64,000 nt of DNA from Dryococelus australis (Eukaryota > Arthropoda > Insecta > Phasmatodea > Phasmatidae). Under the pieces are notes generated by a model that was not told the origin of the DNA, did no database searches, and was given only the letters and a program-made list of their open reading frames with translations. Positions 1-64,000 of this stretch are shown here, in pieces. Location: the NCBI GenBank assembly GCA_029891345.1, contig CM056994.1:223773491-223837490 (forward strand), read 5' to 3'. The translations under genes and the position numbers were made by a program. Every line of letters begins with the position of its first letter. Within the stretch, counting starts at the first letter, position 1.

Positions 1-60
1 ATGGAATCTTGTCAGTTTTAGTAACTCAAACAAAGGTCTTCTCGGATATATTTACGAACT

Positions 61-330
61 TCAATAACGTGTAGGACCTCCATGATTCCTGAGGCAAGCT
101 TGTATCCGACGAGAAAGGCCAACAATCTCATTTAGCATCTCCTCAGGCAAATAGTCCCATTCCTTAATTGTGGCTGTTTTTATTTCCTGAATGGCCATTG
201 GTAGTTGTGCACGGTTGGAAATCGCTCGTTCAGGGAAGAACTACACGTTCTCTATGCAGTTCTTGTCAGCGGAATTAGTGGCCAATTCATTCCTCGGATC
301 CCGTAAACAGGGATAATGCTAGACATTTTG
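61..330 (-). pseudogene. Tc1-like transposase, C-terminal remnant
   Basis: On the minus strand a reading frame ends at 61-63 with the typical Tc1 tail GGPTRY-stop. It is preceded by a helix reading IKEWDYLPEEMLNEIVGLSR and RRIQACLRN, the usual last segment of Tc1-family DDE transposases. An in-frame stop lies near 250 and no catalytic DDE residues are visible in the remnant, so this is a dead fragment whose 5' part is missing. Identification rests on the conserved tail pattern. Confidence 0.75.
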
Positions 331-365
331 TGAGCAGTGGAGAATATATTAAACATTTTGTGAAC

Positions 366-1049
366 TGTATACAGAATGCTGCAAAATTACATGCCAATAC
401 TTCGGGGTAACATTCCTCAGATCTGGGGGATGAAGAAATTTTATATGAACATAGGTCCGCAAATGCTTCATTTCGTTATTACAGCCCGTAATTTATAACG
501 TACAGTGTATGTCCCGCGGGCTGGATCATGTTAGAGCCGTGATTTGAATTCACTAAACTCCAATTAGTGGGGACATTTAAAAGCACTCGTGTATGCAACC
601 CCAGTGGACGATGTGGGCACCCGCCGTAACCGTATTGCGGCAGATTGTGAAACAATCAGGAATTTTCCAGGGATTCATCAACGCATCCGGGCGTGTGTGC
701 AATGGCGGGTTGAGGCATGTGTTCATGCTGATGGAGGCATTTTGAACTTTTCCTTTAGTGTCGATGATAAGCTTTCACAAATGTGTAACTAATTCTTGTG
801 CAGTTATTACTGTTCTAGGTGTAGTGCCATAGTGTGAGGTGTCGTATCATGTAAACGAATGCTGCGATGGCATTACATAGTAACATGATCCAGCCCGTGG
901 GCCATACACTGCATGTTATGTATTACGGGCTGTAGTGGAGAAACAAAGTATTTTCGGACCTATGTTTACATAACATTTTTTCATCCTCCAGATGTGAAGA
1001 ATGGTTCCCGAAGTATTGACATGCAATCTTGCGACATCCTGTATATTAT
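366..1049. mobile_element. Long-TIR mariner-type element, non-autonomous
   Basis: Inverted repeats of about 175 bp (roughly 366-543 and 873-1049) face each other. Both arms carry ACATAGGTCCG-type and ACAGCCCGTAAT-type blocks and end near TACAG(A/G)ATG with TA/TATA flanks. Between them lies a short mariner-type transposase remnant. The arms are clearly alignable but diverged. It is most likely an internally deleted mariner-like DNA transposon. Confidence 0.75.
585..792 (+). pseudogene. Mariner-like transposase, C-terminal fragment
   Basis: The plus-strand frame reads VYATPVDDVGTRRNRIA, then FPGIHQRIRACVQWRVEACV and DGG near its end. This is the characteristic C-terminal end of the insect mariner-type transposases that carry a 'PLDFFLWG...VYATPI' block. 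Only this terminal part survives, inside a pair of long inverted repeats. No start or catalytic core is present. Confidence 0.7.
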
Positions 1050-1982
1050 TTAATTAAGAAATTTATACTTAAATAAAAAGCGGGACGAGTTAAATAGAAC
1101 AGATTAAGATAGATTAATGACAGAAATATGTAATTGTACATAAACATAAGTTTTATGACAATTACAGAAGGTTAATCTGGGGAGTTTTTATGTTCATTAT
1201 TATATGATTCTCTAGAGTATTTAACACGTGAGCCTCGCTTTATAACCAGGTTGCAGTTCACTAAGTCCCCCCTTGCCATGAAGCCAAAGGCTGATTCTGA
1301 TGTGCGGTCGGCACGTCCATGCTTTGGTCCCTTCTGGATCATCTTGGGCTGGTGTCACATTGAGAACAGACCTCCACTTGAGAGGTCACGGTGCTGCTAT
1401 ATATTCGGGACATAACGCAGTCGTGAAGTGGTGGCAGGCATTTTTACTACATTCAGTTGCTGCTTGCAGCTGCTATAGTATTAGCGGCCAGCCCATTATC
1501 GTATCTCTAGAGTGTTACAAGATTGTGCTATGGTGGTGAATACTTGATAAGACATCTTGTTAACTAGAATATTTTGTATATTTTCACCCGTGGCTTGTGT
1601 TCTGAATTTTAGTTTGTTTTAATTAACATTTGTTGTAGTTACGATGTATAATAATATAAGTGCAGCGTATTTTTAATTGGTGGTGTATTATTAATCTAAA
1701 GTTCCTTCAGATAGGGCGCAGCAGTAGTTCTAGGCGACACATAATAATAAATATAAAATATGTGTTTGTGTTCTTTATCCACCTTCGTTATGCTGTTTCT
1801 ATTGTCTGCGTTCGCACCTTACTACTAATATTTTTGTATGGATCTTTTCGTTTGTTCTAATTTGTCTTCGTCGAACACGGTACCAATTTCTTCGCTTCCA
1901 AATATACGGCTTAAATTAACTCGCTGAAAATCACCCAATCTTGCTGCGACCATCATCTGCATTAAGATTAAAGCAGGACTTA
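1050..1982. other. No gene recognised
   Basis: AT-rich sequence. An open stretch at 1300-1539 has no recognisable domain and no splice context that supports it. Nothing else can be assigned. Confidence 0.5.
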
Positions 1983-2270
1983 TCAGAGGACGCAATGCGT
2001 CGCCACTCCTTTGTTCAGTGTTGACGTTCCTGGCACACATTGACGGTACGGCACGATGCTGAGGGTCACAGACAAACGGCGCAATGTATGTCGTGCCTCA
2101 TTCAAACGGCCACGGATGGTTATTGTTGAGACCAGCAAATTCAGTGCAGGCTCCACAGACTGCAGGATCTCTGTGGATGCTGTGCCACGTTCAGCTACAG
2201 CATGTCGGCGGATACGACGATCTACTCTATATGTAGTGCGTCTGGCAGGACCAGCACCTACTCTACGTGA
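1983..2270 (-). pseudogene. Tc1-like transposase, N-terminal remnant
   Basis: The minus-strand translation carries the Tc1 helix-turn-helix signature: RRVGAGPARRTTYRVDRRIR, then RHAVAERGTASTEI and RTIRGRL-like text (here ITIRGRLNEARHTLRR). This matches the second DNA-binding helix region of Tc1 transposases. The DDE domain is absent. A MITE (2326-2743) lies immediately beside its 5' side. Confidence 0.7.
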
Positions 2271-2325
2271 CGTAAGACTTGCGTATCCACACCTGCACAC
2301 ATCGTGTCACGCTGCGTGGCTAAAC

Positions 2326-2743
2326 GCTGTTCACGATAAAGTGAGCACTTTTAAACTCAACCTTAGAAAAAAGTCACTGATCCTACCTGCATATATTTTA
2401 ACGGACACACTGTGTGACATGCGCCCATTAAAGTTGGCAACGATGAGGGAAAAGTAGCTCGGTATCTTAACGTCGAATAAAATATGTTAGGTAACCATTT
2501 GTGAAAATTTAAATTATTTAATTAGCTTCCTGTTTTTTTAATGCAGCGAAATGCAAAAAAAAGTAAATTTTGTAAAATATTTACTATCTTAAGAATTTGA
2601 CAGTTTCACTTGAAAGACGCATGAATAAAGTGACGAGGCCCATGGAAATTTTAACTTTACATAAGACGGAAGAATACACAATGTGCATGCAAGTAGATCT
2701 TCAGCAGGGCTTTCAAAAAGCTCATTTTACCGCGAACAGTCTA
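2326..2743. mobile_element. MITE family A, copy 1
   Basis: About 418 bp with ends related by inversion: left GCTGTTCACGATAAAGTGAG, right CTCATTTTACCGCGAACAGT. The same internal blocks (TGACGAGGCCCATGG, CATATATTTTAACGG, AGGTAACCATTTGTG) recur in the copies at 19.6, 21.8, 60.2 and 61.8 kb. No coding capacity. Confidence 0.85.
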
Positions 2744-5700
2744 TACCATGAATGGCTTTACGACGAGGCGAACAATACGGCTTCGTGTAAGTTCTACCAT
2801 ACCATCCCGTTCAGATGTCTCTGGGATGGTGATATTCTTCGCGAGCACGGCACCGCGCCAGACTGACCTGCCTCTTCACACGCAGACTTCTGCCTTTCCA
2901 TCCTCTTGTATATGGCCCTTTTAAGCAGCGGATACTGGTTACTAGCGCCTCCTAGGCCTGTATCACGTGTTGTAGCGACATTTCTGTGATTTCACTTTAA
3001 CCATTTGCATGACGCAATTTGTACTGCATGCTATCTTGATTTTATTGCAAATGGATTAGACATTATGGGTTTAGCGTATTTACATGCCCAGGAGTGCATT
3101 ATTTACAATTTTGAATTGCAAGATATATTTTACAACTTTATCTAAACGGAAGTAGTCGAACTAAACACTGGTGTAAAGAGTCATGTGGAATTTTTCTGTT
3201 ACATCATGTTGGGATTCATTTGTTCCCAAAACTAATTTCACAGTGTCAGTAGTGGGTGAATTGATTCTCACTCAAATTTGTGTGCAATTAGGACGCATAT
3301 GATCAAACTCTTTTGATGTTTCAAATTACCACACGTTAGAAATTTCTTAATCTGATGCATTTTTTAATCTTGTGTAATAGTTGATAACTACCAACAGTAA
3401 TGTTTTACTGGCTTATTTGATGAATGAAATTACGGGTTTTTCTGTGTTTTAAATTTTGATTAAACCATAACTCATAATTCCTTTAAGTACTATTTTTCTC
3501 GGTATATATTTACCTTGATCCCCATTTCTTTTTGCATAGTGGTGAACCTGCGGTTCATAAATGCACTCGCCGTCATATGTCTTGCACAACTAGCCACCTG
3601 TCATTGTAGCGAACTTTGTAAAACAAACGTAATGTGTAATCCGTCTTTGTTAATTGGCTTTAATGGTTTGTATATTCATGAGCACGAGACATATAAGAAC
3701 AAATATTTTGGTTTACTTAGTTGTTTAGATTTATATTTTATCTAAATGTTACCTTAATTGGAAGACGGCAGTTTCTTTACACGGAGGCACGTTTTACTTA
3801 TCCTCCTACACATTTTTGTTCTCATGTCACTTCTCTGTTTAACTTCTCACAAATAGAGCGCATTTCCCTCTACCCTCTCAGTTATGATAAAAGAAATTGA
3901 ACTAGAGTATTTTTGAAGTAGTACAGCCGTACTGTTATTTCTAACGCAGGAAATGCCTACGTTTATTGGAATATTTGAAGCAGTGCAGAAATACACCGTT
4001 TCCTTTTATTTACTGGGCAAGGATAATGAAAAAAAAATTTTCTTTCTGCTCTTTTTTCGGCCGAGGGACGAAACGAATCCGCTTCGCGATCGCCTCTTTA
4101 TTTAGTTCAATTTCCTGATTCGAGAGAGGTATGTTCTGGACGTCCAAATATTGGCTATAAATTCCCGCGGGAGTTCGAATTGGGAAAAAAAAGTAGTATT
4201 TCATTTACTAAGATACAATAAATGTTCGTCCAAAGAAAAGTAATCTTCTCCGTTATTATATGTATTTCCAATAATAAAATCTTGGCAATAATAGAATTTA
4301 AGGAGAAAGTAGACTAAAAACCTTTTAGTCTAACTTTTAACTATATTCATATATCGAATGACAGCTATGACTGGAATATATTTATCCGAATAATTCGAAC
4401 TTATTAGGCTAACGCACTGTTAAAATTGTAGGAATCTATTAAGACGAACATACCAACCCACAGAATTATTATATTTGTGGTCTATGTTCTACTGAGTTGG
4501 TAAAATAATTTTTTAAAACCTAACTACCTACTCCTAAGTTTTAGAATGAATACAACGTGTGTTCAACCCATTTTATAATTCTTTTAATTCTATAAAGAAG
4601 ATAAATGTGAGGTGGTTCATTCTTACAAAACACAAAGTTATTGAGACTTTAATTGGAAAAGAATACAAGGAAAAATAATCATTATAGATGTGAACAGGAG
4701 AATTAGGATGTAGGAAAATCCTTAACATTAAGTACTTCAAATTGGACCACATTTAAGATGCTTCTGTTTTAGATAACCATGTCCAGTTACAAAGGACATG
4801 GTTGGGAATGCCATTGCGGATGTATTTATCGCCTTAGTTATTTGTACTTACCTGTTGTTGGAAGATATTTTCTAAGTCTGAGCTGAAATACTTTGTTTTA
4901 TCGTTGTTACTATGTTGTTCGCTGTGAAGTAACCTGTCTGAATCAGGGCGAATGAAGTCACTGCTAGTGTCGGGAATTATTATGTAGGCAGTTCAATACA
5001 CAAGCGCAGTTTCCTGTGTAGTAACTGCATATCATCGACAACCTGCGACTACGTGTTAGTCACGAATAATAAAGAGTGTATATAATATGTACAACCTGAG
5101 GTTTAAAGTGATTTTCAGGTGAAGCTGAATCACTGATTCTTTTGAATACTAACGGAAATATTTGTGATTGGACTCTTGAGTGTTTGCACAACGTGTATTT
5201 TAACTAATTCCGCAAAATCGGTAAAACCTTTCGTTTTCATCAAATTGTGCAAATAAAATAAATTATTTAATGCCATACTTACGTTTTGTATCGCGGAAGC
5301 ATATGTTTTATAAAGAAGTATTAGTAATGACCATGTCAAGATTAACGAATATGGTTAGTATATAACCGCTAGCCCTCAACATTTTGGAATTAAATTTGAA
5401 ACAAATCCGTGTATTACCTGGCCAGTTGCCAGCACTAATTACATTCAGAGAGATCGGGTGATACATCTTAGTGGATTAGCAATTTCTTTTTAACTACCGA
5501 CGAACCACAAACTCAGTTCGGTGTCCTTTACCTCTATCGTCATGGTCACTGTGACGTCACGCTCCTGTGGTTACAGCAGCTAGAGCCCCCCCCCCCCCCT
5601 CTTTTCTCCTCAGGATGACAAACATTTCTGAACAGCTAATTTCTATCGTGTAGCGAGCAATCCACAATAATCAGGCGGTGCCGTCGTACTTAGTCTCTTG

Positions 5701-6689
5701 TCTTTAACCATGTGTCGTAGAAGCGTAACTTGTGATTGTATATAATTTTATCTCTGCGAGCTCGATACGTGTTGGCGTAAAATTGCAAACTCTTAGTATG
5801 GTTCTCATATCGGCAACGCCGATATGCCATATATGTTGATCCCTAAATAACGAACAAATGGCATTTTGCGTTATTCCGAGTCCGGGGACCCAACTACTCA
5901 ATAGAAAATAAATATTTATTGTTTCTGAGGCATATTTTTCTTGCCAGAAACGCTTATCTTAATTAAGACACTTTCTTCGTGGATGACGTCACACGGCATA
6001 AGCTATCACTGCCGCTGTGACGTCAGACTTGGAATATTGCGGAACGAAATGTACGTAGCTTGAACCGAGTCTCATTTTGTCTCATGCACAGATAATCGCA
6101 ATCAAGCCGCAGGCCCGTTTCACTTTGCCGCGTCATTTATACGCATTCCCCGCTCCTGGGCTTTTTGGCCTTCACGAGAAAGTATCAATGTCATATTGGA
6201 TATTCTCCTCCATAACTTAATTTTCGGAGTCAGAATTTATATATTAAAAAAAAATAAAAAAAAAATAAAAAAAAAAAAAAGCTAGTGCAATCCACATGGA
6301 ATATATTGACAGTTATTTCGAAATCCAACTTATTTTTCTTACATGATTAGTTTTACGTCTGTAACCGTAGTCTAATATGAACTAATTATTTAATAATGTC
6401 AATCCCACATGGGAAAATCCAAGTATAACTGAAACTGTACAAATTAAAAAAAAAGTTCGTTAAGAGGTGGATGTATTGAAACAATTATCTATTTTTTTTA
6501 CTTTTGTCATAGTAAGTGTCTTCTTGGAGAGAAAAATTCGTGACAATGGGCAAATATCGTGTTTTTAAAGCTTGCGTGTGCAGTTTTCTTACGCGGCAAG
6601 AGAAAAGTACAAAGATCCGGACGAAGTTTAATATGTGGCCTTTCATCGCGTGTAATAAAATCTCGCCGTTACAGATCTAATTTGCGCAG
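2744..6689. other. Unassigned AT-rich DNA
   Basis: No gene, domain or repeat was recognised. It contains a C run at about 5587-5600, a run of A tracts at about 6246-6280, and several TGACGTCA-like CRE half-sites near 5550-6020 (GTGACGTCA), which could be chance. Short open frames at 4010-4204 and 5704-5901 show no family signature. Confidence 0.45.
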
Positions 6690-6782
6690 TGCAGCGTCAC
6701 AACGGAAACACTGCACGCCTTACGCATAGGAGCGATGAGGCGTAAGGCGTGCGTGTTAGTGTCGCCCGTATAGCTCCCTCGC
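6690..6782 (-). repeat. Dispersed GC-rich repeat D with hairpin
   Basis: Contains a perfect 13-bp stem (6713-6725 pairing with 6740-6752) around a 14-nt loop. The reverse complement aligns with 14610-14702, sharing GCCTCATCGCTCCTATGCG and GGCGACACT blocks. This makes it a dispersed repeat rather than unique sequence. Confidence 0.55.
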
Positions 6783-7079
6783 TTCTTGACCCTGGACGCG
6801 CAGCTCCATCCCACTCTATAAGTAGTCCGCTATGTCACGTCTAGCTTTAATTTTTTATGTCTGGTCATAAATTTTCATTACGAAGATTTGTAAAGGCAAT
6901 CGAAGATGGAATATACATTGGGGAGAGTGCGCATGCTTGTGCGCAGTCAGCACTCCGTGTTACGACATTTGAGGTTAGAACACTTTTTATTGAAGTAGAT
7001 GCTTGGAGATGATTCCACACTTCGTTTAACCAAGTTGAAATGAACGTAAATAATATTCAAGTTAGCGAAAGTGTTTTAT

Positions 7080-7530
7080 TCGTGTGAAATAGCAGGTCTG
7101 TTGAAAACTCAAATGTGTTCTACATTCACCGTTGCATTCAACTTTCCTGAAGTCTTGCTTAAAGTTCTACTTCCAGGATATTCCTCTGCCTTGTGCAAAC
7201 AAAACTTAACCGAGTCAAGAAAATTACAACATGAGGACAACGCACCGCATTCGTGATGATTTAGTGTAATAATATTTTGCATGGAACTGTTTCGTACTAG
7301 GCATTACCAACACGCCTGTTTTCTCACTGTTTCTATTCATATTAATTATAAATGAAATAACATCATTTACAGATTAAATAAAAGTGAAAGTTTAATTTAA
7401 CAAAAAAAATAGGTTAGTTTAATTTAAACAGAAGTGTAAAACGCTTCTGATAATGGCATATTTAGGAAATAACCAAACACGTCATACATGGGGTTAGATC
7501 TAAAAAAGTAAATGTGAAGAAACTATAAAC
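7080..7530. mobile_element. Element B, right-arm fragment
   Basis: Shares, in order, TACTTCCAGGATATTCCTC, an ACGCACCGCATTCGTG block, CTAGGCATTACCAACAC, an AAACGCTTCTGATAATG block and CAACCAAACACGTCATACATGGGG with the copy at 28434-28810. It is a terminal arm of the long-TIR element family B. Confidence 0.65.
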
Positions 7531-7549
7531 AAATGCGTTCGTTATTGTT

Positions 7550-7985
7550 GACTACGTGGCTTGTAGAGTTGTAGTGACGGTAGGCGAGTCAATGTTGCTG
7601 AGGTGTGGAAGTCGACACACAGTGCGCCTCTCCTTCAGTCTGTGGTTGAAACGCGAGCGAGGCGGCTGTGTGGCGTGCAGGCACCACACGTCTCCTGCTC
7701 GTTGCTCGTTGACGAGTCCGGGGGGGGGGAGGAGTCTACTGCGGGTTGTTAGCAGCTCCTTACCCGCATTTGCGGCGGAGATGCACGTCGCCTTCGCGGC
7801 TGCCGATAGCACGTTATTAGCCGCCCCGGCGCGCGGCTGTGTTTACACGCGCTCGAATTGCATCCCCGGCCAATCCGCCGATATTGCTTCCTCGAGCCGA
7901 GTTCCAGGTGTACCTCACTGCCTGCCACGTGGGCTCGGCGCCGGTCGTCAGCCAAGTCTCCAACTAGACTCAATAATTCGTTAGA
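7550..7985. other. GC-rich CpG-dense island
   Basis: A stretch much richer in G, C and CpG than its surroundings. It includes a G run near 7722-7730 and GGCGCGCGGCTGTG near 7830. Open frames exist on both strands (7556-7984 plus, 7552-7812 minus), but overlapping opposite-strand frames are expected in GC-rich DNA and none shows a domain. It could be a promoter or first-exon CpG island, or repeat-derived. Confidence 0.35.
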
Positions 7986-8280
7986 CTTTCTCCAACGCCG
8001 AAGCCGGTCGCACTGAAACGAAAGGAAAATAAATAACACCACGCATATTGTAACACAATCTCGCCAAAATTCGTGCAAAATGAATTTGCCATATAAAAAT
8101 GCAATATTTATCAGAAAAATGAAGACAACATTTTTTTCCCAGCGTAAACTATGCAAAATAGACAACACAGTAAGTATAATGATAAGAGCACTCAACAACG
8201 GACTGAAAACGCAATATCTATCTCAGTACGAACCACTCAGTTGCCAGTTTATAAAACGACGTGAATTTATTTGGCTTGGC

Positions 8281-8805
8281 TACTAAGATATATATATATA
8301 TTTTAATACATATATATTTTTTTAATACATATATATTTAAAATACTTGTATACATATATTTAAAAAGTATAAGTATTTTAAATATATATGTATACATATA
8401 TTTTAAAAATACATATATTAAATATATATTTAAAAAAAATACACATTATATATAGTTTCTTAATATTATATATATTTAAGAATACGTGTATATTTTTTAC
8501 ACATATATATTTAATATATATATTAAAATACATATATTAAAAAATTATATATCAAAAAAATATATATTAAAAAAATATATTTATAAAAAAATATATATAT
8601 ATTAAAAAATATACTTTAAAAATATATAAATATATATTAAAATATATGTAAAAAATTTTAAAAATATGTACATATCTAAAAAATATATGCATATATTTAA
8701 ATATATTGAGAAATATGTATATTTATATAATATATTTTAAAAAAATATTTTTTTCTTTATATATATATATATATATTTAAATACACACATATATATTTTA
8801 AAACA
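8281..8805. repeat. AT-only low-complexity tract
   Basis: About 525 bp composed almost entirely of A and T, built from degenerate ATATATTTAAAA and ACATATATATTT units. The short open frame across it is a low-complexity artefact. Confidence 0.85.
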
Positions 8806-11800
8806 CCAAATCACCTAGTTAAACCTGACATGCATGTATTAGACTTAATTATTAGTGTTACTTCTTTTAACCACACTGTAAAGAAACACTAGCTATATTG
8901 TATAATAGAAATATATTTAAAAACACACGGGGTATTAGTACTGTTAATTTTTTTAATGCCTGAATCCTTTGACGAATAGTAACCGAAATCTTTAAAAATA
9001 TAAATAAATCTTCCACATACCTTAAAAAACACGTGTAAATTTTTCAAATCCCCATGAAATTACAAGCATTCTTGTTTCTTTGTCTACCATCTTGCACTCG
9101 CTCACTACCGGCCCAAGCTCGTTGTTTAGACGGACGTATGAAAATTGTTGAATTTACCATGTCAAAATAGTTCGGCAAATATACAGTTGATTTAAATCAG
9201 TCGTTTTGCAAAAGCAAGCATGTGCAGGCATTTTAAAAATAAATATATATGTTTTTTGTAAAATTGATATATATATATACACACACAAAGAGAGAGAGAG
9301 AGAGAGAGTTAAGCATACCATACATGAAAAATATGGTATAGTCAGCCAAACATCCGTTTGATTTGAGAAAACACACCAACAAAATTATTCGTTCAGAACA
9401 AAAGAAAATCACTATATTTACTTCAACAATCCAGTGTTTGATTAAACAATAGTTGGTTTGAAATAGCAAAATAAATGTAAACATTATTTATTTGGTTGTT
9501 TAGACAATTCCTTTTCCTCAATGTAGATATTCACTTAAGATAAATAATATATGTTATAAACGGTAAAGAAAGCTCTCAAATTGAAATAAGTAATGTTGTG
9601 AACTAAGTTTCAAGTCAGTGGCTATCTTCACATCTCTAAATACAACCCACAGTTGTTACCATATTGCCATGCATAGTCGCCAACTTTATACTCGGCACAA
9701 AACGCATGGGGCGGTCATAGCATCATTGTACACTTTGCAATCTAAATTAAATTTAATAGTTACAATTAGCGAAATGCTGTTGACCGAGAATGGAATTATT
9801 CTGCGCCTGCCAGGGGGCGAATCAGTGGATACACTTGGAATCAATGCCGCGTAACAGTTAAATTTGCTTAAAATAAAATATATCAGCAACCAATAAGGGA
9901 AAGTGAATTAATCTGAGTAGCCGGTGATTATTAAGGGATTACAATGGCACATTTTCCCAGCGATATTGAGTCAGAATTTTCGTGTTACCAAAACAGCTAA
10001 CACTGACTGGTTTTTATTTTATTGCAATACTTTTCAGTTAAATTTTACTATAGTATATTTGTATGTCATGTCGTGAATTCTCTGCGACTTACAACAAAGT
10101 TTTACACTGACGTACGTCCAAGCTAATGGTTCCGTTAACCCCTTACCGCCATCACGAGTATTATTCGAATATCATAGTAATATTTTCCTTCTACAGCATG
10201 GTCACCGGGGGAAAAAATCTGCATGTAAAAAATATATTTTAACTTGACCCGAACCTGGTGTACACCCGGTTAAGCTGGCAGCATACATCAGAAAGTAGTT
10301 AAGAGATTTAAAGTTTTATTACAAGTGCAGCAAGTACGGTTGTTGCCTCACTTGGGATGCATTTTCTATAAACAACATCGAGGCTTCGAATTTTTGAAGT
10401 GTTTGGTGGGTCTGCCTCACCTCCACTGTACGGAAGGCAGAGGAAAACCACGGAAGAGTCAGTTTGTGTTGCCTTGGGCGCGTCACAATTTCCATCAATG
10501 AACCGTTGCCTGGGTCTCCGACCATAGAATAAGATGAGGCAAAGCAATTTCCCAGCACTGACACACCCAATTGCCAATTAAACTGTCAAAATGACACAGT
10601 CAGCTGTGATGCACGTGCTAGTTTACTTTTAGTTTCTGAACAGTGCCCCCCTTTCACATGAATAAATATATATTTTTGCTAACTTGAGTATTGTTTAGTT
10701 GAATTTAACCTGCGTAGGTCATATGAAGTGTAAAAAACGTTTAAGAGCACTTTCTCGCACAAACAGTGTTATAACTTCAAATCCTATCCACGTGCAGGGC
10801 TATACAATTAGTAGCCAGCCCAGGGGCCTCATGCGGCCCTTCCAGGCTCTTCAGACTGCCCTAGAGGGCCAAATATTTTATCTGATATTCCTTTATGATA
10901 TGTGTACCTTTGAAAGCAATAAACAAGTTTAACGTCAATTGTAACTATCACTAGCGTAAAACTTGTAATAAAATTATTATGTTTTTTTTATCTATTGCAT
11001 CGTTACGTAAGTGAGCTAACAACGTATCAGTGAGCCACGGCTTTGTAATGAGCGTTGCCCTTCCAGAATCGTAATTATTTTTTAATGGCGCGACGGGAAA
11101 ACTTTTGGAACACTGTGATTGGTTACTGCGCAGCTTACATGTACACTCGATTGCATATTTTCCTCTACAGTTCCAGCTAGTTTTAGGCTCTCAGCTTTAT
11201 TATCAGTGTGTAAATTAGCGACAACCGGAAAATATTTGTGTTTCGTGTACTTCAAACTTAAACATTGCCATAGTGACATTTTTCTAACAGCTTACGAATC
11301 GTAGTGTTATAAATATAGCAATTTTTGTATATTAATATATCGCCATTAATACTTAAGATTTGAGGGTTGATTTGATGGCGTGAGCAACTCAGATGAATGT
11401 GGAATAACAGAGCGTTAGAGAGTAATATTAAAAAATATTATGACGTATTGGTCGGAAGAATATAACCGTTTTTAGAGTATTTAATCGGGGAAGCTGTTAT
11501 GTGGCAATGTTTTATAGTTAACTACGGTAATAATCTCCCAGTGAGCCATATTAGTGTCTGTGATTAGAATTCCACCTTAAAATGGTTGCCGAAGGCTAAT
11601 GAAGTATAAGCGGATGCAATAATCGGGACATCGGGCTTCTTGACAGCATCTTGGTCCATCTTGCTCGGCCAACTTCGCGTCGTTAAGAAAAAAGAAAATC
11701 CGCGCGAGGGAATATCGCGCAATCGTGATCTGGTTCTTGGGCTGACGGAGTGGATTCTTGTTGTTATCCCTAACAGTGGCTCGGGAAAGAGTGTCCTGAT

Positions 11801-13429
11801 TACTGCAATATGCTGCCCACTGGCTCGGTTACAATCTTATGTGTGATGGCGCGTTCAGGCAGGCCGCCAAAACTAAGGCCTGCCCACGCGATCATAACAA
11901 TAGAGTCCATGGTAATGTTAATCTTTATACGTGACTGAAGGATGCGTTATCTGAGAGAAGTAAGCAAGCGGGGATCTCAGAAATGTTTATGTAACAGTGA
12001 ACAAGCAATATTCATCTGCGTTTGCCTGATAAATGTAATAACGGCATGAGAGCGTCGCCTCCGGATTAAATTTGCTTTACTGAAGACAAGTATTTATTCC
12101 TGTCTGAAGCTCACTGTTGTGTGAGGTTGGCAAAGGGGGGGGGGGAGGGGTATTTGGTGTGAATAACTTACCTTGTTGATGTGTCCGAGAAGAACTGGCT
12201 GGTACTGCGCAAATATGAGTACAATTTCCGCATTAGTATAGTTAGTAATGCTGGTTTCTACGGCGTCACTGTGATGCAAATCACACATTTGTTTGCAGTT
12301 GAAATATAAACTTGAGCGTTACCGTTGATAGGAAGCAGTGTTGTGTGAGAATCCCTTGGAAATAACACGTACTTGCGACATGCCAATGTTAGATGGTCTG
12401 TGCATGTGGAGCAGGCCGAAGATTTAGTAACAGTGTGGCTGTGAGTCGGCCAGGGTAAAATTTATTAGGTATTTCGTGTTATGCCCTGAGCCTGTATCAG
12501 GTTAACACGAGAGTGCTTCGGTCGGCTGAGTAAGCTTATGGAGTGAAAACTCAGCGTTTGTGGGCCTCGCCCCTTTCCTCTGCTTGAACTAGAACTAGGC
12601 CCGTTGAAAAGTAATTTTAAAACGGCGAGGCAGAACAAAGACATCGCCTGACGAAGACACCCTGATTTTTTATCCGATCCTCTTCGTTCTGAATGAGATA
12701 TGATTTGGCCTCGAAGATCCAATGTAAATTTGTAAGCCTGCAGAATGAAGCCCATGCATGACATAAACATTTAGAGTTTGTTCTACGCACTAGGAATATG
12801 AGTAAAAAAAAAACTGTAGTTTTTTTGACATGCTGTTATAGTGCAAGGCGAAGAGATTTGTTAACGAGGGGAAAGGGAAGGTGTCCTTACGGCAGTTTGT
12901 AATTCGTTTATTCTCCGAGGGTAAGCGAAATAGTTCTCAATTGACTCAGCCCGTCGCCCCTTGCGTCCGTCTGGGTAGGTAGCCCAGTGTGTCGTGCTGT
13001 TGAGCTGGTTGCAGTACCTCCAGTGAGACACAAAGGATGAACCAGCGACCAGTAAACAAATTGCTGTAAGCAAAGGACGTGCCCATCATGGAGGTTCCAA
13101 AGACTTGCACATGCTCACACAGCTGGCGGGCCAGGAGCTTATTGCTTCTCTACTGCTTGTGTTCCCGCCATCATAGTTGCCTCGCAACTATTGTTACTTT
13201 TCCAAGCTTTATTCAACCAGCCTAATAGGTCAGAACAGAGAGATGTTATCACACTTAGAAGTTTTAATTTGTCAGAATGTACTTCAAGGGCAGATACAAG
13301 AGGAAGGGTGCTGTGGGAGCTTGAGTTCCTCCCTGGTGCTTGATTTTACTCTAGATAAAAATATATTATTGTAGAAACAAGTTACATTATTAATAATACA
13401 GCATTAATAGCACGATATTGCTCCACCTC
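8806..13429. other. Unassigned DNA
   Basis: No gene recognised. A GA/CA microsatellite sits at about 9277-9308, preceded by a short AT run. Short open frames at 9618-9854, 10308-10577, 11640-11846 and 12465-12770 lack family signatures or splice support. A G run at about 12136-12147 is the only other feature. Confidence 0.45.
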
Positions 13430-13722
13430 TTGAAAACAAAGAATACATTATTCTAGAAAATTACACCAAAGGGACAATGCACTGCGTTCATATGCATTCA
13501 TTTTAATATAATTTTGTACGAGAACTATTTTTACTAGGCATTGTCAACGCCCTATATATAACTAAAAATTAAATTTAACCGAAAACCAGATAATCTTATG
13601 TTAAGAAAAGCATAAAACGTTTTTGATATGACATATTTAGTAAACAACCAAACACGTAATATATGGGGTGATTTTTCAAATGTTTGATTCATAAAGTGTG
13701 GAGATAGACTATATATCCACCT
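13430..13722. mobile_element. Element B, right terminal arm
   Basis: Has the B-family order: ACACCAAAGGGACAATGC, CTAGGCATTGTCAACGC, CAACCAAACACGTAATATAT, GGGGTGATTTTTCAAATG, ending near AGATAGACT. Its mirror image begins a few bases on (13735), so two B termini sit head to head. Confidence 0.7.
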
Positions 13723-13734
13723 GAAAAGCTATGC

Positions 13735-14115
13735 TTAGTCTGTTCGTGGTTTCATCACACGTTTTGAATCAAACCTTTGAAAAATCACCCCGTGTATGAA
13801 CGTTTTTGTTATTTCCTAAATTTGTCATGTATCACAAGCGACTTATAATTCTGGCGACATAAAATTACCTTATTTTTGGTTTCATTAAAGTTTTACACAT
13901 ATTTAATTTAAAAATAATAATAATTTATTTATAGTCAATATGAATAATATAAGTGAGAAAATAGTGTTAGTAACGCATAGTAAGAAGTAGTTCTTTTGCA
14001 AATCGTTATTCAAGTAAGTGCGCACGAATGCAGTGCTTTGTCCCTTTGGTGTAATATTATAGACGTAGTTAAGCATTGTTTGCTTGAGGCGGAGTAATAT
14101 CCTGGAAGTAGAACT
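13735..14115. mobile_element. Element B, left terminal arm
   Basis: Mirror image of the preceding arm: AGTCTGTTCGTGGTTT, CACACGTTTTGAATCAAACC, TTTGAAAAATCACCCCGTG, then GTGCGCACGAATGCAGTGC, GTCCCTTTGGTGTAAT and TTGAGGCGGAGTAATATCC. Matches the left end of the larger copy at 26572. Confidence 0.7.
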
Positions 14116-14189
14116 ATATCAGGGCCACAGAAAAAGTGTAAGTAACCGAGAATGGAGTATATCGTACTTTGGGTAGGTTGGAAGAGTGT

Positions 14190-15150
14190 GGATCCAGTGT
14201 GTGATCTCTAGAGACTGGCGGGGGGCCTTGCCTGCGTAGATCCCGGGGTGTTTCCTCGGCGTGAAGGCGAACAAAGGCGGTGAAACTCGGCAGTTGCCGG
14301 GGCGACGGCGGCCGGGCACAATGCGCCCACCTGTCGTAAGGAGTTCCCGGGGGGAGGGGACAATATTCCTCCCCCCCCCCCCCCGGTCGACAAGGCTCAG
14401 CGAGCTCTCGCCCCGCCGCACATCGTTTGCATAGCAATGGCGCGTCAACTTGTCCCTCGTCGTGGCGCTAAGAGCCTGCCTGCCGAGTGCCAAGTTGACG
14501 GCGAGTTTGACTGCCGCGCCGCCCCTAATTACCTACCAACCCTCGGCGCCTTGCCAGCTTCTTCCGCTGTAAGGCTACTGTGTACCTACAGCTCCCTTGC
14601 GCGTTCCACATCTAGAGGGAGCGATACAGGCGACACTGGTACGCACGCCTAGCGCCTCATCGCTCCTATGCGCAACGCGTTGCTGTGACGCCGCTTTAGC
14701 TAACTGGTCACACATTCAATCATTAGGGGGAAGGCATTGGTCAGTAAGTAACAGAACTTATATCAAACACTACAATTTATTGGAACCATAACTAGTACAA
14801 GACATTAGCATAAACGTTACTTTACTTTTATAACTCTACGTTATAGCTTCGATTATCAAAGACTTAATCTAATCAAAGTACAAATCTTGCTCTCGGAAAA
14901 GCAGTTGAAGTCTCGCTCGCCCTCGCTTCACGATACTTGGGACGCCCTAACTGGAGAGATAATTACCCAATATTGCGGTGACAACATAGCTCTGGCTCGT
15001 CTCAACGGCAGCTCTTCCTCGGCGTCGAACCCGGACCGCGGGCCAGGGGGTCCTCACGGTGAAGATCTCTCGGGCGGTCCTCCGGCGTCGTCTGTATCAA
15101 AATGGCCGCGAGCCTCCAGTGCTGGTGTTATTTATACAGCACGGCCCAGC
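14190..15150. other. GC-rich region, no gene recognised
   Basis: CpG-dense DNA at about 14200-14690 and 14990-15130 with a 14-nt C run (14371-14384). Several overlapping open frames on both strands reflect base composition. It includes a copy of dispersed repeat D. A CpG-island promoter is possible but unsupported. Confidence 0.35.
14610..14702 (+). repeat. Dispersed repeat D, second copy
   Basis: Inverted copy of 6690-6782. Shared order is AGAGGGAGCGATAC, GGCGACACT, ACGCACGCC, GCCTCATCGCTCCTATGCG, then GCTGTGACGC. A weaker relative may lie at 15668-15735 (GGGAGCTATAGGGGCGATACT). Confidence 0.5.
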
Positions 15151-15368
15151 CTTGTTTAGGATACCAAACTCCTGTTGTTGCCACAACTACCGTCGCCATG
15201 GCTGTCTTTCTTCCAGCAATCAGCTCGGCCTGGCAACCCTTTGCTGGTGATGCTCACAGCAGCAAGCAGTTTATGTTAGCCCTCGAACATCAAGGCTTTA
15301 TTACACGCGATGCAAGTCTAACATACTAAACTGCGCCCATAAAGTTGTAATTTCCTCATACCGCTTAA

Positions 15369-15618
15369 GAGGGGCTACGGTGGCTGAGCGGTTAGCCTAC
15401 TCGCCTCTCACCAAGGTGATCCGGGCTCAATTCCCGGCTGGGTCACTCCGAATTTTCCCATGTGGAAATCGTGTCGGACAATGCCGTTGGTCGGCGGGTT
15501 TTCTCGGCGATCTCCAGTTTCCCCCACCCTTTTATTCCGGTGCAGCTCCATACTCGCTTCAATCGCCCTTCATCGGCTCTCAAGAACTCGTTAAGAGCTG
15601 TCAAAATCTATCCACTCC
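15369..15618 (+). mobile_element. tRNA-derived SINE, full-length
   Basis: The 5' head resembles a tRNA: an A-box-like TGGCTGAGCGG about 12 nt in and a B-box-like GGGCTCAATTCCCGG about 50 nt further, forming an internal RNA polymerase III promoter. A non-tRNA body follows (CGTTGGTCGGCGGGTTTTC). It is flanked by a perfect 10-bp direct repeat TACCGCTTAA at 15359-15368 and 15619-15628, the signature of LINE-driven target-primed integration. Body sequences recur at 16345, 22393, 38600 and 46300. Confidence 0.88.
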
Positions 15619-16344
15619 TACCGCTTAATGGGCCCGCCTACCTGTGGCTGTTTTGCGCTTTTGAAGCTGAAAAGTGCGGGAGCTATAGGGGCGATACTGT
15701 CAAGCGAATTAATTACGCCATCGCCGCTACGTGCAGGGTTCTGAACTGACATGCAGTGTTCTCGTCGTGTGCTGCATGTATCTGTATATGTGGGACTTTA
15801 AGCGCTGACCCTATTATTTTACTGGTGGAAAGTCTGTAGTAAAGTTCAGTGCATGCCCATCTGGTACTTTGAAAGTATCTGTCACGATTATTTTGAGGTA
15901 CAGCACTTTGAAAAAAGTTTTTTTTAGCTATATTTACGTGCCCCGAAATTGTATTTCTAATATGCGTGATGTCTTGAAAGTAACCGATAGGCAATGTGAA
16001 GTGTATGTGCTCTTTTCATAGATCAGCTCATTGCGTGCGCGTGTAATAGTTAAGTAAAAAAAAACCGGATTTCAAACCCTCTGCATCACAGGAAGTGTCA
16101 AATACGGATAATGTGCAAGCGAGCTTAAAAAAAGCCATTTTTTTTTTTAAATAATTTTCGCGGTTTTTTTTACGCTTGACATGATTAAAGTAACAAAAGT
16201 ACGGGCCTTAGATAATTGCTTTCTACCTTTTCTAGGAATAACTCGTATTTGCAGAACATTCATTTACTGAGATACGCGTATTCGCGCAAACAACGATTTC
16301 ACAGGAATTATCTTTGTACGTAGTGCTATTAACGACCTGCATCC

Positions 16345-16585
16345 TGCGTTGAAGGCGACGTCTGTACCGAGCCTGCCAGCGCATTGTCCCCGCAGCTCCA
16401 GCTTTCCCACCAAGGCGAACCCGGTTCAATTCCCGGTGATGCCACTCCAGGCTTTTGCACATGACAATCGTGCTGGACAATACCACTGGTCGGCGTGTTT
16501 TCTCTGGGATCTCCCGTTTCTCCCACGCTTGCATTCCGGCCATGCTCCATATCCACCTCGCTTGACCTTCATCGGTTCGTAAGTT
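16345..16585 (+). mobile_element. SINE copy, degenerate 5' head
   Basis: Shares the B-box region (CCCGGTTCAATTCCCGG) and body (GACAATACCACTGGTCGGCG, GATCTCCCGTTTCTCCCACG) with the SINE at 15369. The A-box part is diverged. Confidence 0.7.
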
Positions 16586-16934
16586 CCCGATGCTGCCCAA
16601 ATATTTCCATTTCACTTCATTCCTGTTTTCGTAGAAGCGTGTGGGACTATTTCAGATTACGTAGAATGATTTGTACCGCAGAGCAGAGCGGGAATATGGC
16701 CAAGACTGTATGTGTCAGCTGCACGGTAACCACCTCCCCTATTCCAACATTGACATATTTTACATATTATTCAATATAATTATCAAAACAGAAGCGGATA
16801 ACGTTTAAGGTTATATCAAGGTTTATGCATGCGCTTTGGAACAATTTTACATCTGCTCTGACCCAGATTTAATGTAGCTAAAACATGCTCAAACTATGCA
16901 GGATACACAACCTGACAGAGAAAATGCCCCAACA

Positions 16935-17075
16935 TTGAGGCCGTGTGCATACGTGCGGACAATGTGCGCACGGCGTCGCCGCGAAAGCGTTCCACGAGGG
17001 TTTGGCTTATATGTACCAGTGCACACGTAGCTGCGGCGCCGCGGTCTATGTCCGAACGTGTGCACACGGCCCCAA
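16935..17075. mobile_element. Short GC-rich MITE
   Basis: 141 bp with terminal inverted repeats of about 25 bp: left TTGAGGCCGTGTGCATACGT, right, when inverted, TTTGGGGCCGTGTGCACACG. GC-rich interior, no coding capacity. The superfamily is uncertain. Confidence 0.65.
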
Positions 17076-17144
17076 ATGAATACTCAACTTCACGCAGCAG
17101 AGCTAGCCAAACAGGTGCAAAATAAATTATGTAATTTTCACATA

Positions 17145-17649
17145 CACACAGTAGTTGTACCTCTATGTTGGGCAATACAGTGCTGAACCCGACGTTGCAT
17201 CGATTCGATGAGTGTCTGAATCATTTCGCGAGGTATGGTGGTAAGTGTGTTATTGATCAGAGTCCACAGTAAATTTTCATTTCGCGAGGATGAGAGGGTG
17301 TTGAGAGCCAACGTCCAATCGTGTCCCACGGATTCTCAGTTGGCGAGCGATCGGGAGATCTGGCCGGCCAAGGAAGCATCTCTACACCTTGCACAGCATC
17401 GAGGCTGAAGAGCTGTACCTGGCCTGGCTTTATCCTGCCGAAAACGTGCGTTTGGGACGCTCTGCAGATACAGTATTGCCAATGGTCGCAACACCTCGCC
17501 AACATAACGGCGTTTCGTCTATGTGCCCATATTGCGTACATTTATATATACATCAGCAGAGAGATTATGTAAGTTTACATGTTAGCTTATTTAATTTTAC
17601 GTATATTGCTGTTATATATTTTATATAAGCTACTTTCTAATTTTACAGT

Positions 17650-17698
<49 letters not shown>

Positions 17699-18070
17699 AT
17701 TATATTTAAACGAGTGTTAAGTTTGTTTTATGTGAAACAGTTACGTGTAAGAGAAGGTGACAATACCTTAATTTCGCCAGATACAACAAATACGATTTAT
17801 TATTATTATTGAGATGAGAGGACGTTGGCTCTAATAGCACCCCGAACCATGAGCCCACGTTGACGGGCTGTGTGATGCTCCACAACGGCAAAGGAGTTCA
17901 CCTACTGGCCAAGACGCCGTCACACTTCCCACACGATGATCGTCATGGTTGAGAAATAACAGTAATCGTCGCTGGTGATTACACTGTTGTATTCTGCACC
18001 CAATGCAGCTCTGGCGCAACACTATTACAAGCTATAACGATGACTCGCTGTTACAGGTAGCCTTCGGAAC
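17145..18070 (-). pseudogene. Tc1-like transposase, split by microsatellite
   Basis: Minus-strand fragments of one Tc1-type transposase. Near 17840-17880 the frame reads ARQRGLMVRGAIRANVLS, the block before the central DDE aspartate. Near 17330-17400 it reads LPWPARSPDRSPTENPWDTI, the block carrying the last catalytic acidic residue (E of the TEN motif). Near 17150-17260 the tail reads IPREMIQTLIESMQRRVQHC. About 275 bp of unrelated sequence with an (AT)n microsatellite (17652-17694) and frameshifts break the frame. The N-terminal helix-turn-helix is not seen. Confidence 0.8.
17652..17694. repeat. (AT)n microsatellite
   Basis: About 21 uninterrupted AT units lying within the broken Tc1 transposase. 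Confidence 0.95.
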
Positions 18071-18144
18071 GAATAGGCGGACAACAAACTTGCTTCAGCC
18101 AATTGGTGAGACACTGTCAGTTTTAGCATCGGAGTATACGAACT

Positions 18145-19140
18145 GTAGTATATTTGCTGTTTCTTCACAATTTTTTAATCTAACCTATGAAAAATCACCC
18201 AATGTATGACGTGTTTGGCTGTTTCCTAAATATATCGTGTATTATAAGCGTTTTATACTTGTGTTTTCATAAAAGTAGCTTAATTTTGGTTCAATTGAAC
18301 TTTACTTATATTTTATCTATAAGCTATAACATTTAAGTCATAATTTATATGAACAAAAAGAGGTAGAAGATGGGTGTGTTGGCAATGCCTAGTAAGAAAT
18401 AGTTACTATGCGAAATACTTGAGTGCGCACTGTTACGAGAGCCCCGTCGTGCGCCCTGTTACGAAAAGCTCATGTTTACACCACGAGCAGGCAACGAGGA
18501 CACATATCAGTTTATAAAACAAAATCCAAACACAGAGCCAAAATTGCAATCTGTAAACTACCAAAGAAATGCGCCGAGGACGACGAAATATGTGGGTCCG
18601 GCAAACAATCCTTTGGCAAACTCCACCCACAGGTCACGACAGGGACCTATCACAATATTTTACGTCACTAACAGACGTGGTGGGGTGAGAAGTGTGGACG
18701 GAGCCACGAGGCCCAGGGAAGACTCAGTCGACGGTGTGGCAGCGAGCAGCGTGGCCAAGTGTCCAGGCAGCGGCGGCGGAGCCAGTGTGTCCAGGGTGCG
18801 AGACCTGGTGAGTCCTCCTGCCATGTATTAACTTAACTACTCTGAACTCCTATTCCCAATTCCACTTCATTCCATTGGCCTCGTACTTATCAGAGACACT
18901 TATAATTGTAAAAATGATAAGGTCTAGTAAACTTGGCTCTAGCCCATTTCTAGTTTAAGTAATTCTTATTTTAATTACCTACTTCCACTTCCCATCCTTT
19001 CATCCTCCACGCTTATGGTTTTCAAAACAAGGTTCATAACAGCAAGAATGCGCTGCGTTTTCCTTCTGGAGTAATTTTCCAGACTTTGTTGAGCTTTGTT
19101 TGCATGAGGTGGAGGAATGGATCTAAAGTAGAAAAATTTT
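18145..19140. mobile_element. Element B, left arm split by a solo LTR
   Basis: The left arm (GAAAAATCACCCAATGTATG, GTTTGGCTGTTTCCTAAATA, GGCAATGCCTAGTAAGAAAT, GAGTGCGCAC) is interrupted at 18430 by the LTR at 18431-19041. It resumes at 19042 with GCAAGAATGCGCTGCG and TTTGCATGAGGTGGAGGAAT, exactly where family B continues. The LTR is therefore younger than this B copy. Confidence 0.75.
18431..19041. mobile_element. Solo LTR, copy 1
   Basis: 611 bp beginning TGTTACGAG and ending CATAACA, so 5'-TGTTA...TAACA-3' as in LTRs. Flanked by GCAC (18427-18430) and GCAA (19042-19045), a 4-bp target duplication with one mismatch; the uninterrupted element B has a single GCAC here. About 95% alike by eye with 45633-46218 over the central ~400 bp. 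There is no gag-pol beside it, so it is a solo LTR left after recombination. The open frame inside it (18472-18831) is not a cellular gene. Confidence 0.85.
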
Positions 19141-19141
19141 A

Positions 19142-19387
19142 TCATGGTTTCAGAAAATTAGGCAGTAATCGTGAATGGGCTAAATCCTGTACACTTCGGA
19201 AAATGTCGCTAGTCGTGGATTGCGGCTGAGCTACGGCACGACGTCTGATACGACGATCCGTGCGCTCTGACCTCCATCTCCGAACTCCGGTCCCACTACG
19301 ACGATGTACATGTTCTTCCTGGGACCACTGTCGCCAAATTATAGCAACGTTCGTGGCATCACTCTGCTTTTCTTCGGCAACTGCCAA
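19142..19387 (-). pseudogene. Tc1-like transposase, N-terminal remnant
   Basis: The minus-strand frame contains IWRQWSQEEHVHRRSGTGVR, RTDRRIRRRAVAQPQSTTSD and IFRSVQ. This is the second helix-turn-helix of Tc1 transposases, similar to the remnant at 1983-2270. No DDE domain follows. As in that case a MITE A copy lies just beyond its 5' side. Confidence 0.72.
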
Positions 19388-19606
19388 CCGGCAGTACGGG
19401 AGATTGTAAACTCATCCGTTCGATGGAATTACTTACGTCCGCATTACTGCGCCATGTTAGTTTTCCAGGCACAGTAACAACCAAAATACTCACTTCGCGC
19501 AGTCGTGACGATGTCTTGAATGGCAGCTTCACGTGCCGGCTGTCTGGCTACGCATATCGCGTGCACAGTTAGAACGATTGGCCGGAAATGGTAATCAAAT
19601 GATTAA

Positions 19607-20024
19607 AGACTGTTCACGATAAAGTGAGCACTTTTGAAATCAACCTTAGAAAAAAGTCACTGCTCCTACCTGCATATATTTTAACGGATGAACTGAGTGA
19701 CATGCACCCAGTAAAGTTGGTAACGAGAATGGAAAGTGGTTCCATAGCTTAACTAGCTTAACGTCAAATATAAAGTGTTAGGTAACCATTTGTGTTCATT
19801 TTAATTACTTGTCTAACTTTCTGTTTTTTAATGCATTGAAGTGTAAAAATGAGCAGATTTGCAAAACGTTTTCTTTTTAATAATCTCACAGTTGCACTAG
19901 ACTAATGCACGAATAAAGTGACGAGGCCCAAGGCAATGTTAATTTTTCATAATGTGGAAGAATACACAATATGTAGTTCTTAAGCAGGGCTTTCAGAAGT
20001 GCTCATTTTACCGTGAATAGCCTA
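19607..20024. mobile_element. MITE family A, copy 2
   Basis: Left end GACTGTTCACGATAAAGTGA, right end CTCATTTTACCGTGAATAGC. Internal blocks are as in copy 1, including TGCATATATTTTAACGGATG and ATAAAGTGACGAGGCCCAAG. Flanks TTAAA/TATAA are compatible with a TA-rich target. Confidence 0.87.
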
Positions 20025-21826
20025 TAACAAGCACGTTTGATGGTACTGCATTTATGCCTTCACTTTCGAGCAGTGCCTTTTATTCGTATAAAATGTATGG
20101 TCTGTTGATAAACCCGGATGTAAACAAACAAGTTCTTCACTGTTCATCGCGTAACTTTGACATTTATATTTGCGATGATGAGTAATTGATGTCGGCCTAC
20201 CTCATCTTCAGGCTATTTGTACTGTTCGTGGCTGAACATCGCGACCTCGTGCAACGTCACGGCAATGGAAACTATTGTGCCCCCGAGGCTCTTCTCCAGT
20301 AAGAAAGATTCTGCGGTGGGTCGCCATTGCCTTCTGTGACATAAGCATCAACCACAGACCTGCCAACACTTACATAAACCTAGGATCGAGAGTGGAATCG
20401 AAGAGAAGATCCAACTCCTTTCATTATAGCACGACGGAGCTGTTGGTTTTCACTGATTAGGTAACCGGCATTAAACAAAGTCTTGTAGCATAATGTAACA
20501 TAGTTAGAGATGAAGGTTTATCGCAGGAAAGGTAGACTGTTTACTAGGATTCAACGTACTGTACACATTTCCGATAGTTTTCTCTCCTTATTAGCTGTCC
20601 TGAATGTATGAAGCTACTATCCGATTTAACTGGGTCAATGAGGCTTCTTATTCTCTAAAGCATAACGTTAATTCTTGGCCTGCCTAGAAGTTAGCCGAGT
20701 CAAAACCTTAGTCATTCAATCATAAAAGGATAAACCAGCTATAGTGTTATCAAAGATATGTTGGCTCAAAAAAACGGGCCATGTTTAAAAGTAATAACTA
20801 AAAATAAAAGCTAGATTTTTCTGAAAGCGAAACAATTAAATTATTCTCATAAAAATATTATTAAATATTTTTAAAAAATATTAATTTCTAGATTATGTTT
20901 TGATATCCTATTTTCCCAGAAATGGCCGTAACTTTTGTTTCTGAGGTTGATCATATGCACGGTGAGTTGTTGTTACCTGTAATCGCCTCACTGAAATAGG
21001 GAAAATTTATGGCGAGATCGAAAAAAAAAAAGCCTAATTTCGCAAACAGTAACAGCGGGCAATGAGTGGTATCTGAAATTTATGATACGTCAGAATTCCC
21101 AAAATACGGCTCTTACTCATTAAATTGCTAATACCATAGACAGAATATGGTGTAGGGAACGAATGGCGGTTGCGCAGTATCCAGTTTCAGAGTTCCTGCA
21201 TTAAATGACTTTATTGCCTATAGAACCATCGAAACCACGTGGTTACACAAATATATGATTTGGCATTCCAACACAGCTACGCTTACCGGATTATAATGCA
21301 CGTACGATAAATTCACGTTTAACATATTTCTTATATGAAATCGACAGTTATAGCAATTCGTAAGTAGACGATAGGGACGAACGCAGAAGACGAAATTCAT
21401 CGTACCTCGCTGTTTGTCTTCGCAAATAAAAATTGAATACCGAGATGTTTAATCAATGTAGGTTTATATCTCTACGAGTTGTAGTTGTGTGACGGACACA
21501 AGCATCAGCGGGATATCAAATAGTAACTTGTAAGGGCGTATTTACGTAGAGATATTTTCTACATTTTGCAAACCATTTCAGACAGGCGGTTATAACTTAG
21601 GAAGATATATTTTAAAATATCAAGAAACGTAGTAAGATAGGGTGACTAGTATCGACGGTTGGCTGAGGGGATAGACTCTAGCACCCAGCTCTCCACTATA
21701 TATCTAATTCAGTGATTTCAATCACTAGAATTATTTTACTGAATTTTCAGTTGATGTGCTCTTATCTATTAGCGAATCAGTGTAATGCACTGAGGTTTTA
21801 GTGCCAGGGCAGTGTAATAAAGTATA
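20025..21826. other. Unassigned DNA
   Basis: No gene, domain or repeat recognised. Short open frames at 20275-20460 and 21218-21400 have no family signature. Confidence 0.45.
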
Positions 21827-22235
21827 GGCTGTTCACGGTAAAATGAACACTTTTGAAAGCCCTGCTTAGAATCACGTTGTGTATTCTTCCGCCTTATGTA
21901 AGATTATTATTGTGATGGGCCTCATCACTTTATTCATACGTCGGTCAAGTGAAACTGTAAAATTATTAGAAAAGTAAATAGTTTACAAATATGCCAATTT
22001 TTACACTTCGATGCATTAAAAAACAACAGAAAGAGAGAGAAATAATTTAAATTATCACAAATGGTTACCTAACACTATTTATTAGACATTATGCTACGGA
22101 ACTACTTCCCATCCGTAGTTACCAACTTGACTGGGTGCATGTCACTCAGGGCGCCCGTTAAAATATATGCAGGTGGGGGTAATTACTTTTTTCTAAGGTT
22201 GATTTTAAAAAATGCTTACTTTATCGTGAACAGCC
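21827..22235. mobile_element. MITE family A, copy 3 (inverted)
   Basis: Reverse orientation relative to copies 1 and 2: CTTTATTCATACGTCGGTCA near the left end and GTTACCAACTTGACTGGGTG toward the right. Ends are GGCTGTTCACGGTAAAATGA and TTATCGTGAACAGCC. Confidence 0.87.
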
Positions 22236-22392
22236 TTTAGGAACCAGTGGGAATCGCTGTTTAATCGGTGAATACCAGCAGCTGAAATCATCAGCAACTA
22301 TAATTTCACTGATTCCAATGGATCTATTCAAACAGATCTGTAGTCAAATGTGCTGTTATGGTGCAGTTCTAATTGTTTCAATTATTTTAGGT

Positions 22393-22530
22393 CTGAAGTC
22401 CCCTTCCCCCTCCACGATGTGCTGGGGATTTTCGTGTGGGTAGTGTGCCGGACGTTGTCCTGGTGCGTGGGTTTTCTTCGGGGTTCCCGTTTCCTGCTTC
22501 CGCATGCATTCATTCAATGCTGTGCTCACA
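22393..22530 (+). mobile_element. SINE body fragment
   Basis: GTGCCGGACGTTGTCCTGGT, GGGTTTTCTTCGGGGTTCCC and TTTCACTTCGTCA match the 3' body of the SINE at 15369. The tRNA-like head is missing. Confidence 0.6.
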
Positions 22531-23640
22531 TTTCACTTCGTCAATCACTATTCAGGCTAGCCGGAAATTACCGAATCCTATACGGTAGGGCTGCCGTCTC
22601 CGTTTGACGTCAGCATCCTCTTTCCTCCTTAATGTTGATCCTTCTTGAAGCGTGGTAAACACGCGGACGCCATTTATAATTCGGAAATATCCATCTAAAC
22701 GTGCATGAAACTGCACGGTCTGGGCATGTCTCGCAGCTTCTTTTTTAAATAACCCTCGCAAATTGTGTTTGTAATACTATTTAGCTTCACTGATTTCCTG
22801 CGCTACTTGATTAGAACTACCGTTCCTTTGTCACCCGCCCGTCGGAAACACTAAATTGCACCAGCTTATTGCGAAACTGGTGTAATTTCCTGCAGTTGAT
22901 ATTGCCGCATTAAGCGTTCCAGATTACTGCTTTAGCGTTGCCTAATATGTCCGGTTACAGAAGCACGATGTTATCTCTGACACTGTCGGACAAGAAACTT
23001 GTCAAAAAATGAAATTATATACTTCAGAATTACTAAACCTAAGAAACATATGATTAACTAACTTTATGCTACGCTAACTTGCACCTTTTGGAGTAAACAA
23101 ATGAAACCTTCCTTTAAAATTTTCAATTTCCGTTATATAGCATGATTACCACGTGAACAAATCGAACGAATAAAGGGACAGCACATAAAAAATAAAATCA
23201 CATTAAAAAGACAATTTGTAGGCATTGAAAATACCAGCAGTCATTTCAACACCGGCAACAAAGATCGTACTGTTTAACGAACGAAACGGCAAAAACTTGA
23301 CCAGAAAATAAAAGATAGGGGACAACTACTATGAACACCAACCATGGGAAAAATACATAGTTATGATTGGACTAAATACGATTAGTCAGTTAAAAATAAC
23401 CCATGGTAACTGTTGGATAATTGCCATAACATCAAAACATTTGGAATACAAAACAACAGTGCAGACAATGTATAGATGCGACATGCCCAGAAATGGAAAA
23501 CGACTCGTATTTTGATCAAGCAGTCCTTGGAATCACGGAAGCTTTGTAGTAATTTACTAATACAAGTCTTTATTGCAAGGGAATACTTCTACAGAATGTC
23601 CGTGCGTATTGTGATCTGCTGGAATTGTTAATAACCGTAC
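22531..23640. other. Unassigned DNA
   Basis: AT-rich, with no gene or repeat recognised. A frame on the minus strand at 22552-22761 has no family signature. Confidence 0.45.
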
Positions 23641-23654
23641 TTGGTACATTCCTG

Positions 23655-24260
23655 CTCGTGTCACTCTAGTCCTGCCTGTGTATTAGTAGTGATTCCTTCT
23701 TTCAAGAGGTGCTCGAAATGTTCACTTGCTTCTGAATGCAAACGTTGCATCAGTGACTGGCATGTTGTAACACCCCAGATAGGCAGGCGACGCTTCTGCT
23801 GGCAAGCTTTTACCACACACTGGCGAAGTACTGCAATGTCCGAAATGGGTGTTTGCGTAAACTTTAGTGTTGAGATGTCCCCACAAGTAATAATCCACTG
23901 GATTGTAATCGGGGGACGTGCGGGCCAGGCGATTGCTAATGCTCGCCCCACCCGCTTATATGGGAACCACCCCTTCAAGATAGACTCTGGCCACTCAACT
24001 GAAATGCGGCGGTGCCTCATCATGCATGAACCACATGCGGTGTATCAGATCCAATGGAGCATTCTCGAGTAGCACATGTTACTGTTGTTGCAGACAATTA
24101 CAGTGCCAGTGGCCTATCAAACGCTTGATGTCCGACGAGCGGTGCGTTAGATGTCAAAAGTGAAATGGGTGTAGCATCACACACCCCATGTTCGTAATCT
24201 CCCACACACTGTACGTAAATAGGGTTCAAACAGTGTACGCAGTGACATTGCCCCATTTTG
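23655..24260 (-). pseudogene. Mariner-type transposase remnant
   Basis: Minus-strand fragments in different frames: a HDEAPPHF-like catalytic-D block near 24020, AIAWPARPPI-like text near 23930 equivalent to 'WPARSPDL', a VDYYLWGHL-like block near 23890, and HSEASEHFEHLLKEG at the C-terminus near 23690. This is the same transposase type as the fragment at 585-792. Frameshifts separate the blocks. The N-terminal DNA-binding domain was not seen. Confidence 0.7.
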
Positions 24261-24564
24261 GCTCATGAGTTTATTATTATTATTGCTTTTATTCAGAATT
24301 TTTGTTAGGACCATCCAGTATCTAATAAAGCTACTGTCTGCACACCTGTAAATATATCTAGAACCTACGAATAGAATCGTCCGTCAACGTCTTGTTTTAC
24401 TGGTGTTGCACGACCTCTTTAGCTCCTGCTTTGAGTAATTAACCTAGCCTCGCGCAGAGTGCCGTCCAGCGGCGCGCGGAGACGAGAACCAGTGATGATC
24501 GGTGATCGTCAACAGTATCGGAGCAACAGCTGGCAATACCGTCCAGTGAAATGTGTGAGAGGGT

Positions 24565-24703
24565 GCGTTTATAGTGGAGCGGCGAGTGGTGAGAAGAGCG
24601 GCGCGGTGATCAAGGAGGTGCATAATTGGTTTGATTCCGTCACGCTTCACCTCCTTGCTCACCGCGCCGTTCTCTTCTCCACTCGCCGCTCCACTATAAA
24701 CGC
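24565..24703. repeat. GC-rich near-perfect hairpin
   Basis: Arms of 56 bp (24565-24620 and 24648-24703) begin GCGTTTATAGTGGAGCGGCG and are complementary apart from a few mismatches, with a 27-nt spacer. No coding content. Confidence 0.88.
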
Positions 24704-24942
24704 AGACTTAGTTTCGGAAGGCGACGTGGTTACCGAACTAGCAGCGGCGTGGCAGAGAAGCTAGCGAGCCACGCGCACGACCCTTAACACCGGTCCAGCC
24801 CTCGAGCGAGGAAGGGGGAATTGGAATCAGTTTTCTTCCCCGGAGCCGGTCGCTCCCCCGCTGCATCATTTCCGGGGATGGAGATGCGTTAGCCCAGCTT
24901 CCCCTCTCGCCGGACCGACGTTGCCGTGTCGCTTGTCCGGGC

Positions 24943-24961
24943 GGGGGGGGGGGGGGGGGGG
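24943..24961. repeat. 19-nt G homopolymer
   Basis: Uninterrupted G run inside a CpG-rich stretch (about 24440-25020). Assembly length is unreliable for such runs. Confidence 0.9.
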
Positions 24962-26571
24962 TGGACAGAAAGGTCGTCGGATATAGCGAGGGGGTGCGCA
25001 GATGTGTCGCCGGGTTGGCCTAGCCCCCTCGCAGCACACACAACACGACGCCAGCTGGCTTCTCAATAAAATCGTACTGGTAATGATCCTTTAGCCTACA
25101 GCACCACCTGGTATCGAAATATAAATTCTTCGTAGTAATTGGTTTCGAAAGCAGTGTTATATGCCCCACGAACTGATATATTTTGCGCCAATTCTGTGAC
25201 GAAATACACGACGATGGGAGAAAATGATACGAAAATGCGGCTTTAGACGGTACTCTATATGTAGCCATTCATCATTCGTTGGTTCTCAATCGTCAAGCAG
25301 TTTCTGGGCTCCATCCTGTCTTCTTAACTGTTCACGACAGGTGGTCACTACTAGTAGTTGCAGACTACGCCACCACACACCAACAGCAGCACATCGTAAG
25401 CTAAATTTACGCTTATTCCAATAGTTCAACTGTCCTTCGAAAACTATTCGTCCTATCTACATGAAACCAAAACCATATAAAAATGGTAAGTAATATATAT
25501 GGTTTTTTTCAAAATTTTGTGCTTCCAAGTCTTTAGCTTGATATTATATGGACGAATATATACATTTGCTAAAAAAAACGCTAGCAACGATAGTATTCCC
25601 CCCCCCCCCGCCTTTTTATTGATAATTTCTTATGAGTAGGGACACCCGAATTTCGTGAAAAGATTTCCGCGCGTGCTAGATTTCAATACCTCACGGGCGT
25701 GCCAGCAATATTATTTTGTTTATTGGCGGCGTGTCTCTGCGAGAAGACATTTATTTACTTGTCTGGCCAATCATAATTAGGATACCCGGACACTGTACAT
25801 CTGTGATTCACGGGCAGGCACCTAAAACGCGAAAAATTTAGATCTTCCAATCACGTATGTGAATTTGAGCTAAAGTGTTTTGAAATTCAACTGGCCATTT
25901 AATATTTTCGCGAAAACCGGGTGACCCTACTTATGAGATCATTGAAAACCCTAGACGAAGGGTCGCTCTTTTCTAAGAAGCAAATTTGGTTCGGAAATTT
26001 TGTTTAGGAGAACAACTATCAATGAACTTCATAGAAAACTATTGGATTCAAAGCGATTTTTAAAATATATATATTTTTTAAATTACTGTGGGATTAATTT
26101 ATTTCGTTAATAATATTTTGCATAGGTTAAAATTGAACTACTTTCTTTCAGATTCAATTTGAAATATAAAAATGACGTAGTTAAATTTAATGTTAAACTA
26201 ATTTAAATCTCATGTTGTGTTTGCGTGTATTGATAGTTGCAGAGTAACCAGAATTCTAGCTCCCATTCAACCTTAAGAAATATTCGTCGACCGAATGGTA
26301 GTTTACATTTCCTATTTGCTTTTCTAATGAGTATTTTTTAAAAGTGATAAAAGGGCTAGTACGAGTGTTTCGCAATAAATTCCATGGATGAACGTTCTGG
26401 TACGGGCAATTTAACGTACCACTTCAGTTGCACTTTCCAGCAAAATGGCGTCACTGGCCAACAAATTTTTGGAATACTGTTTGCCAGCCAGCAGTCCAGT
26501 AAATAAGGAAACTTCCGCAGTGTGCAGTAGCCTATCAGACACAAGGCCCGTCCTCAGACCCTCACGCATCC
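24962..26571. other. Unassigned DNA
   Basis: No gene or known repeat recognised. A C run lies at about 25600-25609. Confidence 0.45.
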
Positions 26572-28810
26572 AATCAGTATAGTCTATTCGCGGTTTATCC
26601 ACACTGTTTGAACCAAACATTTGAAAAATCCCCCCCTGTATTGTGCTCTCTTTCCTGAATGTGTAATGTATCAAGATGTTTTATACTTCTATTGACACAA
26701 AAAGAATTAATTTTTAGTAAAATTGTACTCCTACTTATATTTTATCTATAAATTATATTATTTCATTTATAGTTAACATTAACAAAATAGTGATAAAATA
26801 GGTGTGTTGGTAACGCCTAGTAAGAAATTGATCGTAAGTAAAATATTATCACACTGAGTACGTACGAATGCGGTGAGTTGTCCCTTTGGTGTAATTTCAT
26901 ATACTTGGTAAAGCTTTGTTTGCATGAGGCGGAGGAATATTCTGAAAATAGAACTTAAGCAGGGCTTCAAGAGTTTAACGGTAAAGTTGGCAGTCATGTA
27001 GGAAAAGTGGTTCCACTTCAAATTTTCAAAATAAGTGTTACATTCAAGTTCAGTTTCTACATTTTTATGCACTTGCGTGAGAACTGGAATGTTATTAACA
27101 TATTTACCTTCCACAGTTTCGCAGTTACCATTGATTGACGCATAAATAGAGTCGACCGATTTTTGTAAATGTTAATTTTATATATCGTGAAAGACTACAA
27201 ATTGGAAGAAATGAGGCTCTTTCGAAAGTCCTGCTTTTTTCAAACATCCTATATTCATACGCCGTAGACTTAATATTGCCATGGATCCGATCACTTCGTT
27301 CACGCGTTGATCGTTTGGAACTGTGAATTTTTTACGGTGTAATTATGTTATATACAGAATGAGGCATTTAAAACAGGCCACCTTAATAAATCGCCCACTT
27401 GTAAAGATAGAAGAACATTGTTCAGACTAACGTTGTTTGGGTTGAAAGGGCCCATAATGTGACGTTAACAGTTTGGTGTTACGTTGAGGGGTGAAGGAGA
27501 TATGGGGGTCAACTTTGGTTTTGTAAATGGGATGATATACTTTATTACACACCTCTGAAGAGCGCTTTGCAAGATGAATGCAAACATGTGTCAAACGTAC
27601 TAGAAAGGTGAACATTAAACCACATCGTCCCATTTAACATACCGAAGTTGACCCCCATATATTTCCGTCACCCCTCGGCGCACAACACACCTATTTATTA
27701 ACGTAACATTATGGCCCCTTTCTCCCCGAACAACATTAGTCTAAAATATTTTCTTCTATCGTTACAGTGGCAAATATATTAGGGTGGGCTGTTTTAAATG
27801 CCTCGCCCGGTATGTAATATGCCATGCCTTACTCTTACGTGTAAACATAAACTGTATGTAATAAATACAGAGTTCACGAATTGAAGAAGAAACGTATTTC
27901 TGATGTGCACCTCAAAAGTGTTTTGCACCACTGAGTTTACTTGTTACTCGCTTGCACACTGAGGCCCAAACGAAAGTATGGTGTGAAATTATACACTGTC
28001 TTCACAAATACTACGCCTGTCGTTACCATCCCTCTTTGCAGTGCGCATACCATCCCATGAGCAATCAGATTACAGTTAGTGCCAAACTTTTTTTGAGATG
28101 TACGATTCTAACACGTGGAACTATTTTTCGGAGCTCGCTACCAACTCCACTGAAACCATGTCATTAAATGTATCTTTCTAGAACCATAGAACTAAATATG
28201 AGATATTCTGACTATCGTCTTCTGCGCATGTATCCAACATTTACACACCCATTACCAATACAACCGTCAGTAACATGGACAACACTGATAAACGTGTATG
28301 TTAATAGTTTTTCAAAAGACAAGCCCCGTTGTATGAATATAATACTTTTATCAATTTTAATTTAATCTATTTTCACTATTAATTTGTTATAGGAAGTATA
28401 GTTTATTCACTGTTACTTCCAAATTTCCTCAAGCCCTTCTAAAGTTATGCTTCCAGGATATTCCTCCGCTTCATGCAAACAAAGCTTATTAGAGAATAGA
28501 AAATTAATACCAGAGTCCCAACACACCGCATTCGTGCGCACTCACTATTTCCTATAAGGCATTGCAATACACCTATTTTCTCTCTGTGTTTACTCGTATC
28601 AGTTATAAATGAAGTATTATAATTTATAGATAGAATATAACTAAAAGTTCAAATTAACCTTTTATGAGGTAGTTTTATGTTAACAAAAGTATTAAGTGCT
28701 TGTGATACATGCAGGCAAATATAGGGAACAACCAAGCACGTCATAAATGGGGTGATTTTCTAAAGGTTCGATTCGAAAAATGCGAAGCAACCGCGAATAC
28801 ACTATATACA
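26572..28810. mobile_element. Element B, largest copy with long TIRs
   Basis: The left arm (26572 to about 26990) and the inverted right arm (about 28434-28810) share a terminal TATTCGCGGTT, a TTTGAAAAATCNCCCC-like block, TAACGCCTAGTAAGAAAT and TTTGCATGAGGCGGAGGAAT. The arms are roughly 380-420 bp. Between them sits a foldback MITE (27350-27817) and about 600 bp with no recognisable transposase (open frame 27952-28167 has no domain). It is probably a non-autonomous DNA transposon. The superfamily is not assigned. Confidence 0.65.
27350..27817. mobile_element. Foldback MITE nested in element B
   Basis: Inverted arms of about 185 bp (27352-27536 and 27630-27817). The left end TACAGAATGAGGCATTTAAA mirrors the right end. 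Both arms share ATAGAAGAA, ACGTTGTTTGGG-like and ATATGGGGGTCAACTT blocks. A TA flank suggests mariner-type mobilisation. Confidence 0.85.
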
Positions 28811-29515
28811 AACATCTCGAAGTTCTTGTTTACATCAACACACTTCTAACCTCTAATGATATCCACGTCGTTTATGATAGATATGTTGGCAGATGCGTGT
28901 CACGGAGAGGCAACTGCGCACTTTGGGCACGCACTCTACACGGTTTCCCTTCTAAGGTTAAAATAAGCACAAGTAAGAGCAGGGACTTTTTCAATTTAAC
29001 TTCGAATGTGTTCAGTCAAACATGAACTGCCTATATCCACAGACATCGTTTTCCTCGTTCTAAGAGTGTTGAATATGTATGGCCAATGGCGTCTGTAGGG
29101 AGAAAGGAGGAGACCGCCTTTGCACGGGATCGTAACGTGATGCGTGAGCGAATGGGAAGGTTAAAACTTGGCTTCATCTATTATACATAAATTCTTCTTT
29201 TTCGTGTCGAAATTATAGTTTTAGAAAAATTATTGAAAAGGTTTGATTAAAGAAAATTTTCATTTTACAATTTATTTAATATTTTATGTGCGTTAATTGC
29301 AAGTCTCAAAAAAGGCACAAATGTATTGATAATATATAAACTGTTCCTTACTCTTAACAACTATGCAATTATACGTAGTGGAAATTATGCACCGAAATAT
29401 TAAACAACTCGTAAAATAAAAAAATTATGTAATCAAACATTTTCAATAATTTCTCTTTAATCAAGGTTTGAATCCATTGCTGTCGGAGGTTGACGAAGGT
29501 TCCATTCGTGGTATA
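28811..29515. other. Unassigned DNA
   Basis: Nothing recognised. The open frame starting inside the element B arm at 28780 and running to 29025 has no family signature. Confidence 0.4.
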
Positions 29516-29746
29516 GGCTGTTCACGATTAAGTGAGCACTTCATAAGGCCCTTACAAAAATTTTCTTTTATCCAATTACCATCTTCCTGCTGCTTTTTAA
29601 TATAAACATTTCAATGCGACCAATAAACACAGTGTATACATTTCACCACCATCAAAATTTAATGCCTGAGGCTGCAATAAAATATATTTATCAGCGGTTA
29701 ATGCCTGTTAGGTCCTTGAAAAGTGCTCACTTTATCGTGAACAGCC
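29516..29746. mobile_element. MITE family A, short variant
   Basis: 231 bp with the family ends GGCTGTTCACGATTAAGTGA and CTCACTTTATCGTGAACAGCC, flanked by TATA on both sides. The interior does not match the 420-bp copies, so it is a distinct subfamily sharing only the termini. Confidence 0.85.
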
Positions 29747-30548
29747 TATAATGGTATAACCCCAAGATTAACAATTTAAAACTCTTGTTGTTTGAATTTT
29801 TTCTTAGTAAAGTCGTAAGTTACTTTTTTTGGGATGAAAGACAGCGTGGGCATGGGACTGAAAAACTTAACTCTTGCTCCTAGTATGGACCATGAAATGA
29901 ATGTATCCTTGTTCCTTATCCACTAGTGCGGTGTTTACCAAATATCTGTCGTCAATACCTACAGTGGAACATTAAATTAACTGCCAGTAGGGAACGGTAA
30001 ATATTTAACTTTCTCTAAATGTTCGGTGCGATGGCATTCCTTGGGGAATATGGCCGTGGAACGCTGCTGCAAGTAGGGATATCCTCGGAGCCATCGATTT
30101 GCTAGTTTCACTCCCGGGACACCTGAGAACATTTACCCGGCTCCTGGCTAATTGTTTTTGCTTAATCCCGCGTGCAAGCCGCTCCAACCTGCTTGCCGTC
30201 CGCTCCACGTCGCCTCTTACTCCGTAGGTTCATTAACGTACCCCATTTAGCGCATCGTTGGACTATCAGAACCCATTTGTAGGGGACTTCTTGAGTGCAG
30301 GCGAGGCAGGGATGTCGCAATGTTTCCACTAAAAAAGGGAATTACTGATTTTGCATGGCCTTTTTGTAGATCCGTACGCCTTATTATCCAGTCTTTTGAA
30401 CTACTTGTCCCATGACTTAGTGATGACTCTGTCAAGTTTAAAATGTGTCATTCAGAAATAATTTTTCTCAGACATTTGACCTTTTAAGCAATGAAATCAT
30501 TGTTTCCTTGGACGAAATTATTATAACAAAGTAAAGTAATGCTATGGT
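29747..30548. other. Unassigned DNA with two minus-strand frames
   Basis: Minus-strand frames at 30005-30208 and 30247-30435 are fairly GC-rich for this region and might be remnants of a retroelement, but I recognise no motif in either. No promoter or splice evidence. Confidence 0.35.
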
Positions 30549-30689
30549 CTACCACGTGACACATAAGTAATCACCAAATAACAGACTATGCATTAAATAA
30601 AGGTTAAATCTTAAGAAATTATTGTATATTATTTTTTTTTAAATATACATAAACTGTTATTTGGTGGTTTAATATATGTTAAGTGGTAG
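30549..30689. repeat. Small foldback repeat
   Basis: Imperfect inverted arms of about 42 bp (30549-30590 and 30648-30689) share CACCAAATAACAG and its complement CTGTTATTTGGTG. MITE-like. Confidence 0.7.
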
Positions 30690-31616
30690 CCAATAACATT
30701 AGTTTACGTTGTGAATTATTTTCATGTCTACAACTTAGTTAGTATTTATTATTATGCGTACATCAAATTATTCAAAAAATATAGTGTAATTTTTTTTTAG
30801 GAAAATGTCATCACATACTGCTGAACAATGTTTCGTACAGTTATAAAATAATTAAAATTTTTGTATAAAAAGCCCTAAGTCGTGTTGTGGTGAGTTAGCG
30901 ACGCAAAGACTGCTGAGCGGCTTGCGCGTAGAGGCGATGAGGCGAGTGGGCAAGAGTCGGCCTTAAAGCGCTCGTGTTTCGAGGCCTCGAACGCGCGGAC
31001 TAGCTGCAGGTAGGTGCAGCCCTTGATCCACGAGCATTGCTCCAAATAAGTGGATTTGTACTGCTAACGGAAGGAAGGTAACATTCACCCGTGCACAGCT
31101 CTGATATCCCCAGGAGTGTTGTCACGTTTTAATTCCATGGCCTGTCTGATACTGATCACCTGACCTATCGTCCATAACACATATTTGTAAGAATATATAA
31201 GACATCAGTTTCCACCGTGTCTAAGTGTCCGTGATTTTGGACGTAATTATCCAAGAACTGAGTAAAAATATATTTGCGGGTTTACGTGTGGTGTTTATTT
31301 GATTGTATGCCCTGACGGTATCGACGCATGCATCAGGTACGAAGCGTCCCTAAATGTACAAACTATACCATTTTTCTGTACCTCATGTGTAAGGAACATA
31401 TTTATCGTGCAGAGATAGTGTAAATGGCGCCTTTCTGTTGTCGCTTGGCTCCAGTGTTTGCTTTTTGATGCGCTAATTTTTATGGCAGTAGTGTACTTAC
31501 TCCTATTAAATAGCGAATTTTGTATGTTTTTTAATTCATAATTTTTCTTTCTTAAAGTAAAACTATTATTTACATAGCACATATGGAAGAAATTGTTGTT
31601 CACATAGTCTCCAGTG
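30690..31616. other. Unassigned DNA
   Basis: No gene recognised. A GC-rich patch at 30890-31010 contains GTAGAGGCGATGAGGCG, a possible weak relative of repeat D. Confidence 0.4.
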
Positions 31617-32433
31617 CACTGAAAAAAAAATCTTAGGTAAAACTCCCTTACATGTAAGGGAAGCTCATTACTTCTCTGTAAGGTAAAGTTACCTCTTAAA
31701 GTATAGTAAATTTACATAACAAGTAAAGTACTATTCCGTGATCGTATGAGAAAAGTACCTGACATGAGTGGGGGAAAATCTCATACTAGTAAAGGAATAG
31801 TGACTATGTTGTATAATAAAATTATATTTAAAAGTATCCCGAAGTATTATTACAGTAACCGAAACCTCAACACTAAAATCCTCGACACTTTATGGTGGGT
31901 GGGCGCGAACCGTGGCCCTCTCATCACGATAGGGCGATGCGCTACACATCCCCCCCCTCAATTTCCTTAATTTGACGTTGTTGTAACATTTGACGTTGAC
32001 GAAGCTAGTGAGAGCGACCTGCTGACAAATTCCCATTGCGACAAGCGAACTGAAAATCTGCCGCGTCGGAGGCACCGGGGTGCGAACATGCGGTCCCTCC
32101 GACTACAGATCAGCCACCCTACACCTGAGCTATGAGGGCAGGGCCCCATTACACCACGACGACAGCGTGAAAGTTTCAGTGAATATTAGCGTGTTAAATT
32201 ATTGTTTCTTCCGCTCGTCCTCCTTCTTAGCTGTTGAGACAATGGTGAAGAGATGGCATGCGTCGTAAGGTAATTTTCCCATCCATGTATGGGATTTCCC
32301 ACTACCATGTTCGAGAATTTTACTCCAGAGTGGTAATTTTACCTTACCTGTAAGGAAAACTATGTTTCCCCACACAAGTTTGCGAATATTACCTTACAAT
32401 TGTCAGGTAGTTTTCCAATTAAGTTTTACAGTG
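31617..32433. mobile_element. CACTG-ended element with tRNA-like core
   Basis: 817 bp with inverted termini CACTG(A/T)AAAA. Outer segments on both sides are packed with TAAGGTAA / TTACCTTA words (for example GTAAGGTAAAGTTACC near 31678 and ATTTTACCTTACCTGTAAGG near 32337). The interior holds a minus-strand tRNA-like segment. Could be a non-autonomous DNA transposon that captured a SINE. Confidence 0.55.
32066..32145 (-). repeat. tRNA-like (Pol III A/B box) segment
   Basis: On the minus strand a CATAGCTCAGGTGTAGG A-box-like segment is followed, at tRNA spacing, by GACCGCATGTTCGCACCCC resembling a B box. It does not fold convincingly into a full tRNA from sequence inspection, so a SINE head or tRNA relic is likelier than a functional tRNA. 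Confidence 0.5.
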
Positions 32434-35400
32434 TGTATTTATAACACGTTCGAGATTACGTAGACCTTACAAATAGCAAATGTGTGTATTTTGCTTTACG
32501 CTAAATATCATACGTTTTCAGTTTTGATGTGCCAACGAATAAACCTCTCATATCTTTAATCAAACGTATGTAACGCATTAACTGCAATTTAGGTTAGTTT
32601 CAAAATTATTTGTTAGGTTTGATTTTTTTAATTACCTTTGTAATTTTGAGGATATTACGCACCACAAGCTGTGCAAACATTACATTTTAACAATATTAAG
32701 AGCAAAAATTATCACGCACTGTTTAACTTTGAATTATTTCTTCTGATATAAAGGCATTTTATTTTACGCTGAAAAGGCATTTTTTCTTGCTATCTGGACT
32801 ACTTTTGAGTACGTATTAATTATCGTATTGATTGAAATTCTATTCCCAGCATTTCATTGTCACGTAATAACGAAAATAAATGCCTCTCTTAGTAGTAATT
32901 TATTCATTCGGTGTTGTATTTCAGAACATCATAAGCGGCTGCAAATTATATAATACAAAATAGCTTTAAAAAATTAACAAACTTTATTTATTTTGTAAAA
33001 AAAAATGCTTATACGGTAGTACAGATAAAGCGCGTGTAAAATAGATTTTATATTACATTTACTATTCCAAACCAATAAATGCTACTCCAGTAGCAATACA
33101 GACGGATACTATTGGTGAATTAAGCCCGCTGACTAGAGAACCTACGAAGGTTTTTTAACAGTTTTTAAATATTCTCAGAACAGTTTTAAAAAATGTTAAT
33201 AAAACTAATATTTCCAAGATGTTCAGAAAATCACGGAAGAACAAATTATCGCTTTTATTGACGTGTATACGTCTTTAAATTTGCGACCATAATGGGAGTC
33301 AATCCAGAAAATCCGACGATAACAAAAATCGGGGGATACATTGTAGCTCCGAATCTATCGTCTACATTTAAAATTCAATTACACCACTCGATTACGAAGG
33401 ATAAAAGAATATGTTACTTTGAGTGAGTACTTTGAAGCATCGGGGGGGGGGGGGGGGGGTGTAAATTTTAAGAGTTCGTTTCGCCGCGTCTTATAACTTT
33501 CGCGTAGTATAACTTTTGACTAGGAGAAGCTATGACTCTCGTTTTTTAAGTTTCAATCGACAGCTCTCGTCAAGATCAATCGATTGCGCGTATAAAAACA
33601 TTTATGTGGCGTGGTTATGGTGTAATTGTATGAGTTTAATGTAAAAAATTAAGAAAAAACAACAATGTCGGCCTATGCTCGTCAAAAAGCCAAGTCGAAA
33701 TATATTAATCGTATACAGTTGGGAAGAGCATCTCGAAACAATCAAGTGATACCCACAAAACCCCGTATAATCGAATGAAACGGGGGCGGGAACGCGAAAC
33801 AATATCAAGACGTATTCGCGCAAAACAAACGGCCGTGTCCCCAACACAGCCACTCACCATTTTTTTTCTCGGTTGGGGGGGGGGGGGGGGGCTTACTGTA
33901 TTTATTTAAAGCATTGTTATGTATTCGAACATTTTTTTTTTGTATCTACTGTGGTTGCTTTTGTATCACTATTCTCCTGACTCGAGTCCTGGTTATGCCA
34001 TGGATGGTGTATATACCGCTTTTAGTTTTACTTGCGAGTAGTTTTCTATTACTGCCGTAAAAAGCCGAAACGTAAAATTTGAAAGTAACTTTTTTTTAAC
34101 AAATGAAATGAATTGCATCTGCAATATTTCATAAATTTTTATTTTTTACCACAGAAAACTTATTCATTTAATTTATGTCTTAATTTATTGTTTTCACTTT
34201 TGGTTTTTATTTGTTTATTTGCTTATTTTCTACTTGAAGATTGTTAACGATAACTACGTTGAAAACCTAGTTATCACGAATTTGCAAGCGTGTTTTATCA
34301 TTAAGTATTTATGTTGTTGAAACACATTGTTTAATGACTTGTTTATATTTGAACAAACCGCCACTACAATGCCTGTCGCAACTGTCTTCCGGAAACGACA
34401 GATAGCCTAATGTATTGTTGTAAGTCGCTTATTTGTTCCTCGTTTTTCGTCCAGGTGGTTACGAAGGATAGGCTTATGCACTACGTTAGTTTCCCACAAA
34501 AACATACTAACTTTTCTTCAAATTTGAAGACATCGTTTGCGTTTTTCTCACGTCTACGTGCGTTTTGTATTCAGTAGTGTAACGTGAGCATAAACTAGGG
34601 ATAGCTTTATCAGAATTCAATTACAATGCCACAGTGAAAGAGGTTTCTGTATAAAATGAAAATGGCGGAACCAAATTAGCTTGGTGTGACTGTGTGTATA
34701 AGGAAATGTGTTCGGGCAGGAATTGCCTCGGGTGAGAGTCCCCGCGTGCTCTCCCAGATGGCACCAGTGTTTAACGGGCCATCCAAATGGCGAGAGGTTG
34801 TGTGCATCTTCGGGGGGGGGGGGGGGGGGCTGCCATGGCGTGCTCAAGTGTATGTAGTGCGACACCGAGGAAGCAGAACAAAGGTCACGCCACTTGGACG
34901 CGAGCACTCTGAAGAAGAATGCGAGGACAGAGCTGTCGCAGAACGTCGCGGGGAAGAGCTTGCGACACTTGAACAGGAACTCTTCTATAGTCGTAGCGGG
35001 AATGGAGAGCTCGCAATCGGAGCAATGTCTCGCGACATGCGTCGGTGTCTGTCGAGTGCCTCAGTGCTCGTTGCTGCTGGTAGTTCCGGGGCAGACGCAT
35101 CCACATGGGAGGTAATACGCATTGAACTTACAGGACATCGAACATATTATCCGTGGAATTGCGGGTGTATGCAGTAGGCGTGCTGTTCTGCATCCTTTCA
35201 GGTACAGCAAGATTGTCGACGCAAAGGACGCCAGACTTCTTCTCCTCCGGCGAAAGATTAATGCAGCTTACAACGGTAGACGATCTGCGTTGGTCGACCA
35301 CTACCTTCAGTGTGAAACGAACTTGTACTGTGTCCATAGCTGAATATGAATGAAGAACAAATAATATCTATACCAGGGGCCGGGCCCGCGGAAACCGTGG

Positions 35401-36202
35401 GCTGAGCCACCATAGATGAAGCACGTAACCGTACGAATTAGTATTTATGGTGCAATGTCGTCTGGGAACTTCGCCACGTGCTCGCTCGCACATCCCAACA
35501 TGCAGTAGCAATTATGGTAAAAGTACGATTTAAGACGTAATATGTAAGACTTAAGACATAAGGCGTAAGGCCTACGAAGGGCCTAACTGCCCATCGAGCA
35601 GGCCTACTATAATTTGCCCATACTGGCTTCAGCATAAACAGGCTCAAAAAGTGAAATATGGGACGCACTAAAATCCCACAATGGAAAATATACCCCCCTC
35701 GTCCCTCTAAATCTCCCCAGGAGGGGAGAGGGTTTCAAAGAGGAAGGTTGTGGGGATCGACTTCCCCCTTCTCCCTTCTGTTTGCCCACAAATCTTCCGT
35801 TATTGATTAATTAGTAATTCTGAATAATAGCCAATAGTTTATGCTAGCTGTCATGCGAACGAATAAAGATACAAACAACTTAGGATATTCATGCACTTAT
35901 GCAGCAAAATAAGCGTATTGCAAACATTAAATGAATTTTCATTAAATTTTTTACAGTTTTTTTTTTTTAAGCGCATCTGAGAAATAATTTGCCCAGCTCG
36001 CTGCGGCCACTGTAACACTGCAAACTAGGCTACTGGCACCAGCTAGCGGGAGGAGTGCCGCTGATCGATCGACCTATAGCGTCCAAGAAGTTCTGTTCCG
36101 CTTATAGTCCTGTACTCGAATATTGTCTGTGTTATGACCATTTACGTACATCAGGTTTTCAGTGGTTTGTCATTATGTAGCTTGTAAAATTGTTTTTAAT
36201 AA
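32434..36202. other. Unassigned DNA, partly GC-rich
   Basis: Mostly AT-rich with no gene recognised. G runs occur at 33442-33459, 33875-33891 and 34812-34829. The GC-rich part at 34690-35343 has overlapping open frames on several frames. The longest (34686-35177, plus) runs through the G run as a polyglycine stretch and shows no domain. A possible acceptor (ACTTACAG, just before 35134) precedes open sequence to 35343, but no partner exon was found. Confidence 0.35.
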
Positions 36203-36496
36203 GGTGGTTTGCCGTAATGTCGTTTGTTCGCTCTAATGTGATTTCCTCCAAAGCGGTTTACTCTAAAGCTGCATCCCAAATGGTTTTTTTGCCCTAAAGT
36301 AGTTTTCCCTAAAGTTTAGGTTGTAAAGTTGTTTTACCTAAAGTAGTTTTTGCTAAGTGTTTTTACCCGAAGTGGCTTACGGCGGAGCGTTTTCTTTCTA
36401 AATATTTTAACCCTATAATCGGATTACCCTTAAACCTGCTTATCCCAAACGGGGCATCCTAAATTTGTTTGCTGCGAGATGGTTTGCCCTAAAGGC
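36203..36496. repeat. Degenerate short tandem repeat (CCCTAAAGTGGTTT-like)
   Basis: About 18 units of 13-18 bp with a loose consensus of TTNCCCTAAAGTGGTT, for example TTGCCCTAAAGTAG, TTTTCCCTAAAGTT and TTTTACCTAAAGTAG. Units drift in length and sequence, so this is old. Confidence 0.8.
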
Positions 36497-37399
36497 ATCC
36501 TTTCGTCCTGTATCCAAAGCTATTAGTCTTATACAGGTGTACATTTTGAATGGGGTTATTACGAAAATGTTTGGGGTATTGATTATTTTTTTGTGCTTAA
36601 GCTTCGTCTTTCCGCTCCCCCTAACCTATTATTTTATTGGCAGATAACGAATTGAGTTAAGATATAATACAATACTAATACTCAATTGAGGATAACATTA
36701 AATATTTGTAATATAAATTATCTGTGCTTCCAGCCTAGTCACGACTTTAGTACTGAGAGCATGTACCCTTGAGCATGCTAGGGAGCATCAGTAGCCGATG
36801 TGCCACATTGATTAACCTGTAAAGGAGTGTCTCCAGGGTAGAACCTTATTGGGTGCATCCTTTAACCTGGGAAATTGTTCTTCCCTTCCCACCCTCAAGG
36901 AGATGTGTTGTGGTTGGTTGACGGTTTTTCCCACACCTTCTTAGGTGCAGGATGGTCGAGGAGTCGGTCAGTCCTTGGTTCGAAATAAGTAGAGGGTGAT
37001 TAGATTTAATTATGTGTAATTGTAATTAGGAGTAACTAAAGATAATGAGAAAATGCATGACGAGTAATTGGGTGATGAGCAATTACGAGTAATGATAGAC
37101 TAAGTACATGTACCGAGAAAGTAATGACACACTAAGTACACATGTTACCCAGTGGCTGCCGAAATACAATTGACGAGGATGGTGAGGGGAGGTGCTCCTG
37201 TGTTCGAATCCCGTCGAAACTAACATGGGGTAGTTAATGTATAATGACTAATTGCATAATGAACAAGTACAAATACAGAGTGTAATAAATGTACCAATGG
37301 TAATAACACAGTAAATACATGCTAAGCACACATTCTACCACTACCACTGTCCATTCACAACTGAGGTGTAAATTGCCAATAGGTTTTATTACACGTCCG
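36497..37399. other. Unassigned DNA with B-box-like sites
   Basis: No gene recognised. TGTTCGAATCCCG near 37199 and TTGGTTCGAAAT near 36976 resemble Pol III B boxes, as in SINE heads, but no paired A box is convincing. Frequent GAGTAAT and TAATGAC words at 37020-37330 suggest eroded simple repeats. Confidence 0.35.
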
Positions 37400-38240
37400 C
37401 CATTTTGTATTACGCTATCAAAACACCATTAATGCCAACTAGAGCATAAAATCAATGAAATAGGGCCAAAAATGCCTTAAACGTTCTTATAAGCATAGTT
37501 GGATACCATTTCCTATCTGTTCAAGAAATAGCCACCAAACCCATATCATAGGCATCACCTCCGACAACAAACAGGGCCGTAGGGTTAATAACACTTTAAG
37601 CCTTCAAATAAGCATAGTTGGCCACCATTTCGTATCCACCGAAGCTATAGTCACCAACTTCATAACATAGACATCACCCCCGGCAACAAACAGAATTGCA
37701 GGGTCAAGAACGCCGTAAGTCTTCTTATAAGCATAATTGGGCAGCATCTGTTTGAGACGTAGCCACCAAATTCACAATATAGTAATCACCCTTGATGAAC
37801 AGGACAGTAGATTCAATTAAATCTTAAACCTTCGTAAAATCATAGTTGACTATCTTTTCCGAACAGTTTAAGATATAACCACCAATTTCATATCGCAGAC
37901 ATCACCCCCAATGACGAACATGGCTGCAAGGTCAAGTGCACCTTAAACCCTCTTATAAGCATATTTGCCCAACATTTCCTATTCACTTGAACTATACTCG
38001 CCAAATCAATAACATAAGCATCGGTCTGTTGACAAACAGGTTGGAAGGGACAGTTATGACTAAAGGCCCCGTGTAAGCATAGTAGACACCATTACCTATG
38101 CACCAAAGCTATAGTCACCATATCATAAGCACCGCCTCCGACGACGAGTAGCGCGACAAGGTCAATTACACCTTAACCCATCTTATAAGCATAGTTTACC
38201 AACACGTCCCTTCCGCTGAAGCTACAGTCACAAAACATTT
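37400..38240. repeat. ~117-bp minisatellite, seven units
   Basis: The marker AAGCATAGTTGG-like word recurs at 37491, 37610, 37729, 37838, 37957, 38075 and 38187, giving spacings of 119, 119, 109, 119, 118 and 112 bp. Units also share CACCAAATTCATA-like, GGCATCACCCCCGAC-like, ACAAACAGG and CACCTTAAACC-like words. No open frame spans units. Confidence 0.92.
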
Positions 38241-38599
38241 ACTTCCTTATAATATTTGTAAGCGATACACAACTGACAGTGACGTCTTGCGAAACACACA
38301 CTGGTAATGTGGGTTTGCAAAGATATTTTAAATTTATAAGTCAATATCCTATTACCTTCTTAGCTGTATTGTTAAGTGAGAAAATATGTGTGTGTGTGTT
38401 TGCATGCAAGCAAGGGTATTTGTAGATATACCATATGCTTCCAAACTTCGCCGATAGGCAGCGCCACGATCGCCCGAATGGTTCCAGTACAGAACGAACT
38501 TCCATCAATAAAACCTTACATCGTGCGCGCATATCCATTCGGCAAGACCAAAGCGCCCATGTTTCCCCATTTCAGTAAAGTGAAGTGATTTTTGCGACT

Positions 38600-38735
38600 C
38601 TTAACAGCGAGGTCTTGAGAGCCAATGAGGGTGATTAAAAGTGAATATGGAGTGGCACCGGAATGAAGGGGCGGGGGAAACGGGAGATCCCCGAGAAAAC
38701 CCGCCGACCAACGGCATCGTTCCATTTCAATAAAA
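38600..38735 (-). mobile_element. SINE body fragment
   Basis: The reverse complement carries CGTTGGTCGGCGGGTTTTC and GGGATCTCCCGTTTCCCCCG and ends near GGTGCCACTCCATATTCAC, matching the SINE body at 15369. The tRNA-like head is absent. Confidence 0.7.
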
Positions 38736-39633
38736 GCTAGCTTTCCACTGTTATTAAGAATAGAATAGTAAAATCCGCCAGACACTGTATTGCATTTCAA
38801 ACTAAATGAACATTACTTTATATACCATATAAAAAAATCTATATTATCAACATGAATATATCTGTTACATCATCTAGGCTATGACACTACGACACTTGGG
38901 GTGAGGACCAGTGGAGGACTGGTGAGCATATTGTGTGTGTCCAACATCCCGTTTCTATCCCACCATAATGTCTGGAAACCATCTAAAACATGGGTCGCAG
39001 GTGCAGATTAGAGGATTGGCAAATCTCTAGGACATGGATCTCAGGCGTGGACCATTACTAAATATCTTGACATATTAGCAATGTATTATTTTACGCAGTC
39101 GGTGAAGGTATGCATGTAGTCATGCTCAACACACTCGATTCCACGTCGTCAGTGGTTTCTATCATCTTCAAGCAGCTAGGCGAGTAAAACGTTCGTGGCG
39201 TCCCAACTGGTGACGTCATACAGCAGTGTGTTACACGCGGTCGGCCTAGACTGCATCTACACGCAGTACCTGTGTATTCTTCTTGCAGTAGGGTGGGCCA
39301 TATTACAGGTCAGTTTGATGAGCACTGATGTATGTTTGTATGATACATTTTTTGGCTGCTGTTTCGCCATGCAAATAAGTGAGTTGGCGATTGCTTGTAC
39401 GTTTGTTTGATAAGTTCTTTGCACGTGTTTCACCATGCAAATAAGAAGGTTGCTGACTGTATTTACTTTTTTTGATGCATTCCTGGATTCCTGGTAGGTG
39501 TTTTACCATGCAATTCAGTGAGTTGCTGTACGAAGCACTATTACTGTAATATAATAAGAATGTATTCTGGTTGTAGTATACGTATAGGCAGCCGCGTAAC
39601 CTTTCGCTTTATTATAAAATTACAGTGGATATA

Positions 39634-39701
<68 letters not shown>

Positions 39702-40497
39702 TCGAAAGAAATATAACTTCACAGTTTCATACATTTAGTTGGGTTTTCTTGTTATTATTGGCTGCCTATACGTGTATAATACAACCAGAATACATAATCA
39801 TTATTACATTACAGGAATGGTCCTTCATCCTATAACTTAACTGAATTGCATGGCAAAACACAAGACACACAATTATTATTGTTATATTACAAGAATTTGA
39901 ATCATAATTGTACAGTATAAAATTGCGATTAAATGTAATTGTTCAAAGTTATTCATATTAACTATCCATGTGTGCGGGGACAAAAACATAAAAACCACTG
40001 TTTCAGGGGAATAAATAAATAAATTTATATATTGTATGTATATGTAATATATATATTATATATATATATTATATATATATAAACTGTCAAAAATTCCTTA
40101 GGCACCGTTTTTTACGGTATAGGATAAAATCAACGAATGTCATTGTTTTCGCTCTTGAGTTAAAACAATTTAAAGTTGAGACTTGCAAGGCATCTTCGCC
40201 GCACAGTTATGTGTATAATATACGAAAGGAGATATAAATGCAAAAGCACTCACTGGAATTAGGAATACGTGGACGCACTTGAAAATCATAGTTCATGGAA
40301 TAATGGCGACGAAAATCGCGATGTTTCACTTCATAAGTGCAGAGAGAGCGGGAGGATTACACTGCGTTCGTATGTATTGCAATCCATTTGTGTTTAATAA
40401 TAATCTGCATGTGGCCTAATTATGCTTATTAGGATTTTCTTTTTATTCAGAAATACATCTTGACAACATATCGTGTTAGGCAGGTATAGGAACTAAA
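38736..40497. other. Unassigned DNA with AT microsatellites
   Basis: No gene recognised. The AT microsatellite at 39631-39698 makes the frame at 39518-39835 a low-complexity artefact. A further AT-rich run lies at 40020-40080. Three GTTTCGCCATGCAAATAAG-like words occur at 39361, 39428 and 39500, about 70 bp apart, a weak short repeat. Confidence 0.45.
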
Positions 40498-40889
40498 ATA
40501 TACATGATGTATCTAAATTATTGTAAAAAAACTTCCGAAGATGATTCCTAGGATCAAAACAAGCAAAAATGGTCCTATGAACATAGTTCGACAAAGCGTT
40601 GTTATTGAGTCACATGTGTTTCACATTTTGGTAACATGTATCACTACAACCATTTACAGTGTTGTGTTTGGTTTGGAAAATAAGGTAGTACCACACAACA
40701 GTTTACGTAGTGTTTTAAATTGTACATCAGGGGCGGAATTAGTTTCCCGTACACAGGTGGCCAATGTGCTTCATGTAACTCAATAACAACGCATTTTGTA
40801 CATAAGTTCACAGGGGCAATTGTGCTTGTTTTGATAACAGGCGTCATCTCTCTAAGTGTGTTGCAATAGTTTAGATACATCCTATATAC
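40498..40889. mobile_element. Foldback mariner-type MITE
   Basis: Inverted arms of about 140 bp (40498-40640 and 40745-40889) begin with TACATGATGTATCTAAA and TACAGGATG-like ends. They share ATCAAAACAAGCA and GCGTTGTTATTGAGT. TA/TATA flanks. No coding capacity. Confidence 0.85.
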
Positions 40890-43624
40890 AGTTTACAATT
40901 CAATCCCGTATTTTGTAAGTTATAAATTCCACATGTAGCCTATAATTGGACCAAAACATTGTCAGTTTGGCTAACGTTTTACATGCCTAGCCGTCTGGTA
41001 CACAATTACCGAGATGTGTATGTGGCTTGGACAATATTTTTCCTCCATTTTCTCTTTGCTTTCTAAATTGTTTGTAGGATCTTGGTTCCTGTTCTTTTCA
41101 TTCGTTTCATCCATAGCTATGGTGCGACTTCAAATATCGACAAGAATACATGAAAAAATCGAATTTAGCCTATTTAGTACTACATTGTTGCCAGATTCTG
41201 CAACTAGAATTTCTTAGGATGGAATTTTGTCAGAAAAATAGTTCTATTTATATTCCGACATCACTCGAAACGTCGCTTGGAAAATATTTATTTAAGGTTA
41301 TAACACACCACATTCCGAAAGAAACGGAATTTAAATAAAATTTAACAAGATTTTCAAGAATTTTCATGGAAAAATTTAATGTAACGTAATATTAACTAAA
41401 TATACATAAACATAAATTACAATATTACACGACTTTTGTTTTAAGAACTGAAAATGATAATTATATGGGCGATAATACAATAGATTACGATTCTGATAAA
41501 AAATTATTGTAAAATGAATTGTTTGGTCATAATGCTGATCTGCGATTTACTGTTTCGTGCATAATATTAAATAAGTATATGCTGGAAGTATGGTGAGAAA
41601 CTGAAGTGCTTTACGTTACAGGCGTGTTGTAAAGTGGTGCACAAAAATTAACCTGGTACACTGAGAGAATGGCCTGTTCTAACCAATAACGTGCTTGTTC
41701 TTATATGACCAAACATTTCTGTATTTGGTCTTAGGAAATATAATGTTAGCTAGCTAAACAAAATTCGAGATGAAGAAAAAATTATTTTCTTCATGTAACA
41801 AAATGAAAATTTCAGTTGAACGAAAACAACTTATTTGGTTCAAAAATCTATTTGAAAAATAAAATTATTTTATTGCATAAAATATAAATATTTGTTTAAC
41901 ATTACACAAACAAATATTAATGTTAGTTCGAACATAGCTTTTTCATAGTGTAACTTGTGTTGTTTTGTCATTAGCGGAAATATTTATTTTTCGCAGGCAA
42001 CATTTCCAAGCACAGTGGTCATTCTAAAAGCCCTTCTTCTGGTAGATTTTAATAATAAAAATTTTAACAAAACTTATTTTTTAAAGTGCGTTTATTTTAC
42101 ATTTTTCTTGAAATATGAATCAATTTTCTAATCATTGTAAACGATATTATTGATCACGAACTATAAATACAACAGAAATTGCAAAATATTGACATCAATG
42201 CATATAACTAAAATTCTGTAACAATTTTTGGTTAACGGTTCATTGATGTGCTAATTGTGTATAGAATGTATATTATTTTAATTAAATACATATTATAACT
42301 GTATATATTAACATATTATATATTTTCAATAAGAAAACAATGTATGTATGTTTTTAAAAAAATCTCTTCAACACTTCCGATTATGTATTTTTTTTGTTGG
42401 TTATATTACAAAAGTCGCAAAGTAACGATTGCTAGATGTTACATTTCCATTTCACCGGAGACGCCGTACAATCAGAACTACTAAATATTTCTAAGTAAAA
42501 AGTTGGCATAAGCATCCTCCGAGTAATGGAGTAATTTTATTTTCTGCTGGTTTTTGTATCTGTGTTTGTTTAAAAGTTTATGGCGATGCGAGCGACAGAT
42601 ACACTGACACACTGGCATGAGCGGCGATTTAAAAAACCTTTATTTAGAAAATAGCTTATCTTTTAACGAAAATGACGAGAAAAATTAATTTTCGGGGTAA
42701 CCAGAAAGGGCAGCTCACAATGCAATCAATGACAACCGTATGGACAATCGAGGGTTTGTAGGTGCTTGACTTGCTAGCTGTCCCTCAGCTGCTCAAAAGG
42801 CAGAACGAATGGGATTATCCTTGCGTTAGCTTCTGTGATGTAAGTGTCAAAAAAAATCTGCCACAAAGTGAATAATTTTTCACCGTGGAAGGTCCTCGCC
42901 AAACAAAAAATCCACTCGGTTAAACATTTTGTCATAAACAGTATTATTTCATGTGTGTAGTTGATGTGATTGAGAAAGGCTTTCCGTACATTTTTATTTA
43001 TTCTAAAATGCTTACGTTTTAATTGATTTGCTCTCTGCTTCGTGATTTTTGCTGCCAACTAAAAAGTTGCGGAAATCTTTAAGAAATAATGTCCCCGCAT
43101 TAATTTCAGTGTTTGCTCTATGGCTGGAATTACATAATCGTCTGCAACTTCACACTTGAGGACACTATGGGGTGATGTCTGTAAGATTCGTAGCTACTAG
43201 TACTAATATTAGGCAGTTCGGCGAATGCTGGCTGTGTAGTTCATGAATAAAGGTCGCCGAAGCTTACATGTAAACAGGTCGTAGATTTGTCTCGTGTAGT
43301 ACAAAAGGTATTTACATGTAAGGTGCCTAACATCAGTCATCCTGCAGGTAAAGTGATATTTAGGATGTCTCCTTCCTCTTCCTTATGCTACTAACCGAAT
43401 ATTTCTTATTGGTTCAAAATGCCTCAGCGCTAGAACAAGGCTAGCAAGTGTGGGTTGGTGGACGGGGGATAACATCATGTACATAGTGCGGAATGAATCG
43501 AATCCGGATTGCATGCGCAGTAATAATGACGATTATTGCAGATGGGACATGAGCCTGGTAAGACAGGCAGGCAAGTGGCTGTCTTTTCTCGTCTTCCCGT
43601 CTGTTTTCACTCCTCTCAACTTTT

Positions 43625-43663
43625 CCCGTCATCAAAGTATTTTCAAAATACTTTGATGACGGG
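43625..43663. repeat. Perfect 39-nt inverted repeat
   Basis: Nineteen bases beginning CCCGTCATCAAAGTATTTT, a single C, then the exact reverse complement. No mismatch. The minus-strand frame start above it (43441-43635) is not supported as a gene. Confidence 0.97.
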
Positions 43664-44860
43664 ATACTTAGATTATATATATATATATAAACTACATACG
43701 TTTTGTGAGCTTGAATCTTATGCGATATCGATGCACATAAACTGTCAATTTGATATGCTTAAAAAATTAAAACATAATAAAGTACTGTATTCAGAAACGA
43801 ATTGATATATTTGGCTGTAGTTACAGCTGCAGATTTTGTCTTGTTTCTCAAACTTAGGCTCTCATTTCAAATGGTATAACTTCAATATTGGTTATATATA
43901 TATACATATATTTATATTACACTAAAAAATACCTAAATGCACAAAGTATGATCTCATATCACAGACGCCATACAGGCAACAGCTTCACTAGAACATATAT
44001 ATGTTTTGTAATAATGAGTAAGTTTAATAAAAAAGAACTCAACATTGTTGTTATAAAAGCACACCATTTAATATCCACTAAATTATTGTGAAGTGCTTTT
44101 AACGTTGTAATTTGGTAACAGATTGGAAATTTTCTATAAGCCTCTCAATCTGACCAATCGTATCACATAAAAATCAGGTTTATATAAGCTTAGAAGCTTG
44201 TTATTTACATGTGTTAGTAAGCATAGTTATGAGGACTTAGAATTCTTGTAGGTTGCAGCTAATACCATCCAGTGTGTGTGATAAAAGAATCTAATATATG
44301 TTTCAGCCAGAAATGTTTAGGTTATAAAATAAAGGTTACTTATTTTTACGTTCTATCTTCATTTGTCATTAAATGAAATTTTTCTTACGAAACTGACGTA
44401 CCGTATTTACAAAATTATTGCACGGTCAAATCTATTAGGCAGTGCTGTAAAAGAAAAGGTATAACATAGTGGTACATTTATTTACACAACTTATCAAAAC
44501 ATTCACCTTTTAACACAGTTACTTCTTCTCAACTATTAACAAAATATTCTAAACAGAACAATATGTGCACTGAAAAGAGAGAACAGTAAAATAAGAAAAT
44601 TACGTATTAGTAAATTTATTTCGTTCACAATTAACTAGCTAAGCAGTTGTAACATATCATCTCACTACGGTATTAATTAGTGTAAATTTTAATATTTTCA
44701 GTTGATTTGACACCAGGTAATGCAGTACCTTAACCCTTCGAAGGCATCATAAAATTTCCGTCTTACTTTTGGGATTCAGCAAGTTGAGAACACGGCAGGT
44801 TATTTTATCTTTATTCCTAGATGGTTTCCACACAGTTCGTGAAATAACCCATGTATACGC

Positions 44861-44904
44861 AACTAGTGTGCATTAAATAGTATACTATTTAATGCACACT
44901 AGTT
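44861..44904. repeat. Perfect 44-bp palindrome
   Basis: Arms of 22 bp without spacer or mismatch, starting AACTAGTGTGCATTAAATAG and centred between 44882 and 44883. Confidence 0.97.
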
Positions 44905-45447
44905 ACGGCATCATTCTCGACCTGTGGCAGGTGTGAATACTTGCAAGGAGAACTGCTTTTGTATACATTTATGACCATATAGGCAACATTATAGCTCCTC
45001 GAAAATGTACGTGCACGTGCGGCACAGTCGTCTTGAACCCCTGTGATTTATCCTTGAATCCTAGAAAATGCAGAGGCCCATCAATTCACGTTGAATGATG
45101 GGTTTGCGTTCCATACCTGAGATTCACCACCCAGATGTCCTATATTAAGACTTTAATAATCGAAGGGTTATTATCGTCTTTTAGACTACACTATAAGTGT
45201 AAACAGGCTGAGCATAGTATTAAGGACATTTCGGAGGAGCGAGAACGTTATTTTCCTGTAGACTTTCGTTTTAAATGTGATTCTGGTGGCTTAGTTGCTG
45301 TTATGCGATCTGTAAAGTTGGCTGTACCGCCTTGCTCGCTATTGGTCAGAGTTGGCAAGGGGAGACTGCGCACGCACCACCAACCTGGCAGCGGTGCACA
45401 TATCTGGCGTACGAGAATGTCCACACTCGGGCGCTGTGCCCTAGCTC

Positions 45448-45609
45448 CTAGCTGGCCTTCTTGACGCAGTAGGCCTGGCGGTAGAAGGACGCAAACATGA
45501 CGAACATCATGAGACAGTTGGGCATGAAGAAGAGGTAAGGTCGCCAGTCCACGTCACAGCCAGGCAGGAACACAAAGCTCGAGTGCATGGTGATCATCAG
45601 GAACTGCGT
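45448..45609 (-). CDS. ELOVL: ELOVL fatty acid elongase, terminal coding exon
   Basis: Last exon of a very-long-chain fatty acid elongase, a multi-pass ER membrane enzyme that condenses malonyl-CoA with acyl-CoA, the first step of chain elongation. On the minus strand the acceptor GTGTTGCAG precedes codons reading TQFLMITMHSS, then DVDWRPYLFFMPNCL, a hydrophobic helix, and FYRQAYCVKKAS-stop at 45448. The FYxQAY block is the family hallmark for the last membrane segment. The final KKAS fits a KKXX ER-retrieval signal. It joins in phase 0 to the exon at 47962-48098. The tail after FYRQAY is short for the family. Which ELOVL paralogue this is cannot be told from four exons. Confidence 0.92.
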   Translation of the reverse strand, partial: TQFLMITMHSSFVFLPGCDVDWRPYLFFMPNCLMMFVMFASFYRQAYCVKKAS

Positions 45610-45632
45610 CTGCAACACGAGCCACAACCACG

Positions 45633-46218
45633 TGTTACGAGAGCCCCGCCGTGCACCTTGTTTATAAAAAACAAAATCCAAACACAGAGCCAGAATTACA
45701 ATCAGTAAACCATCAAACAAATGCTCCGAGGATGACGAAATATGTGGGTTCGGCAAACTAAGTAAACCTTGAAGTAAGCGCAACAATCCTTCAGCAAACT
45801 CCATCCACAGGGCACGACAGGGACCTATCACAATATTTTACGTCACTAACAGACGTGGTGGGGTGAGAAGTGTGGACGGAGCCACGAGGCCCAGGGAAGA
45901 CTCAGTCGACGGTGTGGCAGCGAGCAGCGTGGCCAAGTGTCCAGGCAGCGGCGGCGGAGCCAGTGTGTCCAGGGTGCGAGACCTGGTGAGTCCTTCTGCC
46001 ATGTATTAACTTAACTACTCTGAACTCCTATTCCCAATTTCACTTCACTCCATTGGCCTCGTACTTATCAGAGTCACTTATAATTGTAAAAATGATAGTC
46101 TGGTGAACTTGGCTCTAGCCCATTTCTAGTTTAAGTTATTCTTATTTTAATTACCTACTTCCATTTCCCATCCTTTCATCCTCCACTCTTATGATCTTCA
46201 AACCAAGGAGCAAAACAC
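45633..46218. mobile_element. Solo LTR, copy 2, beside splice acceptor
   Basis: 586 bp from TGTTACGAG to AAAACA, flanked by a perfect 4-bp duplication CACG (45629-45632 and 46219-46222). Homologous to 18431-19041 along its length, with an indel in the first 150 bp. It lies in the elongase intron 23 bp from the acceptor, so the branch-point region of that intron must be LTR-derived or squeezed into 23 nt. Confidence 0.9.
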
Positions 46219-46299
46219 ACGACGCTCAGACACCATCCGTAACAGGAAACTGTACTGATTGTTTCAATAATTCCGTACTGTCAGACTCGTTTTACTGTT

Positions 46300-46494
46300 C
46301 CAAGGCGTTCGTCTCCATCGAGAATGAGTGAAGAGATTTGGGCGACTTAGTATAGAACAGCACTGGAATGCCAGGGCGGCCAACGGCACAATTCCCACAT
46401 GTGAAAATCCGGGAGTGACCCCACCGGGAATCGAATCCGGTTCGCCTTCGTGGGAGGCGAGTAGTCTAACCACTACACCACCGTTGCCACTTCA
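46300..46494 (-). mobile_element. SINE copy with intact A and B boxes
   Basis: On the minus strand it begins TGGCAACGGTGGTGTAGTGG, with A-box GTGTAGTGGTTAG and B-box GGATTCGATTCCCGG. The body (GTGGGAATTGTGCCGTTGGC) is shared with the SINE at 15369. Inserted in the elongase intron in sense with the gene. Confidence 0.8.
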
Positions 46495-47961
46495 GTAAGA
46501 AGGCAGATATTTGTTAAGATTATTTGTAACTGTTGCACAAAAATTAGTTAGAATTAAACGGTCCAGTATAGCTTGTACGTAAAAAGACCCCGGGATACAC
46601 CTGCATGTAAGTGTCGCGTGCGTACGAACTCGTAGGCCTTCCTCAAATTAAAAGAAACCAATGAATTGCTGATGTATAGGAAATTGTGTTGTAGCTTTCA
46701 AGCGCATTACGTGGCGCACTAAATTTTCGTTGCAAATTACACACGGGATACTATATCTCGAGTCACAATATCAAACTGGCATCAGACATCCATTTCATGG
46801 TTTTGTAGATATGTCTAGTGAATCCTGAAGGTCTGTGACTGATAACACATCCCGTTTCCTTCCCAGGTGTCACTGGATGAACAAGTTTATATTTGCATAG
46901 TTACAAAGAGAACACTCCAAATTCCCAACTGAGACATAGGTTATACGAAACATGTTTCGAGCCGCACAGATATTCTTGTGTTAGGTGGAACCTGGCTGGC
47001 TTTGCAGGAATAAATTTTAACTTGTACTCATAACGACTGCTCAAGTTTGAAGAGTGAGACGTGCATTTTTGTCGCTCTTTCAAAATACTTTTCGGCCTAC
47101 GAAAAGATTTATCTGTTTTCTGCAAAGTAGCACACTATATCTACACCGACTTGAAAAAGTTATACATTTGTGGCTTATTTTCTGTAAGACGGTGAGTATA
47201 GTAGCCTGCTTGACGAGTACACATTCTCTAACAGTGCCGGAAATACATTTACAGATAGTAGAAATAGTAAGTGTATATTAGACACTATCCAAAGTTACCG
47301 ACGGCATTTCTATATTCTGTATAACGGTACTGCTATGAGATGCTAACTTTTTATTTTTGTGATGATTGAGGTTCCATAATATGTTGCTGATAATACAAAA
47401 CTGCATATTTACGTTAGTTTTGCAACCAAGAGAATTTAATATATCTACACGATGACTTCAATATGGTAACTAGGTTTCTGCAGTTATCGATTTCCCTTCA
47501 ATGAATATAACCTTCACATTTATATGAGTGAAATATCTCAACTAACCAACCTTGGTGACATTTTATACAATCCAACGAAGGGAAAAGTTTGTGAAGTATA
47601 AGATGATATTGACGACTCGTACATAGATAGTCTCTCATACTTTCTATTGACGAGGTTTTTTGAGCTTGAAATACACAAGGAGAGATCAGTACTAGAATGT
47701 GTGTGTCCCAGCTTACCTGAAACGTATAGGATAAACATTTAAGCATCGATATATCGCTGAAGTGTCTTTGTCTAACAAGTCACATTTCAGGTCTTACGGG
47801 GAAAACAGACCATTATATATTACAATTTAATTTTTGGGGTTGAATTTCAGTTTTTTTTTTTTAAATTATTTTTCTTTGTAGACTCTAAAAATAAAAATAA
47901 AAATAATTGCTGCAAAGTGATTTTTGGTATTGAAGAGTGACAGTAATCATTAGTGTGTTAC

Positions 47962-48098
47962 CATTTGCGTTAAGGTGAGGTATTTCTTCCACCACAGGTA
48001 CTTGTGGTACTTCGGACCCAGACTGGCTATGAGGTAATACGTGTACATTAAAACGTGTACTGGCGTGTTCACCAAGCCTGTGAATGTACCGTGGCCAC
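47962..48098 (-). CDS. ELOVL: ELOVL fatty acid elongase, internal exon
   Basis: 137-bp exon between acceptor TTGCTTTCAG and donor ATG|GTAACA on the minus strand. The first two bases complete a glycine codon begun in the previous exon, giving GHGTFTGLVNTPVHVLMYTY, then YLIASLGPKYHKYLWWKKYL and TLTQM. These are strong ELOVL signatures: the GGHGTF turn, the HxxMYxYY segment, and the LWWKKYLT block. The second half is a membrane helix followed by a cytosolic basic stretch. No frameshift or stop, so the exon appears functional. Confidence 0.95.
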
Positions 48099-50303
48099 CT
48101 GAAAGCAAATTCACACGGTTAACACATTCACTTTTTAATGTATGTTCATGAGCTTTAGCTGTCTCGGTATTTTTCGAATTCACCATAAAACCATGTGTAT
48201 GCTGTCGCAAGCAATACTTACATGGATAACACTGTTTACTTGATTGCTTTATGCATTAAAATATAAAAATATAATATAAAATAATGAAGTCAGAGATGTA
48301 GAATTATTCTTAACTCCAAATAAATAAAAGGTTTAATATGATTTCTCATGTAAAATAAGAGAGAAAAAATATGGCCTATGATTTACAATGGGAGGTCATT
48401 TTGAAAATCGAGCTCTATACATGACTTTGCTAAAAACGTAATTAGTACCTAATTACAATAAAATACCAAGGCTAATATTATTCTATTTCAGATAAGAAAA
48501 TAACTCTTCGCTTATTACGCTTCTTACTCGGTAGACAACATGGCCTTTCTAAATTTTTAGCTGTTTTACTGGAGAATTTTTCGCAACTCGTTTGCTAATT
48601 TGAATGCGATAATTAATATCAGTCGTGGAAACTTTGATCTCAGCCCCGAGCTTTAAATTTTCTAAAATAATTACATGGGGCCCTCTATTTGCTCAGTGAA
48701 GTGGGTATAATTCCCATTATACTTTTAGGTAGTACAACCCTGCTTAAAATATAACAATATTCAGGTATTTGTGGTTTATCTTAAATATTTATAAATTAAG
48801 TAATTTGAAATTATTGATTTTGAATGACGGGTTCCTACCTAAATATCAGAGTAGGCCATAAGTTTATTATGATTTATTTATATTTTGCACAACGAATCAT
48901 TTAGGGGTGTTTTGACGCGGAGTTCAGAAATACATCTATATAGAAACCACCATTCATTATCTGGCTACATTACTACTACTACTGTTTGCAGTGAAGCAAT
49001 GCACTCCAGCTTAAATGTTATGTGTAGCTGCAGCTTAACTACTATATCACCTTAAAAGGAAAGTGAAGATTTTTTTACAGTTCACTTCTCACGTCATTTA
49101 TAGTTGAATTGGTTCACTTTTATACTGTTATGCACAAATGTAAAATGGAAAAAAAAAGGCTAACATTTACCCGATTACTTGCGTATTTTTGAAACTGCCG
49201 TTAAAATTTCTACAATAGAGAATTTTTCCACAGGTAGCGGTATACGCAAACTTAATTTTTTTAAATGAGATCAGTGTATATTGAAACGTGAACCTGCTAT
49301 AAAGGTTGGACGCAGAATTGTGTCAGTATATTTTAGACAATATCTGTGTATTGCGAGTGCCTCGGTATTAATTCCACGCGTGACTTGCCAGGAATCACGT
49401 TACATAAACAACGAATTAATTTTATTTTCTGTTTCTTTTTTTTTTACGGCACTGAGATACTTGCTTTATTTACAGCTAACTCGTGCCGATTTTGAATCTA
49501 TTGCATCTGAAACAAAAAAAAAATATCACCTACACGAAACTAAAGTTGTAATGTGACAGAGAGAATAACACAACCCGTAATGAAGATGCAGTGTTTAAAT
49601 TTATCTGTATCCGATTATACCAACAGATATTGCCTAATTATAGTTTGGTATTTCCTACAGTCAATTCAATAAGGTGTTTGTGTTCGAAAATAATGTGTGC
49701 GTATTACTGCATAGTGAAACGTGCGTGTCCTCCATATCTAGAAAAACAACCTTTTTATTAACATTTTTTGCAGTTCCTGTCTAAAAACAATGTTCCAAAC
49801 CTGAAACGGTGAACCCAGTACTTTGTATTTATAGACGTATAATTTATCTTTAATTATATTCTCAGTGTTAAGATGTCTTTACCCTTTCATGCCTACTTTA
49901 ATTTACAGTTTCAGGTGTTGTAAACAAAAACTTTTATGATGCGTGCTGTACTGAAGTCGACAGAACATTTATTTTGTTGTCACAGCCGATGAGCTGTAGA
50001 CTGTATGTTCGGCTACAGTAATATGAACCAATTACGACGTAGACCAGTAAGACGGTTTGCGAATAATTTACCCACAGGTTATATAATTGGTCATCGAGCT
50101 TCGCAGTGTGCAGTGCAGACCAAAAATTACCTACTCGTGTATTAGTACACAGTTGTGTACGCTGAGTCTGAATAGGTAACTCACATTAATAGTTTGTAAA
50201 GGGGCGAGTGATTTATGAAATAAATTTGATCAAAGTGAATTATATAAAAATAGTTTCTAGTGGCAGACAGGCCGAGAGGCACATAGTCAGGTAAGTGACT
50301 CAC
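48099..50303 (-). other. Elongase intron
   Basis: GTGAGT donor at the 50304 boundary and CTTTCAG acceptor at 48099. AT-rich, with no gene or known repeat recognised inside. A plus-strand frame at 49281-49556 shows no family signature. Confidence 0.8.
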
Positions 50304-50409
50304 CAGGATAGTACTTAACGCAGAAAAATGCCACGAAGGGCATGCCGAAGTGATGTGTAATGTGCAAGTAGCTCACTTGGGCGTTCTTCTTCCTCAGCAC
50401 GAATATAAC
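50304..50409 (-). CDS. ELOVL: ELOVL elongase exon with HxxHH box
   Basis: 106-bp exon bounded by CTTCTTGCAG and CCTG|GTGAGT. It reads VIFVLRKKNAQVSYLHITHH followed by FGMPFVAFFCVKYYP. HITHH is the HxxHH histidine box needed for elongase catalysis (most family members have HVYHH or HTYHH, so IT is a variant within the usual spacing). VLRKKN before it is also diagnostic. The exon ends one base into a glycine codon completed by the next exon (PG-GHGTF). Confidence 0.96.
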
Positions 50410-51083
50410 CTGCAAGAAGGCAAGTTTCAGTGGCTGACGCCCAGGAGAGGCTGCAAACATTTACCTACACAGATCTGCACGATTCCCAGTTCACGTGTGG
50501 TGATCGCTAGCCTCTACGTACTTCCGTGCAGAAATATATTTCTAAAGAATATATTTTCATGGTTTTAAATCATATTTCTTGGAAAGTTAGGCGTATGGGA
50601 TCGTGCAGATCTCTGTCTATTTACTAACTTATCTGTTTCCCATTCCTTACAAGGGCCTCAACACACCCTTTCGTCATGGCAATACAGATAATCCACTAGC
50701 CTCACAATCTTAAAAATAGCGGGATATAATTACACGATTCTCATAATTTAAATAAGTTTTTTTTTTTTTTTTTTTTTTTTCCCACAAATTTTCGGCAGAT
50801 TATTGTAAAGTAATTTCTATGGTAGGAATAACAATTGATACCTACGGTGCTTTAGTTCGACAACATGAAAGATAATATAGTTTAGTCGTCATGAGAAATA
50901 TATAACAACCTTAATTTTTATCTTATTTTACTTTGAAAACGAAATAATAACGTAACTCCCATTGACATGGAAAACTTTAGAAAATTCCGCTTTCATTGTA
51001 ATTCGTACTGACACGAATGTTACGAGATTACCTTATTCTCTGCGTATGTGCGAAAGCGTCACCTGCCACCGGAATTTAAGAAT

Positions 51084-51830
51084 CAGATCTTTGACCTCAA
51101 AATTCCAAAAAAGTCTAAAGATTTAAAAAAAAAAATCCCAAAAAATTACCATAAAATTATTTTTAAATTGCTAAAAGTTTATTGTTAAAAATTATTTCAA
51201 AAATATTAAAATTATTTAAACACACATTTTTTTTTTTTTTACTTAAGTTTCCGAAGGTACCCCAGCTTCGCCGTTAATCACATTTGTTCCATCTTCAGTG
51301 GACGACTGACTCCCTCACCCCCACTCCCCTCACCTATACTCATTCCGGTATCTTGATTTTTCGTTCGTCATTTGTTTACATGCTATTGGAGGCAGCCATA
51401 TTTGTTTTTCGTACATAATTTTTTTATATGCTACTGGAGACGGAAATATTTGTTTAAAGATGTCACTGGAAGCTGCCATGTTGAGAGGCAGCCAGCTTGC
51501 TAGGTACAGTCCTCCATGTTTGTTTTTTGATCGTCACTTGTTTAATTTTGCCTCTCACCTTCATTCAGCTACCATATTAGATTTAATATGTTTACAATAC
51601 CTGTGTACCACCAGGTGACAACCACATTTGTTTATGTTTAAAGTATAGGTTGCTTTGTCGACCGCCATCAATCTCTGCGATTGGCTAATTACTCACCTCC
51701 ATATTGGATTCTATTCACAACACATATGTAGTATCGATCATACTGCCTGCTATCGGCCTGTACCGAATGGTGAGACTGACCATTCCTGCAAAGTACTTAA
51801 ATTGTCATATTTATTTATTTATTCTTAAAA
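51084..51830. repeat. Left terminal inverted repeat
   Basis: Outer end CAGATCTTTGACCTC pairs with GAGGTCAAAGATCAG at 58488-58503, and the inner end near GTCATATTTATTTATTTATT pairs with AATAAATATGACAAT at 57784. It includes internal direct repeats of a TTTACATGCTATTGGAGGCA-like word, seen two to three times between 51370 and 51500. Confidence 0.9.
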
Positions 51831-52050
51831 ATATAACGGGTAGGTTTTTAAAAATAAAACACAGTATATATCTTTACATAAAACTTATTGTACACATAGT
51901 AAAATATACAGGTTTATTAATCTTTTTTCGACGTTCACCGCTCGATGTCCGCCTCGACGACCCAGGAATTTTAGCAGGCAGAGAAACACCCTTCTGTTAT
52001 GGCTTTTTCAGCACCTCCTCGAACCTTGAAGCTGGCAATGCCCAATCGAC

Positions 52051-52901
52051 TCATCGTATGTCGCCCGTCTCCTTAAGTTCTTCGATGGTTGAAACTATCT
52101 CGTTGGTGTGGGAGTAATTACCAACACTTTTCGAAGCAAGCAGAAGCTGCAGCCTATCGACCAGCTTGTTCGGATCGTCCCAGAACACGTAGTCAATGTT
52201 CTTGCCGTCATCTATCTTCTTCAGGCCTTCGCCGCTTTTCAGTGCTAGGCAGCGGAAAAGTTCTGCAAGAATGTCGATTTTTTTTTGTGATCTTCGTCCT
52301 TATAAACACCTGTCTCGAGATCGTTATTTTGGTAAAGTGTGTGCGTGAGTTCGAGCAAAGTCTTGAATTCCAGCAGGTCGGATTCTGTAAACTCCCTGGG
52401 CTCCTTGCGAAATAGATGTTCGTATAGTCCGGGGGTTCCACGTACCTTGTTATTGCCAACACGTATGCTCCCACCTGGTAGAAACTCTCTTTCATCAGCA
52501 CGGAGGAACCGTCTATCGTTATGCCTGTATACAACGTACGTCGTATCATTATTACGAGATGTGTACAATCGTACGTACCGTCGAGCCAAAGCATTAGATT
52601 TCCGGGCTCTGTTCTGTAATTTCTTCTTGTGTGGAAAATCCGCAGCCGACCCATAGTCCTGATCTAGCTGTACTTCATCATGTTTTCGCTTCTTCAAAGG
52701 CTCAGCAGTATCGTCGATTTCGTTCTTCACGGCTACGGGTGCTCCATAGCTCTCCCTGAGTACAGCGAGACTACGAGTAATGGGATTTAAAATGTCTTCA
52801 TTTATATGGTTGCGTGAAATTTTGGCTCTCTTGGCGAGCAAATACTTTGAGCGGACAGACTGAATCACGCGATGTAGTTCGCTGGCAATGTCCGCCATCA
52901 T
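52051..52901 (-). pseudogene. DUF8207-type protein of the virus-like element
   Basis: Best-preserved gene of the element. From ATG at 52901 an uninterrupted frame of 218 codons runs to 52245. It has a basic, nuclear-localisation-like LKKRKHDE at residues 69-76 and a GTPGLYEHLFRKEP block at about 155-168, followed by SDLLEFKTLLELTHTLYQNN. I associate these with the DUF8207 family of arthropod virus-like elements. A frameshift in an A/T homopolymer near 52280 diverts the frame. The family's C-terminal block (IDYVFWDDPNKLVDRL) continues in another frame to a stop at 52051-52053. Function is unknown. A TATAAAAG motif lies at 52930-52937, about 30 bp before the ATG. Confidence 0.75.
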
Positions 52902-52929
52902 ACTGAATAAAAATTCTCACTGTCGCTCT

Positions 52930-52937
52930 CTTTTATA
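52930..52937 (-). promoter_or_regulatory. TATA box before DUF8207-type gene
   Basis: TATAAAAG on the minus strand followed by GAGAGCGACAGTGAG and the start codon at 52901. The same octamer recurs before other genes of this element. Confidence 0.55.
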
Positions 52938-52940
52938 GGT

Positions 52941-53425
52941 TTAGTCGTGAGTCTCTGCCAACATACTTTCGATCTTGCTCAGACGTTCGCTGTAATTTTG
53001 AATATCTGTTTTCGTGGCCACGTGGAAAATCGAGTTATCGAACGTGTGTGTCATATATCCTTCCAGGTTTTTCAGACTCTCTTCATTTTGTGCAGATGCT
53101 ATATTCAATCTGTAGATAATTTTCTTTTCACTTGTCACGTTCTCGTCCATGGCCACCATATCACGGACGATCTCCCTTTTCACACGCTCCACCTTCGTTC
53201 CGAGCTCGGACAGGTAGTTCGAAAGAATGCGTTTTGTTCAGCCAACATTCTGTGCAGTTCCGAGATGATATCATTACCAGTTTCGAGGACGAAATGTTTA
53301 GTAGCAGTATCCCCAAATCGTTCAGGTTCACCAACGTTTCGAATTATTCTTCTACCAGCATCACGAGTTCCATCATCTCCTAGTACGAGACAACCACCAG
53401 CGTCGTCTTTATGATGGCATATCTT
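52941..53425 (-). pseudogene. Coiled-coil/fibre-like protein remnant
   Basis: Two minus-strand pieces in different frames. The upstream piece (about 53200-53425) contains DAGRRIIRNVGEPERFGDTA followed by TKHFV. This resembles the 'RIxNVGxPxxxxDAATKxYV' signature of viral tail-fibre and attachment-type proteins. The downstream piece (52941-53192) is an 83-residue, charged, heptad-like segment ending SERLSKIESMLAETHD, predicted by eye to form a coiled coil. A frameshift near 53200 separates them. It sits between the ATPase and the DUF8207 gene in the same direction. The fibre role is an inference. Confidence 0.5.
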
Positions 53426-53446
53426 GAGGCTACTCTGTCCTAATTT

Positions 53447-54310
53447 CTATATGCTGTAACTCATTCTCGAAGGGCCAGCGATGAACTGATCAAACCCGCT
53501 TTTGTACCGTCCATTTTATAGGGGCCAGCTCTTTACGATCGTCAAAAATCCGTATTTATCTTTCCTGCACAATGCACACATACGTTTGAAATCTGATAGC
53601 GTCATGTCCGTATTTACATGATCGTCGTAAACGTGCCGCAAATTAGTGTTCTCCATGCGAAACAGCACCGACATGCTTGCGTTGTCGCGAAGCATCTGTT
53701 TGGGTATACGCGAATAAGTCTGTCCGAGGTACACACAGTCCACATTCGCATGCCGTCCCATGCTAAAGTATTCTTGAATACAAGTTTGTTTCTCGCAGGC
53801 AATGTGTCGTCGAAGACAAATGTCGAGTTTCGCAGTGCTTCGTCCGGAGGTACAATCGCTTCATTATCACCGCATGGGAAATAAACCATGCCTTCCACGG
53901 CTTGCAGTACTCGTGTCAATCGCCAGTGTTTCGGTTGCTGGAGTGATTTTGAATATAGGTTTACGTTCTCGAAACAAAGGCCATTACCTCATCCAGCAGG
54001 CTCAGTAGGACGCATGTCTTGCCACAGTTTGATGGTCCCGCGTTGATGCACCGCACTTTAAATGGAAATAGACTTCCATGCCACGATTCGTGGGAGATAT
54101 ATTCATATTCAGCATGAATTCGTTTATAATACATACATTACCACTGCAATCATGTGGCGGTGGTGGGGGTGATGGTTGTGTTGGCAGTGGAGAACCTATG
54201 CTGCAAATTTTAGAATTTCTCTTTAAAGCATCACATCGAGAAAACAGTTTCTCGCAGAATTCACACTGAAATGTCATATTGGAATATGCGATACGTCCGT
54301 ACTGTTCCAA
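53447..54310 (-). pseudogene. A32-like genome-packaging ATPase, frameshifted
   Basis: Minus-strand gene in at least three frames. The N-terminal ATG at 54310 leads to a C2H2-like finger (FQCEFCEKLFSRCDALKRNS, with the expected first zinc-binding histidine replaced by asparagine). A Walker A loop GPSNCGKT lies at about 54010-54035. A Walker B-like FVFDD lies near 53810-53825. An MGRHANVDCVYLGQTYSRIP block near 53700-53760 is typical of the sensor region of A32/FtsK-type viral packaging ATPases, followed by RDNA and YDDHVNTDM. The C-terminal NGRYKSGFDQFI-type end stops at 53447-53449. Shifts lie near 54040, 53960, 53790 and 53540. In life it would have pumped DNA into capsids. Confidence 0.82.
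53513..53520 (-). promoter_or_regulatory. TATA-like site inside ATPase 3' end
   Basis: TATAAAAT on the minus strand, about 90 bp ahead of the fibre-like remnant. Position and similarity to the other TATA sites of the element suggest a promoter, but the site also encodes the ATPase C-terminus. Confidence 0.35.
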
Positions 54311-54390
54311 GTCTAGAATGATACTGAAAGGAAAATGTATAAAAGGGCTGTATTTATACGATTCTCGCTCAGTTATCCGAAATATCTCGA
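54311..54390. promoter_or_regulatory. Divergent promoter region of the element
   Basis: Spacer between the leftward ATPase (start 54310) and the rightward minor-capsid gene. TATAAAAG at 54338-54345 on the plus strand is followed by GGGCTGTATTTATACG. All genes to the left run leftward and all to the right run rightward from here. Confidence 0.5.
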
Positions 54391-54960
54391 AGAGGTAAGA
54401 CCGTAGCTGGGAATTGGGTTATCGATACACTGAGCTGTACATTCCCGGATACAGGTTCTGCTGGCAGGAAGCAAGCTAGCTAGCTAAAAGGCTATCACGA
54501 AACGAGACAGGCATAAACACCGTGGATGAGGCACGCAAGCAGCATGACATCGCCTATTCCCTGCACAAGGATCTGCACGCCAGACACCGGCCAGAAAAGA
54601 TACTTGCACGGAAGGCGGACGAAATAAGCAAAATCAGATTCTGGTCTCGATAAAAAATTTGACGAACGCCAAATGGAAGATGGACATGGGCAATAAGAGT
54701 GATAAGGTACAAGTAAATAGAAAAGCAGTTACAAAAGGAAGAAAAGCCGCCAAGTCTAAGGAAATATCTACAGGTGGATTTTTTCCATTGCTTTGCCTGC
54801 ACTCGGGGCTCTCGGAGGCCTAATTGGAGCCACGAGTGGTATTGTCCGACCGTCAACACAGCATCGAACGAACGGAAGTAGTTGGCCGAGGCACAATGAC
54901 ACAATGAAAACATGGAAGCTATCGCCATGGGTAAAAAAAATGGGCAAGGCATTTACCTAA
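54391..54960 (+). pseudogene. PLA2-like minor capsid protein remnant
   Basis: Plus-strand pieces in several frames. Near 54440-54470 a frame reads ELHIPGYRF-like text, equivalent to the segment before the calcium loop. At 54518-54650 it reads TVDEARKQHDIAYSLHKDL, carrying the HDxxY catalytic motif of parvovirus-type phospholipase A2, followed by RHRPEKILARKADEIS. A hydrophobic glycine-rich stretch ALGALGGLIGGATSGI lies at 54790-54845 in a shifted frame, like membrane-active minor capsid peptides. A GQGIYLRLY-type C-terminal motif follows near 54945. Several frameshifts and stops occur. In related viruses PLA2 and such helices aid endosomal escape. Confidence 0.72.
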
Positions 54961-54978
54961 GGCTATATCCAGTAGGAG

Positions 54979-55400
54979 GTGGAAGTGTGCAAAAGCGATA
55001 CAGCGGAAGAAACAATAGTGAAATCTCTACCTAAACGAGCACTCACAAATGTGGATTTGGAACGGTTGGCGTGCAAATTGAAAACACCTAATTTTAGAGG
55101 AGTGTTTATGAGAGATGATTTGCCCGATAAATCTAAGAGACGCGAATGTGCAGTAAATAATCTGGATACAAAAGCAAAGCCCGGCAAGCACTGAATAACG
55201 TACGTAAAAAAGGGCAAACACTCAGACTATTATGATAGTGTTGATAATTTGCATCCTCCACCCGAATTGCGCAAGAATTTGATATACACCAAAATTAATA
55301 CATTTATGAAACGGAGCAGCTGCCTAACACGTGGAACTGCGGACATTTGAGCCTTAACTCCCTGATTCGCTCGTACAAGTAATTGTATAAAAAGGCTATA
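54979..55400 (+). pseudogene. Adenain-like cysteine protease remnant
   Basis: The frame 54979-55194 has LTNVDLERLACKLKTPNFRG, VFMRDDLP, then VNNLDTKAKPGKHW with the candidate catalytic His. After a frame change YYDSV (acidic residue position) and PPPELRKNL follow near 55230-55275. WNCGHLSL, with the candidate nucleophile Cys, appears near 55335-55360. Order His, Asp, Cys and the 'NFRGVFMRD' block fit adenovirus/Polinton-type (C5/C48) maturation proteases, which cleave capsid precursors. Frameshifts near 55190 and 55310 and a stop near 55380 inactivate it. Confidence 0.75.
55386..55394 (+). promoter_or_regulatory. TATA box before penton-like gene
   Basis: TATAAAAAG, 37 bp upstream of the ATG at 55423. 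The same type of motif precedes other genes in the element. Confidence 0.55.
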
Positions 55401-55422
55401 CACCATAAGGAAACTATCAGTC

Positions 55423-56111
55423 ATGTCGATAATGCTTACCTTGACGGGTCGTAGCTCCGAGCTGCGTGCAATACATTTTCCGTCACTCGATCTGGAGGGG
55501 GAATGGAGCATAAGCCTTGTCAATTTTAAAACCTACAATGCGATTTCGAACGTTGATAAAAAAAACTGCAAGCTGTACCTCTTAAAAAGTGGTAATATTT
55601 CCCAAGAAGTTTCGCTGATCGTTGGCTCATATGAAATAGACGACATTGCAAGGCACACTGAAGATTCGCTGTCCCCCGACACAGAATTCGAAGTATGTAG
55701 AAATCCCAATACTATGAAGAGTGTTATTAAATGCAATGAAGATATCGACATTATGATACCGGATACTATCGGACCTATGCTGGGGTTCGAGGCACACATT
55801 TATGAAGCTGGTAAAACATACGTGTTGTCGCAGCTCATGAACATTTTGCCAGTCAATGTGATACGAATAACCGGCAATTTGGTGAGCTGTATATACTCAA
55901 TGGCAGGCCGAGCAATACGCTGCACTAATATTAGCCTGTGGTCCCTTCAGGCTATAAACTGGTCGTAGCACCACAAATCATCATTTATGTCCCAGCCGTC
56001 GCACAGAGAGCACACGAGGTAGTTGTGACAGTCGTCGACCAGCACGGAGAGTTGGTAAACTTTCGAAATGAAGAAATCACCCTATGCCTGCATTTACGAA
56101 GATGGGAATAA
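55423..56111 (+). pseudogene. Putative minor capsid/penton-like protein
   Basis: From ATG at 55423 the frame reads MSIMLTLTGRSSELRAIHFP, then GEWSISLVNFKTYNAISNVD, a GSYEIDDIARH block near residues 67-77 and DTIGPMLGFEAHIY near residues 112-126. A frameshift near 55895 ends it at residue 181; the family's C-terminal part (VPSGYKLVVAPQIIIYVP and FRNEEITLCLHLRRWE) continues in another frame to the stop at 56109-56111. It is a beta-rich protein that regularly neighbours the double-jelly-roll capsid gene in arthropod elements. The penton or minor-capsid role is inferred from position and size. Confidence 0.65.
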
Positions 56112-56131
56112 GATTTACGCCGACCAGAAGC

Positions 56132-56139
56132 TATAAAAG
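56132..56139 (+). promoter_or_regulatory. TATA box before major capsid gene
   Basis: TATAAAAG about 105 bp upstream of the capsid ATG at 56244, just past the stop of the preceding gene. Confidence 0.45.
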
Positions 56140-56243
56140 AATGTGTCGTGCAAAACCTACCATTAGTACGCCAAAAACCTCCAAGGAGTTAACACGTGTT
56201 ATGGAGATTATCCTCTGCAGTCTCGGCTATGAGGTCGATCGCC

Positions 56244-57444
56244 ATGGAAGACTTGCTAAACTACGAAGAGCCAGCTGTTTTCGAAGAGAGTATAACGAAG
56301 GTGGAACATCATGCGTACCAGCCATTCCTGATCGGGCCATACACACTACCATTGGATGTTGGAATAGCGGTCCAACACCAAGATATCTGCACTCTTCCTT
56401 GCCAGTCTTTTCTGCGAATTAGGGGGACTCTAACAAAAGAAGATGGGTCAAATCCAGCATCGACGAAAATAACGAGCAATTGAATTCTTCACCTGATCTA
56501 TAGCATCGCCTACTTTATCAATGGTACCGAGGTGGACCATTCGCGAGATGTGGGCATAACCTCAAATATCAAAAATTACCTTTCGCTCACGCCGAATGAA
56601 CTGTCTGCAGCCAAGATGGCAGGCTGAGGAATCGAAGATGGCTACAGTGTTCCCATTTATGCCGAAGGCAGGTTCGAAGCATGTATTTTGCTCTCCATGC
56701 TATTGGGATTTGCCGAAGACTACAAACGAATTACCTTAAATTCGAAGCAGTAGCTGATGATATTGCTAGCCAATACACATGTGGACACAATAGTTGGTAT
56801 GGTAGAAAAGCTGGAGGCAGTTGAACTGAAACTACAGTCTATCGAATGGATGTTATCTCATGTGCAGTTGAGCATTGCAGAATGTGGAAGGTGGTAAAAA
56901 CATCGCTGTAGCTTTTAGGTCGTGGAGCCTGGAAACATACTCCAGATTGCCAGTAACCCAGCACATCAACTGGATGGTGAAGATCAGTTTTGCTTTTGAG
57001 AAACCGAGGTACATCATTGTTGGGCTACAGACCGGAAGACAGGACAATGTAAGAGTGAGCCGTTCGCAGTTCGACACGTCAAATATAAAATGACAAAATA
57101 TTTTTGAATAGCGAAAGCTACCCGTGCATTGTCATGAACATAAATTTTGTAAATAGATAGTGCCTGCGGGCATATCGGTTGTACTCCCAATTTCAAACTG
57201 TATATTATGGGCGCACCCAATCCTCGCTATTGAGCCCTGATACGTTCAAGAGTTTGGCCCCGCTCATGGTATTCGATGTGAGTAAACAGGACGAGCGTAT
57301 TACCTCCAACGTGATCGACTGCAGGATCGAATTCTTTATACATGGAAATATTCCTGCCCCAACACGTACGCGTTCTGCCTGATACTTCACGGCCGGTTTG
57401 TGTATTGCAATTGTCGAGACAAGACCCTCAAAATACTTCCGTGA
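56244..57444 (+). pseudogene. Double-jelly-roll major capsid protein, broken
   Basis: The ATG at 56244 begins MEDLLNYEEPAVFEESITKV, then VAVQHQD-like (here IAVQHQDICTLPCQSFLRI) and RGTLTKEDG. Later pieces, in changing frames, read NGTEVDHSRDVGITSNIKNY (56520-56580), LLGFAEDYKRI (56700-56735), AFRSWSLETYSRLPVTQHIN (about 56909-56970), EKPRYIIVGLQTGR (57000-57040), a YYGR-LLSPDTFKSLAPL block (57205-57270) and a final ILHGRFV-type segment to the stop at 57442-57444. These blocks, in this order, characterise the double-jelly-roll capsid family of arthropod Polinton-like elements. Full length about 400 codons; at least four breaks. Confidence 0.8.
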
Positions 57445-57667
57445 GCGCATCTGACTGTCCGCACAGCTTCAAGGTTCGAGGAGGTACTGAAAAGTTAAAA
57501 CGGGTGTTTCCAAGCACGCTTCAATTCCTGGGTCGTTGAAGCGACATCGAGCGGTGAACGTCGGAAAAAGATTAATAAACCTGTATAATTTACTATGTTT
57601 ACAATAAATGTTATGCAAAGAGATATGCTGTGTTTTAATTTAAAGAACATACCCCATATGTATGTAA

Positions 57668-57781
57668 ATGTGTGTGTATATATATTTATGTATGTATATA
57701 TATTTATGTATGTATATATATATTTATGTATGTATGTATATATATATATTTATGTATGTATATATATTTATGTATGTATAT
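57668..57781. repeat. TATGTATGTATATATATTTA minisatellite
   Basis: Five or so units of about 18-24 bp between the capsid gene and the right terminal repeat. The overlapping open frames here are low-complexity artefacts. Confidence 0.9.
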
Positions 57782-58503
57782 AAGAATAAATATGACAATT
57801 TTAGTACTTTGCAGGAATGGTCAATGTCATCATTTGGTACAGGCAGATAGCAGGCAGCATAATCGATACTACATATGTGTTGAGAATAGAATCCAATATG
57901 GAGTTGAGTAATTAGCAAATCACAGAGATTGGTGGCGGTCGACAAAGCAAACTATACTTTAAACACACAAACAAATATGGTTGTCACCTGGTTGCTGTGC
58001 AACCCTCGCTGGAGCCAGCCACAGCTTGGTGGTACACATGTATTGTAAACATATGAAATCTGATATGGTAGTTGCACGAAGGTGAGACGTACAGTATTAA
58101 ACAAATGACAATAAAAACAAACATGGCTGACTGCACGTAGTAAGATGGCTACCTCCCAACATGGCAGCCTCCAGTAACATGTATAAACAAATCATGTATG
58201 AAAAAAGAAAGATGACTGCCTCCAGTAGCATGTAAACAAATGACGAACGAAAAAATCAAGATGGCCGAATGAGTATAGGTGAGTGGAGTTGGCGTGAGAG
58301 CCAATCGTCTGCTGGGGATGGAAAAAATGTAACGAATGGTAGAGCTGGGGAGACCTTAGAAAATGTAAGTTTAAAAATATACATAAATTTTAAAATAGTT
58401 TTTAATATTTTAAAAATAGTTTTTAATAATACATTTTTATAAATTTTTAATAATATTATTTTGGTTTTTTTTTTTGGGGATATGTTTGTGAGGTCAAAGA
58501 TCA
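57782..58503. repeat. Right terminal inverted repeat
   Basis: Mirror of 51084-51830. Examples are TACTTTGCAGGAATGGTCA, AGCAGGCAGCATAATCGATA, TATGGTTGTCACCTGGT, CATGTAAACAAATGACGAAC and TGAGTATAGGTGAGTGGAGT. Similarity falls in the A/T-rich outer 150 bp, but the last 15 bp match again. Confidence 0.9.
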
Positions 58504-58620
58504 GGGTCAAGGGTCATAGGTCCTGCTCTCCTGACCCTGGGTCACAGATCCCGGTCTCCTGTCTGACCCTGGGTCGCTGATCCCTCTCGCCGGAGTCACG
58601 AGTCCACCTCGCCTGTCTGG
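58504..58620. repeat. GACCCTGGGTC repeat outside right TIR
   Basis: Imperfect repeats of about 45 bp with CTCCTGACCCTGGGTCACAG and CTGTCTGACCCTGGGTCGCT. No counterpart flanks the left TIR. Confidence 0.6.
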
Positions 58621-59967
58621 GAAAATGGGAATTTTTTAGAGTATTTTGGTTTATTTGGAGGAAAAAAAGGGAAATTTTGAGGGAAAAAAATATGGCGGAC
58701 GGGTGGCTCCGGCTCTGATGCCCGATGTCCTTGCACGTCATCCATTTCCCTACTACTACCACTACCACCACTACTACTTTCATGATTGTTCACTTTGTGC
58801 GCCACGTTAAATTTTCAGATGGGTTTTTTAATGTAACACGTCTCTTGCTTTCGCTGTTAATCTAAACACTATGCTGCCAGAATACACATTATTTATCTTC
58901 CCACTATTTCTCGATTAGAATAACGATCTCTGGTTTTTTCTGTCTGTATAATCGAGTACATGTTCAAGAAGTGCAATATGGTACTTTTTTTTCGCTCAGG
59001 AAAAATCATTTAAATTTTAGTGTTGAAAACAGAACACACATTATCCTTAACAGTTTATCGTTTAAACAGATTCATTTTTTTTGAACTTATAAAGTCACGT
59101 TCTTGGTTTTCATAATTTTTTCCGTCTGGTTAATACCTGTTTGTTTAAAGCTCTGTATATTGCTAGGTTTAATGCTTTATTCAAAACTGTAAAAATAGTG
59201 TAAGATGGTATATATTTTCTTATTTCCCAGTGCCGCCATGAAGGGTTCTAATATTACTTCTCGTGTTACGTTTCTTCTCAGAGTTCGTCTAATTTCCCCA
59301 GCGTACATTATTATTTGTCTTAATTTTCTTTTCAAGTGCGTAGTCTCATCCAACTTCAATGGTAATGCGGCGAAAGATAAACTTTGTGGCGATTCTTTAA
59401 AAAAATTCTTACTGCTTTTTTCAGTGACGTTACAGCAGCACCCTTGTTTAAACTATTCATTGGTTTCACAGCTACATCAAACACAGATTTTTCATAGGAA
59501 CTCATTTATCGTATTTGTGTAACCCACATGTAATATGTGCTGTATTCAGGCCATTACTAAATCATTCAAATTTGGTAGTTCTTATGCAATTTACGGGCAG
59601 CAGAATAAGTTTTTGGAATGTTGATTCATCTCTAGTACCAAACCAACGATTTTAGAGTAACGCGTTTTTATACCTGAAATAAAAATTTCTAATTATAATT
59701 TTCTGTAACTTGACCGTCATCGATAGCATTTATGATGCTCCAAGATTTATTGGAAAAACTTATTTAGCAAAAATATGATTAGCATTATAAGGAGGCATAC
59801 TGTAAAATAATGCGTAGCTTATTTTCTTGTGCAAAGAAAGTCTTATGACATTATTTTATCTGCTAGTGTGTTCGATGTGCGTTCGGACCAGGACACTGAC
59901 AGGCACCGAGCAGATACTATAGACTTAGCTTGTGGCTTGGAGACTGCACAATAATGAGCTGACTTAC
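58621..59967. other. Intron DNA, nothing recognised
   Basis: AT-rich apart from a GC-rich start. Frames at 58514-58783 (minus) and 59205-59522 (plus) show no family signature; the former includes a polyvaline stretch from an ACC/ACT microsatellite at about 58750-58776. Confidence 0.45.
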
Positions 59968-60024
59968 CGTGTCCACGAGGTCGATGAGCTTGCAGATGTA
60001 GTAGTGCCACACCATCCGAGCCAT
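59968..60024 (-). CDS. ELOVL: ELOVL elongase exon, upstream
   Basis: 57-bp exon in phase 0 at both ends, between acceptor GATGTTTCAG and donor ACG|GTAAGT. It reads MARMVWHYYICKLIDLVDT and joins directly to VIFVLRKKN of the next exon. The 'ARxxWxYYxxKxxxxxDT' pattern is the ELOVL segment just before the histidine box. The initial ATG is internal to the protein, not the start. Upstream exons (first membrane helices) lie beyond 60 kb, and none was recognised before the window ends. Confidence 0.92.
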
Positions 60025-60220
60025 CTGAAACATCATTACAGCAGTGTTTCCCAAACGTGCAAGAAACACAGATACTGAATAGAGTTAGTTACCAGGCGAT
60101 TCCACAAGGCCAAAAGTCGTCTCAGTTAATAATATTTACTCATAGAAAATTCTTGGCTAGTTTTGACGCCATGGTTTTATTACTACATGCAAAATACTAT
60201 TTACGATGAAATTAATTAAA

Positions 60221-60631
60221 GCCTGTTCATGACAGTGAAAACTTTTGAAATCAGCCTTAGCAAAAGTCACTGGCTCTGCCTACATATATTTTAACAGATG
60301 CACTGAATGACATGCATCCAGTAAAGTTGGTTAACGAAGAATGGAAATAGTTCCATATCTTAACGTCGAATAAAAAGTTTTAGGTAACCATTTGTGATCA
60401 GTTAAATTATTTAATTCCCTTTCTGCTTTTTGAAAGCATAAAAGTGTAAAAATGAGCTGATTTTTATAATATTTAGTTTCCTAATAATTTAACAGTTTCA
60501 TTTGAAGGACACCTGAATAAAGTGCTGAGGCCCGTGGCAATGTCAATTTTACACAAGGTTGAATAAGACACAACTTGCATACAAGATCTTAAGCAGGGCC
60601 TTCAAAATTGCTTATTTTACCATGAACGGCC
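60221..60631. mobile_element. MITE family A, copy 5
   Basis: Same order as copies 1 and 2: GCCTGTTCATGACAGTGAAA, CATATATTTTAACAGATGCA, AGGTAACCATTTGTG, GTGCTGAGGCCCGTGGC, ending TTATTTTACCATGAACGGCC. Confidence 0.87.
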
Positions 60632-61007
60632 TATAAAAATTTTAACTTGGTTAAATGTTTATGTAACTTAAGGCATAAATAGTTTAAGTAGCAATGACAC
60701 AGAGTGTGATGACATTAATTTGCGGGAAACATCTGTCAACAATTACACAAATAATGTACTTAAGAAATGCACTGCTGGACTGTTAAAATCTCTGCACAAT
60801 GAAGGACGCGCCTAAATGGCCTCACATTGTGGGAATGCGTGGAGTTCGGTAGCGCAATGAAGTGATTACTTGTTCAGCGGAGTGGCGCAGGTAGGTGCGA
60901 CAATGGCGACGCTGAACAGCAGTGTGTAAGTGGAAGTCCGGGAGCCGCTGAGAAGCAGTGACACCGTGTTTCCCCGCTGTTGATGCGCACAGGTGGAGAG
61001 AAGAAGC

Positions 61008-61807
61008 ATGCCACGTCGTAGAACACGACAACCATACAAACAGGTTTCCGCCTTTGACTGTTAGGAAAATTGTGGCCTATCAGAATAGGGGATTATCCTA
61101 ATACGAAATTGGTTCACGTGTTGGAAGAAATACAATCACAGCGAAGCACATTGGGTCCAGGAGGGACGGGCTGAGGGACGTGCAGGAAGTCGACGACCCC
61201 GTCGCACAAACGAGTGCCCCGATTTATTCGTGAATTACAGCAAACAATTTTTAAGGTCGCAGCTGCTCTCAATTAAAAAGAAGCCGTATTATGATTGCTT
61301 CGAGCTTTCTACCCTGCCAACGACCGTAGGTCGATCCCCTCGACTGAACAAGGCGTGTTTATGTAGCTTGAGGTTGGGCGGCGTGTCTGGACTGCGTCCC
61401 CACTAACGCATTCGCACGCTGGTGGCAGTGGTGTGAAAACTGTCTAGAAGACAAAAGAGGGGAGTCTCGCACTTCGCGCGCACGTGATTTTAGATTCACA
61501 CGTTATTGTTGTCCCCTATATTAAGGGCCAGCCTGGGGCCCTGTAATAAAAGGAGAATGCGCGACCGTATGTGATACACATCGTCTGACGGCTCCTGCAT
61601 GAACACTATGTCACAGTGCTGTATTGGCTTGCGCGTTCACCAGATCTCTCGCTTATCTAAAACGGCCCATGATCGGACGATATTGACCTACTACTGGATA
61701 TCCACGGCCACAACCGATGTACTTTTCGCACGCATCGGAGCAGCATGGGCGGAGATACCCCAGACGGACATCTAAAGTCTCTTCCTCTCATTACCTTGTC
61801 GTGTAAA
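61008..61807 (+). pseudogene. Tc1-like transposase pseudogene
   Basis: ATG at 61008 starts MPRRRTRQPYKQVSAFDC, then after frame changes EGRAEGRAGSRRPRRTNE near 61160-61215, the N-terminal helix-turn-helix region of Tc1 transposases. Near 61720-61800 a frame reads FARIGAAWAEIPQTDI, stop, SLFLSLPCRVKAV, the family's C-terminal segment. The middle contains only partial matches. A MITE A copy begins at 61808, where the last residues would be. Confidence 0.75.
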
Positions 61808-62220
61808 GGCTGTTTAAGGTAAAGTGAGGACTTTTGAAATCAATATTAGAAAAATCACTGTCCCTGCCTGTATATATTTTAACGGGCGAACTGAGTGACA
61901 TGTGCCCAGTAAAGTTAGCAACGTTGAATGGAAAGTAGTTCCACATCTTAACGTTTAATTAAAAGTGCCAGGTAACCATTTGTAATATCTTAAATTATTT
62001 CTTTCACTTTTTGTTCTTTACTGCATCCAAGTGTAAAAATTAGCATATTTTCAAAAGCTTTTCTTTTGTAAAAATTTCACAGTTGCTCTTGACCGACGCA
62101 TGAATAAAGTGACGAGGCACATGGCAATGCTAATTTTACATAAGGCGGAAGAAGACACAATTTTCATGCGAGTAGATCTTACGCAGGGCTTTCGAAAGTG
62201 CTCATTTTACCGGAACAGCC
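61808..62220. mobile_element. MITE family A, copy 6
   Basis: GGCTGTTTAAGGTAAAGTGA at the left, CTCATTTTACCGGAACAGCC at the right. All internal family blocks are present. Inserted at the 3' end of the Tc1 pseudogene. Confidence 0.87.
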
Positions 62221-63329
62221 TATAGCAACAGTTACTGCTGGCCGCGGTGGGACCACGCAGTCCTATGTTCTTTATGTTATTCCGTGCTGCAAGTGTAATG
62301 TCACCAGTGTATATGGTTCTTTTGCCTATTGAATCTGTTTGAGATAACTCACGTCGTTCTTGGTGCTGTAATTTAAATAGTAAGCAGTATATTATTGGAA
62401 TTACAGTTTTTCGAACGCATATGTAACTGTAAAAAATGCAAGCATCGAAGATAAAATTTAAAAAATATGGCACATGAAATGGTTCCTTATATTTGACTAC
62501 ATAAGGCAAAGTAAAAATATTTATATAAGATACTGGTATTTTACCTAGGGGTAATTTTTTAGGTCACATACTTGTATCATAAGAGATCGTGTATGCATGC
62601 AATTTTGGCCGTACTTACATACTACTTGATAATGTCACTCCTATGTACACCAAATAGGAAAACGCTTCCTTCTCAACCAAAAATTTCAAACCACATGCTT
62701 TGTGAAAGCATCTACTACATAAGTAACTCGTAACACGCATTTTTCTAAGGGTGGTAAACAATCGTAATGGAAAAATTGGTGTTGCGTTTAACAATTATTT
62801 ATTTGACTGCGTTAAAAATGATAAGTACTCTTTTTGATGAAGACGGAGATGTCATGTCTTATGTTATTGCAGAACATATGAAGAGAATTCTTTTTAACTA
62901 CATCTGCAACTGCTACCCTTGGTGAATTAATTTATTGTTAACTCAGCAATATTTTATCCAGTTTTCTTTGTATTATGATGCACGGGTGTTTACTATACAC
63001 TTCAGTTTCAATGGCTTTTTCTTGCTTGCTTATGATATTTCCGTGTTTAGCTACGTTGACATTTTATAATATGTACTTACTGTATCAAAAACTTTACAAT
63101 TTTGATGTAGTGAACAATGGTATAACGCCATAGTCGCCAGTATCATGTATCGTTCGTTGCACGATAGGTTTATGTTGTTCCCTTGTAAAGCGCGCTTGAG
63201 CTCATTGTGATGAAAATGTTAAATTGAGTGGAAGAGAGAAAGAATACTATTGCCGTACAAGGGGTTGTTATAGGCGAAGTCAATGCGCGTCATCGAAAAA
63301 TTTAATAAGAGTAATTTTACTTATAGCTG
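62221..63329. other. Unassigned DNA
   Basis: AT-rich, with no gene or repeat recognised. The minus-strand frame ending near 62207 begins in unique sequence and has no elongase or other signature. Confidence 0.45.
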
Positions 63330-63540
63330 GTTCGCTGTTAATGAAGCACTTTTGAAATCAACATTTGAAAACAAAATGCCTTCCCTCAACAGCATATATT
63401 TTAATGTTCCCCGTTGCTGGCATTCCCATAGTAAAGTTGGTGTGACATAGGTGAAGTAGCTACACGTGTTAATGTCTTATTTAAAGCGTGAAATCTAAAT
63501 TTGTAGGCACTTTATTTGTTTCATGTGTTTTCTGTATTGT
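63330..63540. mobile_element. MITE family A, truncated copy 7
   Basis: Diverged left half only: GGTTCGCTGTTAATGAAGCA, CTTTTGAAATCAACATTTGA, CATATATTTTAATG, AGTAAAGTTGGTGTGACATA. The right terminus is not found. Confidence 0.55.
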
Positions 63541-63754
63541 TTTAGGCACATAAAAGACGCAGAATTAACATATTAGTAGCATACTTACACTCCCAATAGT
63601 TTCAAAATTTATATTTGACTGACTAAAAACAAGAAGTTACCAATATAACTAATAAGCTTACTTTTCTCTGCACTGATGCAAATAAACTTCACGAAATTCT
63701 TAAAAGCTTAGATGCCAGGTAGGCCAAGACATCTTGTTGACGGAGATGTCATTA

Positions 63755-63860
63755 GAGTTGGAACCAGGAACATGCAACACTAGCGAGACAGTTACCCGGG
63801 AATCGAACCCAGTAACCCTCGCACCAGTAGGTGACTTGCAAAAACTGCCATACGGATGTA
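63755..63860 (-). mobile_element. SINE-like head fragment
   Basis: On the minus strand GGTTACTGGGTTCGATTCCC fits a Pol III B box, with a possible eroded A box upstream. The SINE body of the other copies is not clear downstream. Confidence 0.45.
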
Positions 63861-64000
63861 GGATTAAAGTATGAACTTCGGTTGTAATCTGTATCATGTT
63901 TTGCTAACTTAAAATATTTACAAAACCGTAATTTTGGAAACAAGTATATGATTCACTTAAATAATGTAAGTTTTTATGGCCTACTGTTGCCTTGCCTGTG

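What the first reader, a model, noticed from the sequence alone, without database searches (positions are those of the whole stretch)
51084..58503. Compact TIR-bounded virus-like element with capsid and packaging genes but no polymerase or integrase
Between ~730-bp inverted repeats I can place a major capsid protein, a penton-like protein, a maturation protease, a PLA2-like minor capsid protein, a packaging ATPase, a fibre-like protein and a DUF8207-type protein in 5.9 kb, with almost no spare room. Known Polintons and adintoviruses are about 15 kb or more and carry protein-primed DNA polymerase B and usually an rve integrase. Either this copy lost them by internal deletion, or it belongs to a compact lineage that encodes virions and borrows replication from a helper. 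The tight packing and symmetrical divergent arms argue slightly for the second.
Basis: partly seen in the sequence, partly recalled or inferred. Interest (0 to 1): 0.88.

Follow-up and report, generated by a model that had tools for sequence, protein, structure and literature searches.

The report
Capsid-only Polinton lineage without polymerase
This is a dead copy of a small virus-like element that carried shell-building genes but no DNA polymerase of its own, and it belongs to a family that kept those shell genes working while it spread through its host's genome, probably by borrowing copying enzymes from larger relatives.

Summary
The element is real but longer and more decayed than described. 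It runs from about 51086 (left end truncated) to about 58757, with arms of at least 950 bp. It holds broken genes for a double-jelly-roll capsid protein, packaging ATPase, protease-like, penton-like, PLA2-like, coiled-coil and DUF8207-like proteins, with no room for PolB or integrase. It is not a one-off deletion: of eight copies read (window included), seven have both arms and the compact order, and none shows PolB. Six facing pairs among 100 listed exact sites of one TIR word are 5.9-7.6 kb apart. Changes shared by three or more copies have N/S 1.53, singletons 2.95 (neutral 2.7-3.3), so the genes were constrained while the family spread. A sister subfamily keeps an rve integrase; the window's lost it. 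Elsewhere in the genome PolB and MCP lie together; two such MCPs, read, belong to another clade (46-54% identity). One roughly 16-kb element with the same 24-bp TIR word at both ends has PolB and rve but no capsid hit in the 10 kb read. Best reading: a polymerase-less Polinton lineage that encoded capsid proteins and was replicated in trans. Helper dependence is inferred, not shown.

The parts
51086..52034 (+). Left inverted arm (TIR); about 360 outer bases including the terminus are missing
   Evidence: Arm alignment; comparison with the C3:220.72 Mb copy, whose terminus is AGTAGTAGGG
52051..52916 (-). DUF8207-like gene, broken (pieces 52248-52916 and 52054-52299)
52944..53446 (-). Coiled-coil-like small protein gene, broken, function unknown
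   Evidence: Conserved in place in the other compact copies read; only Pfam hits below cut-off
53516..54418 (-). Packaging ATPase gene with N-terminal C2H2-like stretch, broken
   Evidence: Pox_A32 E 0.0013 for 53519-53860, below cut-off; relative L041:6844-7644 E 2.5e-5, above cut-off
54548..54960 (+). PLA2-like / minor capsid-like gene, broken
   Evidence: Matches in place in L043-L047; no hit at Pfam cut-off
54976..55365 (+). Adenain/Ulp1-like maturation protease gene, broken (3' limit inferred)
   Evidence: Relative L022:34-480 hits Peptidase_C5 E 0.0023 and C48 E 0.0034, both below cut-off; relative L026 piece no hit
55366..56140 (+). Penton-like protein gene, broken (3' limit inferred)
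   Evidence: Piece 55366-55968 matches between protease and MCP in other copies; no Pfam hit; single-sequence model useless, pLDDT 32
56193..57500 (+). Double-jelly-roll major capsid protein gene, broken
   Evidence: PF21738 E 2.4e-14 (56872-57090) and 1.2e-13 (57161-57379)
57464..58757 (-). Right inverted arm (TIR) with a TATG-type microsatellite at 57656-57782; terminus ACTACT at about 58752-58757 (a triplet repeat just outside leaves the exact end uncertain by some 20 bases)

Best explanation
The window holds a dead copy of a compact Polinton lineage. The lineage has Polinton-type terminal repeats and capsid-assembly genes but no DNA polymerase; one subfamily keeps an rve integrase after DUF8207, and the subfamily of the window copy has lost it. 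Living members most likely made capsid proteins and were copied by protein-primed PolB, and for the rve-less form integrated by integrase, supplied in trans by larger Polintons of the same genome with compatible terminal repeats. Shown: architecture, multiplicity of the TIR, own MCP clade, constraint during spread, PolB/rve elements in the genome, one with the same 24-bp TIR word at both ends. Inferred: helper dependence, packaging, movement between cells or hosts.
For: Seven of eight copies read, window included, have both arms and the same order; their interiors were read without gaps. PolB pieces hit 0 of 42 sequences at E 1e-4: window, L003, L006, L009-L047. A 30-base TIR word has 1141 places at up to 3 mismatches, reversed control 0. 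Its 100 listed exact places give six facing pairs, 5.9-7.6 kb. By my count, 22 of 24 compact-clade MCP loci have the TIR downstream in the expected orientation, against 0 of 6 others. The 24 MCPs form one clade (100/99) apart from two PolB-linked MCPs. MCP singletons N/S 2.81, shared by three or more 1.26, p 3.5e-5; all genes 2.95 vs 1.53, p 4.6e-9. rve in a compact copy: PF00665 E 2.1e-11, and hits in two more. PolB+rve element with the TIR word at both ends. PolB and MCP together elsewhere.
Against: No helper interaction was observed. Of 12 facing pairs one is 15.0 kb with PolB and rve and one is 11.8 kb and unread. Many of the 1141 TIR places may be solo arms or TIR-only elements. Constraint could partly predate the loss of PolB. 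MCP copies were the best Pfam scorers. The protease shows no drop (shared 9/26, N/S 2.89), PLA2/minor has no shared class, ATPase and coil have few shared changes, and the second count has 10 shared stops.
Confidence: 0.7

Rival explanations
1. A one-off internal deletion of a 15-20 kb Polinton; the compact form of this copy is an accident without descent.
For: The copy is broken. Larger PolB-bearing elements exist in the genome.
Against: The same compact order in six further two-armed copies; the arm follows DUF8207 within a few tens of bases in five other rve-less copies, L003, L006, L039, L041, L046; an MCP clade of its own.
Confidence: 0.03
2. A non-autonomous family amplified through its terminal repeats alone; the capsid genes are passengers without function.
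For: TIR-only elements exist: L004 at C8:96.47 Mb, and by position C1:67.16 Mb. Every gene set read has breaks somewhere.
Against: Changes shared by three or more copies have about half the N/S of singletons, in MCP, penton and DUF8207 and, on few changes, coil and ATPase.
Confidence: 0.14
3. A divided genome: the compact element is the capsid segment and the PolB+rve element with the same TIR word is the replication segment of one virus.
For: C8:7.654-7.670 Mb has PolB and DUF8207-rve and no capsid hit in 10 kb of about 14 kb interior. C1:151.72 Mb has PolB and no capsid hit in 18 kb read.
Against: Four PolB-MCP links by position, two with rve as well; the PolBs of three are 77-81% and of one 57% identical to the C8 one. 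The two capsid-less copies could be deletions; capsid-less Polintons are known (PMC4028283, passage).
Confidence: 0.1
4. The lineage replicates with an unrecognised protein of its own (coiled-coil or DUF8207 protein), not with a helper.
For: Neither protein has an assigned function; both are conserved in place.
Against: DUF8207 also precedes rve in the same open frame in another family, which fits an integrase partner; Pfam shows no polymerase or helicase in either.
Confidence: 0.03

Closest known systems
Polintons / Mavericks
   Same: DJR MCP, packaging ATPase, protease-like gene, TIR with (AGT)2-type end motif (motif as given in PMC8097293, passage); three sister copies carry rve
   Different: About 7-8 kb instead of 15-20 kb (PMC4028283, passage); no PolB in the copies read; no integrase in the window's subfamily
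Adintoviruses (as defined in PMC11071296, section 16)
   Same: Virion-gene set; rve with a chromodomain hit below cut-off in a sister copy
   Different: The defining PolB is absent; no PolB hit in 42 sequences
Meldvirus genomes with adenovirus-class virion genes but no recognisable PolB and integrase (PMC11071296, section 16)
   Same: Virion genes without PolB and integrase
   Different: One shown there pairs alpha-adintovirus virion proteins with a primase-helicase and a tyrosine recombinase (figure legend passage); here no replication gene was found, and copies are integrated in numbers
Capsid-less Polintons (PMC4028283, passages)
   Same: Polinton modules can be lost as a block
   Different: The converse loss: there capsid genes, here the polymerase

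Membership tests
Polinton / Maverick | Protein-primed PolB | tested here: not met
   No PolB hit in the window or in the other compact copies read
Polinton / Maverick | rve integrase | tested here: not met
   Absent from the window copy; present in sister compact copies L043, L045, L047
Polinton / Maverick | Double-jelly-roll MCP | tested here: met
   PF21738; sister copy L015 E 1.7e-88
Polinton / Maverick | FtsK/A32-type packaging ATPase | tested here: met
   Below cut-off in the window, above cut-off in its relative L041
Polinton / Maverick | Cysteine protease | tested here: inconclusive
   Peptidase_C5 and C48 below cut-off in L022; no hit for L026
Polinton / Maverick | Penton-like minor capsid protein | tested here: inconclusive
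   No Pfam hit; structure model too poor
Polinton / Maverick | TIR end motif (AG)3 or (AGT)2 | tested here: met
   AGTAGTAGGG at the window's right end and at both ends of the C3:220.72 Mb copy; AGTAGTAGG at the left end of L046
Polinton / Maverick | 6-bp target site duplication | tested here: inconclusive
   Left end missing in the window; C3 copy GTATTT vs GTATGT, 5 of 6
Polinton / Maverick | Length 15-20 kb | tested here: not met
   About 7.7 kb here; six facing pairs of the first TIR word 5.9-7.6 kb
Adintovirus | PolB with N-terminal OTU-like domain | tested here: not met
   No PolB
Polinton-like virus (PLV) | Alternative replication gene (e.g. S3H fusion, Tlr1-like helicase; as in PMC11071308, passages) | tested here: not met
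   No such domain in Pfam scans of pieces of 60 aa or more, and the interior is filled by the genes listed
Satellite / helper-dependent virus | Multiplication needs a helper's enzymes | not testable with these tools
   Needs an experiment; only a shared 24-bp TIR word was seen

The most novel reading that the evidence does not exclude
A divided-genome Polinton: capsid-encoding compact elements and capsid-less PolB-plus-integrase elements with the same terminal repeats are two segments of one virus, packaged by the shell genes of the first and replicated and integrated by the second.
Probability: 0.1. Interest if true: 0.92.

Novelty: new variant of a known kind. Interest (0 to 1): 0.68.

Why it matters
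Polintons are usually treated as self-synthesising because they carry PolB and integrase. A family in high copy number that dropped the polymerase yet kept capsid genes under constraint would mean that shell proteins with compatible ends are enough to persist. That makes a satellite strategy, known from virophages, testable in this host, and it bears on whether Polintons form virions: constraint on capsid genes in an element that cannot replicate itself is hard to explain without particles or a shared capsid pool.

Tried and rejected
Rejected: single deletion accident (other copies share the form). Rejected: 58503 as the right end. An early idea that the inner arm copies the MCP 3' end was replaced: in copies with rve the inner arm matches the rve C-terminus. 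An early bipartite reading was weakened by PolB-MCP links. The first lists showed no PolB near MCP, ATPase or TIR words (0 of 109 PolB loci); a search with the C8-type PolB then found 4 links. Led nowhere: protein homologue search, viral contig scans, PDB sequence searches, PHROGs, Rfam, single-sequence penton model, 6.6 kb beside a young PolB copy (L055). Literature: searches; none of the titles and starts of abstracts listed describes a capsid-encoding, PolB-less, multi-copy Polinton family in an animal genome. I read passages, abstracts or single sections, no whole paper; Starrett 2021 was not held.
Full report
What is there. The window lies in a 3.4-Gb genome (G000:C2:223773491-223837490); no call names the host. 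Between 51086 and about 58757 lie two inverted arms around about 5.4 kb of gene remnants. Left half, minus strand: DUF8207-like, coiled-coil-like, packaging ATPase. Right half, plus strand: PLA2-like, protease-like, penton-like, MCP. They are broken by stops and frameshifts. The solid domain call in the window is the MCP (PF21738); the ATPase is below cut-off. Less broken relatives give the MCP at E 1.7e-88, the ATPase above cut-off, and one of two protease pieces below cut-off.

True ends. The C3:220.72 Mb copy has arms of about 1275 bp, 78.5% alike, both starting AGTAGTAGGG, which fits the (AGT)2 end motif given for Mavericks (PMC8097293, passage). The window's right arm reaches this motif at about 58757; its left arm begins about 360 bases too late. 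The blocks of the window's two arms are 79-92% alike. If arms are alike at insertion, which I assume, the insertion is not recent.

Other copies. I read eight copies, window included. C2:46.18 and C3:220.72 were chosen because their TIR matches face each other at short distance; C7:77.43, C9:73.58, C6:175.90, C1:390.49 and C14:68.57 were chosen from the 30 MCP loci. Seven have both arms: all but C14, whose left end was not in the stretch read. The gene order is the same where genes are present. C2:46.18 lacks ATPase N-end to penton, C9:73.58 has a 2-kb insertion in the left arm, and in C3:220.72 about 3.6 kb between ATPase and MCP show no match to my pieces. PolB pieces found nothing at E 1e-4 in 42 sequences: window, L003, L006, 30 MCP loci L009-L038, L039-L047; the 30 MCP loci reach only about 1.5 kb each side and include six of other MCP clades. 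Of these 30 (of 126 scored places, of 18149 first-look candidates) 24 form the compact clade. By my count, 22 of the 24 have the TIR downstream in the expected orientation (not L029, L036), against 0 of the other 6.

Numbers and spacing. A 30-base TIR word has 1141 places at up to 3 mismatches, control 0; 100 exact places were listed. A 24-base word has 102 exact places, 100 listed. Facing pairs within 30 kb: six of the first word at 5.95-7.61 kb; six of the second at 0.31, 0.40, 1.43, 3.21, 11.84 and 15.05 kb. Of these 12, I read letters only inside the 0.40-kb and, in part, the 15.05-kb pair; the C7:174.47 Mb pair has a listed MCP between its ends. A longer form of the first word, all 89 places listed, gave four pairs by my count, all among the six. 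The 1141 places are arms, not elements, and may include solo arms.

Integrase. A stretch shared by L043, L045 and L047 between DUF8207 and the arm is an rve integrase (L047: PF00665 E 2.1e-11, chromodomain below cut-off; hits in L043 and L045). Its C-terminus lies in the arm, so the opposite arm beside the MCP carries that remnant too: hits in L009, L011, L014, L017, L018, L024, L025, L030 and L038. In copies without rve (window, L003, L006, L039, L041, L046) the arm follows DUF8207 within a few tens of bases, and L006 and L041 show the remnant there. This reads as one ancestral deletion that spread. By position, three listed rve places lie 0.65-0.85 kb from a TIR word. In a divergent family DUF8207 precedes rve in one open frame (L053; rve E 3.8e-6, below cut-off).

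Polymerase carriers. In the first two lists no PolB lay within 16 kb of a listed MCP, ATPase or TIR word: 0 of 109 PolB loci against 126 MCP, 149 ATPase and 200 TIR places, where ATPase-MCP gave 5 links, MCP-TIR 9 and ATPase-TIR 4. The C8-type PolB list gave four PolB-MCP links within 25 kb, same strand, PolB 3-13 kb downstream; chance expectation 0.28. rve-MCP gave 11 links and rve-PolB 22, of which 16 have the orientation of an ordinary Polinton at 4.8-16.4 kb; two places have rve, MCP and PolB, and nine rve-MCP places have no listed PolB. These are positions only; I take the three-way places to be full Polintons. Two PolB-linked MCPs (L058, L059) were read: they fall with L028 in another clade, 46-54% identical to compact MCPs, while compact copies are 77.9% identical at the median.

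The same-TIR PolB element. The 15.05-kb pair at C8:7.654-7.669 Mb holds PolB and DUF8207 followed by rve, and no capsid, ATPase, penton or protease hit in 10 kb of about 14 kb interior; one antisense match of E 5e-4 to a stretch of L010 lies over PolB and I take it as chance. It carries the exact 24-base TIR word at both ends. Its arms were not read. A helper with compatible ends is thus plausible. The divided genome is kept as the most novel reading; PolB-MCP links in the same PolB family speak against an obligate split.

Selection. Among 24 compact MCPs, pairwise dN/dS has median 0.55 (276 pairs); the eight pairs of smallest dS have 0.73-1.0. Changes in one copy: 155 synonymous, 436 nonsynonymous, 37 stops, N/S 2.81 against a mutational expectation of 2.87. 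Changes in two copies: 60, 129, 3, N/S 2.15. Shared by three or more: 66, 83, 0, N/S 1.26; Fisher p 3.5e-5, single against shared. Over all genes with window pieces: single 569/1677 (84 stops), two 232/525 (17), three or more 170/260 (10), p 4.6e-9. By gene, single against shared N/S: MCP 2.95 and 1.58, penton 3.16 and 1.39, DUF8207 3.11 and 1.67 (24 shared changes), coil 2.77 and 1.4 (12), ATPase 2.68 and 0.4 (7), protease 2.62 and 2.89 (35); PLA2/minor had no shared class. Columns with fewer than 20 or 7 copies, or whose commonest base was below 60%, were dropped. So copies decay neutrally after insertion while their sources were constrained. Limits: copies were chosen by Pfam score; shared changes are not independent, so p-values are guides; part of the constraint may predate the loss of PolB; the shared stops do not fit strict constraint.

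Mechanism. Shown: compact form, spread, constraint, loss of rve in one subfamily, PolB/rve carriers in the same genome. Inferred: PolB from a carrier primes at the compact ends and copies the element; its own or a carrier's integrase inserts it; its capsid proteins package it or feed a shared pool.

Literature. Polintons are given as 15-20 kb with pPolB and rve, and nine MCP-less elements also lacked protease and ATPase (PMC4028283, passages). Virion genes without recognisable PolB and integrase are mentioned among meldviruses (PMC11071296, abstract, passages, section 16). PMC11071308 and PMC8097293: abstract and passages, and passages. In six searches I saw no description of a capsid-encoding, PolB-less, multi-copy Polinton family in an animal genome among listed titles and starts of abstracts; that is a limited check.

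Noticed in passing
51357-51455 and 58167-58263: Both arms hold about two tandem copies of a 48-49 bp unit with GGAGGCNGCCATNTTTG-like cores, resembling YY1-type sites (recalled); similar short motifs occur in loci of other Polinton-type elements (L048, L052).
   Followed up: partly
G000: C12:120762429, C9:117551656, C1:332487209, C1:217783374, C3:369746157, C1:128160747: A PolB family with long open frames (five of these six without stops), with open 369-aa rve frames 2.8-5.8 kb away facing it, and no listed PF21738 MCP near; it looks recently active.
   Followed up: partly
L048/L049 (G000:C1:151.718-151.736 Mb) and L027/L051/L052 (C1:379.970-379.990 Mb): One element has PolB and no capsid hit, the other capsid genes and no PolB hit; they share arm and right-hand sequence.
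   Followed up: partly
L004 (G000:C8:96.47 Mb); by position C1:67163742-67164079: Elements with almost nothing between the arms.
   Followed up: no
L053:4333-5550: DUF8207-like sequence and the start of rve (below cut-off) lie in one open frame, suggesting DUF8207 is an integrase partner.
   Followed up: partly
2321-2746, 19604-20030, 21823-22239, 60217-60635, 61804-62228: Five copies of a roughly 430-bp dispersed repeat, 76-81% alike.
   Followed up: no
18510-19041 and 45660-46217: A repeat of about 550 bp, 90% alike, each copy with a short tandem array.
   Followed up: no
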